Translations under genes and position numbers: made by a program
Notes under the pieces: model-generated
The model's input: the letters and a program-made list of their open reading frames with translations, nothing else
Databases searched by the model: none
What the model was told of the DNA's origin: nothing
In this document: piece by piece, positions 1 to 39,342 of the stretch
How positions within the stretch are numbered: position 1 is the first letter of the stretch
Layout: each line of letters opens with the position of its first letter
Virus record (IMG/VR): IMGVR_UViG_3300024999_000219
Span: 1-39,342 of that record
Strand: one strand, 5' to 3'
Source: a virus
Length of the DNA: 39,342 nucleotides

Positions 1-326
1 CCTTCCTTAGTTGTTACATAAAATCGTTTCCACCATGTTTTAAATTTGCCTTTTGCAGTCCATGTCTTATGATTGTTAATGCCAAATTCCTTAATATCTG
101 ATATGTTAACTATTATTTCATCTTCATAAAGTCTTTCACGTATAGTTATAGTGTCATTCATAGAATTGTCTCTCCATAGTTTAATTGCTATGTCAATTTG
201 AGTAACTGTTGGTTCATTATCAAACTTTGCAATTTCTCTGATACTGCATTTTAATATGTATTTCCCATAATCCAGTGAATCTGTATAGTAACATTGGTCA
301 CAGGTATATAAATTTTTCTTTGCCAT
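1..326 (-). CDS. Hypothetical protein, C-terminus cut by window edge
   Basis: The frame is open from an ATG at 326-324 to the left edge, so 108 codons are visible and the stop lies outside. A good ribosome site (GGGAGGT) sits 7 bases before the ATG. The N-terminus has a C-x2-C pair (residues 9 and 12) and another Cys near residue 25, which could bind a metal. The rest is mixed charged sequence with several Trp residues. There is no family I recognise. It reads in the same direction as all genes of the left arm. Confidence 0.7.
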   Translation of the reverse strand, partial: MAKKNLYTCDQCYYTDSLDYGKYILKCSIREIAKFDNEPTVTQIDIAIKLWRDNSMNDTITIRERLYEDEIIVNISDIKEFGINNHKTWTAKGKFKTWWKRFYVTTKE

Positions 327-407
327 TGTATTACCTCCCTCATACTCGCTCATGCTTCCATTTACTAAGTTTTTCAAGCCTAAGATCGTTATGAAATCCA
401 TGTTTGG

Positions 408-761
408 TTATAAGTCATCAAACATTGTTTTCTTTCTAACTACACCATTAATTAAATTTTTCAGTCTCCGCAATTCAATAACTGTACTAACACCAATTTC
501 TTTGTCAACTTCTGCAAGAGATCGTACAAATTTACCATAAGTATATTTAGTAGCACAGAATTCAAATTTCAACCCCATATCAAGTAATTTTCTTGCTTCT
601 TCCTCGGCGTTTTTCAGTGTAATATTTTTAACCCAAACTCTTGTAATACCGTTAGTTTGATAAATAAATCCATCTTGCTTAAGATTTTCTTTAACAATAA
701 AAGTTTTAATTTTACCATCTTTTGCTTCTATTGCTAAACTAACTTCAGTATTTAATTTCAT
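408..761 (-). CDS. Hypothetical protein, 117 aa
   Basis: The ATG at 761 follows AGGGAGGTTGACAATAA, a strong ribosome site. The protein starts with a beta-rich stretch (residues 1-50) and continues with a charged helical region containing a run of Leu, Arg and Lys. No catalytic motif or membrane segment is visible. It is probably cytosolic. I cannot assign a function; the reading frame and ribosome site are convincing. Confidence 0.7.
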   Translation of the reverse strand: MKLNTEVSLAIEAKDGKIKTFIVKENLKQDGFIYQTNGITRVWVKNITLKNAEEEARKLLDMGLKFEFCATKYTYGKFVRSLAEVDKEIGVSTVIELRRLKNLINGVVRKKTMFDDL

Positions 762-857
762 TTATTGTCAACCTCCCTTAATTATTATGCTCTCTATACT
801 ATCTTACTTGCCGTTTAAAAACTTCTATTGTAAGATAGGTACAAAACATATTAATTA

Positions 858-1103
858 TTACTTTACATACAATCCAGGATTAGCCACAAATAATAGTTTA
901 ACTACATTTTTAAATCTGTTATGTGATTCCGTTAACACTTCTTCTTCTAAATGTCTAATAGAAACATAATTTTCTTCATGTGCAATGAATATTTTTCTCA
1001 GTAATCCTTTCTGGTTTAATGCACCTGTATTCTTCCATTCATAAATTTCATTGCACATAATAATTAAGTCATTATCGGAAATGTTTTTTATTAATTTATT
1101 CAT
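858..1103 (-). CDS. Hypothetical protein, 81 aa
   Basis: The ATG at 1103 follows an AGGAGGA site at ideal distance. The protein looks entirely helical, with two acidic clusters around residues 40-60, and has no signal peptide or membrane helix. Its length and helical character would fit a small phage or plasmid accessory protein, but no family is recognisable. Confidence 0.65.
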   Translation of the reverse strand: MNKLIKNISDNDLIIMCNEIYEWKNTGALNQKGLLRKIFIAHEENYVSIRHLEEEVLTESHNRFKNVVKLLFVANPGLYVK

Positions 1104-1124
1104 AATTATGTCCTCCTATTTATT

Positions 1125-1220
1125 TTACTCAGCAGTTATATCATCCCAATCATGCTCTAAAAGATTTCTATATGCTTCATTACAGTCATATACATTTATG
1201 TTATTATTTATAATGTTTGG
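1125..1220 (-). pseudogene. Possible C-terminal gene remnant without start codon
   Basis: Between an in-frame TGA (1223-1221) and a TAA (1127-1125) lie 31 codons whose translation ends with an acidic tail (EHDWDDITAE) that looks protein-like. There is no ATG, GTG or TTG in frame and no ribosome site. It sits just upstream of the 81-aa gene at 1103. It may be a decayed gene end or chance; a sequencing error that hides the start is also possible. Confidence 0.2.
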
Positions 1221-1299
1221 TCATATGCTGACTGTTATAGGGTTATATGGAATATTATAAACATAAGTCAATTGTCAATATATGGGTGCTGTTATAGAC

Positions 1300-1638
1300 T
1301 CATACAACTTTCTTAAATACTTTACTTCTTCTCTCTGCATCAGAATAATAAAACCCGCTCATATAATTTAATGGTGTTCTCATTGTTATATGTGTCTCTC
1401 TTCCAAATCTTTCTACTATTTGAATCTCTGGTAAATCCTTAATACTGCTATGCAATTGTTCCCACTGTATCTTTAATTTGTTATATTCTTCCTGATATTG
1501 TGGGAATAACTTTCTACCTTCTTCAATAAACATATTAAGATAATTATATTCCAAAAAATTATAAAAATCATGTTCATTCTTAAAATTTGATTTAATCCAT
1601 TTAGTTATGGCAATTTTAGTTTTTAACATTGTATACAC
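1300..1638 (-). CDS. Hypothetical protein, 112 aa
   Basis: The start at 1638 has a ribosome site (TTAAGGAGTG) 7-8 bases upstream. Residues 1-65 are rich in Phe, Tyr and Trp and look helical; the C-terminus is basic. The same 11-mer CTATAACAGCA lies both upstream of this gene (near 1662-1672) and just after its stop (near 1287-1297). No known domain was recognised. Confidence 0.65.
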   Translation of the reverse strand: MYTMLKTKIAITKWIKSNFKNEHDFYNFLEYNYLNMFIEEGRKLFPQYQEEYNKLKIQWEQLHSSIKDLPEIQIVERFGRETHITMRTPLNYMSGFYYSDAERRSKVFKKVV

Positions 1639-1699
1639 TCCTTAAAGTTGGTTTATGCCCTGCTGTTATAGGCTCAAATAACTTTTATACAAGTACATT

Positions 1700-2128
1700 T
1701 TAAAAATATGTCTGAAAACTTCTAAAATACTCCTGTGCTGTTCTTTGCGTTATATTGTATTTTTTACATACTTCTTCAATTGTTAAATTATTGTAATCAT
1801 AGATATATTCTTGCTTCGCTGTCATATCCCATTTTGTTTTAGGTTCTGGTATGCTTAAGTTTGAGATCGGTTGCATGGTTGCTGTTATAGAGATTTTCAG
1901 TAAATCACATATAATTAATACTGTCATAAATTCCGGTTTATAGCTACTACTGTGTTTTCTTAATTGATATATAGTTGAAAGAGGAATCTTTGTTTGTTCA
2001 GCTATTTCCATGATCATTAGCTTTGATTCGTCCATATATGTCTTTAAATTAGCTTTTATAGTGTTCTTGTCGGTGTCCTGATACTGCTTATATATCCGTA
2101 TAAATTCCTTTTGCTGCTGTAAATCCAT
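1700..2128 (-). CDS. DNA-binding protein with two helix-turn-helix segments
   Basis: 142 aa, ATG at 2128 behind AGAGGAG. Residues 35-80 read as an XRE-like helix-turn-helix (IMEIAEQTKIPLSTIYQL followed by a long helix). Residues 110-142 form a second helix-turn-helix (LTIEEVCKKYNITQRTAQEY) of the type seen in small terminase-like and transposase-like DNA binders. A linker with Pro residues joins the two. It is the only clear regulator-type gene in the first 10 kb, so it could control the neighbouring short genes. The dual-HTH layout is seen directly; the target is unknown. Confidence 0.7.
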   Translation of the reverse strand: MDLQQQKEFIRIYKQYQDTDKNTIKANLKTYMDESKLMIMEIAEQTKIPLSTIYQLRKHSSSYKPEFMTVLIICDLLKISITATMQPISNLSIPEPKTKWDMTAKQEYIYDYNNLTIEEVCKKYNITQRTAQEYFRSFQTYF

Positions 2129-2412
2129 TGTATGAATACTCCTCTCTATTTAATGTTTTATTGATGTTTTTATTGTATTTTTAATGGTATATGTATTTAT
2201 AATTTTATATGCCATTGTAGCTTGCTAAGATTGGTTTTAAGAAGGGTTAATCTATTATGTATAGTATTTTTAACCTTTTATTGATATGTGGTCTTAAATA
2301 GCTTTATAGAGCGACATTCTTATTATCTGAGACAATAGACAAATAATAAACCACTAACAGTATTATTAAAATACTTGTTAATGGCTCATAGGCTCTAAGG
2401 TTTATTTAATTG
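2129..2412. other. Gene-free spacer, AT-rich
   Basis: No open frame with a ribosome site is visible on either strand. It contains a GGTTAA...TTAACC inverted repeat around 2238-2275, but no clear promoter beyond AT-rich matches. It separates the two-HTH gene from the zinc-finger peptide gene. Confidence 0.4.
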
Positions 2413-2544
2413 TTAGTTTATGATTATTTCCTTCTTACATTTCTTGCAATAGACTATTATGTTTTTGGTTACGGCTCCCGGTAAGAGTTTAAAAAGTTTC
2501 TGATGACAGTGTGGACATAAAAACCAAGTAAACATGTTAATCAT
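2413..2544 (-). CDS. Small zinc-finger peptide, Com/cysteine-rich KTR-like, 43 aa
   Basis: The ATG at 2544 overlaps the TGA of the upstream 78-aa gene in an ATGA arrangement, so translation is probably coupled. A GGGAG site lies about 9 bases before it. The peptide has the pattern WFLCPHCHQKL, about 20 residues, then YCKKCKKEI, a four-cysteine zinc ribbon. This matches the general layout of Com (phage Mu translational regulator) and cysteine-rich KTR proteins, which are small nucleic-acid binders. The family link is from motif memory only; the CxxC...CxxC pattern is seen directly. Confidence 0.65.
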   Translation of the reverse strand: MINMFTWFLCPHCHQKLFKLLPGAVTKNIIVYCKKCKKEIIIN

Positions 2545-2777
2545 CTTACTATTTCTCCCACTGAATAAATCATTGCCTCCTCTATAGTATCAAATGATTC
2601 TGTTTTTCCTGTCATATGTCCAGGCATTTTACTAGGGTTATCAAGTTTCCAACCTACAAAATATTGTTGCTTTACTCCTCTGCAATGGTCTTCTATGATG
2701 CCGATTGTCTTACCGTTTTCATTATAAATATGGTATGTGTCAAAATAAGCATTTCCTCTATTAAAACTTAATTTCAT
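2541..2777 (-). CDS. Hypothetical protein, 78 aa
   Basis: I take the ATG at 2777, which follows AAAAGGAGTGTTTTTA; a GTG three codons upstream overlaps that ribosome site. The protein looks beta-rich (MKLSFNRGNAYFDTYHIY, then a Gly- and Trp-containing core), like a small single-domain fold. Its TGA overlaps the start of the downstream zinc-finger peptide gene, so the two form a two-gene unit. Function unknown. Confidence 0.65.
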   Translation of the reverse strand: MKLSFNRGNAYFDTYHIYNENGKTIGIIEDHCRGVKQQYFVGWKLDNPSKMPGHMTGKTESFDTIEEAMIYSVGEIVR

Positions 2778-2842
2778 TAAAAACACTCCTTTTAATTATA
2801 TGTATTATTCCCTAACTTTGCATTTAACGGACTTGTTGCCGT

Positions 2843-2896
2843 CTAACCTTATTATGGTTAGGTTGCATTAAGGAAAAAGGGGATTTTAACCCCCTT
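2843..2896 (-). terminator. Terminator after the acidic 212-aa gene, plus second hairpin
   Basis: Read on the minus strand, AAGGGG-loop-CCCCTT followed by TTTCC (2896-2877) begins right at the stop of the 2898-3536 gene. A second short hairpin, CTAACC-loop-GGTTAG (2861-2843), follows and may belong to the leader of the next gene. Confidence 0.7.
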
Positions 2897-2897
2897 A

Positions 2898-3536
2898 TTA
2901 ACTTTCTAATTCTTGGATTTTTTCTTCAATTTCTTTTTTTTGTTTTTCCAGTTTTTCGAGTCTTACCTTATATTCTTCATCGTCAATTTCTTCATCATTA
3001 ACCTGATCTTCAAGTTCTGAAATTTCATTTTCAATTTCTTCTATTTCCTCTTGAAATTCTTCTATTTTTTCTTCTTTTATTTCTTCAATCAAAGTATTTA
3101 CTGCCTCTTCTATATTGTCAAAAGTATTATTATTGTCAATGTCGGATAATACTTCTTCTAATTTATCCTCGTCAATTTCAATTTCTGAATATTTATCATT
3201 AATATAATCCACTGCATAATTAAATACCATTTCTTGTAAATTGTTATATAATTGTTGTGTATTGTATTCATACCATGCCATTTGTAGATTTTTAATTAAA
3301 TCGTTACTACCTTCCATTAAACCTTGACTTGATGCTTCTTCATAAGCACCGCTGCTATAAAGATTCCAACATTCTTCGCAAATTGTAGCATTATAAATAC
3401 TTACATGTCTATCTGCTATTTCCGAAATTGCATCACAAATATAAGTTGAGCCTGAATAGTCTATAAAACTTGCCAATACATCTTCATCATTTTGACTTAA
3501 ATTATCATCAACAGAATAATCTTTTTTATCTAGCAT
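2898..3536 (-). CDS. Acidic protein with C-terminal coiled coil, 212 aa
   Basis: I choose the ATG at 3536 with the site AAGGAGTTG; a TTG three codons earlier overlaps it. Residues 1-110 are mixed and contain Cys residues in ATICEECWNLY. From about residue 130 to the end the sequence is almost pure Glu, Lys, Ile and Leu with heptad spacing, which is a long coiled coil. The strong negative charge could mimic DNA, or serve as a scaffold. It stands alone between hairpins. No family recognised. Confidence 0.7.
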   Translation of the reverse strand: MLDKKDYSVDDNLSQNDEDVLASFIDYSGSTYICDAISEIADRHVSIYNATICEECWNLYSSGAYEEASSQGLMEGSNDLIKNLQMAWYEYNTQQLYNNLQEMVFNYAVDYINDKYSEIEIDEDKLEEVLSDIDNNNTFDNIEEAVNTLIEEIKEEKIEEFQEEIEEIENEISELEDQVNDEEIDDEEYKVRLEKLEKQKKEIEEKIQELES

Positions 3537-3605
3537 TAAAAACAACTCCTTATTTATATATTTTTTAGTCTGCCATCATCAGAGCAGGTAGACAATTCCC
3601 TGCTG

Positions 3606-3624
3606 ACTAGGGAAATTCCCTAGT
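3606..3624 (-). terminator. Perfect palindrome ACTAGGGAA-A-TTCCCTAGT
   Basis: Nine-base arms with a one-base centre lie just downstream of the 137-aa gene on the minus strand. There is no U-tract, so it is either a weak terminator or a protein-binding palindrome. Confidence 0.4.
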
Positions 3625-3631
3625 TTCGGCC

Positions 3632-4045
3632 TTAATTGGTTCTATAAATAAAATATTGGCCTTCTTCGTTTTCTTCTCCGTCATATCTTGATATGAAGTG
3701 ACCCCTGCCATCTGTTTCAATTGCATCATCTACAAATTCGTCTAAATCTGTTATAATTGCTTTTACTATCTCATTTGCATCCTCACATAATTCCTGCTGC
3801 ATTTTCTTAAAGGATTTTTCTACTCTTTCGTTTCCTTCGATATTACTATGTTGCAGAATAAAATCAGTATTAAACGCCCACAAACTTTCTAAAATATCCT
3901 CTTTTGCCTTATCGTCTGCCTCTTCCTCTGTTAAGACTAAATATTCCTGATTACCATATTCAAAATAATATTTACCAGGAGAAGTTTGTTTTAACTCTTC
4001 AATTTCACATTCTAGGAAATTTGCTAAAGTTTCAATTTTATTCAT
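3632..4045 (-). CDS. Acidic hypothetical protein, 137 aa
   Basis: The ATG at 4045 follows AAAGGAGATTGATAAA. The protein is strongly acidic (EEEADDKAKEDILE, then ADEIVKAIITDLDEF-like helices) and ends with a short aromatic and Gly-rich tail. It resembles the 212-aa neighbour in charge, but not in coiled-coil content. No motif is recognised. A small cytosolic DNA mimic or inhibitor is possible, but this rests only on charge. Confidence 0.65.
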   Translation of the reverse strand: MNKIETLANFLECEIEELKQTSPGKYYFEYGNQEYLVLTEEEADDKAKEDILESLWAFNTDFILQHSNIEGNERVEKSFKKMQQELCEDANEIVKAIITDLDEFVDDAIETDGRGHFISRYDGEENEEGQYFIYRTN

Positions 4046-4283
4046 TTTATCAATCTCCTTTAAATTTATTATGTATTTTACTTGCTGTTTGCTTCCCTCT
4101 TGACACTTCTTATTATATATGATCCCCGTTAGTATGTCAATAACAAATCATAAGCTTTTTATGGATTTTTTGATTATTTTTATTTTATCATTTTTTAAAG
4201 TGCCAGGGTTCGCTTAATTCTAATTCATGATCAATTTTTCCTTTGGATCTAATTTTGAAAAAGTAAAACCTAAACAAAAATAA

Positions 4284-4305
4284 AATCTACTAATTAAAGT
4301 AGATT
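4284..4305 (-). terminator. Terminator overlapping the stop of the 165-aa gene
   Basis: AATCTACT-TTAATT-AGTAGATT followed by TTATTTTTG on the minus strand. The 5' arm is the last coding sequence of the upstream gene and its TAG lies inside the hairpin. Confidence 0.75.
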
Positions 4306-4787
4306 CTAACATTATCAATTAATACATCGTAACTATTCCTATTAAATATTTCTTCATATATCCAAAAATCAAAGAAGAATTCTTTTATCTCTGTCAACAT
4401 CATCCCATGCCTACCTACTAAATCAGACATTATTAATAAATTATCTTCTGTATAATCTTTGTTATATTCTTCTAATTGCTCCTCATCCTCTTTAATCTCT
4501 TGCACTGTTTCCGAACAATCAGGATAATATAAACCATTTTTATAAGTATAATCTTCTAGTATGTCACTACAACTATATACTGTTAATATCAATTCATTGG
4601 TTAATTTTTCGTAAAGGTTTAAGGTTATATCTTTTTCTGATTCCTCAATTAGTTTAAGATAAGCAAGGGAAGAATTTACTTTTAATTCATAATTCATAAA
4701 TGCAATAAACCAATCACGAATATCTGAAAAATATTGGATATTTACACCAGTTGAGGAAGGTGTTATTAACTTATATTGTATTGCCAT
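4290..4787 (-). CDS. Hypothetical protein, 165 aa
   Basis: ATG at 4787 behind AAAGGAGGTCACATA. Residues 1-50 look beta/alpha with many aromatics; residues 95-125 are acidic (EIKEDEEQLEEYNKDYTED); the C-terminus is aromatic-rich. There is no signal peptide. A clear promoter (4835-4863) drives it and a terminator overlaps its end, so it is a single-gene unit. Function unknown. Confidence 0.7.
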   Translation of the reverse strand: MAIQYKLITPSSTGVNIQYFSDIRDWFIAFMNYELKVNSSLAYLKLIEESEKDITLNLYEKLTNELILTVYSCSDILEDYTYKNGLYYPDCSETVQEIKEDEEQLEEYNKDYTEDNLLIMSDLVGRHGMMLTEIKEFFFDFWIYEEIFNRNSYDVLIDNVRIYFN

Positions 4788-4834
4788 TATGTGACCTCCT
4801 TTTAAGTTAATTTATTATGTATTGCTTAATACCT

Positions 4835-4863
4835 ATTATAATATAAATATAATAATATTGCAA
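4835..4863 (-). promoter_or_regulatory. Promoter of the 165-aa gene, TTGCAA-17-TATAAT
   Basis: On the minus strand TTGCAA (4863-4858) is followed after 17 bases by TATAAT (4840-4835), then 48 bases to the ATG. It directly follows the terminator of the upstream gene. Confidence 0.7.
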
Positions 4864-4881
4864 TAGTTTAGACAAAAATAA

Positions 4882-4905
4882 AACAGGAGTTTTTAGACTC
4901 CCGTT
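4882..4905 (-). terminator. Terminator of the 102-aa gene
   Basis: Minus-strand AACGGGAGT-loop-ACTCCTGTT followed by TTATTTTTGTC; one mismatch in a nine-base stem. Confidence 0.75.
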
Positions 4906-4916
4906 AATATGTATAT

Positions 4917-5225
4917 CTATTTATTATTCCTTTGTTCTGCATCCCTCTCGGCCTCTTCCATACCTCCCCAACTACTAAAAGCATGACCTGTTTTAAAATC
5001 AGTATGGAATACACAATATAATTCTGTTTCCTCGTCATAGTCTGCAAAGTATTCGCCTATTTTTCTTTGGTGTTCTTCTAATTTCCCCTTATATATTTTT
5101 AATATTTCTTCATATTCTTTCTTCGCTCTGTTTCTATACTTACCATATGCCATAACGCTAAGATTTTTAAATGATTGTTCTTTTATTTCCTTCAATTCTT
5201 CAAGTGATAAGATATTATAATTCAT
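4917..5225 (-). CDS. Hypothetical charged protein, 102 aa
   Basis: I start at the ATG at 5225 (MNYNILS), because the ribosome site GGGAGCC lies 6 bases before it and would be swallowed by the longer frame. Residues 8-65 are a highly charged helix (KKEYEEILKIYKGKLEEHQ); the C-terminus carries CVFHTDFKTGHAF and SSWGG. It may share a transcript with the 37-aa gene upstream, from which it is 25 bases away. No known family. Confidence 0.7.
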   Translation of the reverse strand: MNYNILSLEELKEIKEQSFKNLSVMAYGKYRNRAKKEYEEILKIYKGKLEEHQRKIGEYFADYDEETELYCVFHTDFKTGHAFSSWGGMEEAERDAEQRNNK

Positions 5226-5250
5226 TGTATCGGCTCCCTTCAATACGTAT

Positions 5251-5364
5251 TTAATTAAATATAATTATAATACTATTTTGTTGTCGTTTCCTTTCGGCTG
5301 CTTGTTGCTTATCCTTTTTCTTAGATTCCCTTTCCCACTGCTTAACGATTTTAGTATATGACAT
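5251..5364 (-). CDS. Lys/Gln-rich small protein, 37 aa
   Basis: The frame MSYTKIVKQWERESKKKD... ends at TAA 5253-5251 and starts at the ATG at 5364 behind AAAGGAGCGAATGAA. A second ATG five bases upstream opens a less protein-like frame. A TTTACT-17-TATAAT promoter lies at 5427-5399. The peptide is a basic amphipathic helix with a short Ile-rich tail, and could bind nucleic acid or membrane. Confidence 0.5.
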   Translation of the reverse strand: MSYTKIVKQWERESKKKDKQQAAERKRQQNSIIIIFN

Positions 5365-5456
5365 TTCATTCGCTCCTTTCAATTATATTTATTAATTTAT
5401 TATACACAATGTTAATATAAAAGTAAAGTTTTATTTCATGTTTGGGCAAAAAGAAA

Positions 5457-5474
5457 AAGGCCATTAGTGGCCTT
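5457..5474 (-). terminator. Terminator of the 47-aa gene
   Basis: AAGGCC-ACTAAT-GGCCTT followed by TTTCTTTTTG on the minus strand; the gene's TAA is the first base triplet of the hairpin region. Confidence 0.8.
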
Positions 5475-5616
5475 ATTGATATTTTAGTATGTCTATTATT
5501 ATATCATTTTTATTATTATATTGTGTACTTAAAAAATATCCTTTTAATTCTAAAAGAATACCTTGTAGCTCCTGATATTCTTTCCATTGTAATTCATCTT
5601 TTGTAAATTTTTTCAT
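5473..5616 (-). CDS. Hypothetical protein, 47 aa
   Basis: I use the internal ATG at 5616, because AAAGGAGTGGAGCGA lies immediately before it and the promoter at 5654-5682 leaves no room for the longer 69-codon frame. The peptide is helical and charged (MKKFTKDELQWKEYQELQG). Terminator and promoter make it a single-gene unit. Function unknown. Confidence 0.6.
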   Translation of the reverse strand: MKKFTKDELQWKEYQELQGILLELKGYFLSTQYNNKNDIIIDILKYQ

Positions 5617-5653
5617 TCGCTCCACTCCTTTAAGTGTTATGTTATTAATTAAT

Positions 5654-5682
5654 AGTATACAGAATGTTATTATAAATGTCAA
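5654..5682 (-). promoter_or_regulatory. Consensus promoter, TTGACA-17-TATACT
   Basis: TTGACA (5682-5677) and TATACT (5659-5654) on the minus strand with a 17-base spacer; it drives the 47-aa gene. Confidence 0.75.
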
Positions 5683-5710
5683 GTATATTCCTTACTTTAA
5701 TAGACAAAAA

Positions 5711-5727
5711 AGAGGCTTAACGCCTCT
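5711..5727 (-). terminator. Terminator of the 108-aa gene
   Basis: AGAGGC-GTTAA-GCCTCT followed by TTTTTTGTC on the minus strand, overlapping the gene's stop codon region. Confidence 0.8.
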
Positions 5728-6052
5728 ATTCTTCAACTTTCTCAATTAAACTTAATACCTCAAGATAGCTTTTACAAATTCCTCTTGCATAATCAGAGTC
5801 ATTTTTTTCTTCAAGCCATGATTTAGCTAAATCAGCATTAAATTTAATACTTTTTATCATTTCTTCAATTTTTAATTTTCTGGTATTATTCACCTCATTT
5901 ATTTTAATGATTTCAAAATTTCCATCGTTAAATCTGTCTGATTGTTCTGTCATAATTACTTTAATTGCTTGGGCAGTATTTTCTGCCTCAATTAAAATGC
6001 AATATTCACCACCAAGAATAGTATTTTTAAATCTAACAACGTATTTATTCAT
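5726..6052 (-). CDS. Hypothetical protein, 108 aa
   Basis: ATG at 6052 behind AAAGGAGCGAATAAA. The N-terminal half is beta/alpha (MNKYVVRFKNTILGGEYCIL, then ENTAQAIKVI), a pattern common in small ferredoxin-like phage proteins. The C-terminal half is helical. Promoter at 6089-6117, terminator at its end. No function can be named. Confidence 0.7.
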   Translation of the reverse strand: MNKYVVRFKNTILGGEYCILIEAENTAQAIKVIMTEQSDRFNDGNFEIIKINEVNNTRKLKIEEMIKSIKFNADLAKSWLEEKNDSDYARGICKSYLEVLSLIEKVEE

Positions 6053-6088
6053 TTTATTCGCTCCTTTTATGTATTATTAACTATCTAT

Positions 6089-6117
6089 AGTATACACAAT
6101 CACAATATAATTGTCAA
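6089..6117 (-). promoter_or_regulatory. Consensus promoter, TTGACA-17-TATACT
   Basis: Minus strand TTGACA (6117-6112), spacer ATTATATTGTGATTGTG, TATACT (6094-6089). The spacer resembles those at 5654-5682 and 25575-25603. Confidence 0.75.
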
Positions 6118-6162
6118 GCATAAACTTAAAATAAAATAAAATGAAGTATTGATCTTAAGCCA

Positions 6163-6249
6163 GACAAAATAAATATAAGGCGTTATGTCGGAACCCCTCA
6201 ATCCCAACTGCCTTATATTTAACCCTCATGTTAATGGTGTTTTTGAAAT
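6163..6249 (-). ncRNA. Candidate small RNA with long two-helix stem
   Basis: A promoter (TTGACA-18-TAAAAT, 6285-6256) points into a stretch with no ribosome site. The expected ~85-base RNA contains an 11-bp outer stem (6220-6210 with 6181-6171), then a 7-pair inner stem (GUUGGGA with UUCCGAC, including wobbles), and an eight-base loop UUGAGGGG. The stem is followed by ATTTTGTC. A 24-codon frame runs through it but lacks a Shine-Dalgarno site. I think it is a regulatory RNA; a trans target is unknown. Confidence 0.45.
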
Positions 6250-6255
6250 TATTTT

Positions 6256-6285
6256 ATTTTAACACATTCAAAATATAATTGTCAA
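6256..6285 (-). promoter_or_regulatory. Promoter of the sRNA candidate
   Basis: TTGACA (6285-6280), 18-base spacer, TAAAAT (6261-6256) on the minus strand; the spacer starts ATTATATT, as at 6089-6117. Confidence 0.6.
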
Positions 6286-6315
6286 CTACTACTTATACCA
6301 AATCAAAAATAAAAA

Positions 6316-6334
6316 ACCTGCCATTTAAGCAGGT
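6316..6334 (-). terminator. Terminator containing a stop codon in its loop
   Basis: ACCTGC-TTAAATG-GCAGGT followed by TTTTTATTTTTG on the minus strand. The TAA of the 24-aa frame lies at the loop. Confidence 0.75.
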
Positions 6335-6399
6335 AATAACTTATAGTATTCTAATTCCTTTTTTAATTTATCCTTTAATTCTTTTGCTTTTTTTAGCAT
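6325..6399 (-). CDS. Lys-rich 24-aa peptide
   Basis: The frame MLKKAKELKDKLKKELEYY... ends within a strong terminator, an arrangement shared by confident genes here. The upstream GAGGG is weak and 11 bases away. The peptide would be an amphipathic basic helix. It is either a true micro-gene or the decayed end of a longer one; the terminator argues that something is transcribed. Confidence 0.4.
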   Translation of the reverse strand: MLKKAKELKDKLKKELEYYKLLPA

Positions 6400-6441
6400 C
6401 TGTTAATAACCCTCTGTGATGACTACTAATTAAATTCTCAC

Positions 6442-6750
6442 CTAATCCGAGGCATAATTTCCATTAACTAGAGCAACTTTCCCTTTTCTCTTTGTAGCTA
6501 GCCCGTCAACATCTTTGTTATAGTCTGCTGCCTCTTTGCGTTTTGTTTTAGATTTAGCAGTTAATTCCTTAATCATTAACTTAAGAAATTGTATATATTC
6601 TTTTACGTTAGAAGGTGTAACGTCTGTATCGGTTGTTAAATCCCTGTAATAATTCTGACCGCATATATTTACGGCTATATCATTGTCAAAAATTGATTCT
6701 ACTTTACCAATCCCTACATTTTGTATTTTAACTAAGTCGCCTTTTTTCAT
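6442..6750 (-). CDS. Hypothetical protein with N-terminal beta domain, 102 aa
   Basis: ATG at 6750 behind AAAGGAGATAATGAAGA. Residues 1-45 (MKKGDLVKIQNVGIGKVESI, VNICGQNYYRDL) look like a small SH3-like beta barrel of the kind that opens with a GDLVKI segment. The second half is Lys-rich and helical. A TTGACA-17-TATTCT promoter lies upstream near 6800-6830. It could bind nucleic acid, but that is inference. Confidence 0.65.
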   Translation of the reverse strand: MKKGDLVKIQNVGIGKVESIFDNDIAVNICGQNYYRDLTTDTDVTPSNVKEYIQFLKLMIKELTAKSKTKRKEAADYNKDVDGLATKRKGKVALVNGNYASD

Positions 6751-6851
6751 TCTTCATTATCTCCTTTAATATTTATATTTGTATTGCTTAACTATAGAAT
6801 ATCAAAATAATTGTTATCTGTCAATAGGCAATATATAAATAAGCAAAATAA

Positions 6852-6870
6852 AACCCTCTTAATGAGGGTT
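6852..6870 (-). terminator. Terminator of the 69-aa gene
   Basis: AACCCTC-ATTAA-GAGGGTT then TTATTTTG on the minus strand, overlapping the stop codon. Confidence 0.75.
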
Positions 6871-7078
6871 AATTTGTTGCATACAATGGAATTCCTTTTT
6901 TCTTTCCTCTGTAATATTGTTTCCCTAAAATTGACAACCTACCATATGTTCTGCCATCAGTCAATAAAAGGTATTCACCATGTTTTAAAAATCTAGCCCA
7001 TGTTTCGGGTTTATCTGGTGTTTTAAAATCTCTCAGGACTCTGCCTTTTTCGTTGATAATTTTAAATCTCTGCATCAT
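6869..7078 (-). CDS. Hypothetical basic protein, 69 aa
   Basis: ATG at 7078 after TAGGAGGTTTAACAAT. The sequence is beta-rich and basic with aromatic residues (FKIINEKGRVLRDFKTPDKP, then YLLLTDGRTYGRLSIL). It could be a small nucleic-acid or protein-binding barrel. It follows the 55-aa and 29-aa genes in the same direction. No named family. Confidence 0.65.
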   Translation of the reverse strand: MMQRFKIINEKGRVLRDFKTPDKPETWARFLKHGEYLLLTDGRTYGRLSILGKQYYRGKKKGIPLYATN

Positions 7079-7128
7079 ATTGTTAAACCTCCTAGTATGT
7101 ATTGTTATATTAATATTGTTGCTCTAAT

Positions 7129-7296
7129 TTATGCTATTTTCAACTCTCTAGTGTTGGTCTGTTCTGTTTTAATCTTGCCAACGAACCTGGCATACTCAAA
7201 ACCTTTTTTGCTTGCATACTCCGAAGCAGTTTCGTAATTAGTTGATATAATTAATATACTTTCATTGTTGCCGTTAAAAAATTGGTATAAATTCAT
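7129..7296 (-). CDS. Hypothetical protein, 55 aa
   Basis: MNLYQFFNGNNESILIIS... starts at the ATG at 7296 with AAAAGGAGTGTTGAGT before it and ends at TAA 7131-7129. Only 28 bases separate it from the 29-aa gene upstream, so the two are probably one transcript. The sequence is alpha/beta (helix YETASEYASKKGFEYARF). Function unknown. Confidence 0.6.
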   Translation of the reverse strand: MNLYQFFNGNNESILIISTNYETASEYASKKGFEYARFVGKIKTEQTNTRELKIA

Positions 7297-7324
7297 ACTC
7301 AACACTCCTTTTATTTTTATATTG

Positions 7325-7414
7325 TTACTTGGTAGTTTTAATGTCTCCGGCTTTGCATAGCTGATTGATTAACTGGGCTGTTACTTGGTTTGTGGTTGTT
7401 GTAGTTGTTTTCAT
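7325..7414 (-). CDS. Thr-rich 29-aa peptide
   Basis: An excellent AGGAGGTTACTACAT site precedes the ATG at 7414. The peptide begins MKTTTTTTNQVTAQLINQL and ends with KTTK. Upstream lies TTGCAT-17-TAAACT (near 7460-7490). The run of six Thr codons (mixed ACA, ACT and ACC) is unusual; it could be a leader peptide for the 55-aa gene that follows. Confidence 0.5.
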   Translation of the reverse strand: MKTTTTTTNQVTAQLINQLCKAGDIKTTK

Positions 7415-7533
7415 ATGTAGTAACCTCCTATGTATTTTGTTGTTCTGTTCTGCTACTATTGATAGTTTAACATAATGTAAAAATAAATGCAAGCATTAAT
7501 TTATGATAAGTTAAAATGTCTGAGCAAAAAATA

Positions 7534-7549
7534 AAGACCTTTCGGCCTT
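7534..7549 (-). terminator. Terminator of the 67-aa gene
   Basis: AAGGCC-GAAA-GGTCTT then TATTTTTTG on the minus strand, a GNRA-type tetraloop; the TGA stop is directly in front. Confidence 0.75.
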
Positions 7550-7752
7550 CAAATTTCTCCTTTATGTATTCTGTCTTGTAAAATTTTAATTGAATGTTGA
7601 TATAATTCTTCTAAAAAATCACCTTTTTTACGTTCTAACTTTTTTACATCCTTCCATATTGTTGAAGATGTATTTTCTTCAGTTGGTATGTAATTTAAAT
7701 TTCTCTGGGCTGCTACTATATGACTAGCTTTTATTAATTTAGTTATTTTCAT
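7549..7752 (-). CDS. Hypothetical protein, 67 aa
   Basis: I use the ATG at 7752, which follows TTGGAGGTGCAACAA; the longer frame would include that site. It is helical and basic (MKITKLIKASHIVAAQRNL, then DVKKLERKKGDFLEELYQ). A TTGCAA-17-TAATAT promoter is present upstream. No known family. Confidence 0.6.
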   Translation of the reverse strand: MKITKLIKASHIVAAQRNLNYIPTEENTSSTIWKDVKKLERKKGDFLEELYQHSIKILQDRIHKGEI

Positions 7753-7930
7753 TTGTTGCACCTCCAATAATTTATTAATCAATATTAACATAGTATAAAT
7801 ATAATTGCAATAGTTATTTTTACCTGTCTGTGGCCTTATTTAAGCGGTTTAAAATGTCCGGTGATAGTTTGTATAGGTGTGGAGTTTTGAAGGGTGATAA
7901 AGGGGGTTATATGTGTTTTAATCAAAAAGA

Positions 7931-7948
7931 AAACCCTATTAAGGGTTT
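7931..7948 (-). terminator. Terminator of the 66-aa gene
   Basis: AAACCCT-TAAT-AGGGTTT then TCTTTTTG on the minus strand. Confidence 0.7.
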
Positions 7949-8147
7949 AATCAGTTAATTCTTTTTGTGGTCTTGAATCATTATAATAGTTTAATGCAAT
8001 CCTACCAGCTTTAAGAGTTAATGTTCTAATTTCTCCTGCTGCTTGACTTGCTGTATAGTTACCCATGATTTTTAATTTCGATACCCTTTCTATATCATTC
8101 TGAATTTTTTCTAATTCTTTTAATAATTCCTCATGATTTAATTGCAT
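7947..8147 (-). CDS. Hypothetical helical protein, 66 aa
   Basis: ATG at 8147 after AAAGGAGGTATTCAGACT. An amphipathic helix (LLKELEKIQNDIERVSKLK) is followed by a second helix. The stop of the 36-aa gene lies 16 bases upstream, so both are co-transcribed. Could be a small dimerising regulator; not recognisable. Confidence 0.6.
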   Translation of the reverse strand: MQLNHEELLKELEKIQNDIERVSKLKIMGNYTASQAAGEIRTLTLKAGRIALNYYNDSRPQKELTD

Positions 8148-8163
8148 AGTCTGAATACCTCCT

Positions 8164-8274
8164 TTAATATTTAATTTCTAATTCTTTATATGATTGTCTG
8201 ATAATGTCTATTTTAATTTCCGTTATAAAAATATTAATTCCTATTTTAGACAATAAGTAAAATTTACTATTCAT
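8164..8274 (-). CDS. Hypothetical 36-aa peptide
   Basis: ATG at 8274 behind a very strong GAGGAGGTCAAGCGA. The sequence MNSKFYLLSKIGINIFITEI continues with a polar helix. The first half is moderately hydrophobic. It ends 16 bases before the next start. Unknown function. Confidence 0.5.
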   Translation of the reverse strand: MNSKFYLLSKIGINIFITEIKIDIIRQSYKELEIKY

Positions 8275-8423
8275 TCGCTTGACCTCCTCAGTAAGTATGT
8301 ATTTGTTTACTACAAGTATAATTATAAATTATAAAATAAATATGTCAAGCTGAATTTAAATCAAAACCAATGTTATATTTGGATCTGATTTGGTAATTAT
8401 AGTTCTGTTATTGAGTAAAAAGA

Positions 8424-8444
8424 AAACCCTATTTAATAGGGTTT
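8424..8444 (-). terminator. Terminator of the 128-aa gene
   Basis: AAACCCTAT-TAA-ATAGGGTTT then TCTTTTTAC on the minus strand. Confidence 0.75.
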
Positions 8445-8829
8445 ATAAATTATTTAATATACATTCTTCAAGTATTTTATAACTACATTCTCCTTCTTCT
8501 CCGCATATACTACACATATTTTTATAATTACCGTTGGTGATCGGTCTATCTCCATTATAAACAGTATAAAAATCCCCATTTCCAAAAATAACCTTTAATT
8601 CATCTTTTACTTCTACAACAAAAGGACATCCTGCTAATTGAATACCTGTAATAACTTTAGTTCCTTTTGTATAACCATTCCATTCCTTGGTTAATTCGCA
8701 TAAAATAACTTCTTCATTGTTTGGTTCAAATCCTGCATTTGTAATAAATTCATCATAACCTTCAATATAAAATGGTTCTGACAAAGGTAATTCATTTGGA
8801 TTGTTACCATATGTGTATTTTTTAAACAT
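8443..8829 (-). CDS. Hypothetical protein with Cys-rich C-terminus, 128 aa
   Basis: ATG at 8829 after AACAGGAGGTTTTTTATAA. Residues 1-95 are beta-rich (YIEGYDEFITNAGFEPNNEE, VIFGNGDFYTVYNGD). Residues 105-125 contain C-x2-C, C and C (MCSICGEEGECSYKILEEC), a possible zinc site. It is terminated on its own. No named family; the metal site is inference from spacing. Confidence 0.65.
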   Translation of the reverse strand: MFKKYTYGNNPNELPLSEPFYIEGYDEFITNAGFEPNNEEVILCELTKEWNGYTKGTKVITGIQLAGCPFVVEVKDELKVIFGNGDFYTVYNGDRPITNGNYKNMCSICGEEGECSYKILEECILNNL

Positions 8830-8921
8830 TTATAAAAAACCTCCTGTTATAGAATAATTTAATTTTACTGGTAGGAGGTTTTTAACGGGTATACCTCCAT
8901 AAACCAATGTAAAGGATTTTG

Positions 8922-9158
8922 TTATGCTTCTTCATATCTTATAATATTTTCAATTCCTCCCATACTTTTAATAATATATTGAATCGCTCCTTCCAAGGTG
9001 CTAAAATACCTATTGTCATCTGTTGTATAACCTCCTTCTTCACCTCCAAGATAATATTCGCTTGGATGCACCTCCATGATTAATTCTTCGGATTCTACCT
9101 GCAAACCTTCTGAAATTTCATACTCATCAATTAAATCTTGAATAGTTAAATTTTTCAT
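8922..9158 (-). CDS. Acidic hypothetical protein, 78 aa
   Basis: ATG at 9158 behind GGGAGGGTTCTTTACAT. A helical acidic N-terminus is followed by YYLGGEEGGYTTDDNRYFST and a helix (LEGAIQYIIKSMGG). It lies at the end of the long hairpin-rich tract 9159-10040, which could be its leader; if so, expression is likely controlled by RNA structure. Function unknown. Confidence 0.65.
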   Translation of the reverse strand: MKNLTIQDLIDEYEISEGLQVESEELIMEVHPSEYYLGGEEGGYTTDDNRYFSTLEGAIQYIIKSMGGIENIIRYEEA

Positions 9159-10040
9159 ATGTAAAGAACCCTCCCTTTATTATCTTAATTCTACTTGTTA
9201 TCACTGTTATTAGCAATATTACAAGCACAATTAAGATAATATTTTTGCTTAAACCTGCTAATAAGAATTTATTAATGATTCTGCAAAGGTTAATTATTAG
9301 CAGGTTTTGTGTCGTGTTGACTCTGTTAAGCTGTTATAAGGCTATTTACTACAATTAAAAATATAAGTTATTTACTTTTCCTTCCTTTGTCTCATCCTTG
9401 GTGTACCTCTGGATAACTTCAGATTTAACCAGGAAAGGAAAAGTAAAATAATTTATATTCATTCTCATATTATAGGTTATGGTGTACCTTTGAGAATATT
9501 TTTCTGTTATTCTCTGACATAGATCAATTTTTGGGTATTGATCAAACCGTATGTATATTAAATTATTTTCCTATTCTATAAAATAACCTCCTTTTAGTTG
9601 TCAACCTGTGTAATAAACGCCCTGTTAACGTATACAGTCACCGCTAGTTTAGTTATGTTCCGCTTTGTTCCATGCCATCGCCATATTATTAATATGTTCT
9701 GCAATGGTCTTTTTCGTGTGTTGCTGTTTAGTAAGGTTTAGCATACCTTTTTATGACTGTCTTATCGTGGCTCATAAATACCACTAGCAACATGTTATGT
9801 ATGTTATATTGAATAATTGTTGTGTTCCAGAGGAAACACTTTTGTTATTGGGTTTGTTGCTTGAAATTAAAATTATGTTACGGTAATACTGAATTAATGT
9901 AAATCATAAATATTCTTGCATCTTACATAGTTTAGGGACATTGTGACTGATAGTTTAGTTAAGAGTGACATTTAAAACAATCTAGGGAACGCCTCACCTA
10001 GTAGCTTGCTGATTTGTTGCTTGAATTCCGTTTCTTGAAG
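9159..10040 (-). ncRNA. Long hairpin-rich untranslated tract (structured RNA candidate)
   Basis: No frame over 31 codons is plausible here on either strand. A consensus promoter (10048-10076) points leftward into it. Hairpins, given as plus-strand coordinates: 9982-10001 (CTAGG arms); 9461-9497 (ATTCTCA arms); 9362-9457 (about 20-base arms with one bulge); 9522-9543 (GATCAAT arms); 9251-9307 (14-base arms); 9179-9240 (12-base arms, 3x3 internal loop, then 5 more pairs). GGTGTACC occurs twice (9400, 9481) and TTTGTTGCTTGAA twice (9853, 10013). It ends at the 78-aa gene. It may be a large structured RNA or a very long leader. Confidence 0.45.
9649..9744 (-). CDS. Possible 31-aa peptide inside the structured tract
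   Basis: MLNLTKQQHTKKTIAEHINN... to TAA 9651-9649 has a protein-like composition and is helical. The only upstream purine run (AAAAAGG) sits one base from the ATG, too close for a normal ribosome site. I list it as a weak candidate; it may be a chance frame. Confidence 0.25.
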   Translation of the reverse strand: MLNLTKQQHTKKTIAEHINNMAMAWNKAEHN

Positions 10041-10047
10041 TTAAGTT

Positions 10048-10076
10048 ATTCTACCACATAGGAATTAATATGTCAA
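10048..10076 (-). promoter_or_regulatory. Promoter of the hairpin-rich tract, TTGACA-17-TAGAAT
   Basis: TTGACA (10076-10071) and TAGAAT (10053-10048) with 17 bases between, minus strand. The first hairpin follows about 45 bases downstream and no ribosome site is present. Confidence 0.7.
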
Positions 10077-10343
10077 TAACATTTGAATAATTATTTTTAT
10101 ATTCTTTAAATTAATTTTAACTGTATTCAGCTTAAATCCGTTCACATTTAACCTAAAATCAATTCCAAACACTCTGACAGCCCCAAGAAGCAAATATAGG
10201 TATAATAACACTTGATTTAATTTTTATCGGCCTTGTAGGGGATTCTGTGAAGAGGTTGGAAGGTTAGAGAAGGAGAAAATTATAGAATAGGAAAATAAAT
10301 TGATAGATAGTTAGATACTTAATTGATAAATAGACAAATAAAA
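10077..10343. other. Spacer without gene
   Basis: AT-rich on the left and more G-rich near 10230-10290. Neither strand has a frame with a ribosome site. I see nothing else here. Confidence 0.4.
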
Positions 10344-10364
10344 AATACCTCTTAATGAGGTATT
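10344..10364 (-). terminator. Terminator of the three-gene DUF4258 operon
   Basis: AATACCTC-ATTAA-GAGGTATT then TTTTATTTG on the minus strand, directly after the 66-aa gene. Confidence 0.8.
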
Positions 10365-10563
10365 AAATAATATTGTCTATCGGATACCATATGTCAAGAC
10401 TTAAAATTTTTCTTACTCTTTCTTCTGTCTCTGGCATTGAAATAATAGTATTAACTGTATATTCAACAACCTTATTATTATTCTTGTCATTATATATCAC
10501 TATGATTCGGCCTTCAGATTCTATGAATATATATGTAGTTTTACCTATAGTAAATTTTTTCAT
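10363..10563 (-). CDS. Hypothetical beta-rich protein, 66 aa
   Basis: I use the ATG at 10563 (MKKFTIGKTTYIFIES), which follows AAAAGGAGTTGTTACTA; three extra codons would overlap that site. The pattern is beta strands then one helix (PETEERVRKILSL). Last gene of the operon 11050-10363. Unknown function. Confidence 0.65.
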   Translation of the reverse strand: MKKFTIGKTTYIFIESEGRIIVIYNDKNNNKVVEYTVNTIISMPETEERVRKILSLDIWYPIDNII

Positions 10564-10590
10564 TAGTAACAACTCCTTTTCCTATTTGAT

Positions 10591-10767
10591 TTATATTACC
10601 TTAAATTGGGATAAGTAATATTTAATCCCATTTATAATAATATACTGCTGACCTTTAGAATCTGTTATAATATCGGCCTTAAATTCTATCCCGGCAATAG
10701 TTCCGGTAATAATATCCGGTGAAAATGACATAGTAAGAATAACAATATTTTTATATTTAGCTAACAA
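10591..10767 (-). CDS. Hypothetical protein, 58 aa, TTG start
   Basis: AAGGAGGTCACAAC precedes a TTG at 10767; the frame runs MLAKYKNIVILTMSF... to TAA 10593-10591. It overlaps the 3' end of the DUF4258-type gene by 11 bases, so translation is probably coupled. The sequence is beta-rich, with Gly-rich turns (IITGTIAGIEF). It lies between two confident genes in the same direction. Confidence 0.6.
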   Translation of the reverse strand: MLAKYKNIVILTMSFSPDIITGTIAGIEFKADIITDSKGQQYIIINGIKYYLSQFKVI

Positions 10768-11050
10768 GTTGTGACCTCCTTTGCTGTCTGACTGCTGCGT
10801 AAAATCCTATATTTTGTTGCTTTGCGTGGCGTTTTAGTTGTTTAGTATAGGATTTTGTGAAGCAAGCTGTTACTACATTGTTGGTTGTTGGATCTAGTAT
10901 AACATAGATGTTATCGTAAGTGTAGCAGGTAAGATTATTTTTTGCTAGTGACGGAGTGCCACATTTGACACAATTATAGATGTCTTGAAGTGTTATTATG
11001 CGTTGGCTCATGCGTTGTTTTGCGTGTTGGGTTATGGTCAATGTGGTCAC
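10757..11050 (-). CDS. DUF4258-like protein, 97 aa
   Basis: The protein reads ITQHAKQRMSQRIITLQDI, then YDNIYVILDPTTNNVVTACF, which is the usual layout of DUF4258: His and Arg in the first helix and a central beta sheet. That family has small proteins related in fold to RelE/BrnT-type toxins, but its activity is not established. Here the C-terminus is very basic. A TTGTAA-17-TACAAT promoter sits upstream near 11070-11100. No antitoxin is obvious; the two following small genes are candidates only by position. Confidence 0.6.
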   Translation of the reverse strand: MTTLTITQHAKQRMSQRIITLQDIYNCVKCGTPSLAKNNLTCYTYDNIYVILDPTTNNVVTACFTKSYTKQLKRHAKQQNIGFYAAVRQQRRSQLVS

Positions 11051-11148
11051 TTCCTTTTACTTGGAATACTAAAATAATATTACTGAGGTTATTGTAACAT
11101 ATTTATTTTAATATTACAATAGAATGTAAACAATTTGACAAAATAAAA

Positions 11149-11165
11149 AGAGGCTTTCGGCCTCT
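11149..11165 (-). terminator. Terminator of the 67-aa gene
   Basis: AGAGGC-CGAAA-GCCTCT then TTTTATTTTG on the minus strand; the TAG stop is in the first arm. Confidence 0.8.
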
Positions 11166-11367
11166 AATCTGTATCTAACAAATCCATTATGCTGCTACTT
11201 GCTTCTCTTAGTTTATTAATATAATTCGTCGCATATGGTTCTGTTTTTTTCATATGCTCAATTTCCGCCTCAATTAAATCTCTGACAAAGTTTAATGCTT
11301 CTTCCGCTTGTTGGTCATTCACTATTAAATTATCTTCCATAATTTTTTTAATAGTTTCTTTTTTCAT
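11164..11367 (-). CDS. Acidic helical protein, 67 aa
   Basis: ATG at 11367 after ATAGGAGGTCGTACAA. Helices IKKIMEDNLIVNDQQAEEAL and AEIEHMKKTEPYATNYINKL suggest a small helical bundle. Own promoter (11406-11434) and terminator. Unknown function. Confidence 0.65.
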   Translation of the reverse strand: MKKETIKKIMEDNLIVNDQQAEEALNFVRDLIEAEIEHMKKTEPYATNYINKLREASSSIMDLLDTD

Positions 11368-11405
11368 TTGTACGACCTCCTATATTTGATTTATTAACTG
11401 TATAT

Positions 11406-11434
11406 ATTATAAATGATATCAAAGAATAATGCAA
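11406..11434 (-). promoter_or_regulatory. Promoter, TTGCAT-17-TATAAT
   Basis: TTGCAT (11434-11429) and TATAAT (11411-11406), minus strand, serving the 67-aa gene. Confidence 0.7.
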
Positions 11435-11499
11435 CAATTATTTTTATATTACAATAGGATTATGAGAAAAAAGAATAGAAAACAAATAATAAATATTGA

Positions 11500-11650
11500 T
11501 TCAGCGTTTTTTATGCGTATAGCATAAAAAGTAAGCTGAAAAGACCGCGTAAGCGGAATAGTATTGTTTGAGGATATGATGGAAAAAAAATGGTTGTCAC
11601 CGCGACATGATATTAATAAAATACTATTTGGCATACGCAAGTGACAACCA
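11500..11650. ncRNA. Compact structured element with possible pseudoknot
   Basis: Seen on the plus strand: TTCAGC/GCTGAA (11500-11505, 11535-11540) enclosing TTTTTATGC-gtata-GCATAAAAA (11508-11530); CCGC-GTAA-GCGG (11545-11556), a GNRA tetraloop; AATAGTATT (11557-11565) complementary to AATACTATT (11620-11628); and TGGTTGTCAC (11591-11600) complementary to GTGACAACCA (11641-11650). The last two interleave as an H-type pseudoknot. TGCGTAT (11514-11520) also matches ATACGCA (11633-11639). On the minus strand the 13-base outer repeat is followed by eight T and could terminate the 389-aa gene. Structured RNA or a replication origin are both possible. Confidence 0.45.
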
Positions 11651-11666
11651 TTTATATATTATTTTT

Positions 11667-12836
11667 TTACTCTAATATTTTATCTATTTGCTTATTTATA
11701 ACCTTCTTTTTCATTCTATCATATGATAAAATTTTATTTTTTAAATCTCCTGTCTCACGTTTTATTACCGTATCAATTATTTTATTAGTATCAATAATAT
11801 AACTATTCTTTGACCTTCTTATATTTTTTAATTCTTCATAACTAGCACTAGATAAATTTCTTTTACCAAATACTGGTGTTAATTTACTTTTTGCTTTAAT
11901 TTGTCTTTCTTCTGCATTTTCAACTAATTGTTTAGATATAATACCATTTAATGTTATTCTTACATTTTGCCTTTCTTCATATTCCAGCAAATATTGGTTT
12001 ATTTTATCTCTTTCTTTGACTACATCAGGATGAAATACTATATTATAACTCTGATAGTAATATAATATATTTAATCCTTGTTCCTGTAAATGATTACATA
12101 CTTTTCGTATAAACTCCATATATTTACCACAAAGAAATATATCAGACTTTTTCTCAAATCCCATTTCCTCAGCCGTTATTTTTTCATATGTATTAATATA
12201 TTCTAGTTCTAATTGTTCGGCAGTAATATGATTCTCTTTTAATTTAACTTTCTTACCATTTTCATCATATACAATAACTTCTTCATCTAATGCTATTGTA
12301 ACGACCATATTCCAGATAACTAAAAATTTATCTGATAATTTATTTAAGGCTCTATCAACTGCATTTGTTAGATTTCTATTATTAAGGTTAAAAAATTCTT
12401 TTAAATTATCATTGTCTACCTTAATAAAATCTGCTGTTTTGCTAGTGTTAAATTTTACAAAATGATAATTAATATTAACCATATCTAATGCTTGCAACAT
12501 ATTATCTTTACTGAGATATAACCTTCTATTAGTATATATATTTTTTGATTGATATTTCTGCACCAATAGATCAAGAACTAATTTTTCTATATATTTACTA
12601 TGAATATTATTGTTTTCTTCTTTGGGTATTGGCTCATCATGTATTACAGTTATTGTATACTTATAACCTTTTCTTTCCCAATCAAAATATCGTTTCCAAT
12701 TTTCCTGTTGAAGTATTTTGCTTTTACCTGTCTTCTCTTGCTCATTGAGTAAATGACACATTAATTTATAATTCTTAATGATTAATCCTGTATAAAGATT
12801 ATTCTTGACCATTTCATATAATTTATTATCTTGCAA
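11667..12836 (-). CDS. 389-aa protein of mobile-element type, possible initiator or regulator
   Basis: A TTG at 12836 follows AAAGGAGGAAATAGT at ideal distance; a GTG at 12887 would give 406 aa but has a poorer site. Residues 15-70 (NNLYTGLIIKNYKLMCHLL, then a WKRYFDWERKGYKYTI core and a Pro-rich end) resemble the N-terminal domain of unnamed proteins I recall from Bacillota phages and integrative elements. The middle is helical; the C-terminus is Lys-rich. The 9-mer TGGTTGTCA lies in its promoter (12939-12947) and in the structured element after its stop, as if the protein or its transcript recognises both. A replication initiator is one reading, not shown by any motif. Confidence 0.6.
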   Translation of the reverse strand: MQDNKLYEMVKNNLYTGLIIKNYKLMCHLLNEQEKTGKSKILQQENWKRYFDWERKGYKYTITVIHDEPIPKEENNNIHSKYIEKLVLDLLVQKYQSKNIYTNRRLYLSKDNMLQALDMVNINYHFVKFNTSKTADFIKVDNDNLKEFFNLNNRNLTNAVDRALNKLSDKFLVIWNMVVTIALDEEVIVYDENGKKVKLKENHITAEQLELEYINTYEKITAEEMGFEKKSDIFLCGKYMEFIRKVCNHLQEQGLNILYYYQSYNIVFHPDVVKERDKINQYLLEYEERQNVRITLNGIISKQLVENAEERQIKAKSKLTPVFGKRNLSSASYEELKNIRRSKNSYIIDTNKIIDTVIKRETGDLKNKILSYDRMKKKVINKQIDKILE

Positions 12837-12920
12837 ACTATTTCCTCCTTTTAATATTTTATTAACTATATAACCAACCTCCGACACTTACCCTTCCGCA
12901 CCTCCTTTCTATAAATACTT

Positions 12921-12948
12921 ATTATATAATTGTATCGTTGGTTGTCAA
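12921..12948 (-). promoter_or_regulatory. Promoter of the 389-aa gene, TTGACA-16-TATAAT
   Basis: TTGACA (12948-12943) and TATAAT (12926-12921) on the minus strand. The -35 box overlaps TGGTTGTCA, shared with the element at 11591-11650. Confidence 0.65.
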
Positions 12949-13043
12949 TAGTATACCACATGTTATTGTTATATGTCAACAATTATTTTTTGATTGTTTT
13001 GGGTTGTGTTCTGGAGTTATGTCTGTTATTAGACAAAAAGAAA

Positions 13044-13062
13044 AGTCCCCAGGTTAGGGACT
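13044..13062 (-). terminator. Terminator of the 175-aa gene
   Basis: AGTCCC-TAACCTG-GGGACT then TTTCTTTTTG on the minus strand, beginning right at the stop. Confidence 0.8.
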
Positions 13063-13588
13063 ATTTATTTCTTACATATCTATTACCACTCTTCCTACAA
13101 AATTCTATTTTTCCATGTATTGCCTTGTCGTTATCAAATTCAATTAATACATAGTCGCCGTTAATTTTTTTAATAACTGGATTTATTGCAGGTGATTCTG
13201 ATAACATTTTGCCAGTTTTCAAAGATAACTTATCAGATTGAAGGTTATTAATTTCTTCTTGGATACCTTGGAGCATTATACTTGGTGCGGTTATTTCCTT
13301 TAATTTATCAAGTCTATCTTGCCAATAATTTAATTCATAGTTGATTATGTATTCTCTAATTGATTGTATGGTGTTTTGTTCTATTGGTTCGGCAGGTGTT
13401 ATAGATTCTTCCTGCTCTATCTCCTTTCGGCCTTCATTTTTTAAATACTCATGGATTTTACTAGCAATATCTATTGTATCCTCATTTACCATTGTTTTAC
13501 TTAATACAATTCTGAACAATGAATTTAAATCTAATTCTCTGGCTGCTTGCTGTTTTTGCTCCTCGGTGAGTGTGATATTAATAATCAT
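13061..13588 (-). CDS. Hypothetical protein, 175 aa
   Basis: I use the ATG at 13588 (MIINITLTEEQKQQAAREL), which follows GGGAGGCCGATAAT. The first 60 residues are helical and resemble a short DNA-interacting or dimerisation region; residues 60-75 are acidic; residues 85-125 form a coiled-coil-like helix; the last 50 look like a small beta barrel (NGDYVLIEFDNDKAIHGKIE). TTGTAT-17-TATAAT lies upstream near 13640-13670. No family named. Confidence 0.65.
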   Translation of the reverse strand: MIINITLTEEQKQQAARELDLNSLFRIVLSKTMVNEDTIDIASKIHEYLKNEGRKEIEQEESITPAEPIEQNTIQSIREYIINYELNYWQDRLDKLKEITAPSIMLQGIQEEINNLQSDKLSLKTGKMLSESPAINPVIKKINGDYVLIEFDNDKAIHGKIEFCRKSGNRYVRNK

Positions 13589-13712
13589 ATTATCGGCCTC
13601 CCTGATAATCAATATGTATTGAGTTGATAATCTATTATAGCAAAATAACTAAGCAAATACAATAAGTTATTGCTAATTATTATTTTGTTATTGTTATTGC
13701 TGAATAAAAAAT

Positions 13713-13731
13713 AAGGCCGTATAATGACCTT
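13713..13731 (-). terminator. Terminator of the 135-aa/22-aa operon
   Basis: AAGGTCA-TTATAC-GGCCTT then ATTTTTTATTC on the minus strand, 18 bases after the 22-aa frame ends. Confidence 0.65.
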
Positions 13732-13748
13732 ATTAGTTATCAATTAAT

Positions 13749-13817
13749 TTATTTTAACTTTTCTTGTAATAGTTCCTTATGGTTATCGTGAATTAATCCG
13801 GTTGCTAAGTCTGCCAT
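13749..13817 (-). CDS. 22-aa peptide coupled by TAATG overlap
   Basis: The stop of the 135-aa gene and the ATG of MADLATGLIHDNHKELLQEK share one base (TAATG at 13819-13815), the standard layout for termination-reinitiation. The peptide is helical and polar. A terminator follows shortly after. It may be a genuine micro-gene or a degraded remnant. Confidence 0.45.
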   Translation of the reverse strand: MADLATGLIHDNHKELLQEKLK

Positions 13818-14224
13818 TAATTCGGCTTAAGTTTAGTAAAATATTTGTCTAGTGTGGCAATAATCTTTTTAGCATTTCCCTTAGTTTTCCGATAAGGTAA
13901 TACTTTGCTGTCATATACATTAAATCCAGAAGGTTTAATAAAATAGTTTTTTCTTACTACTTCTAAAACCAGATTATCAGGGGTTTCTGATTCCTCTATA
14001 ACATCTTTGCTGAATTCACCTTTATCTGTTTCAAGCATAAATTTAATATGTAGCATGTCATTATCCCAGTAACCATTAGATAATTCTGATTTATCGGCTG
14101 CTAAGTAACAACCTATTGAGATAGTTCTGTATAGGTTTGTTGTGTAGTGAGCAAAGCATTTACTATTAGGAAAATGTTTGTTATAAGTTGATTGGATCGC
14201 CTGGGTTAATTCTGACATTTTCAT
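13817..14224 (-). CDS. Hypothetical protein, 135 aa
   Basis: ATG at 14224 after AAGGGAGGACATACTTA. The protein has Cys, His and aromatic residues at 20-45 (NSKCFAHYTTNLYRTISIGC), a beta-rich centre and a basic C-terminal helix. Promoter TTGCCT-17-TATAAT lies near 14292-14320. It heads a two-gene unit with the 22-aa peptide. Not recognisable. Confidence 0.7.
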   Translation of the reverse strand: MKMSELTQAIQSTYNKHFPNSKCFAHYTTNLYRTISIGCYLAADKSELSNGYWDNDMLHIKFMLETDKGEFSKDVIEESETPDNLVLEVVRKNYFIKPSGFNVYDSKVLPYRKTKGNAKKIIATLDKYFTKLKPN

Positions 14225-14306
14225 TAAGTATGTCCTCCCTTAAAATATGTATTCAGTTGTCAATGTTCAGTGATTAATTTATTTGACAATAAGATTATAT
14301 CACAGG

Positions 14307-14453
14307 TTAGGAGTATAGGCAAGTTATTATTTTATGATTGTGAAGGATATTTATATTCATATAATTAATAATATATAACTTTATCCAATAATCAATATAT
14401 GAACCGATTCTAGGATCCCTATTAACACCTATAAAATCCTTTTTACCTGTCAT
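14307..14453 (-). CDS. Possible 48-aa protein behind a three-codon minicistron
   Basis: A strong AAGGAGG site leads to ATG-AAG-GTA-TAA (14464-14453), whose stop overlaps the ATG at 14453 (TAATG). The second frame begins MTGKKDFIGVNRDPRIGSYI and ends at TAA 14309-14307. The first half looks like protein; the second half is Ile/Asn-rich and overlaps the promoter of the next gene. A promoter (14501-14529) shows that the region is transcribed. Alternatively it is a frameshifted remnant of a longer gene. Confidence 0.35.
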   Translation of the reverse strand: MTGKKDFIGVNRDPRIGSYIDYWIKLYIINYMNINILHNHKIITCLYS

Positions 14454-14500
14454 TATACCTTCATTTGTAAGTGCCTCCTTAAATTTGAATTATTATATCT

Positions 14501-14529
14501 ATTATAATGGATATGATCGTATATTGCAA
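14501..14529 (-). promoter_or_regulatory. Promoter, TTGCAA-17-TATAAT
   Basis: TTGCAA (14529-14524) and TATAAT (14506-14501) on the minus strand, driving the minicistron/48-aa frame. Confidence 0.65.
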
Positions 14530-14605
14530 GCATTTATTTATATTGATATTGTTTTGCTATTATACGGCTGCTGTTATGCTGTTATAGAGAAATAGCAAAA
14601 AAAAT

Positions 14606-14624
14606 AACCTACATAATGTAGGTT
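14606..14624 (-). terminator. Terminator of the 66-aa gene
   Basis: AACCTACAT-T-ATGTAGGTT then ATTTTTTTTG on the minus strand, directly at the stop codon. Confidence 0.8.
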
Positions 14625-14823
14625 AAATTAATTCTAAGTATTGGCAATATTCACCGGAATATTTATTGTATAATTTTGTATTATACATTTCTTTATAATT
14701 TCCTTTTTGCTTACATTGGAGTAATAGAGCGATTTCTTTTATTGTGCCCTTTGGGTTGGTTCTAAGAGTTGACATTTTTTGTTTTAATTGTTTGGCCTTT
14801 TGTGTTAATTCTGTTTGTGTCAT
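14623..14823 (-). CDS. Hypothetical basic protein, 66 aa
   Basis: ATG at 14823 after AAGGAGGTTACCACC. The first 35 residues form a basic helix (LTQKAKQLKQKMSTLR); the rest is Tyr- and Lys-rich. An imperfect 13-base inverted repeat (about 14845-14892) lies in its leader. Could bind nucleic acid; unproven. Confidence 0.65.
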   Translation of the reverse strand: MTQTELTQKAKQLKQKMSTLRTNPKGTIKEIALLLQCKQKGNYKEMYNTKLYNKYSGEYCQYLELI

Positions 14824-14903
14824 GGTGGTAACCTCCTTTTATTTTACCTTTTCTATACCTTGTTACGTTGGGCAGTATAGGAAAGGTTTATATGTATTAT
14901 TAT

Positions 14904-15326
14904 TTAAGCTGTTATCGTTCTAAATTTTTTATGTAAATACTGATAATATTTTTCCGGTTGTCCTACTTTTGATAAAAGTCTGTTTGTTAATTCTGTATGT
15001 TTTTTGCCGTGTCTCCAATATTCAACATGTGCTAATTCATGACAGATAACTTTTTCCAATGTATCACCAGAGCCTAATTCCCATGTTAGACCTATAGGTG
15101 AATTTAATTCAAAATAAAGATAACATTCTTTAACAAAGAATTCGTCTATAGTTATAGAGTATGTATTATTTTCTTCGTTTTTCCAGCAAAGACCTAGAGC
15201 GTGTTTGTCTTTGCCTTTAAGTGTTTCATGGTCTAGTATGGTTATGGGTATTTGCATAGTACAACCTATTGAGGACATAACTTTATGGACTGTTTGGTTA
15301 AAGTATTCTTGCATCGTTAATGGCAT
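14904..15326 (-). CDS. SprT-like zinc metalloprotease, 140 aa
   Basis: ATG at 15326 after AAAGGAGTTGATCAA. The motif HELAH (residues 96-100), with a third His at about 110 in a WRHGKKH segment, is the zinc-binding and catalytic signature of SprT/Spartan-like metalloproteases. Length agrees with the short SprT-like domain proteins of phages and plasmids. Cellular Spartan cleaves DNA-protein crosslinks; the bacterial small forms are mostly unstudied. Here the role could be removal of proteins from element DNA. There is no zinc ribbon at the C-terminus. The gene is not clearly linked to a partner. Confidence 0.75.
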   Translation of the reverse strand: MPLTMQEYFNQTVHKVMSSIGCTMQIPITILDHETLKGKDKHALGLCWKNEENNTYSITIDEFFVKECYLYFELNSPIGLTWELGSGDTLEKVICHELAHVEYWRHGKKHTELTNRLLSKVGQPEKYYQYLHKKFRTITA

Positions 15327-15416
15327 TTGATCAACTCCTTTGTGGATTATTTAAACCTTTTATAAAATCCCTTAGTTATTACCTATTAAGAGACTTTATA
15401 AGAGGTTTTAACCCTC

Positions 15417-15593
15417 TTAATAACCTCTAACGTATGTCTGAGCCTGCTTTAATGTGTCTAAAACTTCGATTAATTCTGATTCCTGGTAGTTATCGTTAAC
15501 AGGTTGGTTTTTGTAGATGGCATAATTTTTAAATTCGTTCTTAATGATAGTAAAGTTTTTATGTTCCCATATTCCGTTGTCAATTTTTTTCAT
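15417..15593 (-). CDS. Hypothetical protein, 58 aa
   Basis: I use the ATG at 15593 (MKKIDNGIWEHKNFTII), which follows CAAAGGAGGATATACCAA. Beta-rich N-terminus followed by an acidic helix (ESELIEVLDTLKQAQTYV). Promoter TAGACA-17-TATAAT near 15645-15673. Unknown family. Confidence 0.65.
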   Translation of the reverse strand: MKKIDNGIWEHKNFTIIKNEFKNYAIYKNQPVNDNYQESELIEVLDTLKQAQTYVRGY

Positions 15594-15881
15594 TTGGTAT
15601 ATCCTCCTTTGTAATATGTAAAATATAATATCTAACAAATACATTATATCAAATTGGCCGTCGACTGTCTATAGGTTGGAGTTAATTTGTTGCAGGTATT
15701 TATATTATGTTTGTGTTTAATTTTATTATTTATTGGCTGAATAGGCTTATATCGTGTTAGGATTGGATTTAAGGGTTGTTTTATTGATTTAGGTGTTAGA
15801 GTATGTATTTTTTATTTAAAGCTGGTATATGGCGATTGTGTGAGGTTATTTTTTATTGAGATGTTTAAATTGAGCAAAAAA

Positions 15882-15904
15882 AATAAGCCTCCTAAGAGGT
15901 TATT
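15882..15904 (-). terminator. Terminator of the 132-aa gene
   Basis: AATAACCTC-TTAG-GAGGCTTATT then TTTTTTTG on the minus strand, with one bulged base. Confidence 0.7.
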
Positions 15905-16298
15905 TAATCATTATGTTTATACCGTTTATTTGCTCAATCCTGCAAGCATCTACAATGTGCCGATTAATGCCTCTAGTATCTATTTTTACTCCTGCTTCTT
16001 GCTCAGTTATTTTCGGCTGAGCATACCAGGATAATTTACCGTTTACATATTTTGTAATACCATAGTAGTTACGGAGTTTTGAATCATTCAGCCAAGCTAC
16101 CAGTGCCTCTTTTTCTGTCTCAAATACTTCCTTGGTTCCGTTGTAAACATATGTTACTTTATCCTGATTAGTAGGTTGTTGTGTGGCACAGTGGAGGTGT
16201 TTAGCTTTTTGTCCTTTTTGCCATTCGACCTGCTCCCCCGCTTTAATCTTTTTACCACATACTGGACATGTGGAGTTAAATTTTGCTGTAATAGTCAT
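15900..16298 (-). CDS. Zinc-finger protein, 132 aa
   Basis: ATG at 16298 after GAGGAGGTCATCTAA. Residues 9-37 have CPVCGKKIKAGEQVEW followed by KAKHLHC, a C-x2-C...H-x-C treble-clef-like site of the type found in short zinc-binding domains of phage proteins. Residues 45-75 form a beta-alpha unit (VTYVYNGTKEVFETEKEALV). The rest is unassigned. Promoter TATACA-17-TATAAT near 16335-16365. It is the last gene before the gene-free tract and may bind DNA there, which is inference. Confidence 0.65.
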   Translation of the reverse strand: MTITAKFNSTCPVCGKKIKAGEQVEWQKGQKAKHLHCATQQPTNQDKVTYVYNGTKEVFETEKEALVAWLNDSKLRNYYGITKYVNGKLSWYAQPKITEQEAGVKIDTRGINRHIVDACRIEQINGINIMIK

Positions 16299-17044
16299 TT
16301 AGATGACCTCCTCAAAAAATATATATTTCAATTAATATTATATCAAAATAGAGGTTAGTTGTATATAGGTTTTAAGTAAATTATAGAGATTATTTATATT
16401 ATTATTTTGTAGGTTATTAGATTATGTTTGTTTACTTATATTTTTTTATAATGTTAGATGCCTTTATTTGACGTTGTAATAGGACGTATTTGATAGTTTA
16501 TAGAGTTTATATAGTTTAGTATTTATATTTTGAGGTGAATTGTACAATTATACATGAATATTGGTTTGATTGTGTATATTTATACTGATTATTTACATAT
16601 TATTACTGTATTGTTCCTTGTACCATTGATTATATCTATGTTTTTTATGTGTCGTGAGAATGCCCAGGAAGGACTGTATAATTTATTTCGTGTATGTTAG
16701 TAGATGGGAATGGAAGGTTAGGATAGATATTAATATAAACGTATGGTATTATTGGTGTATGAGTGATGGGAGGGAATAAAGAGTAATAATAAGATTTAAT
16801 TATTAATATGTGAGGTTGTGTTTGATATTGTATATTGTTGTTTTGTTTATCATGTGATATAGTATTTGTTTATATAATATGTAGTTATAATTATTGTAAC
16901 ATATAGTTTTTAATACTATGTGTGATAGTATAGATTATTATATAGTGTGGTATATAGTGTTGTATGTTGTAATATTCTTTACTATTAATATGTCTGATAA
17001 ATATGTAGTATTGTATACTATGTTAGGTAGTTTATAATAATATG

Positions 17045-17254
17045 TAATTCCTATCAATTTAGTAGGGATTAATTTATTGATTTTATATCCAAGTGAATTA
17101 GTAGGAATTAATTTTATAGAGGAAGTATATTTAATGTATAGTAAAATAGTAGGGATTAATTGTTTATAGTAGTAAAAACAATTATATAGTATTGGTTACT
17201 ATGTGTGGTGGGATTGATTGCTATTTAATTCCTAGTGATTTAGTAGGATATAAT
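17045..17254 (+). repeat. Iteron-like boxes TTAGTAGGGATTAATT
   Basis: Copies at 17059-17074, 17098-17113, 17146-17161 (first base differs) and 17240-17254 (diverged end). The inverted half TAATTCCTA is at 17045-17053 and 17226-17234. Spacing is irregular (39, 48 and 94 bases), so they may be regulator or initiator boxes rather than strict iterons. Confidence 0.5.
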
Positions 17255-17320
17255 AGTTCACCAAAATTTTCCATGTTATACCAAACGAAATCTCGTACGA
17301 GATCCCGTACATCTTTAAAT

Positions 17321-17336
17321 TGTTCCACGGGGAACA
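17321..17336. promoter_or_regulatory. parS-like partition site
   Basis: TGTTCCACGGGGAACA differs by one base from the palindrome TGTTCCACGTGGAACA, a member of the ParB (Spo0J) parS consensus TGTTNCACGTGNAACA. A further half-site TGTTTCAC lies at 17367-17374. No canonical ParA/ParB pair is seen in the window, so host ParB may be the reader. Confidence 0.55.
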
Positions 17337-18557
17337 CATAATTTATTTTATGATTGTGTCCCACATTGTTTCACAGTTTACCCTCTTATTATTCCGGTTC
17401 AATATTCATCCGGTATAATTTCAACTTCAATTTCAATCATCAATTCAATTCTACACAACCTCACGACTACGACATCAATTGTAAATATCATTCTAGGGTA
17501 TTTGTACCTATTTAGATTTTATGGCTGTGTATGAGGCTTATTTTAGGTTGTTATTTCAACCCCATTTTAACATCTTATTTTATATTTAATTATCCCACAA
17601 TTTTCCATCGAACACTCAAGTTCCGATAATAAATCTTATGTAAACTAGCTATTACCCTACAACCTGCATTATATAAGGGTTTGTTGATTATAGTATTATT
17701 ATTTTTTGTTCGTATCCGTGTAGGGTGGACATTTGGAAGATATTTATTGAGTTTGATATAGTGTCACAAGGGCAGGGTTGGGATATGTGATTGTATTTTT
17801 GGATAGACCGGGGTGAGTTTACAAATATTGTAATGAAATTATGTTCATAACCCAGGACATCTATTCTAAATCGTTATCCAGACATAAAACGAATGCGACT
17901 CATCGCTAATCAATCGTACAACATCACAACTAACAACTATTTCCATATTATAACCACACCCATCTTAATACCACATCTACACCACATATTTTTAATATTT
18001 ATTAATAAAATCATTCAAATTTTATCAATAAATACTACTCTCTATTCACTAATTTCACTATCCTTTATTATATCACAAATTCAATAATATTAATAATTTC
18101 CCACACATTAAATTTACCCTAATCATACTCTAATTACACTTAAAAATATACTCATAACATACCAAATAAATTAAAATAAATTAATTAAATTTATAAATAT
18201 CGAATAATATTTTTAACAATAAAATTTAACAATAAAATTCACCTATATATTAATCTATACTTTAATATTATTATATTTACCAAACTAATATAACTAAATC
18301 CAATTTTAATACATTAGTTAATTTTTAATTTATACAAAAAATTTACCAAACACCTCTTAAATCAAATCACCAACAAATCCTTACTCCATAACTATTCTAA
18401 TAACATCCATCGGATAAAGTGTATATAATATAATACAACTTGTCCATGCTATACGCTTCAAACGCTTATTTAACAATGATTTATAGCGATTTACTATTTT
18501 TCACCTTTGGTAAATTTTTTATATTTTATATTATATTGTATTAATATTCATCAAATC

Positions 18558-18764
18558 CTATTTTCCAACTCTCCACTCTAATCCACATCTCCAACATCTA
18601 ATGTATTTATCCTTACTCTTTACATCTCTCACAGCTTTACCTAATAAATCATCATATCCCTCATAATCATTAATGTAAATTTCCCCATTCTCATCCATAG
18701 GAAATTCAACAAACATTCTAATTTTCATACTTAAATCAGTATTGCCACATTTTAGACATTGCAT
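18558..18764 (-). CDS. Small zinc-ribbon protein, 68 aa
   Basis: ATG at 18764 after AAAGGAGAGATATAAT. CLKCGNTD at the N-terminus and IRCWRCGLEWRVGK at the C-terminus give the two C-x2-C pairs of a zinc ribbon, separated by about 50 mostly acidic residues. Zinc ribbons of this size usually bind nucleic acid or another protein. Single gene; lower GC than the left arm. Confidence 0.65.
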   Translation of the reverse strand: MQCLKCGNTDLSMKIRMFVEFPMDENGEIYINDYEGYDDLLGKAVRDVKSKDKYIRCWRCGLEWRVGK

Positions 18765-18886
18765 ATTATATCTCTCCTTTATATATTATTTTATTATTAT
18801 TAATCTACCCACAATATAAATTTCTATACTACAATTATTTTTATATTTTATAATTTCATTACTTCTATTATATTTAACAAAAAAAT

Positions 18887-18906
18887 AATCCCCATTTAAG
18901 AGGATT
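18887..18906 (-). terminator. Terminator of the 100-aa membrane gene
   Basis: AATCCTC-TTAAAT-GGGGATT (one wobble) then ATTTTTTTG on the minus strand. Confidence 0.7.
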
Positions 18907-18934
18907 AAATTTATCACTTATCTATTTACATTAT

Positions 18935-19237
18935 TTACCTATTACAATATATATTCACCCATGAATCCCTATAATTATATCCTAAATACCATAACAAACT
19001 AAAACTAAACACACCAAACCCATAGCATATATAACTTATACTTTTAAATAAACTCCCTATCCCTAATATATTACTACCACTTATACTTCCCATATCTCCA
19101 ATATTAAAACCTGCTATACCAAATAATGATAAACTTAATATTGATGATATATACATTATATTCTTTACATTAACTGCTACATTGCTACTTGCTCTAGTAT
19201 TTTCATTGCTTAATTTATCTGCTACATTATTCTCCAT
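18935..19237 (-). CDS. Membrane protein with two predicted TM helices, 100 aa
   Basis: I use the ATG at 19237 (MENNVADKLSNENTRASSN), which follows AAGGAGAAATATTAC. Residues 26-46 (IMYISSILSLSLFGIAGF) and 62-88 (LFKSISYICYGFGVFSFSLL) are hydrophobic and joined by a Gly/Ser-rich loop. The N-terminus is polar and has no signal peptide. Lies just upstream of, but apart from, the FtsK module. Unknown role; a membrane partner of that module is possible. Confidence 0.65.
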   Translation of the reverse strand: MENNVADKLSNENTRASSNVAVNVKNIMYISSILSLSLFGIAGFNIGDMGSISGSNILGIGSLFKSISYICYGFGVFSFSLLWYLGYNYRDSWVNIYCNR

Positions 19238-19741
19238 GTAATATTTCTCCTTTGTAATCTTTTTTATAATCCTATAACTTATCATATCCACTATTATTAA
19301 TTTTATTCATTGTAATATATAATCTTTTTTATATTATGATTATATTAATTAACTAATATATTATTTAATCAATAAATCACCTACCTAACTAATCAACTAA
19401 AGGGGCGTACCTAAACAAATTTCATACCCATATATATATCTCACTCCCATATACCACTCTAAATTAACTCAAAATTATCTCACCACAGAAGTTTTCGTTC
19501 CTTTAACTTCTTAGTCTTTTTTGATTTTATAGTATTAATATAGGATAGGACAAGGTAATTCATATTTTCTATAATACATATTAGAATATATATTATAACT
19601 CATATCTTAATTCATATTCTTATTCATATTGTAGGAATTTATAATTTTCTAATATTCAAATGTACAACATATAAAAACACATAAAAATAATCAACCATTT
19701 CTGATTGATTCAAATAATATTACAATATTACATTCAATTAT
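19238..19741. other. Gene-free spacer with hairpins and CATATT repeats
   Basis: Contains a plus-strand terminator-like hairpin AGAAGTT...AACTTCT followed by TCTTTTTT (19487-19520), and repeated CATATT/CATAT words at 19560-19645. No gene is supported. The plus-strand terminator has no plus-strand gene before it. Confidence 0.4.
19689..19710 (-). terminator. Terminator of the FtsK/replication-relaxation operon
   Basis: AATCAATC-AGAAAT-GGTTGATT then ATTTTTATG on the minus strand, 30 bases after the 48-aa gene. Confidence 0.7.
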
Positions 19742-19888
19742 TTATTTCTCTTCTTCTATAAATCCATTTTCCTCCATCCATTCAGTTTCTACTTCTAACA
19801 CTCTATGAACAATTGAATATGGTATTAATGCTTTCTTACTAATATATTTTGCAACTTCCTCTAAATCAATAACTAATTCTTTTTCCAT
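19742..19888 (-). CDS. Small acidic protein, 48 aa, operon end
   Basis: AAAGGAGGTTATTAATT precedes the ATG at 19888; the frame MEKELVIDLEEVAKYISKKA... ends at TAA 19744-19742. It overlaps the 3' end of the replication-relaxation gene by 23 bases. One or two amphipathic helices, acidic C-terminus. The overlap and ribosome site argue that it belongs to the same operon; function unknown. Confidence 0.6.
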   Translation of the reverse strand: MEKELVIDLEEVAKYISKKALIPYSIVHRVLEVETEWMEENGFIEEEK

Positions 19889-20591
19889 AATTAATAACCT
19901 CCTTTTTTATTTCATCTACAGCAACTATAATAAACTTTAAACTTAACTTAACTTCCTCTCCTATACTTTCATCAATTCCTACAAACTTAATATTATCTCT
20001 CTTCTCAATCTCTAACACTTTTAACTTTTTCTTCTCACTATCACAAACAATTAATATATTAGGGAATCTACTAACTTTATTATACCAAAACTCATTCTTA
20101 TATCTACCATTCCTATAAATATCAACATACTCTTTAATCTTATTAAATTTATTCCTACTATCTACTCTATCACTTTCAATTATCACATATCTATGTTCAT
20201 TAGTAACATAATTCTTAAATCCAATTATACCATCTGCTCTTTGACCACACTTAAAAACATATTCATTATTAATATCAACAAATTTATAATATTCTTTAAA
20301 CTTATACATATACAATAAATAAATATATCCCCAATTTCTATTAATATCATGAATCATAAATTTAGATTTTTTATTTGTAAAATAATAATTACATTCATTA
20401 ATATCTACTCTAATTGAATTAATTTTTCCTTTCTCTTTAAGTACCCTTAATCTTTCTCTACACTTAACTATCCCAAATTTTATATTAGTAAAAAACAAAT
20501 AATAAATTTGTTCTGTAGTTAATACTTCAAACATTTCAATTGCCTCTACTACACACTTATCTCGGTAATAACCTTTTTGTCTTGTGTTCAT
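19866..20591 (-). CDS. Replication-relaxation family protein, 241 aa
   Basis: The N-terminal 60 residues are a winged helix with the usual wording of this family (VLTTEQIYYLFF, then CRERLRVLKEKGKI). A second domain follows with ADGIIGF, YVIIESDR and a conserved Lys in the next helix, which looks like the nuclease-like fold of Replic_Relax (Pfam PF13814), linked to plasmid replication and DNA relaxation. I start at the ATG at 20591; a TTG at about 20621 with GGAG before it is an alternative. It overlaps the end of the FtsK-type gene by 35 bases, so the two act together, probably in plasmid transfer. Confidence 0.65.
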   Translation of the reverse strand: MNTRQKGYYRDKCVVEAIEMFEVLTTEQIYYLFFTNIKFGIVKCRERLRVLKEKGKINSIRVDINECNYYFTNKKSKFMIHDINRNWGYIYLLYMYKFKEYYKFVDINNEYVFKCGQRADGIIGFKNYVTNEHRYVIIESDRVDSRNKFNKIKEYVDIYRNGRYKNEFWYNKVSRFPNILIVCDSEKKKLKVLEIEKRDNIKFVGIDESIGEEVKLSLKFIIVAVDEIKKEVINYGKRISY

Positions 20592-21897
20592 ATTCTTGTA
20601 TTTGAAATTGTTCTCTATCAATAGGATCATCTCCATTGTAGAAATATGATGCTTTATTATGATTACTATCATCTGATAATTTATTAAACATTATTAATCT
20701 CTCTTCTGCTTCTTTTCGTTTTAATAACATTGCCTGTAATTCCATCTGCTTAGTTCCATGTTGAAATATCATTCTACCTTTAATATTAGGCAAATAATAA
20801 GCATCTGTATTTCCTAATATGGTCATACTAGTACCAAAATTAACACATTTAAATGATATAGCACTAGGAAAGTTGCTCTTTATTTCCATAGGAATTAATT
20901 TATCTGATGGTCTTTGCATTGCAATAATTAAATGTACTCCTGTTTTAGCACTTATCATTCCTAAGTCTGCAACAATACTTTGTAATCTTTGTCTTCTATT
21001 TTTCATAATTTTATTGTCTGATTTTCTAGGAGAAGTAAATGCAAATTCATCAACAACTAATACAATATATTCTAATTTATTACTAGGATTCTTTTTATTA
21101 TATTCTATTAAATTAACACAATTATTTTTTACAAGGAAATATCTTCTTCTTTCTACTTCTTGCATTAAATAATCTAATATTATTTCTGCACTATCAAGAT
21201 TATACCCAAATATAACATAATCTTTTAAATGTACAAAATCAGTCATTGCTAAATCTATAACAATTAATTTAATATTATTATTTTGCATTAATCCATCACA
21301 AATACCTGTTAATAAGACACTTTTCCCACTCCTAGTTACTCCTCCGATTATAAGATGTACTATATCAACTAAATCAACAATTATATTTATACCATTAACT
21401 CCTACACCTATAGGAATAGGTATACATTTATCCATATGCTCAATATAATTAAAGTTATATCTATATTTTTCAGGTATAATACCCTTAATAACTTCCATCA
21501 TTAATAATCCTCTTCTATTTTCTATATTAACTTGTGCTGTCATTGCATCAGAGAAATATTTTACTTTATCAATTATTAACTTATAATTTAATCCATATGG
21601 CAATTTAAACATTACTTGATAATGATTATCATTCTTTTTATTTGTAGCAATATGATAAGGATATTTACCTTCGGAATTATAACAATTAGTTTGTATAAAT
21701 ACATTTTCAATTTCTGCTTCTATATTTCTACTTTTTCTAGTTCTAATTAATTTTTTTACTGAAGTTTTTAAATCTTCTTTCTTTTCAGGTTTAAGTGGTT
21801 TATATCCTAACTTCAAATCCCATAAATATTTATTAAAATTATCTTTTAAATCTTTCTTATATTTCTTCCAATTTTCTTTTATTTCTTTTCTGTCCAA
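20557..21897 (-). CDS. FtsK/HerA-type DNA translocase, soluble, 446 aa
   Basis: Walker A GGVTRSGKS at about residues 185-193, Walker B IVLVVDEF at about 278-285, then a sensor segment (TGVHLIIAMQRPSDKLI) and a GNTDAYYLPNIKGR element are the marks of the FtsK/SpoIIIE/TcpA motor family. The first 180 residues are Lys-rich and have no membrane helix, unlike typical coupling proteins; the 138-aa and 224-aa neighbours could supply the anchor. TTG at 21897 has AGGTGG before it; GTG at 21906 is the alternative. The start overlaps the 224-aa gene. Likely pumps DNA during conjugation or mobilisation. Confidence 0.8.
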   Translation of the reverse strand: MDRKEIKENWKKYKKDLKDNFNKYLWDLKLGYKPLKPEKKEDLKTSVKKLIRTRKSRNIEAEIENVFIQTNCYNSEGKYPYHIATNKKNDNHYQVMFKLPYGLNYKLIIDKVKYFSDAMTAQVNIENRRGLLMMEVIKGIIPEKYRYNFNYIEHMDKCIPIPIGVGVNGINIIVDLVDIVHLIIGGVTRSGKSVLLTGICDGLMQNNNIKLIVIDLAMTDFVHLKDYVIFGYNLDSAEIILDYLMQEVERRRYFLVKNNCVNLIEYNKKNPSNKLEYIVLVVDEFAFTSPRKSDNKIMKNRRQRLQSIVADLGMISAKTGVHLIIAMQRPSDKLIPMEIKSNFPSAISFKCVNFGTSMTILGNTDAYYLPNIKGRMIFQHGTKQMELQAMLLKRKEAEERLIMFNKLSDDSNHNKASYFYNGDDPIDREQFQIQEYEHKTKRLLPR

Positions 21898-22553
21898 TTT
21901 AACCACCTACTATTCTTTGGTTTATTTAAATAATTCTTAAATCCCTTTATCTTTTCAATAACACCTTTTCGTATACTTCCATCTCTACTTTTACTTATAT
22001 CTTCCATTACTCCATCTATTATTTTCCCAAAACATTTACCATCTATCTCTGACATTTCTTTACTTCCCATATCACGATATATAATTCTTTCTTCACCTTT
22101 ATCATTCTTAATAGTTACAGTAAAACTTCCAGGTGTTTTATCATCAGTAATCTTAATATTTTCATTATGTTTATCTTCTTTCTTATTGATATTAGAATTA
22201 TTATCTATTTTTTGTTCATTTTTATTAATTATTTCCTCTTTTTTATTGATATTATTGTTAATATTATGTTGTTTTTGTTCATTATATTGCTTATTTTCAT
22301 CGTAAGTTTTATCTTCATTATAATTATATGTTTTATTATTAGTATCTTCTTCTACGTTTACTATAATTGGTAATTTTTTATCTTTAATAATTAAATCACC
22401 ATAAAATTTATTGCCATATTGAGTTTCTTCATGCTTATATATTTTAGCATCTATCACTCCATGTTTAGTAAACAATAAATTATTCATACCAAACATAACG
22501 AACAATGCCATTATTCCTACTATACATTTATTGATAAATATACTCTGTATCAT
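21879..22553 (-). CDS. Membrane-anchored Asn/Lys-rich protein, 224 aa
   Basis: ATG at 22553 after AGAGGAGTGATTAATA. One hydrophobic helix at residues 8-28 (CIVGIMALFVMFGMNNLLF). Residues 33-60 look beta-rich; residues 65-130 are an Asn, Lys and Glu-rich spacer with repeats of NINKKE and NEQK. The C-terminal 90 residues (about 135-224) hold a small fold with KGEERIIYRDMG and a basic end. It looks like a tethered adaptor with a long flexible arm to the DNA motor, with which its gene overlaps by 19 bases. Confidence 0.65.
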   Translation of the reverse strand: MIQSIFINKCIVGIMALFVMFGMNNLLFTKHGVIDAKIYKHEETQYGNKFYGDLIIKDKKLPIIVNVEEDTNNKTYNYNEDKTYDENKQYNEQKQHNINNNINKKEEIINKNEQKIDNNSNINKKEDKHNENIKITDDKTPGSFTVTIKNDKGEERIIYRDMGSKEMSEIDGKCFGKIIDGVMEDISKSRDGSIRKGVIEKIKGFKNYLNKPKNSRWLNWTEKK

Positions 22554-22559
22554 TATTAA

Positions 22560-22976
22560 TCACTCCTCTTTATTTTCTTTGTTTGAGTTTTTATCATACT
22601 TAACTTTAGGATATTGATTAATAAATTTTAATTTATCAGGCATACTATCATTTATTTTATCATCAATATATTTATCTACTTGTTCTTGAGTATATAGTTT
22701 GGCAGTTGGATCAATATATTTTTTAATATAATCTATTTTCTCTTCTACATATTTTTGTTTTCTTTGCTCTTCTTCTATTAAAGGTAATACTTTTTCCATA
22801 ATAACACTTAAACAAGAAAATATAGTTATAATAATTATCATTTTTGCCATATTTCTTTTACTTAGTGCTCTACAAGTCACATATCCAAATGCTCCTATTA
22901 ATGTCTGTATCATTAATTGTGGCAGACATAAGCATGTTATAGCGAATAATAATATTGGAATAATAACTAAATACAT
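22560..22976 (-). CDS. Membrane protein with coiled-coil tail, 138 aa
   Basis: ATG at 22976 after AGAAGGTGAAAAA. Hydrophobic segments at 1-20 and 43-60; residues 65-110 are charged and helical (LIEEEQRKQKYVEEKIDYI), and the end is Lys/Glu-rich. Six bases separate it from the next gene. In context it may be the membrane platform for the soluble FtsK-type ATPase. No named family. Confidence 0.6.
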   Translation of the reverse strand: MYLVIIPILLFAITCLCLPQLMIQTLIGAFGYVTCRALSKRNMAKMIIIITIFSCLSVIMEKVLPLIEEEQRKQKYVEEKIDYIKKYIDPTAKLYTQEQVDKYIDDKINDSMPDKLKFINQYPKVKYDKNSNKENKEE

Positions 22977-22993
22977 TTTTTCACCTTCTAATT

Positions 22994-23281
22994 TTAAAAT
23001 AATGCTAATAATTTATTTACTATTTTAAAACCAGTATCTATCATAATTAATGTGGCAATAAATGTAGCAACTATACCAACTAATACTGCAAAATTTTGTT
23101 TACCTATAATTTTACATATTTGTTCTCCTATAAAAGCAGCAATAGCAGCACCTACAATTAGGAGTATAGCAAATCCTGGTTTACCATAACCAACAGTTTC
23201 TTTCATTAATTCTGTAATAGTCATAGCATAACAAGGGGTGGGGTATAGTAAACAAATTAGGATGAAGATATATTTACTCAT
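22994..23281 (-). CDS. Pilin-like protein with signal peptide and two TM helices, 95 aa
   Basis: ATG at 23281 behind AGGAGGTATAAAATA. Residues 1-19 (ending TPCYA) form a signal peptide with an A-x-A-like cleavage site. The mature part has helices at about 36-60 (GFAILLIVGAAIAAFIG) and 67-90 (FAVLVGIVATFIATLIM), joined by a Lys-containing loop. This is the layout of VirB2/TrbC-type conjugative pilins, but also of small holin-like or coat-like proteins. Its start overlaps the upstream stop by one base (TAATG). No VirB4 or VirB6 homologue is visible nearby. Confidence 0.6.
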   Translation of the reverse strand: MSKYIFILICLLYPTPCYAMTITELMKETVGYGKPGFAILLIVGAAIAAFIGEQICKIIGKQNFAVLVGIVATFIATLIMIDTGFKIVNKLLALF

Positions 23282-23484
23282 TATTTTATACCTCCTAGAG
23301 ATGATATATTTATTATTAGTTTAACTGTCATATATAATATAAATGATAACCCTATTGTTGTTGTAATTAATCTTATATAATTTTGTTTTTCTTCTATCAT
23401 AGTACCATTAACTATCCAATTAAAAATTGATAATCCTAATATAATTAAAATATTATGAAATATGCTAAAATTAACAATATTCAT
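23281..23484 (-). CDS. Small membrane protein, 67 aa, two TM helices
   Basis: ATG at 23484 after TTGGAGGTGTGAT; a longer frame exists upstream but contains this ribosome site. Hydrophobic stretches at 8-25 (FHNILIILGLSIFNWI) and 40-58 (TTTIGLSFILYMTVKLI). The end is coupled to the pilin-like gene by TAATG. Probable membrane component of the transfer module. Confidence 0.6.
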   Translation of the reverse strand: MNIVNFSIFHNILIILGLSIFNWIVNGTMIEEKQNYIRLITTTIGLSFILYMTVKLIINISSLGGIK

Positions 23485-23485
23485 A

Positions 23486-23758
23486 TCACACCTCCAATTT
23501 ACTATTAATAAATTTCTGTGCATATTTATCATCTACATTAACAATAATTTTAATATTTTTAAATTGTTTATTCATTTCACTGAAACTACCTATATTATTA
23601 ATATAAAATATTTCATCTGCATGGAATTCTTCTCTGATAAATTCTTCTACAAATTCTTTAGGTAAAAATTTAACTTTTATTAATTCATCAATTAAATCAG
23701 TAATATCTAATGTTACACCTTCACTAGCAGAATTGTACCATAATAAATAAGTTTTCAT
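23486..23758 (-). CDS. Acidic hypothetical protein, 90 aa
   Basis: ATG at 23758 after TAGGAGGGCAAT. Charged alpha/beta sequence (DITDLIDELIKVKFLPKEF, then DDKYAQKFINSKLEV). It sits 9 bases after the ribbon-helix-helix gene and one base before the ribosome-site-linked membrane gene, so it is part of the operon. No motif. Confidence 0.6.
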   Translation of the reverse strand: MKTYLLWYNSASEGVTLDITDLIDELIKVKFLPKEFVEEFIREEFHADEIFYINNIGSFSEMNKQFKNIKIIVNVDDKYAQKFINSKLEV

Positions 23759-23767
23759 ATTGCCCTC

Positions 23768-24055
23768 CTATTTTAAATTTGGATTATCCCATTTAATAGA
23801 TTTTGATATGTTGCTATTATTAATTTCTGTCTTTCTATTAATCTTCCTAACTTCAACATTATCCGTATTGGATGCAGGTTTATCTTCCGCAAATACATCT
23901 TCAACTTCACTATTCTTATTAACTAGATTATCTCTAAGTATTTTTCTGATTAGCATAGATAATTTTCTACTAGTATATTTACTTAATTCATCAATTAAAG
24001 GTTTATCATATTCTGGATTTAATCTAAATGATATTCTTGTTTTTTGTTTATTCAT
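23768..24055 (-). CDS. Ribbon-helix-helix-like DNA-binding protein, 95 aa
   Basis: ATG at 24055 after AAAAGGAGGGTAGAGT. Residues 6-45 read ISFRLNPEYDKPLIDEL, SKYTSRKLSMLIRKIL: a short strand followed by two helices, as in MetJ/Arc/CopG proteins such as StbB/ParR-type partition proteins or relaxosome accessory proteins. The C-terminal half is polar and probably disordered. It is the first gene of the FtsK-type operon and lies next to the repeat-rich spacer 24056-24354, which likely holds its operator or centromere. Confidence 0.65.
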   Translation of the reverse strand: MNKQKTRISFRLNPEYDKPLIDELSKYTSRKLSMLIRKILRDNLVNKNSEVEDVFAEDKPASNTDNVEVRKINRKTEINNSNISKSIKWDNPNLK

Positions 24056-24287
24056 ACTCTACCCTCCTTTTGGATTTAATTTCTATATAATTTATAGGTT
24101 ATAAATTTGTCAGACAATGTTAAGATTAACTTGGTGACAATGTGTTTGACAATTTGGATTTAATTTGTCTGACTTGTGATATAGTTAATTATATTTATGT
24201 GAGAAGTGTCTTATGATAGGTAATATTTAGGTAATGTTTAGGTAATGTTTTTTGCAATAAATATTATAATTTATTTTTATATTACTA
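24056..24287. other. Divergent intergenic region: operator, origin or centromere candidate
   Basis: It separates the minus-strand operon from the plus-strand right arm. Contents: TTTGGATTTAATTT twice (24069-24082, 24153-24166); boxes TTGTCAGACAA (24107-24117), GTGACAA (24134-24140), TTTGACAA (24145-24152) and TTTGTCTGAC (24164-24173); and three 11-bp tandem repeats (24217-24249). Plus-strand composition changes from C-rich to G-rich here, as expected at a replication origin. Confidence 0.5.
24217..24249 (+). repeat. Three tandem 11-bp repeats TAGGTAATRTT
   Basis: TAGGTAATATT, TAGGTAATGTT, TAGGTAATGTT with no spacer. The 11-bp period places each copy on the same face of the helix, which suits cooperative protein binding. 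Confidence 0.7.
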
Positions 24288-24317
24288 TTGACAACAATAA
24301 TAATATTATGGTAGAAT
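24288..24317 (+). promoter_or_regulatory. Promoter of the recombinase gene, TTGACA-18-TAGAAT
   Basis: TTGACA at 24288-24293, TAGAAT at 24312-24317; 37 bases to the ATG. The tandem repeats lie just upstream and could regulate it. Confidence 0.7.
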
Positions 24318-24354
24318 TATTTTACAAATAAATTACAAAAAAGGAGTAGATAAT

Positions 24355-25200
24355 ATGAAAAATAAAATTGAGCAATACAAAAATTATTTAATTAACCAGG
24401 CAAAATCAAATAATACAATATCATCATATGTGTCAGACTTAAATCACTTCTTTACTTTACATGATGAGATTAGTAGGGATTCTATTATTAAATATAAGGA
24501 AGATATTAGTGGTTTATCTTCTTCATCTATTAATAGGAAGTTATCTGCAATTAAATCGTTTAATGAATTTTTATTAATGTTAGGATTAATTAATAGTATA
24601 AAAGTTATAAAGCGAGATTTCATTAAGATACAAGGCAGAGGTAACCCAACAAATATAACAGAATCACAAGTATCTGAATTTTTAGATAAAGTTAGTAATA
24701 AATATAATTTGCATAGAGATAGAAATATTGCTATTGTTTTTCTTATTGCTCATACAGGAATTAGGAGAGAAGAAATTACAAATTTAAAATTAAGAAATTT
24801 AGATATAGAAAAAGGAGAATTGAAGTTGATTGGTAAAGGTGATAAGGAAAGAATTGTATTGTTAAATGATGTTGCAATAAATGTTATTAAAGATTATTTA
24901 AAAATTAGAGAAAAATATAAATTTGCTAATAGTCAATATATATTTTTATCTGAAAGAAGTGAGAAACTAGATAAAAGTACAATTAATTATATATTTAATA
25001 GTTATGGTGATGATTGTAAGGTTGGAATACACCAGTTAAGACATCATATGGCTACGAGTGCAATAGAACAAGGAGTTTTTACATTACCAGAATTACAGAA
25101 TCAACTCGGTCATAGCAAATTGAATACCGTAGGTATTTATGCTCAAGCAAGAAAAGAAAATATTAAGAAAAAGATTAATAATTTGAGGATTGGGTTGTAG
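24355..25200 (+). CDS. Tyrosine recombinase / integrase, 281 aa
   Basis: ATG at 24355 after AAAAGGAGTAGATAAT. A SAM-like core-binding domain covers residues 1-90. The catalytic residues are all visible: R137 in HTGIRREE, a Lys in GKGDKERIV, H226 and R229 in GIHQLRHH, H253 in LGHSKL, and nucleophile Y262 in VGIYAQ. Length fits XerC/D-like recombinases of mobile elements. Role may be integration, dimer resolution, or partition of a multimeric plasmid. It follows the origin-like spacer, and a hairpin-rich patch downstream (25456-25510) could be its site. Confidence 0.9.
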   Translation: MKNKIEQYKNYLINQAKSNNTISSYVSDLNHFFTLHDEISRDSIIKYKEDISGLSSSSINRKLSAIKSFNEFLLMLGLINSIKVIKRDFIKIQGRGNPTNITESQVSEFLDKVSNKYNLHRDRNIAIVFLIAHTGIRREEITNLKLRNLDIEKGELKLIGKGDKERIVLLNDVAINVIKDYLKIREKYKFANSQYIFLSERSEKLDKSTINYIFNSYGDDCKVGIHQLRHHMATSAIEQGVFTLPELQNQLGHSKLNTVGIYAQARKENIKKKINNLRIGL

Positions 25201-25233
25201 TTTTAAGGGTATATTATTTATTTTATTATTCTA

Positions 25234-25262
25234 TTGACTTCTATATGAATATTTAGTATAAT
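25234..25262 (+). promoter_or_regulatory. Promoter, TTGACT-17-TATAAT
   Basis: Box -35 at 25234-25239, box -10 at 25257-25262; it precedes the 81-aa gene by 47 bases. Confidence 0.75.
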
Positions 25263-25308
25263 GTGGACAGGGTAAATATATTTTATTGAAAGGAGGTGAA
25301 TATTTAAT

Positions 25309-25554
25309 ATGGATATTTTACAAAATATACAATTAGATATTAATAATATATTTTTACAGAATATAAAAATAAAAAATAAATTAGATAAACATAATACCAT
25401 ACAAAAAGAAATATTTAATCTTGCAAAGAAATATAATCTTACTTCAGAATTAGAGTTCGCTTGCCAGCGGGGCATGTCTGTATTATTTTCCCCTTTAAAG
25501 GGGAAAAGTAATCCATCCATAATTTATTTTTTATTATTTTTTATTTATTTATAG
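25309..25554 (+). CDS. Hypothetical protein, 81 aa
   Basis: ATG at 25309 after AAAGGAGGTGAATATTTAAT. Residues 1-50 are Asn-, Ile- and Lys-rich and helical; residues 50-68 (SELEFACQRGMSVLFSPL) are encoded by a locally GC-richer patch with inverted repeats; the end is hydrophobic (IIYFLLFFIYL). The hydrophobic tail may be a membrane anchor, or the true gene may be shorter or interrupted, because a perfect palindrome lies inside the frame. No family. Confidence 0.5.
   Translation: MDILQNIQLDINNIFLQNIKIKNKLDKHNTIQKEIFNLAKKYNLTSELEFACQRGMSVLFSPLKGKSNPSIIYFLLFFIYL
25488..25510. repeat. 22-bp perfect palindrome with T- and C-tracts
   Basis: TTTTCCCCTTT followed by its exact complement, with flanking ATTA/TAAT nearly matching. 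Just upstream are CGCT-TGCC-AGCG and TGCC-AGCG-GGCA small hairpins (25456-25473). T-rich sequence follows only after 20 bases. Possible terminator or recombination site. Confidence 0.5.
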
Positions 25555-25574
25555 AATATAAATATAAATATTTG

Positions 25575-25603
25575 TTGACATTTATTTTATTATTGTGTAT
25601 AAT
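25575..25603 (+). promoter_or_regulatory. Consensus promoter, TTGACA-17-TATAAT
   Basis: Perfect hexamers at 25575-25580 and 25598-25603, 57 bases before the start of the 16-aa peptide. Spacer TTTATTTTATTATTGTG resembles minus-strand promoters near 5.6 and 6.1 kb. Confidence 0.8.
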
Positions 25604-25660
25604 ATAAACAAGGTAAAATATAATAATAAATAATATATTATATTAAAGGAGGTGGAAAAT

Positions 25661-25711
25661 TTGATTGGTGCAATGGTTGTTTTATTCTTTTTATGGTTGA
25701 TTAGAGGATAA
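25661..25711 (+). CDS. 16-residue hydrophobic peptide
   Basis: AAAGGAGGTGGAAAAT leads to a TTG start; the peptide is MIGAMVVLFFLWLIRG. It has a single membrane-spanning stretch and a basic end, like small membrane peptides or type I toxin-like peptides. The perfect promoter 57 bases upstream and strong ribosome site make expression likely. A 5' leader for the initiator gene downstream is also possible. No antisense RNA candidate is obvious. Confidence 0.5.
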   Translation: MIGAMVVLFFLWLIRG

Positions 25712-26069
25712 AAATGGTGAATAGTGAATGGTAAATATAATAAAAAATAAATATAAATATTTTCAAAAGGGTATAAAGTATTATTATAATTATACGATAA
25801 TATTAATAGGAGTTTATTATATTTTTAATTTTATTTATAGAATATTAATATAATTTTATGTTATTTAATTTTATTTTTCTCATATTATATATATTATCTC
25901 ATCCTCATTGTACTAATAGAGGACTAGATAGTTAGAGAAAGGAGAAGAGCATTTCCCGACAAACCATTAGTATTGCTTGATTTTGCCAAATTTTTATGCA
26001 CTGTTGACACGACATATTTATCAAAAATTGCACTGTTGATTCTACAATAGTAAAAGGAGTGAAAATTTT
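25712..26069. other. Leader region of the initiator-like gene
   Basis: No supported gene. It holds direct repeats TGCACTGTTGA at 25997-26007 and 26029-26039 (32 bases apart) and a ribosome-site-like GAAAGGAGAAG at 25936-25946 with no long frame after it. Confidence 0.4.
25997..26039 (+). repeat. Direct repeat TGCACTGTTGA x2
   Basis: Two identical 11-mers spaced by 32 bases, three helical turns, just upstream of the initiator-like gene; candidate operator or initiator box. Confidence 0.5.
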
Positions 26070-26960
26070 ATAGCACAGAAAAAGTTAGTAAAAACATTTG
26101 CAGATTTAGAAACAGGAGAAGTATTAAATTTATATGAAGGTGATAAATGGAAAATAACTACAGAAGAACAAAGGAATGCAATTCAAAAATCAATTAAAAC
26201 TAAAGAATTAAATGAAGATATGAAAATATGGAATAATGAATTAGGAGGATTTGTTTTTGTACTATTTAAATACTGTGATAAATTGCTTGAACAACATAAT
26301 GAAATAGTACCAGAAGATATTACTAAATTATTTTATTTAGCAACATATGTAGATTATGAAGGATATTTAATTTATGAAGATACATATATGAATAGAAAAA
26401 TAATGATGAATGTTTTAGGTATGACTAGAAATCCATTTGATAAATTTTATAATAAGTTAATTAAATTAGAAATATTTATTGAAAATAATAAAAAGATATT
26501 AATAAATAAGAATTATTTTATAAAAGGTGAAATAGATAAGAAAATACAAAAAACTTATAACTATACTAGAACATACATAAATACAATCAAATATCTATAT
26601 GAAAATGTCTCTAAGAAACAACATAAAAGATTAGGGATGTATTTTAAATTAATGCCTTATATACATAGACAACAAAATATTTTATGTAACAATCCAGATG
26701 ATAATTATAATAAATTAAAACTTATGAATGTTAGAGATTTAAAAGATATTCTTGGTTATCATAGAAGTAGTATAAAAAGTTTTATTAAAGAGTTATTATC
26801 AATAAGACTTTCTAACGGAGATTCTATTTTAGGTTTTTTTAGAACAGAGTATGATGAAGGTGAATCATTTATTATTATTAATCCAAGAGTATATTATGGA
26901 GGTAATTTTGATATTGAAGGTGGTGTAAGTGGAATTTTAAAATGGTTTAAAAATAAATAG
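26070..26960 (+). CDS. Plasmid replication-initiator-like protein, 296 aa, apparent AUA start
   Basis: The clear part reads MKIWNNELGGFVFVLFKYCD (from the ATG at 26220), but the frame is open further upstream and reads AQKKLVKTFADLETGEVLNL, which looks like a conserved N-terminus. No ATG, GTG, TTG or CTG is in frame between the TGA at 26037 and 26220. AAAGGAGTG at 26053-26060 has ATA at 26070. The C-terminal IIINPRVYYGG element after a winged-helix region is typical of Bacillota RepL-like and phage initiator-like proteins I recall. It probably starts replication or controls copy number; a regulator is possible. Confidence 0.5.
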   Translation: MAQKKLVKTFADLETGEVLNLYEGDKWKITTEEQRNAIQKSIKTKELNEDMKIWNNELGGFVFVLFKYCDKLLEQHNEIVPEDITKLFYLATYVDYEGYLIYEDTYMNRKIMMNVLGMTRNPFDKFYNKLIKLEIFIENNKKILINKNYFIKGEIDKKIQKTYNYTRTYINTIKYLYENVSKKQHKRLGMYFKLMPYIHRQQNILCNNPDDNYNKLKLMNVRDLKDILGYHRSSIKSFIKELLSIRLSNGDSILGFFRTEYDEGESFIIINPRVYYGGNFDIEGGVSGILKWFKNK

Positions 26961-27135
26961 ATTAATAATATAATTATAATAGGAATTTATTTGTGTGGTG
27001 TGGTATTTTTATGTAATGTATGCTATAAATTATTAATATAATTGTGTTTGTAGTTTGTTGTAACTATTTTTTGATTATATATAATTATATTAAAATAAAA
27101 GTTACAAGTAAAATTTTATTAAGGAGAGAAAATAT

Positions 27136-27846
27136 ATGATAATTAATGATTTTAACTATAAAGTAATATTATTAAAATATATAAATACAAAAATTAATAC
27201 AAATTTATTTGTTAAATTATTTGCCACAGATAAACAATATAAATATTATTTAAAAACAAAAAGATTAAATACTGGTGATAGAGATAATATTATTAAAAGA
27301 GCAAATAAGTTTTGTAAATTAGAAGGATTAGGTAAAGGTAAATATATAATTTATGAAATATTAGAAGAATCAAAATATAAAAAATATTATTATTTACACC
27401 CTCTATATACAATTTATCATGGTATGAAACAAAGATGTTATAATCCAAACTTTGATAATTATTATAATTATGGTGGTAGAGGAATTACTATCTGTAATGA
27501 ATGGTTAGATAAAGAAAACGGATTATTAAATTTTATAAAATGGTCTGAAAATAATGGTTACATACCAAATCAAGATTTATCAATTGATAGAATAGATAAT
27601 GACAAAGGGTATTCTCCTGATAATTGCAGATGGACAACTAGAGATATTCAAGCATTAAATAGGAGAAATGTTAAAAGAAATCTTATAGGGATGATTGATA
27701 TAAATGAATATAATAATTTATTGCTATGCAATTATCATTATAAAGGTAAATCTTATCCATTGGGTACATTTTTAAATTTGGAAGATGCAGAAATATGTAA
27801 AGATAATTTATTAAATATATTAGAAAAAATATCATTTGAAGAATAA
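27136..27846 (+). CDS. HNH homing endonuclease, AP2-type, 236 aa
   Basis: ATG at 27136 after AAGGAGAGAAAATAT. The centre has the family wording of phage HNH proteins with AP2 DNA-binding arms: YTIYHGMKQRCYNP, YYNYGGRGITICNEW, then LSIDRIDNDKGYSPDNCRW. The N-terminal 80 residues and C-terminal GKSYPLGTFLNLEDAE resemble DNA-binding arms (AP2-like at the end). Stand-alone genes of this sort act as homing or intron-independent mobile endonucleases. No intron is seen around it. It lies 26 bases upstream of the radical SAM gene. Confidence 0.8.
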   Translation: MIINDFNYKVILLKYINTKINTNLFVKLFATDKQYKYYLKTKRLNTGDRDNIIKRANKFCKLEGLGKGKYIIYEILEESKYKKYYYLHPLYTIYHGMKQRCYNPNFDNYYNYGGRGITICNEWLDKENGLLNFIKWSENNGYIPNQDLSIDRIDNDKGYSPDNCRWTTRDIQALNRRNVKRNLIGMIDINEYNNLLLCNYHYKGKSYPLGTFLNLEDAEICKDNLLNILEKISFEE

Positions 27847-27871
27847 TATAAAATAAGGAGAATATATAATT

Positions 27872-28612
27872 ATGTGGAAAGTAGTACCACTCTGTAATAA
27901 ACAATTAAGGGATATTAATGAAAATGATATATTACATAATGGATATTTTAGAAAATGTAATACATACAAATCTGGTGGAGGTTATGATAGATTTCCTGCT
28001 ATCGCAAAAGAAAGATTGAATATGAATGGTAATAATCAATTTGTAGTACAATTATATGGTTGCTCATTATCATGTCCATATTGCTATGTAACAAGAGATG
28101 GTATATGGGGTGAATATAAAGCATTTACAACTAATGAATTAATTGATTGTTTTATAGAATCTAAACAAGATGTATTTCATTTAATGGGTGGAAGTCCTGC
28201 TTTATATTTAGAAAATTGGCATGAAATTATTGATAAATTACCTAAAGATAAAATATTTCATAGTGATTTATTATTAGTAGAAATGAAATATAATATAGAT
28301 ACTTTAAAGTTTATCAGTAAAAATAATTGTTTATATGCTGTTAGTATTAAAGGATATGATGAAAAAGATTTTTATAGTAATACAAATGTTAAATTTAATA
28401 AAGAATTATTTTGGAATAATTTTGATGAAATAATAAACGCATGGATAAGTTATAAATTAGAGTTTTATTTAACATTTACTAATTGCAATAAAGATAAAAA
28501 AGAAATGTTTTGGCATAAACTATGTACAAGATATGGTTGTGATATAGCACATATGATATTGAAGGATAATTTTGAAATTGATTTAATAGATTATGATGCT
28601 TTAAAGGAATAA
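27872..28612 (+). CDS. Radical SAM protein, 246 aa
   Basis: ATG at 27872 after AAGGAGAATATATAATT. The cluster motif CSLSCPYC (C64, C68, C71; C-x3-C-x2-C) binds the 4Fe-4S cluster that cleaves S-adenosylmethionine. LMGGSPAL (about 104-111) takes the position of the GGE motif that holds the SAM amino group. At 246 aa it is the size of a partial barrel, as in activating enzymes and QueE-type proteins, but I do not recognise a specific subfamily. The gene precedes a helicase and a methyltransferase, so a role in nucleotide or protein modification of the element is possible. Confidence 0.75.
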   Translation: MWKVVPLCNKQLRDINENDILHNGYFRKCNTYKSGGGYDRFPAIAKERLNMNGNNQFVVQLYGCSLSCPYCYVTRDGIWGEYKAFTTNELIDCFIESKQDVFHLMGGSPALYLENWHEIIDKLPKDKIFHSDLLLVEMKYNIDTLKFISKNNCLYAVSIKGYDEKDFYSNTNVKFNKELFWNNFDEIINAWISYKLEFYLTFTNCNKDKKEMFWHKLCTRYGCDIAHMILKDNFEIDLIDYDALKE

Positions 28613-28658
28613 CAATATAAAATATTAAAATAATTAAAAAGGAGAATAAATTTATAAC

Positions 28659-31496
28659 ATGAAAAAAGCATTAAATCAACACAATAAATTAGTAGATATT
28701 ATTGAATCTACTAAAGATGATACATACATATGTCCAGTTTGTAAAGAAATATTAACTAGAAATTTTGGTGTGAGTAGGCAATTTTACAGTCATCCTAGTG
28801 GCAGGGGTGACGAGTGTGAATTGAAGTTAAAATTAATGGTTAAAGATGGAGAGAAGGAATTTGGTGAGAAAGAAATTGATATTTTGAGGGATGAATATTA
28901 TGAGAAAGTGTTTGATGATGTTAATATTGAATTGTCTGATTATATGTCTGAAGAAGGATATTATTTAACGCAAGAACAGAAAGATATTATATTTGCAGAA
29001 GAGGATAGAATAAAGATAGCTGCATTGGCTGGAGCCTCTAAATCCCATACTTTATATTATTATGCAAAAGAACGTCCATTTAAGAAAATACTCTATGTTG
29101 TATATAACCGTTCGATGAAAGATACCGCCGATTTAATGTATAAAAAATTACCTTTTGTAACGGTAAGAACGCAACACTCACTCGCTTTTAGCTATGTGGG
29201 AAAATTTTACAAAAACAAATTAACATTTAATTATGGTATTGTAGACATAATTAAAGATTTAAATCTTAATTGGAATAAAGATATGGAATTGGCATCTAAA
29301 ATAGATAAAATGATGAAAGAATATATGTTATCTGATGCAATGGAATTTGATGATGTAAAATTATTTTTAGATAATAATGGTAATACAACAAATGAAAGAG
29401 AAGAAATTATAAGACAGAGTAAAAGATTGTGGGAATTTAAAAAAGAATATAAAAATAATATTAAGATTGAACACGATTTCTACCTAAAACTCTTTCATCT
29501 TTCAAAGACAAACCTCGAAAATAAATATGATATAATTATGGTTGATGAATGTTTACCTAAATCACAATTAGTTAAAACAGATCAAGGAAGCATATCAATT
29601 AAGAAATTATATGAATGGTATATTCAAGGTAATCCACTACCTAAAGCATTAAGTTATAATATTAATACTGATACTTTTGAATATAAAAATATTATAGAAG
29701 CAAAGAAATCTGAAAATAGACAATTATTAGAAATAACTACAGAAGGGTTAAATAAATTACAATGCACAGAGAATCATAGGATATTAACGCAAAGAGGATA
29801 TGTAAAAGCAGAAGATTTAATTATTGGCAAAGATTCACTAATATTAGATAGTGTAGAAAATCAAAAAACTAAATTTAAACCTAATGCAAATCAAATTCAA
29901 ATTATATTAGGTTCATTTTTAGGTGATGGACATTTACAAATAATGAGTAAATTTAATACCTATAGATTAAATTTTACACAAGGAGAAAAGCAGTTTGAAT
30001 ATTTTAAATCAAAGATTAGTGCATTTGATTTAGATTATCGTCTTATTGAAAGTGGATATACACATGAACTTTCAATTTATTCTTCTAATCCAACAAAAGT
30101 ATTTTTATTAGAAAAAGATATATGGGAATTAATGAATGATATAAATGAAATGGGGTTAGCAATATGGTATCAAGATGATGGAAGTTATAATAATGGTAGA
30201 TATTGCACAATTAATTCTAATCAATTAACTTATGAACAAACTGAATATATTCGTAATATATTATTAAACAAATATGATATTGAATTTGAAACCAAAATGT
30301 CAAAAGGTAAATATTATTTATTAAGAGCAAATAAAGAAAATAGCGATAAATTTATTAAATTAATACACAAATATATGCATCCAAGTATGCAATATAAATC
30401 ATACTTGGATATTTCTAATAATACAAATACATATAATAATAAATATTTAAATCATGGTGGAAATTACATAAAATCTATTAATAAAATACATAGTGAAGAT
30501 GTTTATGATATTGAAGTTAAAGACAATCATAATTTTGTAACCACAAGGTCAGTATCAAAACATAAAATAAATAAATGTGGTGCAAGTCCTTCAGGTATAG
30601 TTGTTCATAATTGCCAAGATTTATCAAACCTAACATTAGATATATTAAAATCATCAAATGTTAAAGGTATAGTTTTAGTAGGTGATAAATTTCAAAGTAT
30701 TTATAGCTGGCGTAATTCCATCAATATTATGCCTTTGTTTGAAGGAAAAGAATATAAACTTACTACTTCATTTAGAGTAAGTCAGAATATTGCCAATATA
30801 GCAAATTTACTTATATCAGATTTTATTGATGAAAATATTAATATGAAAGGATTTAATACTAAACAAACTATTGTAGATAAGATTGATAAATCAAAACCAT
30901 ATGTATGTTTATGTAGAACTAATGCTTATATTTTTGCTGAAATCGCAGATGCATTAAGTCAAGATAAGAACAAAAAATTCTTCTTCGAGGGAGGTTATCA
31001 GGGTTACAATTTTTCCAATTTAAGGGATTGTTATTTCTACAGTATAGGACATGCAACAAAGAATAAAATATTTTCTAAATTTAAAGATTATATTCATATG
31101 AGAGAATATGCAGAAGATACAAATGATATTGAATTACTATCTTTGATTAGAATGGTAGACAAATATGGGTCAAAAATAGTTGATATAGTAGACGGAATTA
31201 AACTTAATGTAGTTACAGACAAAAATAAGGCAAATATTATATTCTCTACCTGCCATAGAGCGAAGGGTGCTACATATCACCTTCCTGTTTATATTTCAGA
31301 TGATATTCTTGATCTTTCTAATATTTTTAGAAAGAAATATATAGATAAAGATAGTAAATTTAATATTAAAGATTACGAAGAAGAGATAAACATAATTTAT
31401 GTGGCAATTTCAAGACCATATTCAACTATTGAGTTAAGCGATAAAATTAAAGATTATTTAATAATGAGATATAAATATTTTAAAGATAAAGAATAA
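28659..31496 (+). CDS. UvrD/Rep-family helicase with N-terminal zinc site and intein, 945 aa
   Basis: Host parts: residues 25-53 carry CPVC...H...DEC, a zinc site; LTQEQKDI (103-110) is the Q motif; AALAGASKSHT (121-131) the P-loop; IMVDE-[intein]-CQDL motif II; GDKFQSIYSWR motif III; TTSFRVSQNI motif IV; STCHRAKGATY motif V; YVAISRP motif VI. This is superfamily 1A, close to UvrD/Fbh1-like helicases. The mature protein is about 591 aa. ATG at 28659 has AAAAAGGAG about 14 bases upstream, unusually far. Likely unwinds DNA in replication or repair of the element. Walker A lacks the usual Gly before Lys (GAS-KS). Confidence 0.85.
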   Translation: MKKALNQHNKLVDIIESTKDDTYICPVCKEILTRNFGVSRQFYSHPSGRGDECELKLKLMVKDGEKEFGEKEIDILRDEYYEKVFDDVNIELSDYMSEEGYYLTQEQKDIIFAEEDRIKIAALAGASKSHTLYYYAKERPFKKILYVVYNRSMKDTADLMYKKLPFVTVRTQHSLAFSYVGKFYKNKLTFNYGIVDIIKDLNLNWNKDMELASKIDKMMKEYMLSDAMEFDDVKLFLDNNGNTTNEREEIIRQSKRLWEFKKEYKNNIKIEHDFYLKLFHLSKTNLENKYDIIMVDECLPKSQLVKTDQGSISIKKLYEWYIQGNPLPKALSYNINTDTFEYKNIIEAKKSENRQLLEITTEGLNKLQCTENHRILTQRGYVKAEDLIIGKDSLILDSVENQKTKFKPNANQIQIILGSFLGDGHLQIMSKFNTYRLNFTQGEKQFEYFKSKISAFDLDYRLIESGYTHELSIYSSNPTKVFLLEKDIWELMNDINEMGLAIWYQDDGSYNNGRYCTINSNQLTYEQTEYIRNILLNKYDIEFETKMSKGKYYLLRANKENSDKFIKLIHKYMHPSMQYKSYLDISNNTNTYNNKYLNHGGNYIKSINKIHSEDVYDIEVKDNHNFVTTRSVSKHKINKCGASPSGIVVHNCQDLSNLTLDILKSSNVKGIVLVGDKFQSIYSWRNSINIMPLFEGKEYKLTTSFRVSQNIANIANLLISDFIDENINMKGFNTKQTIVDKIDKSKPYVCLCRTNAYIFAEIADALSQDKNKKFFFEGGYQGYNFSNLRDCYFYSIGHATKNKIFSKFKDYIHMREYAEDTNDIELLSLIRMVDKYGSKIVDIVDGIKLNVVTDKNKANIIFSTCHRAKGATYHLPVYISDDILDLSNIFRKKYIDKDSKFNIKDYEEEINIIYVAISRPYSTIELSDKIKDYLIMRYKYFKDKE
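29550..30611 (+). mobile_element. Intein with LAGLIDADG endonuclease in the helicase, 354 aa
   Basis: It begins at C298 (CLPKSQLVK) and ends at N651 (GIVVHN), followed by C652 as +1 residue. Block B is CTENHRIL, with the TxxH pattern. The two endonuclease motifs are LGSFLGDGHL and LAIWYQDDGSY. Block F is VYDIEVKDNHNFVT. The insertion point lies inside helicase motif II, between DE and CQD, the most conserved site. About 17 residues separate block F from block G (usually adjacent). Confidence 0.9.
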
Positions 31497-31523
31497 TAAA
31501 ATAAAAAGGAGATTAATTTATAT

Positions 31524-34232
31524 ATGCTACAATTAAATAAAATCTACAACACAGACTGTAAAGAAGGTATGAAACTACTACCAGATAATTCTATATCATC
31601 AATCGTCACAGACCCACCTTACGGATTATCCAAAGAACCAAATATAGTTGAAGTATTAACTAATTGGTTAAATAATGAAGAATACATACATAATTCAAAA
31701 GGATTTATGGGAAAAGATTGGGATTCATTTGTTCCTAATCCTTCTATATGGAAAGAAGCATATAGAGTATTAAAACCAGGAGGATATTTATTATGTTTTG
31801 CTGGAACACGTACATATGATTTAATGTGTATAAGTTTAAGATTAGCAGGATTTGAAATTAGAGATCAAATTGACTGGATTTATGGTTGTTTATCAGAAGA
31901 TACAGAAATATTAACATTAGAAGGTTGGAAAAATTATAATAATATAAATATTAATGATGAAATATTTTCAATGAATTTAAGTAATAATAAAATAATAAAA
32001 AAAAATGTTAATTATATTTATAAATATAATTATGATGGAAATATGGTTAATCTTATAAATGATAATACAGATCAACTTTTAACTTTAAATCATAAAGTTA
32101 TTTGTAAAGAAGGTAGAAGAATATGTAAAAATCATGAAAGAAAAGTTGTTTGGGATAATAATTTAAAATATAAAGATGCAAAATTTATAGATAGTGAATA
32201 TTATGTTTTACCATTGGCAGGTTATTATGAAGGTACATATTCTATAGGAAAAGATTTCTCTGAATTAATAGGATGGATTTTATCTGAAGGTCATTTTCAT
32301 AAAGATACAAATGCTATTAGTATTTATCAATCAAGTGTAAATATAGACAAAGTTAGAAGAATAAAATATATTTTAGGAAGATTAAAAATAAAGTATTCTC
32401 ATTATCAAAGGGAAAGAGAATATAAAGAACGTAAATATACAGAACATCAATTTTATTTTTCAGGTAATATAGTAGATAAAATTAAAGAAATTATACCTAA
32501 CAAAAAACCAACTAATAATTTATGGAATTTACCATTAAGAGAAAAAGAAAGATTATTTAATGGTTTGTGTTTAGGTGATGGTACAAAAGGAAATAGAAAT
32601 AATTTTCAAGCATTTTATCAAAAAGATATACAATTTTTAGAATGGTTTCAAGTATTATTACATCTAATGGGTAAACAAGGGAGAATTAATATAAATAAAT
32701 ATTCTTGTTCTATAAATCATAGTGATTCAACAGAAATACAAATGAAGCATTATCCTAATAGATTAGTTAAGTATGAAGGGATAGTGTGGTGTATAGAAAC
32801 TGAAATTGGTAATTTTATAGCAAGGAGAAATGGTAAAATATTTATTACTGGAAATTCTGGTTTTCCAAAGTCAATGGATATAAGTAAACAAATTGATAAA
32901 AAATTTGGAGCAGAAAGAGAAATTGTTGGAGAAGGAAAATATTTTAATCGTCAACCAAATGGATTAGCATCATGTAATGTTACAGGATTTTCTTCTGAAA
33001 TAGGTAAAAGACATGGTAGTAATGGTTATATTACAGAACCTTCCACAGACGAAGCAAAACAATTTAACGGATATGGTACTGCCCTTAAACCAGCACATGA
33101 ACCAATTATTGTAGCAAGAAAACCTTTAAGTGAGAAAACTATAGTAGATAATATTCTAAAATGGAACACTGGTGGAATTAATATTGATGATTGTAGGATT
33201 GAATTAAATGGAGATTATAAATCAAAACCAAATGGTAGACCTTCACTAACTAGATTAGGAGATAATTATAATCCTGACAATGCAAATAAACCTGACAATC
33301 AAGGTAGATTTCCTGCAAATATAATTATGGATGAATATGCAGGTAAAATATTAGATTTACAAAGTGGTATTACTAAAAGTGGAAAAGTAAAAGAAAATAA
33401 AGATGCTTACAAAGGAGAATCTAATACAGGATTTTTAAGAGGTAAATCAACATTACAAAATCAACATGGTGACACAGGTGGAGCAAGTAGGTATTTTAAA
33501 AATATATTATATTGTGAGGATGATTACATATGTGGGAATATTATAGAAAATCTGAAGGTCGCTGGTATATTAAATGGCGTAATCCAGGAGATAGAACAAT
33601 TTATTCAAAACGTAGAGCAAGATATACATGGGAACAATATTATGGAGAAATTCCTGTTGGATTTGAAGTACATCATATTAATGGTGACAAATCTGACGAT
33701 AGAATTGAAAATTTGGAATTATTATCAAAATATAAACATAAAAAGTTACATGGAGATGCAAGAAAAGATCATAAAATTATTGATGGAATTGAATATAGAA
33801 AATGTCAAAACTGTGGAGAATATAAAAATATTAATGAATTTTATAAAAGAAATGAATGTTATCAAGGATATTGTAAAAAGTGTTCAAGAGAAAAATTACG
33901 AGAGTGGAGATATATTAACAAAGAATATAATAATAAATACCAGAGAGAATATCAAAGAGAAAAAAGAAAATTATATTAATTTTATGTATTGTGCTAAAGC
34001 AAGTAAAAAAGAACGTGGTGAAGGAAATAATCATCCATGCGTCAAACCATTATCATTAATTAAATATTTAGTTACATTAGTTACTCCTCCTAATGGTATA
34101 TGCTTAGATCCATTTGAAGGTTCAGGTACGACATTTATTGCTTGCCAAGAATTAGGTTTTGATCATATAGGATTTGAGATGAATAAGGAATATTGTGATA
34201 TTGCAGAGAAAAGATTAAGTAATAAATTATAA
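31524..34232 (+). CDS. Beta-class DNA methyltransferase, twice interrupted, 902 aa frame
   Basis: Motif IV TDPPYGLS is at residues 29-36 and motif I DPFEGSGTTF near the C-terminus, so motif IV comes before motif I: the beta-class order of N6-adenine or N4-cytosine methyltransferases. ATG at 31524 has AAAAAGGAG about 12 bases upstream. The frame includes an intein (C122-N444) and a 159-codon insertion (about residues 663-821) that carries an out-of-frame HNH gene. Removing both leaves about 420 aa, normal for this class. No restriction endonuclease is seen, so it is probably an orphan enzyme protecting element DNA. Confidence 0.85.
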   Translation: MLQLNKIYNTDCKEGMKLLPDNSISSIVTDPPYGLSKEPNIVEVLTNWLNNEEYIHNSKGFMGKDWDSFVPNPSIWKEAYRVLKPGGYLLCFAGTRTYDLMCISLRLAGFEIRDQIDWIYGCLSEDTEILTLEGWKNYNNININDEIFSMNLSNNKIIKKNVNYIYKYNYDGNMVNLINDNTDQLLTLNHKVICKEGRRICKNHERKVVWDNNLKYKDAKFIDSEYYVLPLAGYYEGTYSIGKDFSELIGWILSEGHFHKDTNAISIYQSSVNIDKVRRIKYILGRLKIKYSHYQREREYKERKYTEHQFYFSGNIVDKIKEIIPNKKPTNNLWNLPLREKERLFNGLCLGDGTKGNRNNFQAFYQKDIQFLEWFQVLLHLMGKQGRININKYSCSINHSDSTEIQMKHYPNRLVKYEGIVWCIETEIGNFIARRNGKIFITGNSGFPKSMDISKQIDKKFGAEREIVGEGKYFNRQPNGLASCNVTGFSSEIGKRHGSNGYITEPSTDEAKQFNGYGTALKPAHEPIIVARKPLSEKTIVDNILKWNTGGINIDDCRIELNGDYKSKPNGRPSLTRLGDNYNPDNANKPDNQGRFPANIIMDEYAGKILDLQSGITKSGKVKENKDAYKGESNTGFLRGKSTLQNQHGDTGGASRYFKNILYCEDDYICGNIIENLKVAGILNGVIQEIEQFIQNVEQDIHGNNIMEKFLLDLKYIILMVTNLTIELKIWNYYQNINIKSYMEMQEKIIKLLMELNIENVKTVENIKILMNFIKEMNVIKDIVKSVQEKNYESGDILTKNIIINTRENIKEKKENYINFMYCAKASKKERGEGNNHPCVKPLSLIKYLVTLVTPPNGICLDPFEGSGTTFIACQELGFDHIGFEMNKEYCDIAEKRLSNKL
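31887..32855 (+). mobile_element. Intein in the methyltransferase, 323 aa
   Basis: C122 (GCLSEDTEILTLEGW) to N444 (KIFITGN), with S445 as +1 residue. TLNHKV gives block B His. Endonuclease motifs: LIGWILSEGHF and FNGLCLGDGTK. Block F-like region: VWCIETEIGNFIAR. Exteins join as WIYG-SGFPKS, the usual methyltransferase wording, which fixes the boundaries. Confidence 0.9.
33510..33986 (+). mobile_element. 477-bp HNH insertion in the methyltransferase
   Basis: TATTGTG occurs at both ends (33510-33516, 33987-33993). Without the insert the methyltransferase reads ASRYFKNI-L-YCAKASKKE. The insert is a multiple of three and the host frame has no stop through all 159 codons. Only about 27 bases lie outside the HNH gene, so it is not a group I or II intron. 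Confidence 0.8.
33530..33979 (+). CDS. HNH homing endonuclease nested out of frame, 149 aa
   Basis: ATG at 33530 with GAGG 10 bases upstream, read two bases off the host frame. Residues 25-75 hold RRARYTWEQYYG, then VHHINGDKSDDRIENLEL and KHKKLHG, the HNH motif. The C-terminal part has CQNCGEYKNINEF and CYQGYCKKCSREKLREW, a two-CxxC zinc domain typical of phage HNH enzymes. The whole gene is embedded in the methyltransferase. It would cut a vacant methyltransferase allele at the YC codons and move by repair. Confidence 0.85.
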   Translation: MWEYYRKSEGRWYIKWRNPGDRTIYSKRRARYTWEQYYGEIPVGFEVHHINGDKSDDRIENLELLSKYKHKKLHGDARKDHKIIDGIEYRKCQNCGEYKNINEFYKRNECYQGYCKKCSREKLREWRYINKEYNNKYQREYQREKRKLY

Positions 34233-34283
34233 TAAAAATACATAATAATTTATTAAATATTTAACAGAATATAAAAATAATTA

Positions 34284-34313
34284 TTGACTTCCACCCTACT
34301 CTCATGCTATAAT
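34284..34313 (+). promoter_or_regulatory. Promoter after the methyltransferase, TTGACT-18-TATAAT
   Basis: Boxes at 34284-34289 and 34308-34313; it opens a new transcription unit with the 57-aa and AUU-start genes. Confidence 0.7.
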
Positions 34314-34393
34314 ACAATTAATCAATAAACAAATACATAAAGTAATCAAATAGTAATCAAAAATTTTATATAAGAAAGGAGGTTTTTCTATTT

Positions 34394-34567
34394 TTGACAA
34401 AAGATAAATGGCATTATAACAGAATAAATAATATGATTAGTGATTACGTAAATATTAATAATGAAGAATTAAAAGATTATGTATATGATTATATTCAAGA
34501 AGTGATATGGAAGTCAAATGATTATTTAACACAAAATGAGTTTTTTGATTTAATGAATAAATTATAA
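34394..34567 (+). CDS. Small helical protein, 57 aa, TTG start
   Basis: AAGAAAGGAGG is followed by TTG at 34394; the frame MTKDKWHYNRINNMISDYV... ends at TAA 34565-34567. It is acidic and Tyr-rich (DYVYDYIQEVIW). Tightly followed by the next gene (18 bases). Unknown family. Confidence 0.55.
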   Translation: MTKDKWHYNRINNMISDYVNINNEELKDYVYDYIQEVIWKSNDYLTQNEFFDLMNKL

Positions 34568-34584
34568 GAAAGGAGGTCTACCTT

Positions 34585-34932
34585 ATTCAAAAATTCGTTG
34601 GTCAGTATAGAGTTTTTCTTCAAACAGACATAAATAACAAACCAAGTAAAAATACATATGATACATATTTACTATGTAAAAACAATAATCAAATATTTCG
34701 TTATAATAAAAATACTTTGTCTTTATTGTTCACCTCTACAAATTCAAAAAATAAATATCTTCCCTTACTACAAAAAGATAATATTAAAATTAAAGAATTT
34801 ATAGATGGAGACTTTGAAAGTATTTATCATTTTAATGAAGTAGATTTACCACAAGTAGCAAAAATTTTAAAACCACAAACTATGCATAAAAATATTTTTC
34901 CTAATTTTGAGCAAAATTTACCTACTTCATAG
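34585..34932 (+). CDS. Hypothetical protein, 115 aa, apparent AUU start
   Basis: GGAGG at 34572-34576 is 8 bases before an ATT at 34585. The frame from there reads QKFVGQYRVFLQTDINNKPS and continues through the TTG at 34717 to TAG 34930-34932. No ATG, GTG or TTG lies in frame between 34585 and 34717. The upstream 44 codons look coding (Lys, Asn, Tyr-rich with aromatic spacing). The usual alternative, TTG 34717, has no ribosome site. Function unknown. Confidence 0.5.
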   Translation: MQKFVGQYRVFLQTDINNKPSKNTYDTYLLCKNNNQIFRYNKNTLSLLFTSTNSKNKYLPLLQKDNIKIKEFIDGDFESIYHFNEVDLPQVAKILKPQTMHKNIFPNFEQNLPTS

Positions 34933-35198
34933 TAAAAATAAATATATCCAAAAAACACTCACAAACCTAATAATATCAGTATATAAATGACATTTTTGTT
35001 GTATAGTTAAAATTAAAATGCATAGAAATTCAATAATTACAATAGTTTATAGCATGTTTATATGACAAAAATTTGCTATTAATAATGTCAATTTAAAAAC
35101 TTGATGAGATTTTCATATAAGTTTAGGTTAGTAAAATTTACTCGTCTTATTTAGGTTAAATTATATCGTTTTTGTAAATTAATAAAGGAGAAATTCAC

Positions 35199-35492
35199 AT
35201 GAATTTTTATTATGAAAATTATGTTGGTGATAATGGTTACTTCCAAGAAGATAATTTAGCCAGAGCAATATTTTCAGCATGGAATATCGAAAGCAATTTA
35301 TACATATTAGATGAAGAAACTAATCAAGAGAAATTAGTATTTGCTCCATATGAAACAAATGAATTTAATTCAGATTTATTAGAAGAATTTGGTTATAAGA
35401 TGATAGATGGAGATGAATATAGAGAAATTGTTGATATTAAAACAGATGATGTTGTTAGATATGATTGGGATGATGTTTTGGATTTGGTTTAA
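35199..35492 (+). CDS. Acidic hypothetical protein, 97 aa
   Basis: ATG at 35199 after AAAGGAGAAATTCAC. Very acidic, beta-rich, with Tyr, Phe and Trp spread through it (NFYYENYVGDNGYF, VRYDWDDVLDLV). Acidic small proteins of phages often mimic DNA or bind host enzymes, but nothing specific is visible. The 266 bases before it contain no gene. Confidence 0.65.
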   Translation: MNFYYENYVGDNGYFQEDNLARAIFSAWNIESNLYILDEETNQEKLVFAPYETNEFNSDLLEEFGYKMIDGDEYREIVDIKTDDVVRYDWDDVLDLV

Positions 35493-35575
35493 TTACATAT
35501 ATTAGTTAATTGGTTGAGTAAAATTAACAATATAATTATAAAATAAAAATTAAAAAAGAAAGAAGGAATATACAT

Positions 35576-35962
35576 ATGAATAAAACAATAAGTAAGAATT
35601 TACATACATATAGTGGGAAATTATCTTACAACGATCAAGCAAATTATATTCTCTATTCCCCTACTACTAAATCAACAATCAACATATCAGACATACTTTA
35701 TAATATATGCTACTCTTCAAATAATCAAATAGAAATTAAAATTATGAAAGGTTGTAAGATACTATTTAATGAATCAGGCAGATTGTTGAATAAAATAAAT
35801 AAACAAAATGGATTACTTAGTTATCATGTTAATAGTGAAGATTTAGAGTCTGTGATTTTTAATAACTGTGATGATTTTGTAGATATTGAGATATTTAGTG
35901 AGGTATTATTGGATGATATTGATTGTAAGCAAGGAGTAGAGAATTTATATGGGACAAAATAA
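35576..35962 (+). CDS. Hypothetical protein, 128 aa
   Basis: ATG at 35576 after AAAGAAGGAATATACAT. Beta-rich with Asn/Ser-rich loops; residues 95-115 are acidic (LESVIFNNCDDFVDIEIFSE). Its end overlaps the next gene by 14 bases. No named domain. Confidence 0.65.
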   Translation: MNKTISKNLHTYSGKLSYNDQANYILYSPTTKSTINISDILYNICYSSNNQIEIKIMKGCKILFNESGRLLNKINKQNGLLSYHVNSEDLESVIFNNCDDFVDIEIFSEVLLDDIDCKQGVENLYGTK

Positions 35963-36194
35963 TATAATAATTGAAAGGAGTATGGATAATAAGTTTAAGA
36001 ATATAAATAAGAATGATAATGTTAATAATAGTAATAATTATACATATTGTTCTAAATGTTTGAAGGAATTAAATAGTGAAGATAAAGATATTGTGAAAGA
36101 TATTGAAGGGAATTTGTTCTGTAGTCGTGAATGCCGACAGGATTACTGGAGAGAGAATAGGAAATTAATTGAGGAAATTTATGGTAGGTTTTAA
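35949..36194 (+). CDS. Zinc-finger protein, 81 aa
   Basis: ATG at 35949 with AAGGAG about 12 bases upstream; a later ATG (35982) is too close to its own GGAG. Residues 34-64 read YCSKCLKELNSEDKDI then LFCSRECRQDYW, a C-x2-C...C-x3-C treble-clef finger as in small phage zinc proteins. The N-terminus is an Asn-rich tail. Followed by the ParB-like gene. Confidence 0.65.
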   Translation: MGQNNIIIERSMDNKFKNINKNDNVNNSNNYTYCSKCLKELNSEDKDIVKDIEGNLFCSRECRQDYWRENRKLIEEIYGRF

Positions 36195-36229
36195 GAATTA
36201 ATAAAATATAATAGGAGGATAGATAATAA

Positions 36230-37606
36230 TTGAATAAAGAAGAAGAAATAAAATTTTATGAAAAGGAAAATAAGAAAGCAGAATGTATTACCAGACAACT
36301 AACAGAACAAGAAAAAATAAAATATGATTTAATAAATAAAATTAACAAAAAAGAAGAAAGGATAATAATGAATATAGAAAATACTGAATTACAAATTAAT
36401 AAGAAATTTAAAAATTTACTACCTCCTCTACTCCAAGAAGAATTTAATGAATTAGAAAGTTTAATTTTAAAAGATGGGTGCACAGAATTAATAAAGGTTT
36501 GGAAAGATAATATTTCTGATATTACATATATTATTGATGGACATAATCGTTATGATATCTGTACTAAACATAATATTGAATTTAGGATAGAAGAGAAAAA
36601 ATTTAATACTCAAGAAGATGTTTTAGATTGGATTATCAAACACCAATTTGGCAGACGTAATATTAATGATACTCAAAAGGCTTATTTAAGAGGATTGCAG
36701 TATGAGAATGAGAAAAAGAAACCATATGGTAGGTCTGATAGAAATTTTGGGACGGAAGAAAGTTCCACCCCAAAATCAGAAGAACAATTTCAATCCATTA
36801 AAACAGCAGAAAGACTAGGACAACAACATCAAGTAAGTGAAAGAGCAATTAGAGAAGATGGTAAATTTGCTAATGCCTTAAATAAAATTAGTGATACTAT
36901 TGGAATTGAAGCAAAGAATAAAATTTTAAATAGAGAAAAGTTAATTGCAAAACAAGATGTGATTGAACTTGGGAATCAGATTGATGAAGGTATAGCTGAT
37001 ATTGACAATTTAAAGCAAGAGATATTAGAATCTGAAGATAAGAAAATAAATATTCCTAAAAGAGAGACTAAAGAAGTTAAAAAAGGAAGACCACCTAAAT
37101 TAGTTGATAAAGATATTATTATTGAGAATAAGGGAAATGAAGATAAACAAGTAATTCAAAGCGTAATTCAAAATAATACGAAAAATATTGTTAAAGATAT
37201 AAAAATACTAAAAATTTGTTTAAAATGTGGTATAGAAAAAAACACAACAGATTTTAATGATAATATGGATTTTTGCAATGAATGTTTAGAAAATATAAAT
37301 GAACCAAATATTAAAAATGAAGATTACTCTAAATTAGAACAAGAAAAAAGAGATGTTATTTTGGGCATGAAGACAGAAAAAATAGCTACTGATTACATAG
37401 TTGTATCAGATGAATTATTATTTATTAAAAATAATATACAAAAGCAAATAGATATTGCTAATGATAAAATATTTGAAAGATATAATCTTCCAGATAAGAT
37501 GACTGAGGAAGATGTAAATAATTTTACAATTTATATGGATGAAGTTATTATAGAGATTAATAATTTAAAAAATAAAATAATAAATATTAATATAAAAGGA
37601 GAATAA
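36230..37606 (+). CDS. ParB-fold protein with C-terminal zinc ribbon, 458 aa, TTG start
   Basis: TTG at 36230 after AGGAGGATAGATAATAA. Residues 60-150 hold the ParB/Srx-like N-terminal domain: LPPLLQEEFNELESLIL, YIIDGHNRYDICTKH (the GHxR-type box) and a helix-turn-helix-like region after. Residues 200-260 carry a helical DNA-binding segment; residues 330-360 have CLKCGIE...FCNEC, a zinc ribbon. Proteins of this layout are common on clostridial phages and plasmids. It may be a CTPase-type DNA clamp or a partition or transcription factor. Two bases separate it from the next ParB-fold gene. Confidence 0.65.
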   Translation: MNKEEEIKFYEKENKKAECITRQLTEQEKIKYDLINKINKKEERIIMNIENTELQINKKFKNLLPPLLQEEFNELESLILKDGCTELIKVWKDNISDITYIIDGHNRYDICTKHNIEFRIEEKKFNTQEDVLDWIIKHQFGRRNINDTQKAYLRGLQYENEKKKPYGRSDRNFGTEESSTPKSEEQFQSIKTAERLGQQHQVSERAIREDGKFANALNKISDTIGIEAKNKILNREKLIAKQDVIELGNQIDEGIADIDNLKQEILESEDKKINIPKRETKEVKKGRPPKLVDKDIIIENKGNEDKQVIQSVIQNNTKNIVKDIKILKICLKCGIEKNTTDFNDNMDFCNECLENINEPNIKNEDYSKLEQEKRDVILGMKTEKIATDYIVVSDELLFIKNNIQKQIDIANDKIFERYNLPDKMTEEDVNNFTIYMDEVIIEINNLKNKIININIKGE

Positions 37607-37608
37607 TT

Positions 37609-38391
37609 ATGGAAAGTAAAGAATGCAGATTTGAAGAAATTAAAATAGATTTATTACATTCAAATTTAAAATATCAAAGAGAAATTGATTATGATAGAGT
37701 TAAATATATTGCTACAAATTGGGATTTAAAGTATTTTGATTCACCATGTATAAGTTTTAGAGATGGTATGTATAATGTAATCGAAGGACAACATACTGTA
37801 GCAGCAGCAAAAATGAAATTTGGTGGTAACAAAGAAATTCAATGTAAAGTAACATTTGGATTAACAGAAAAAGAAGAAAGTAAGTGGTTTCATGGAGAAA
37901 CAAATAAAAAGAAAAAACAATCTTTAGAAACAATTTATATTGCAAGATTATTAGGAGGTGATGAAAAACTTTTAAAATTAATTGATGATTTAAAAGTAAC
38001 TGGACTACTACTTAAAATTAATATTCCGAAAGGTAATTGTGTAATAGATGCTATTAAAACTGTTGAAACAATTCATGAACAACTAAATAATGTAGATTTT
38101 ATTTCTTGTTTTAAATTATTAAAAGAAACATGGAATGGGATAAATGAATCTCTTCATGCTTCATTTATTAAAGGTATAGTTAAATTTTATCAAACATTTA
38201 AATCAGAAATTGATGATATAAGATTTTATAAATCATTATCAAAGATTAAACCAGATAAAATTAAAACCGAAACAGAAAGTGATGTTTACATAGATGATGT
38301 GGCAATTAAATATGCTAAAGTATTTTGTAGATATTATAATAAAGGAATATCTGCTAAAAATAAATTAAAAATTAGTAAATTAGAAGATTAA
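37609..38391 (+). CDS. ParB-fold (DUF6551-like) protein, 260 aa
   Basis: ATG at 37609 after AAAGGAGAATAATT, two bases after the preceding stop. Residues 35-75 have YFDSPCISFRDGMYNVIEG then QHTVAAAKMKFGG, the ParB/DndB-like GQHT box. The rest is helical. The pairing with the 458-aa gene suggests a two-component system, one with a zinc ribbon. Role (partition, gene control or defence) is not fixed by the sequence. Confidence 0.6.
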   Translation: MESKECRFEEIKIDLLHSNLKYQREIDYDRVKYIATNWDLKYFDSPCISFRDGMYNVIEGQHTVAAAKMKFGGNKEIQCKVTFGLTEKEESKWFHGETNKKKKQSLETIYIARLLGGDEKLLKLIDDLKVTGLLLKINIPKGNCVIDAIKTVETIHEQLNNVDFISCFKLLKETWNGINESLHASFIKGIVKFYQTFKSEIDDIRFYKSLSKIKPDKIKTETESDVYIDDVAIKYAKVFCRYYNKGISAKNKLKISKLED

Positions 38392-38431
38392 TTTAAAATT
38401 AATATAATAAAAATAAAAAGGAGAGATATTT

Positions 38432-38782
38432 ATGAAATATAACGTATATAACATCAATAATTGTGATTTTTTAGGAACTATAGAATTTAAAAAATGTTTA
38501 GAAACTATGGATGTATCAGATCTAAAACATAAAGTAATTCTTAATAAGTTTGAACCATTATTTAAATCATATAATGAAGAAATATATAATAATAGATATG
38601 AAAATAGTGAATGGTTTATATTTATTAATTCTAATACATTAAAACCAGCTTTAGAGATTAACTATTATAAAGATTATGAAGAAAATGAAATTTTGATTGA
38701 TACTCCTGAATCTGATACAAGAGCAACATTTTTTGAAAATTTATTTGAAAAGCATGTTGATAATATGGAGTATAATGATTAA
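38432..38782 (+). CDS. Hypothetical protein, 116 aa
   Basis: ATG at 38432 after AAAAAGGAGAGATATTT. Mixed alpha/beta, acidic, with aromatic residues (GTIEFKKCLETMDVSDLKH). A terminator-like hairpin (38800-38835) follows. No family. Confidence 0.65.
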   Translation: MKYNVYNINNCDFLGTIEFKKCLETMDVSDLKHKVILNKFEPLFKSYNEEIYNNRYENSEWFIFINSNTLKPALEINYYKDYEENEILIDTPESDTRATFFENLFEKHVDNMEYND

Positions 38783-38799
38783 TTAGTTTTAAATAAATA

Positions 38800-38835
38800 A
38801 TTAGTGTAAAAGTTGAAATATATTTTTACACTAAT
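38800..38835 (+). terminator. 12-bp perfect inverted repeat after the 116-aa gene
   Basis: ATTAGTGTAAAA...TTTTACACTAAT with a 12-base loop. No U-tract follows, so termination may be partial and the next gene could be read through. Confidence 0.5.
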
Positions 38836-38867
38836 ATAAATATAATATATAAGGAGGAATTAGTTAT

Positions 38868-39342
38868 TTGAAAAATGAAAATACATATATAATGAATTTA
38901 GAAGCAGCATATATATATAAAGATATTCAAGAAGGTAAAAAAACTACTTCTAAAAATAGAGACAGAAACAAATTATTCTCTGCTACTATACCTTATAGTT
39001 TAGAAATAATAAGAATTAATAAAATGTTTCCTAGTAAAACATTTTATATTCTTAATGATAAGCAATATACAAGAAAAATAATTAATGTAACATTTGATAA
39101 AAATTATACTGTTTGGGATGAAGATAAAATAAGGATAGATAAAAATGGTGAAGAACAGAAAGGAAAAAGAATAACATTAGCAACAAAAAAGAAAATAAGA
39201 AATTATTTATATAGCAATGGATTTGAAATAGATAATATCAAATATGTTTTTTTTAAAAGGGGTTCTGGTAAAGCAAAAAATGGTTTTGCACTATTTATTC
39301 AAGAAAATATGAAAGAAAAACTATTAAATAAAAGTAGATTAG
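38868..39342 (+). CDS. Large protein truncated by window edge, 158 codons visible
   Basis: TTG at 38868 after AAGGAGGAATTAGTTAT; the frame is open to the right edge. The visible part has IYKDIQEGKKTTSKNRDR, then a beta-rich region, and near the edge YVFFKRGSGKAKNGFALFI. The Arg-Gly-Ser-Gly-Lys...Gly...Leu-Phe-Ile pattern faintly recalls the region before the catalytic site in YonO-like and crAss-like phage RNA polymerases and RNA-dependent RNA polymerases. This is a memory-based hint only; the catalytic DxDGD motif would lie beyond the window. Confidence 0.6.
   Translation, partial: MKNENTYIMNLEAAYIYKDIQEGKKTTSKNRDRNKLFSATIPYSLEIIRINKMFPSKTFYILNDKQYTRKIINVTFDKNYTVWDEDKIRIDKNGEEQKGKRITLATKKKIRNYLYSNGFEIDNIKYVFFKRGSGKAKNGFALFIQENMKEKLLNKSRL

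Follow-up and report, generated by a model that had tools for sequence, protein, structure and literature searches.

An HNH endonuclease gene nested out of frame within an open phage DNA methyltransferase gene

The analyzed stretch of viral DNA, positions 1 to 39,342 of IMG/VR record IMGVR_UViG_3300024999_000219 (39,342 nt; hereafter, the window), contains a complete HNH endonuclease gene that lies within a DNA methyltransferase gene but in another reading frame; the methyltransferase frame is open across it (Table 1). An open host frame at this place is improbable by chance. The nested gene is very probably a mobile HNH gene that is read from an internal start and tolerated by the methyltransferase as an unspliced in-frame loop.

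Table 1. Features of the methyltransferase gene and of the HNH gene nested in it (window coordinates)
Feature	Position	Strand	Remarks
N6/N4 DNA methyltransferase frame	31524..34232	+	902 codons, open across the insert; ORF list, Pfam N6_N4_Mtase
Methyltransferase motif TDPPYGL	31608-31628	+	
Methyltransferase motif DPFEGSGTT	34107-34133	+	
Upstream host-loop edge, SRYFKNILYCEDDY	33486..33527	+	Gapless alignment to native SRFFKQCNYDDSDY; contains the first TATTGTG
GAGG, possible Shine-Dalgarno sequence	33516..33519	+	10 nt before ATG 33530; putative role in ribosome binding
Inserted DNA, best estimate	33528..33974	+	447 nt = 149 host codons; alignment to L081-L085
HNH endonuclease gene, 149 aa	33530..33979	+	Host frame is its +1 frame; Pfam HNH_3, E 8e-16
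HNH core, HHINGDKSDDRIENL	33671-33715	+	
CxxC pairs of the HNH protein	at 33803 and 33872	+	
Downstream host edge, INFMYCAKASK	33975..34007	+	Identical or near-identical in uninterrupted homologues; contains the second TATTGTG

A preliminary description made from the letters alone had proposed a full 149-residue HNH gene in a frame other than that of the methyltransferase, with a GAGG site upstream, and the profile match and ORF coordinates agree with it. The AlphaFold model of the HNH protein was confident (pLDDT 83), and its best PDB match was I-HmuI (probability 0.99, but E 0.19). Since a TGA occupies the HNH frame at 33521-33523, the start of the gene must fall inside the host gene, with no in-frame start upstream; its stop codon, TAA at 33977-33979, is supplied by native host sequence. 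The whole span of the HNH gene is within the methyltransferase frame, and it is not a freestanding intergenic homing endonuclease gene.

The limits of the insert were fixed by alignment to five homologues without the interruption (L081-L085), which come from different viral contigs, are 59%–73% identical, and read SRFFKQCNYDD(S/N)DYE..NF(M/K)YCAKA(S/N)KKE at the site. The window aligns to them up to the upstream edge and resumes from INFMYCAKASK. Only the 3' edge is sharp, while the 5' edge is uncertain to approximately 30 nt, back to about 33498, and the 30-nt linker found there is identical to native sequence at 16 of 30 positions (P about 0.025). The insert had initially been described as a 477-bp block bounded by TATTGTG copies at 33510 and 33987, and in this respect the description has to be corrected, the homologues placing the insert at about 33528-33974. 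The 12 nt preceding the second TATTGTG are native in the uninterrupted homologues (ATTAATTTTATG in L085), so the insert is essentially the HNH coding sequence alone, and the first TATTGTG sits in a stretch aligning to native loop sequence. The presence of the second copy and the preceding 12 nt in the empty alleles ruled out TATTGTG as a target duplication. The 159 residues that the host frame reads across the 477-bp block are missing in all five homologues; their presence there would have refuted the preliminary description, which thus withstands this check. More distant relatives have no loop at all (SRFFYCAK in L089), so the insertion site is a length-variable loop before YCAKASK. The split methylase of GreaseLightnin (L096) was set aside as another kind of disruption at a different site.

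The absence of stop codons in the host frame was evaluated given the HNH codons. With the HNH protein re-encoded using the codon usage of the window, about 6 host-frame stops were expected in the insert versus 0 observed (P 0.0002); zero stops in the host phase occurred in 0.02% of the re-encoding trials. When only the HNH gene's own synonymous codons were permuted, the probability of an open host frame was 0.02, which is modest on its own. None of the 3027 stretches of 149 codons in other genes of the window was open in that phase, and the longest open run was 46 codons. The other phase of the HNH gene contained 28 stops, matching expectation. The earlier claims that the host frame is open throughout and that this is unlikely to be accidental are thus borne out. 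In this AT-rich window, the expected number of stops is about 6 in the +1 phase versus about 28 in the +2 phase, and freestanding HNH genes have 0.048 stops per codon in the +1 phase versus 0.083 in the +2 phase. The +1 phase may be easier for selection to keep open because it contains fewer stops than the +2 phase.

The same insert layout, with an open host frame, was found in a related methyltransferase of a second lineage (L001-L003; L001 and L002 are the same over the compared stretch), which has no intein. Between the window and L001, dN/dS was 0.14 and 0.11 for the two methyltransferase flanks (Fisher P 0.0008 and 0.0004) and 0.19 for the HNH frame (P 0.0008), while the host frame of the insert had 0 synonymous and 18 nonsynonymous changes. 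These counts are small; two lineages are known at this insertion site, with 18 differences between them. Both methyltransferase flanks and the HNH frame are under purifying selection, while the host-frame peptide of the insert is unconserved. Such a pattern would be expected of an enzyme whose two parts are both required, separated by an insert for which being readable is enough. Stop avoidance among the 18 substitutions was uninformative alone (P 0.47), and another pair of nested loci, L180 and L191, differed by 6 changes leaning the opposite way (4 synonymous and 2 nonsynonymous in the host frame), too few to use. The insert is present in two lineages and absent from five relatives, a distribution that may reflect homing, but the flank identity of 93%–98% fits joint inheritance as well as recent movement. 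A scan of genome contigs with the HNH protein revealed 10 distant relatives and no additional copy at this site.

It is improbable that the insert broke the methyltransferase and that the open host frame is a chance leftover in a dying gene. Orphan methyltransferases of phages are often dispensable, as is generally known and also argued in PMC11855218, and the known lineages with this insertion site number two, but purifying selection acts on both flanks between the two carriers, codon choice would rarely leave this phase open, and the open phase recurs without stops in about 30 other loci.

It is highly improbable that the HNH gene is carried by a self-splicing intron, either very small or degenerate, that removes the segment from the RNA. 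Group I introns of phages typically carry HNH endonucleases such as I-HmuI; however, no Rfam intron family matched the window insert even at a permissive threshold of up to E 1, and the insert is almost all coding sequence. A search of the host-frame translation of window positions 33516-33974 for splicing domains found no Pfam family. The view that the insert is neither an intron nor an intein is borne out by these searches. Ribosomes could also bypass the segment between two TAT-TGT codon pairs, leaving the insert untranslated in the host frame, as in T4 gene 60. The host frame does contain TAT TGT at 33510 and 33987, and their joining would give SRYFKNILYCAKASK, which resembles SRFFYCAKT of the loop-less L089. 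The second TATTGTG, however, is native sequence, and the 477-nt gap far exceeds the known gap of about 50 nt in programmed bypassing, making this explanation extremely improbable. An intron, an intein, and ribosome bypass are all disfavored because none of them requires an open host frame across the segment, yet host-phase stops are depleted there.

A profile search of all fetched loci identified 127 distinct HNH ORFs, 34 of which, including the window copy, were nested in a longer same-strand frame; the phase was +1 in 33 of them and +2 in the remaining one. The nested layout, which the preliminary description had proposed to look for elsewhere, was found in the second lineage described above and in about 30 further loci. 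Methyltransferases were the hosts, at several sites, in L005, L136, L137, L039, L139, L151, L180, L190, and L191. The majority of the nested genes occupied inteins, among them those of terminase large subunits (L004, L008, and most of L117-L134) and of a terminase-like gene (L006 and L140). The nested loci contained 0 host-frame stops versus about 126 expected, a zero that is partly by construction since these loci were chosen for being open. In 60 freestanding relatives, 564 stops were found in that phase versus 469 expected. Independent support comes from how large the expected number of stops is, from the other phase showing no depletion, and from a host gene that can be recognized on both sides.

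Several of these loci have features of their own. In L127, two inteins within one terminase large subunit frame of 1043 codons each harbor one HNH gene, out of frame in the +1 phase (L127:1305-1829 and L127:2814-3302). Two nested HNH genes occupy one methyltransferase in L190, one of them in the +2 phase within an intein whose flanking motifs are the same as those of the intein in the window methyltransferase. The L117 contig has an out-of-frame HNH gene in an intein of a non-terminase gene (L117:7762-8274) and another in a terminase intein. Among named phages, an out-of-frame HNH gene that lacks annotation is present, in the +1 phase, in both the annotated terL of Tetrasphaera phage TJE1 (L211, NC_019930.1) and the annotated DNA methylase of Cylindrospermopsis phage Cr-LKS3 (L209, OM373202.1). 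An HNH ORF within a 220-codon open +1 frame with no recognizable host (L011:2595-3059) may be due to chance and was left aside.

Considered jointly, these loci make it reasonably likely that out-of-frame residence is a general lifestyle for homing endonucleases of phages, in addition to residence in introns, in in-frame inteins, or between genes, and that it has arisen more than once. The hosts would be loops of methyltransferases, and inteins that have an out-of-frame HNH gene in place of the usual in-frame endonuclease domain. Nearly all such genes would use one phase because stops are about twofold more frequent in the other, and the host frame would be kept open by selection while the encoded peptide is unconserved.

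An out-of-frame HNH gene in a DNA methylase of a mycobacteriophage, with no host-frame stop and no intron or intein, has been reported as the ShiLan domain and interpreted as a tolerated loop (ShiLan gp65; Arsenault, Gosselin, and Gogarten 2025, PMC11855218); it was first seen in PMC9957025. Its authors found no ribosome-binding site for the ShiLan HNH gene and suggested leaderless initiation, and they cite a preprint on non-canonical intein architecture (10.1101/2025.01.02.630785). The window element resembles ShiLan in the methyltransferase family, the open host frame, the complete out-of-frame HNH gene, and the absence of an intron or intein. Both HNH genes have the host frame as their +1 frame (the ShiLan phase was measured here), and a LAGLIDADG intein may occupy the same gene. 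However, the insertion sites differ: the window element is located before YCAKASK, at reference residue 344/348, while ShiLan is at KPAHEPIIVARKP (the KPAxEPI site), at 205/195. ShiLan has an 11-residue similarity across its insert. The two HNH proteins share 32% identity over 77 residues and differ in length (149 versus 195 aa), and ShiLan has two flanking zinc fingers. In a quick tree with weak deep support, the window HNH protein fell outside the eight-member ShiLan clade. The window gene starts with an ATG preceded by GAGG, in contrast to the missing ribosome-binding site reported for ShiLan, and belongs to an AT-rich phage rather than a mycobacteriophage. Given the differences in site, HNH clade, and length, the window element is of the same kind as ShiLan but is not its orthologue.

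Pacc40 gp60 (PMC11855218) likewise has an out-of-frame endonuclease ORF in a methylase with an open host frame but, according to the description in that paper, a divergent helicase-methylase host and an AP2/HNH-like product. With HNH endonucleases of group I introns (I-HmuI type) the window element shares the HNH fold, I-HmuI being the best structural match, but it lacks a ribozyme and is inserted straight into a coding sequence whose frame remains open. Like inteins with an in-frame homing endonuclease, it is a mobile endonuclease gene within an open host gene, but it contains no splicing domain and the endonuclease is out of frame.

The following scenario can be proposed for the window element. 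A mobile gene for an HNH homing-type endonuclease would have moved, with little more than its coding sequence, into a methyltransferase loop of variable length, in the phase that allows its codons to be read in the host frame without stops. Those ribosomes that translate the methyltransferase would read through it, producing an enzyme enlarged by about 149 unconserved residues ahead of YCAKASK, while other ribosomes would initiate internally at ATG 33530 and produce the endonuclease. The latter would be expected to cut insert-free methyltransferase alleles, and repair would copy the insert into them, with neither RNA nor protein splicing taking part. The enzyme bearing the loop is presumed to be active; the AlphaFold model of the L001 methyltransferase with the insert, built from a 9-row alignment, was too poor to place the loop (pLDDT 44). 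The initial idea of a single stretch that serves as an endonuclease gene and, read in the host frame, as a tolerated insert is supported by the depletion of host-phase stops, the insert-free homologues, and the recurrence in other loci.

The same methyltransferase contains a LAGLIDADG intein-like insert, in frame, at 31887-32855 (IYG/CLSEDTEIL ... FITGN/SGFPKS, slashes marking its edges), which is missing in L001 and L081-L085. The adjoining UvrD-type helicase gene (28659-31496) contains a second intein (Intein_splicing and LAGLIDADG_2, 29550-30611); two adjacent genes of the window are thus intein-bearing. The ORF at 27136-27846 resembles a freestanding HNH/AP2-type endonuclease (KQRCYN, GGRGITICNEW, SIDRIDNDKGYSPDNCRW), with no Pfam match at E 0.01. 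On the minus strand (19866-22976), a gene for an FtsK/SpoIIIE-type ATPase (20557-21906) is located next to a weak Replic_Relax match (19866-20672), and an integrase is encoded at 24355-25200. Such genes are usually part of conjugative or integrative elements and are present here in a virus record.

Out-of-frame hidden HNH genes were thus already published in 2025 as the ShiLan domain, and the window element represents a new insertion site. Testing for stop depletion at the level of codons is apparently new, as the word "synonymous" is absent from PMC11855218. The two carriers provide a clean dual-frame signature, with a conserved HNH protein, a host-frame peptide that is free to vary but stopless, and an enzyme conserved on both sides. 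Annotation can miss such nested genes: the named records that were inspected list the host gene but have no entry for the HNH gene inside it. The finding turns a recent mycobacteriophage oddity into a testable general rule, according to which selfish endonuclease genes may hide unspliced in coding DNA if their codons avoid stops in the host frame.
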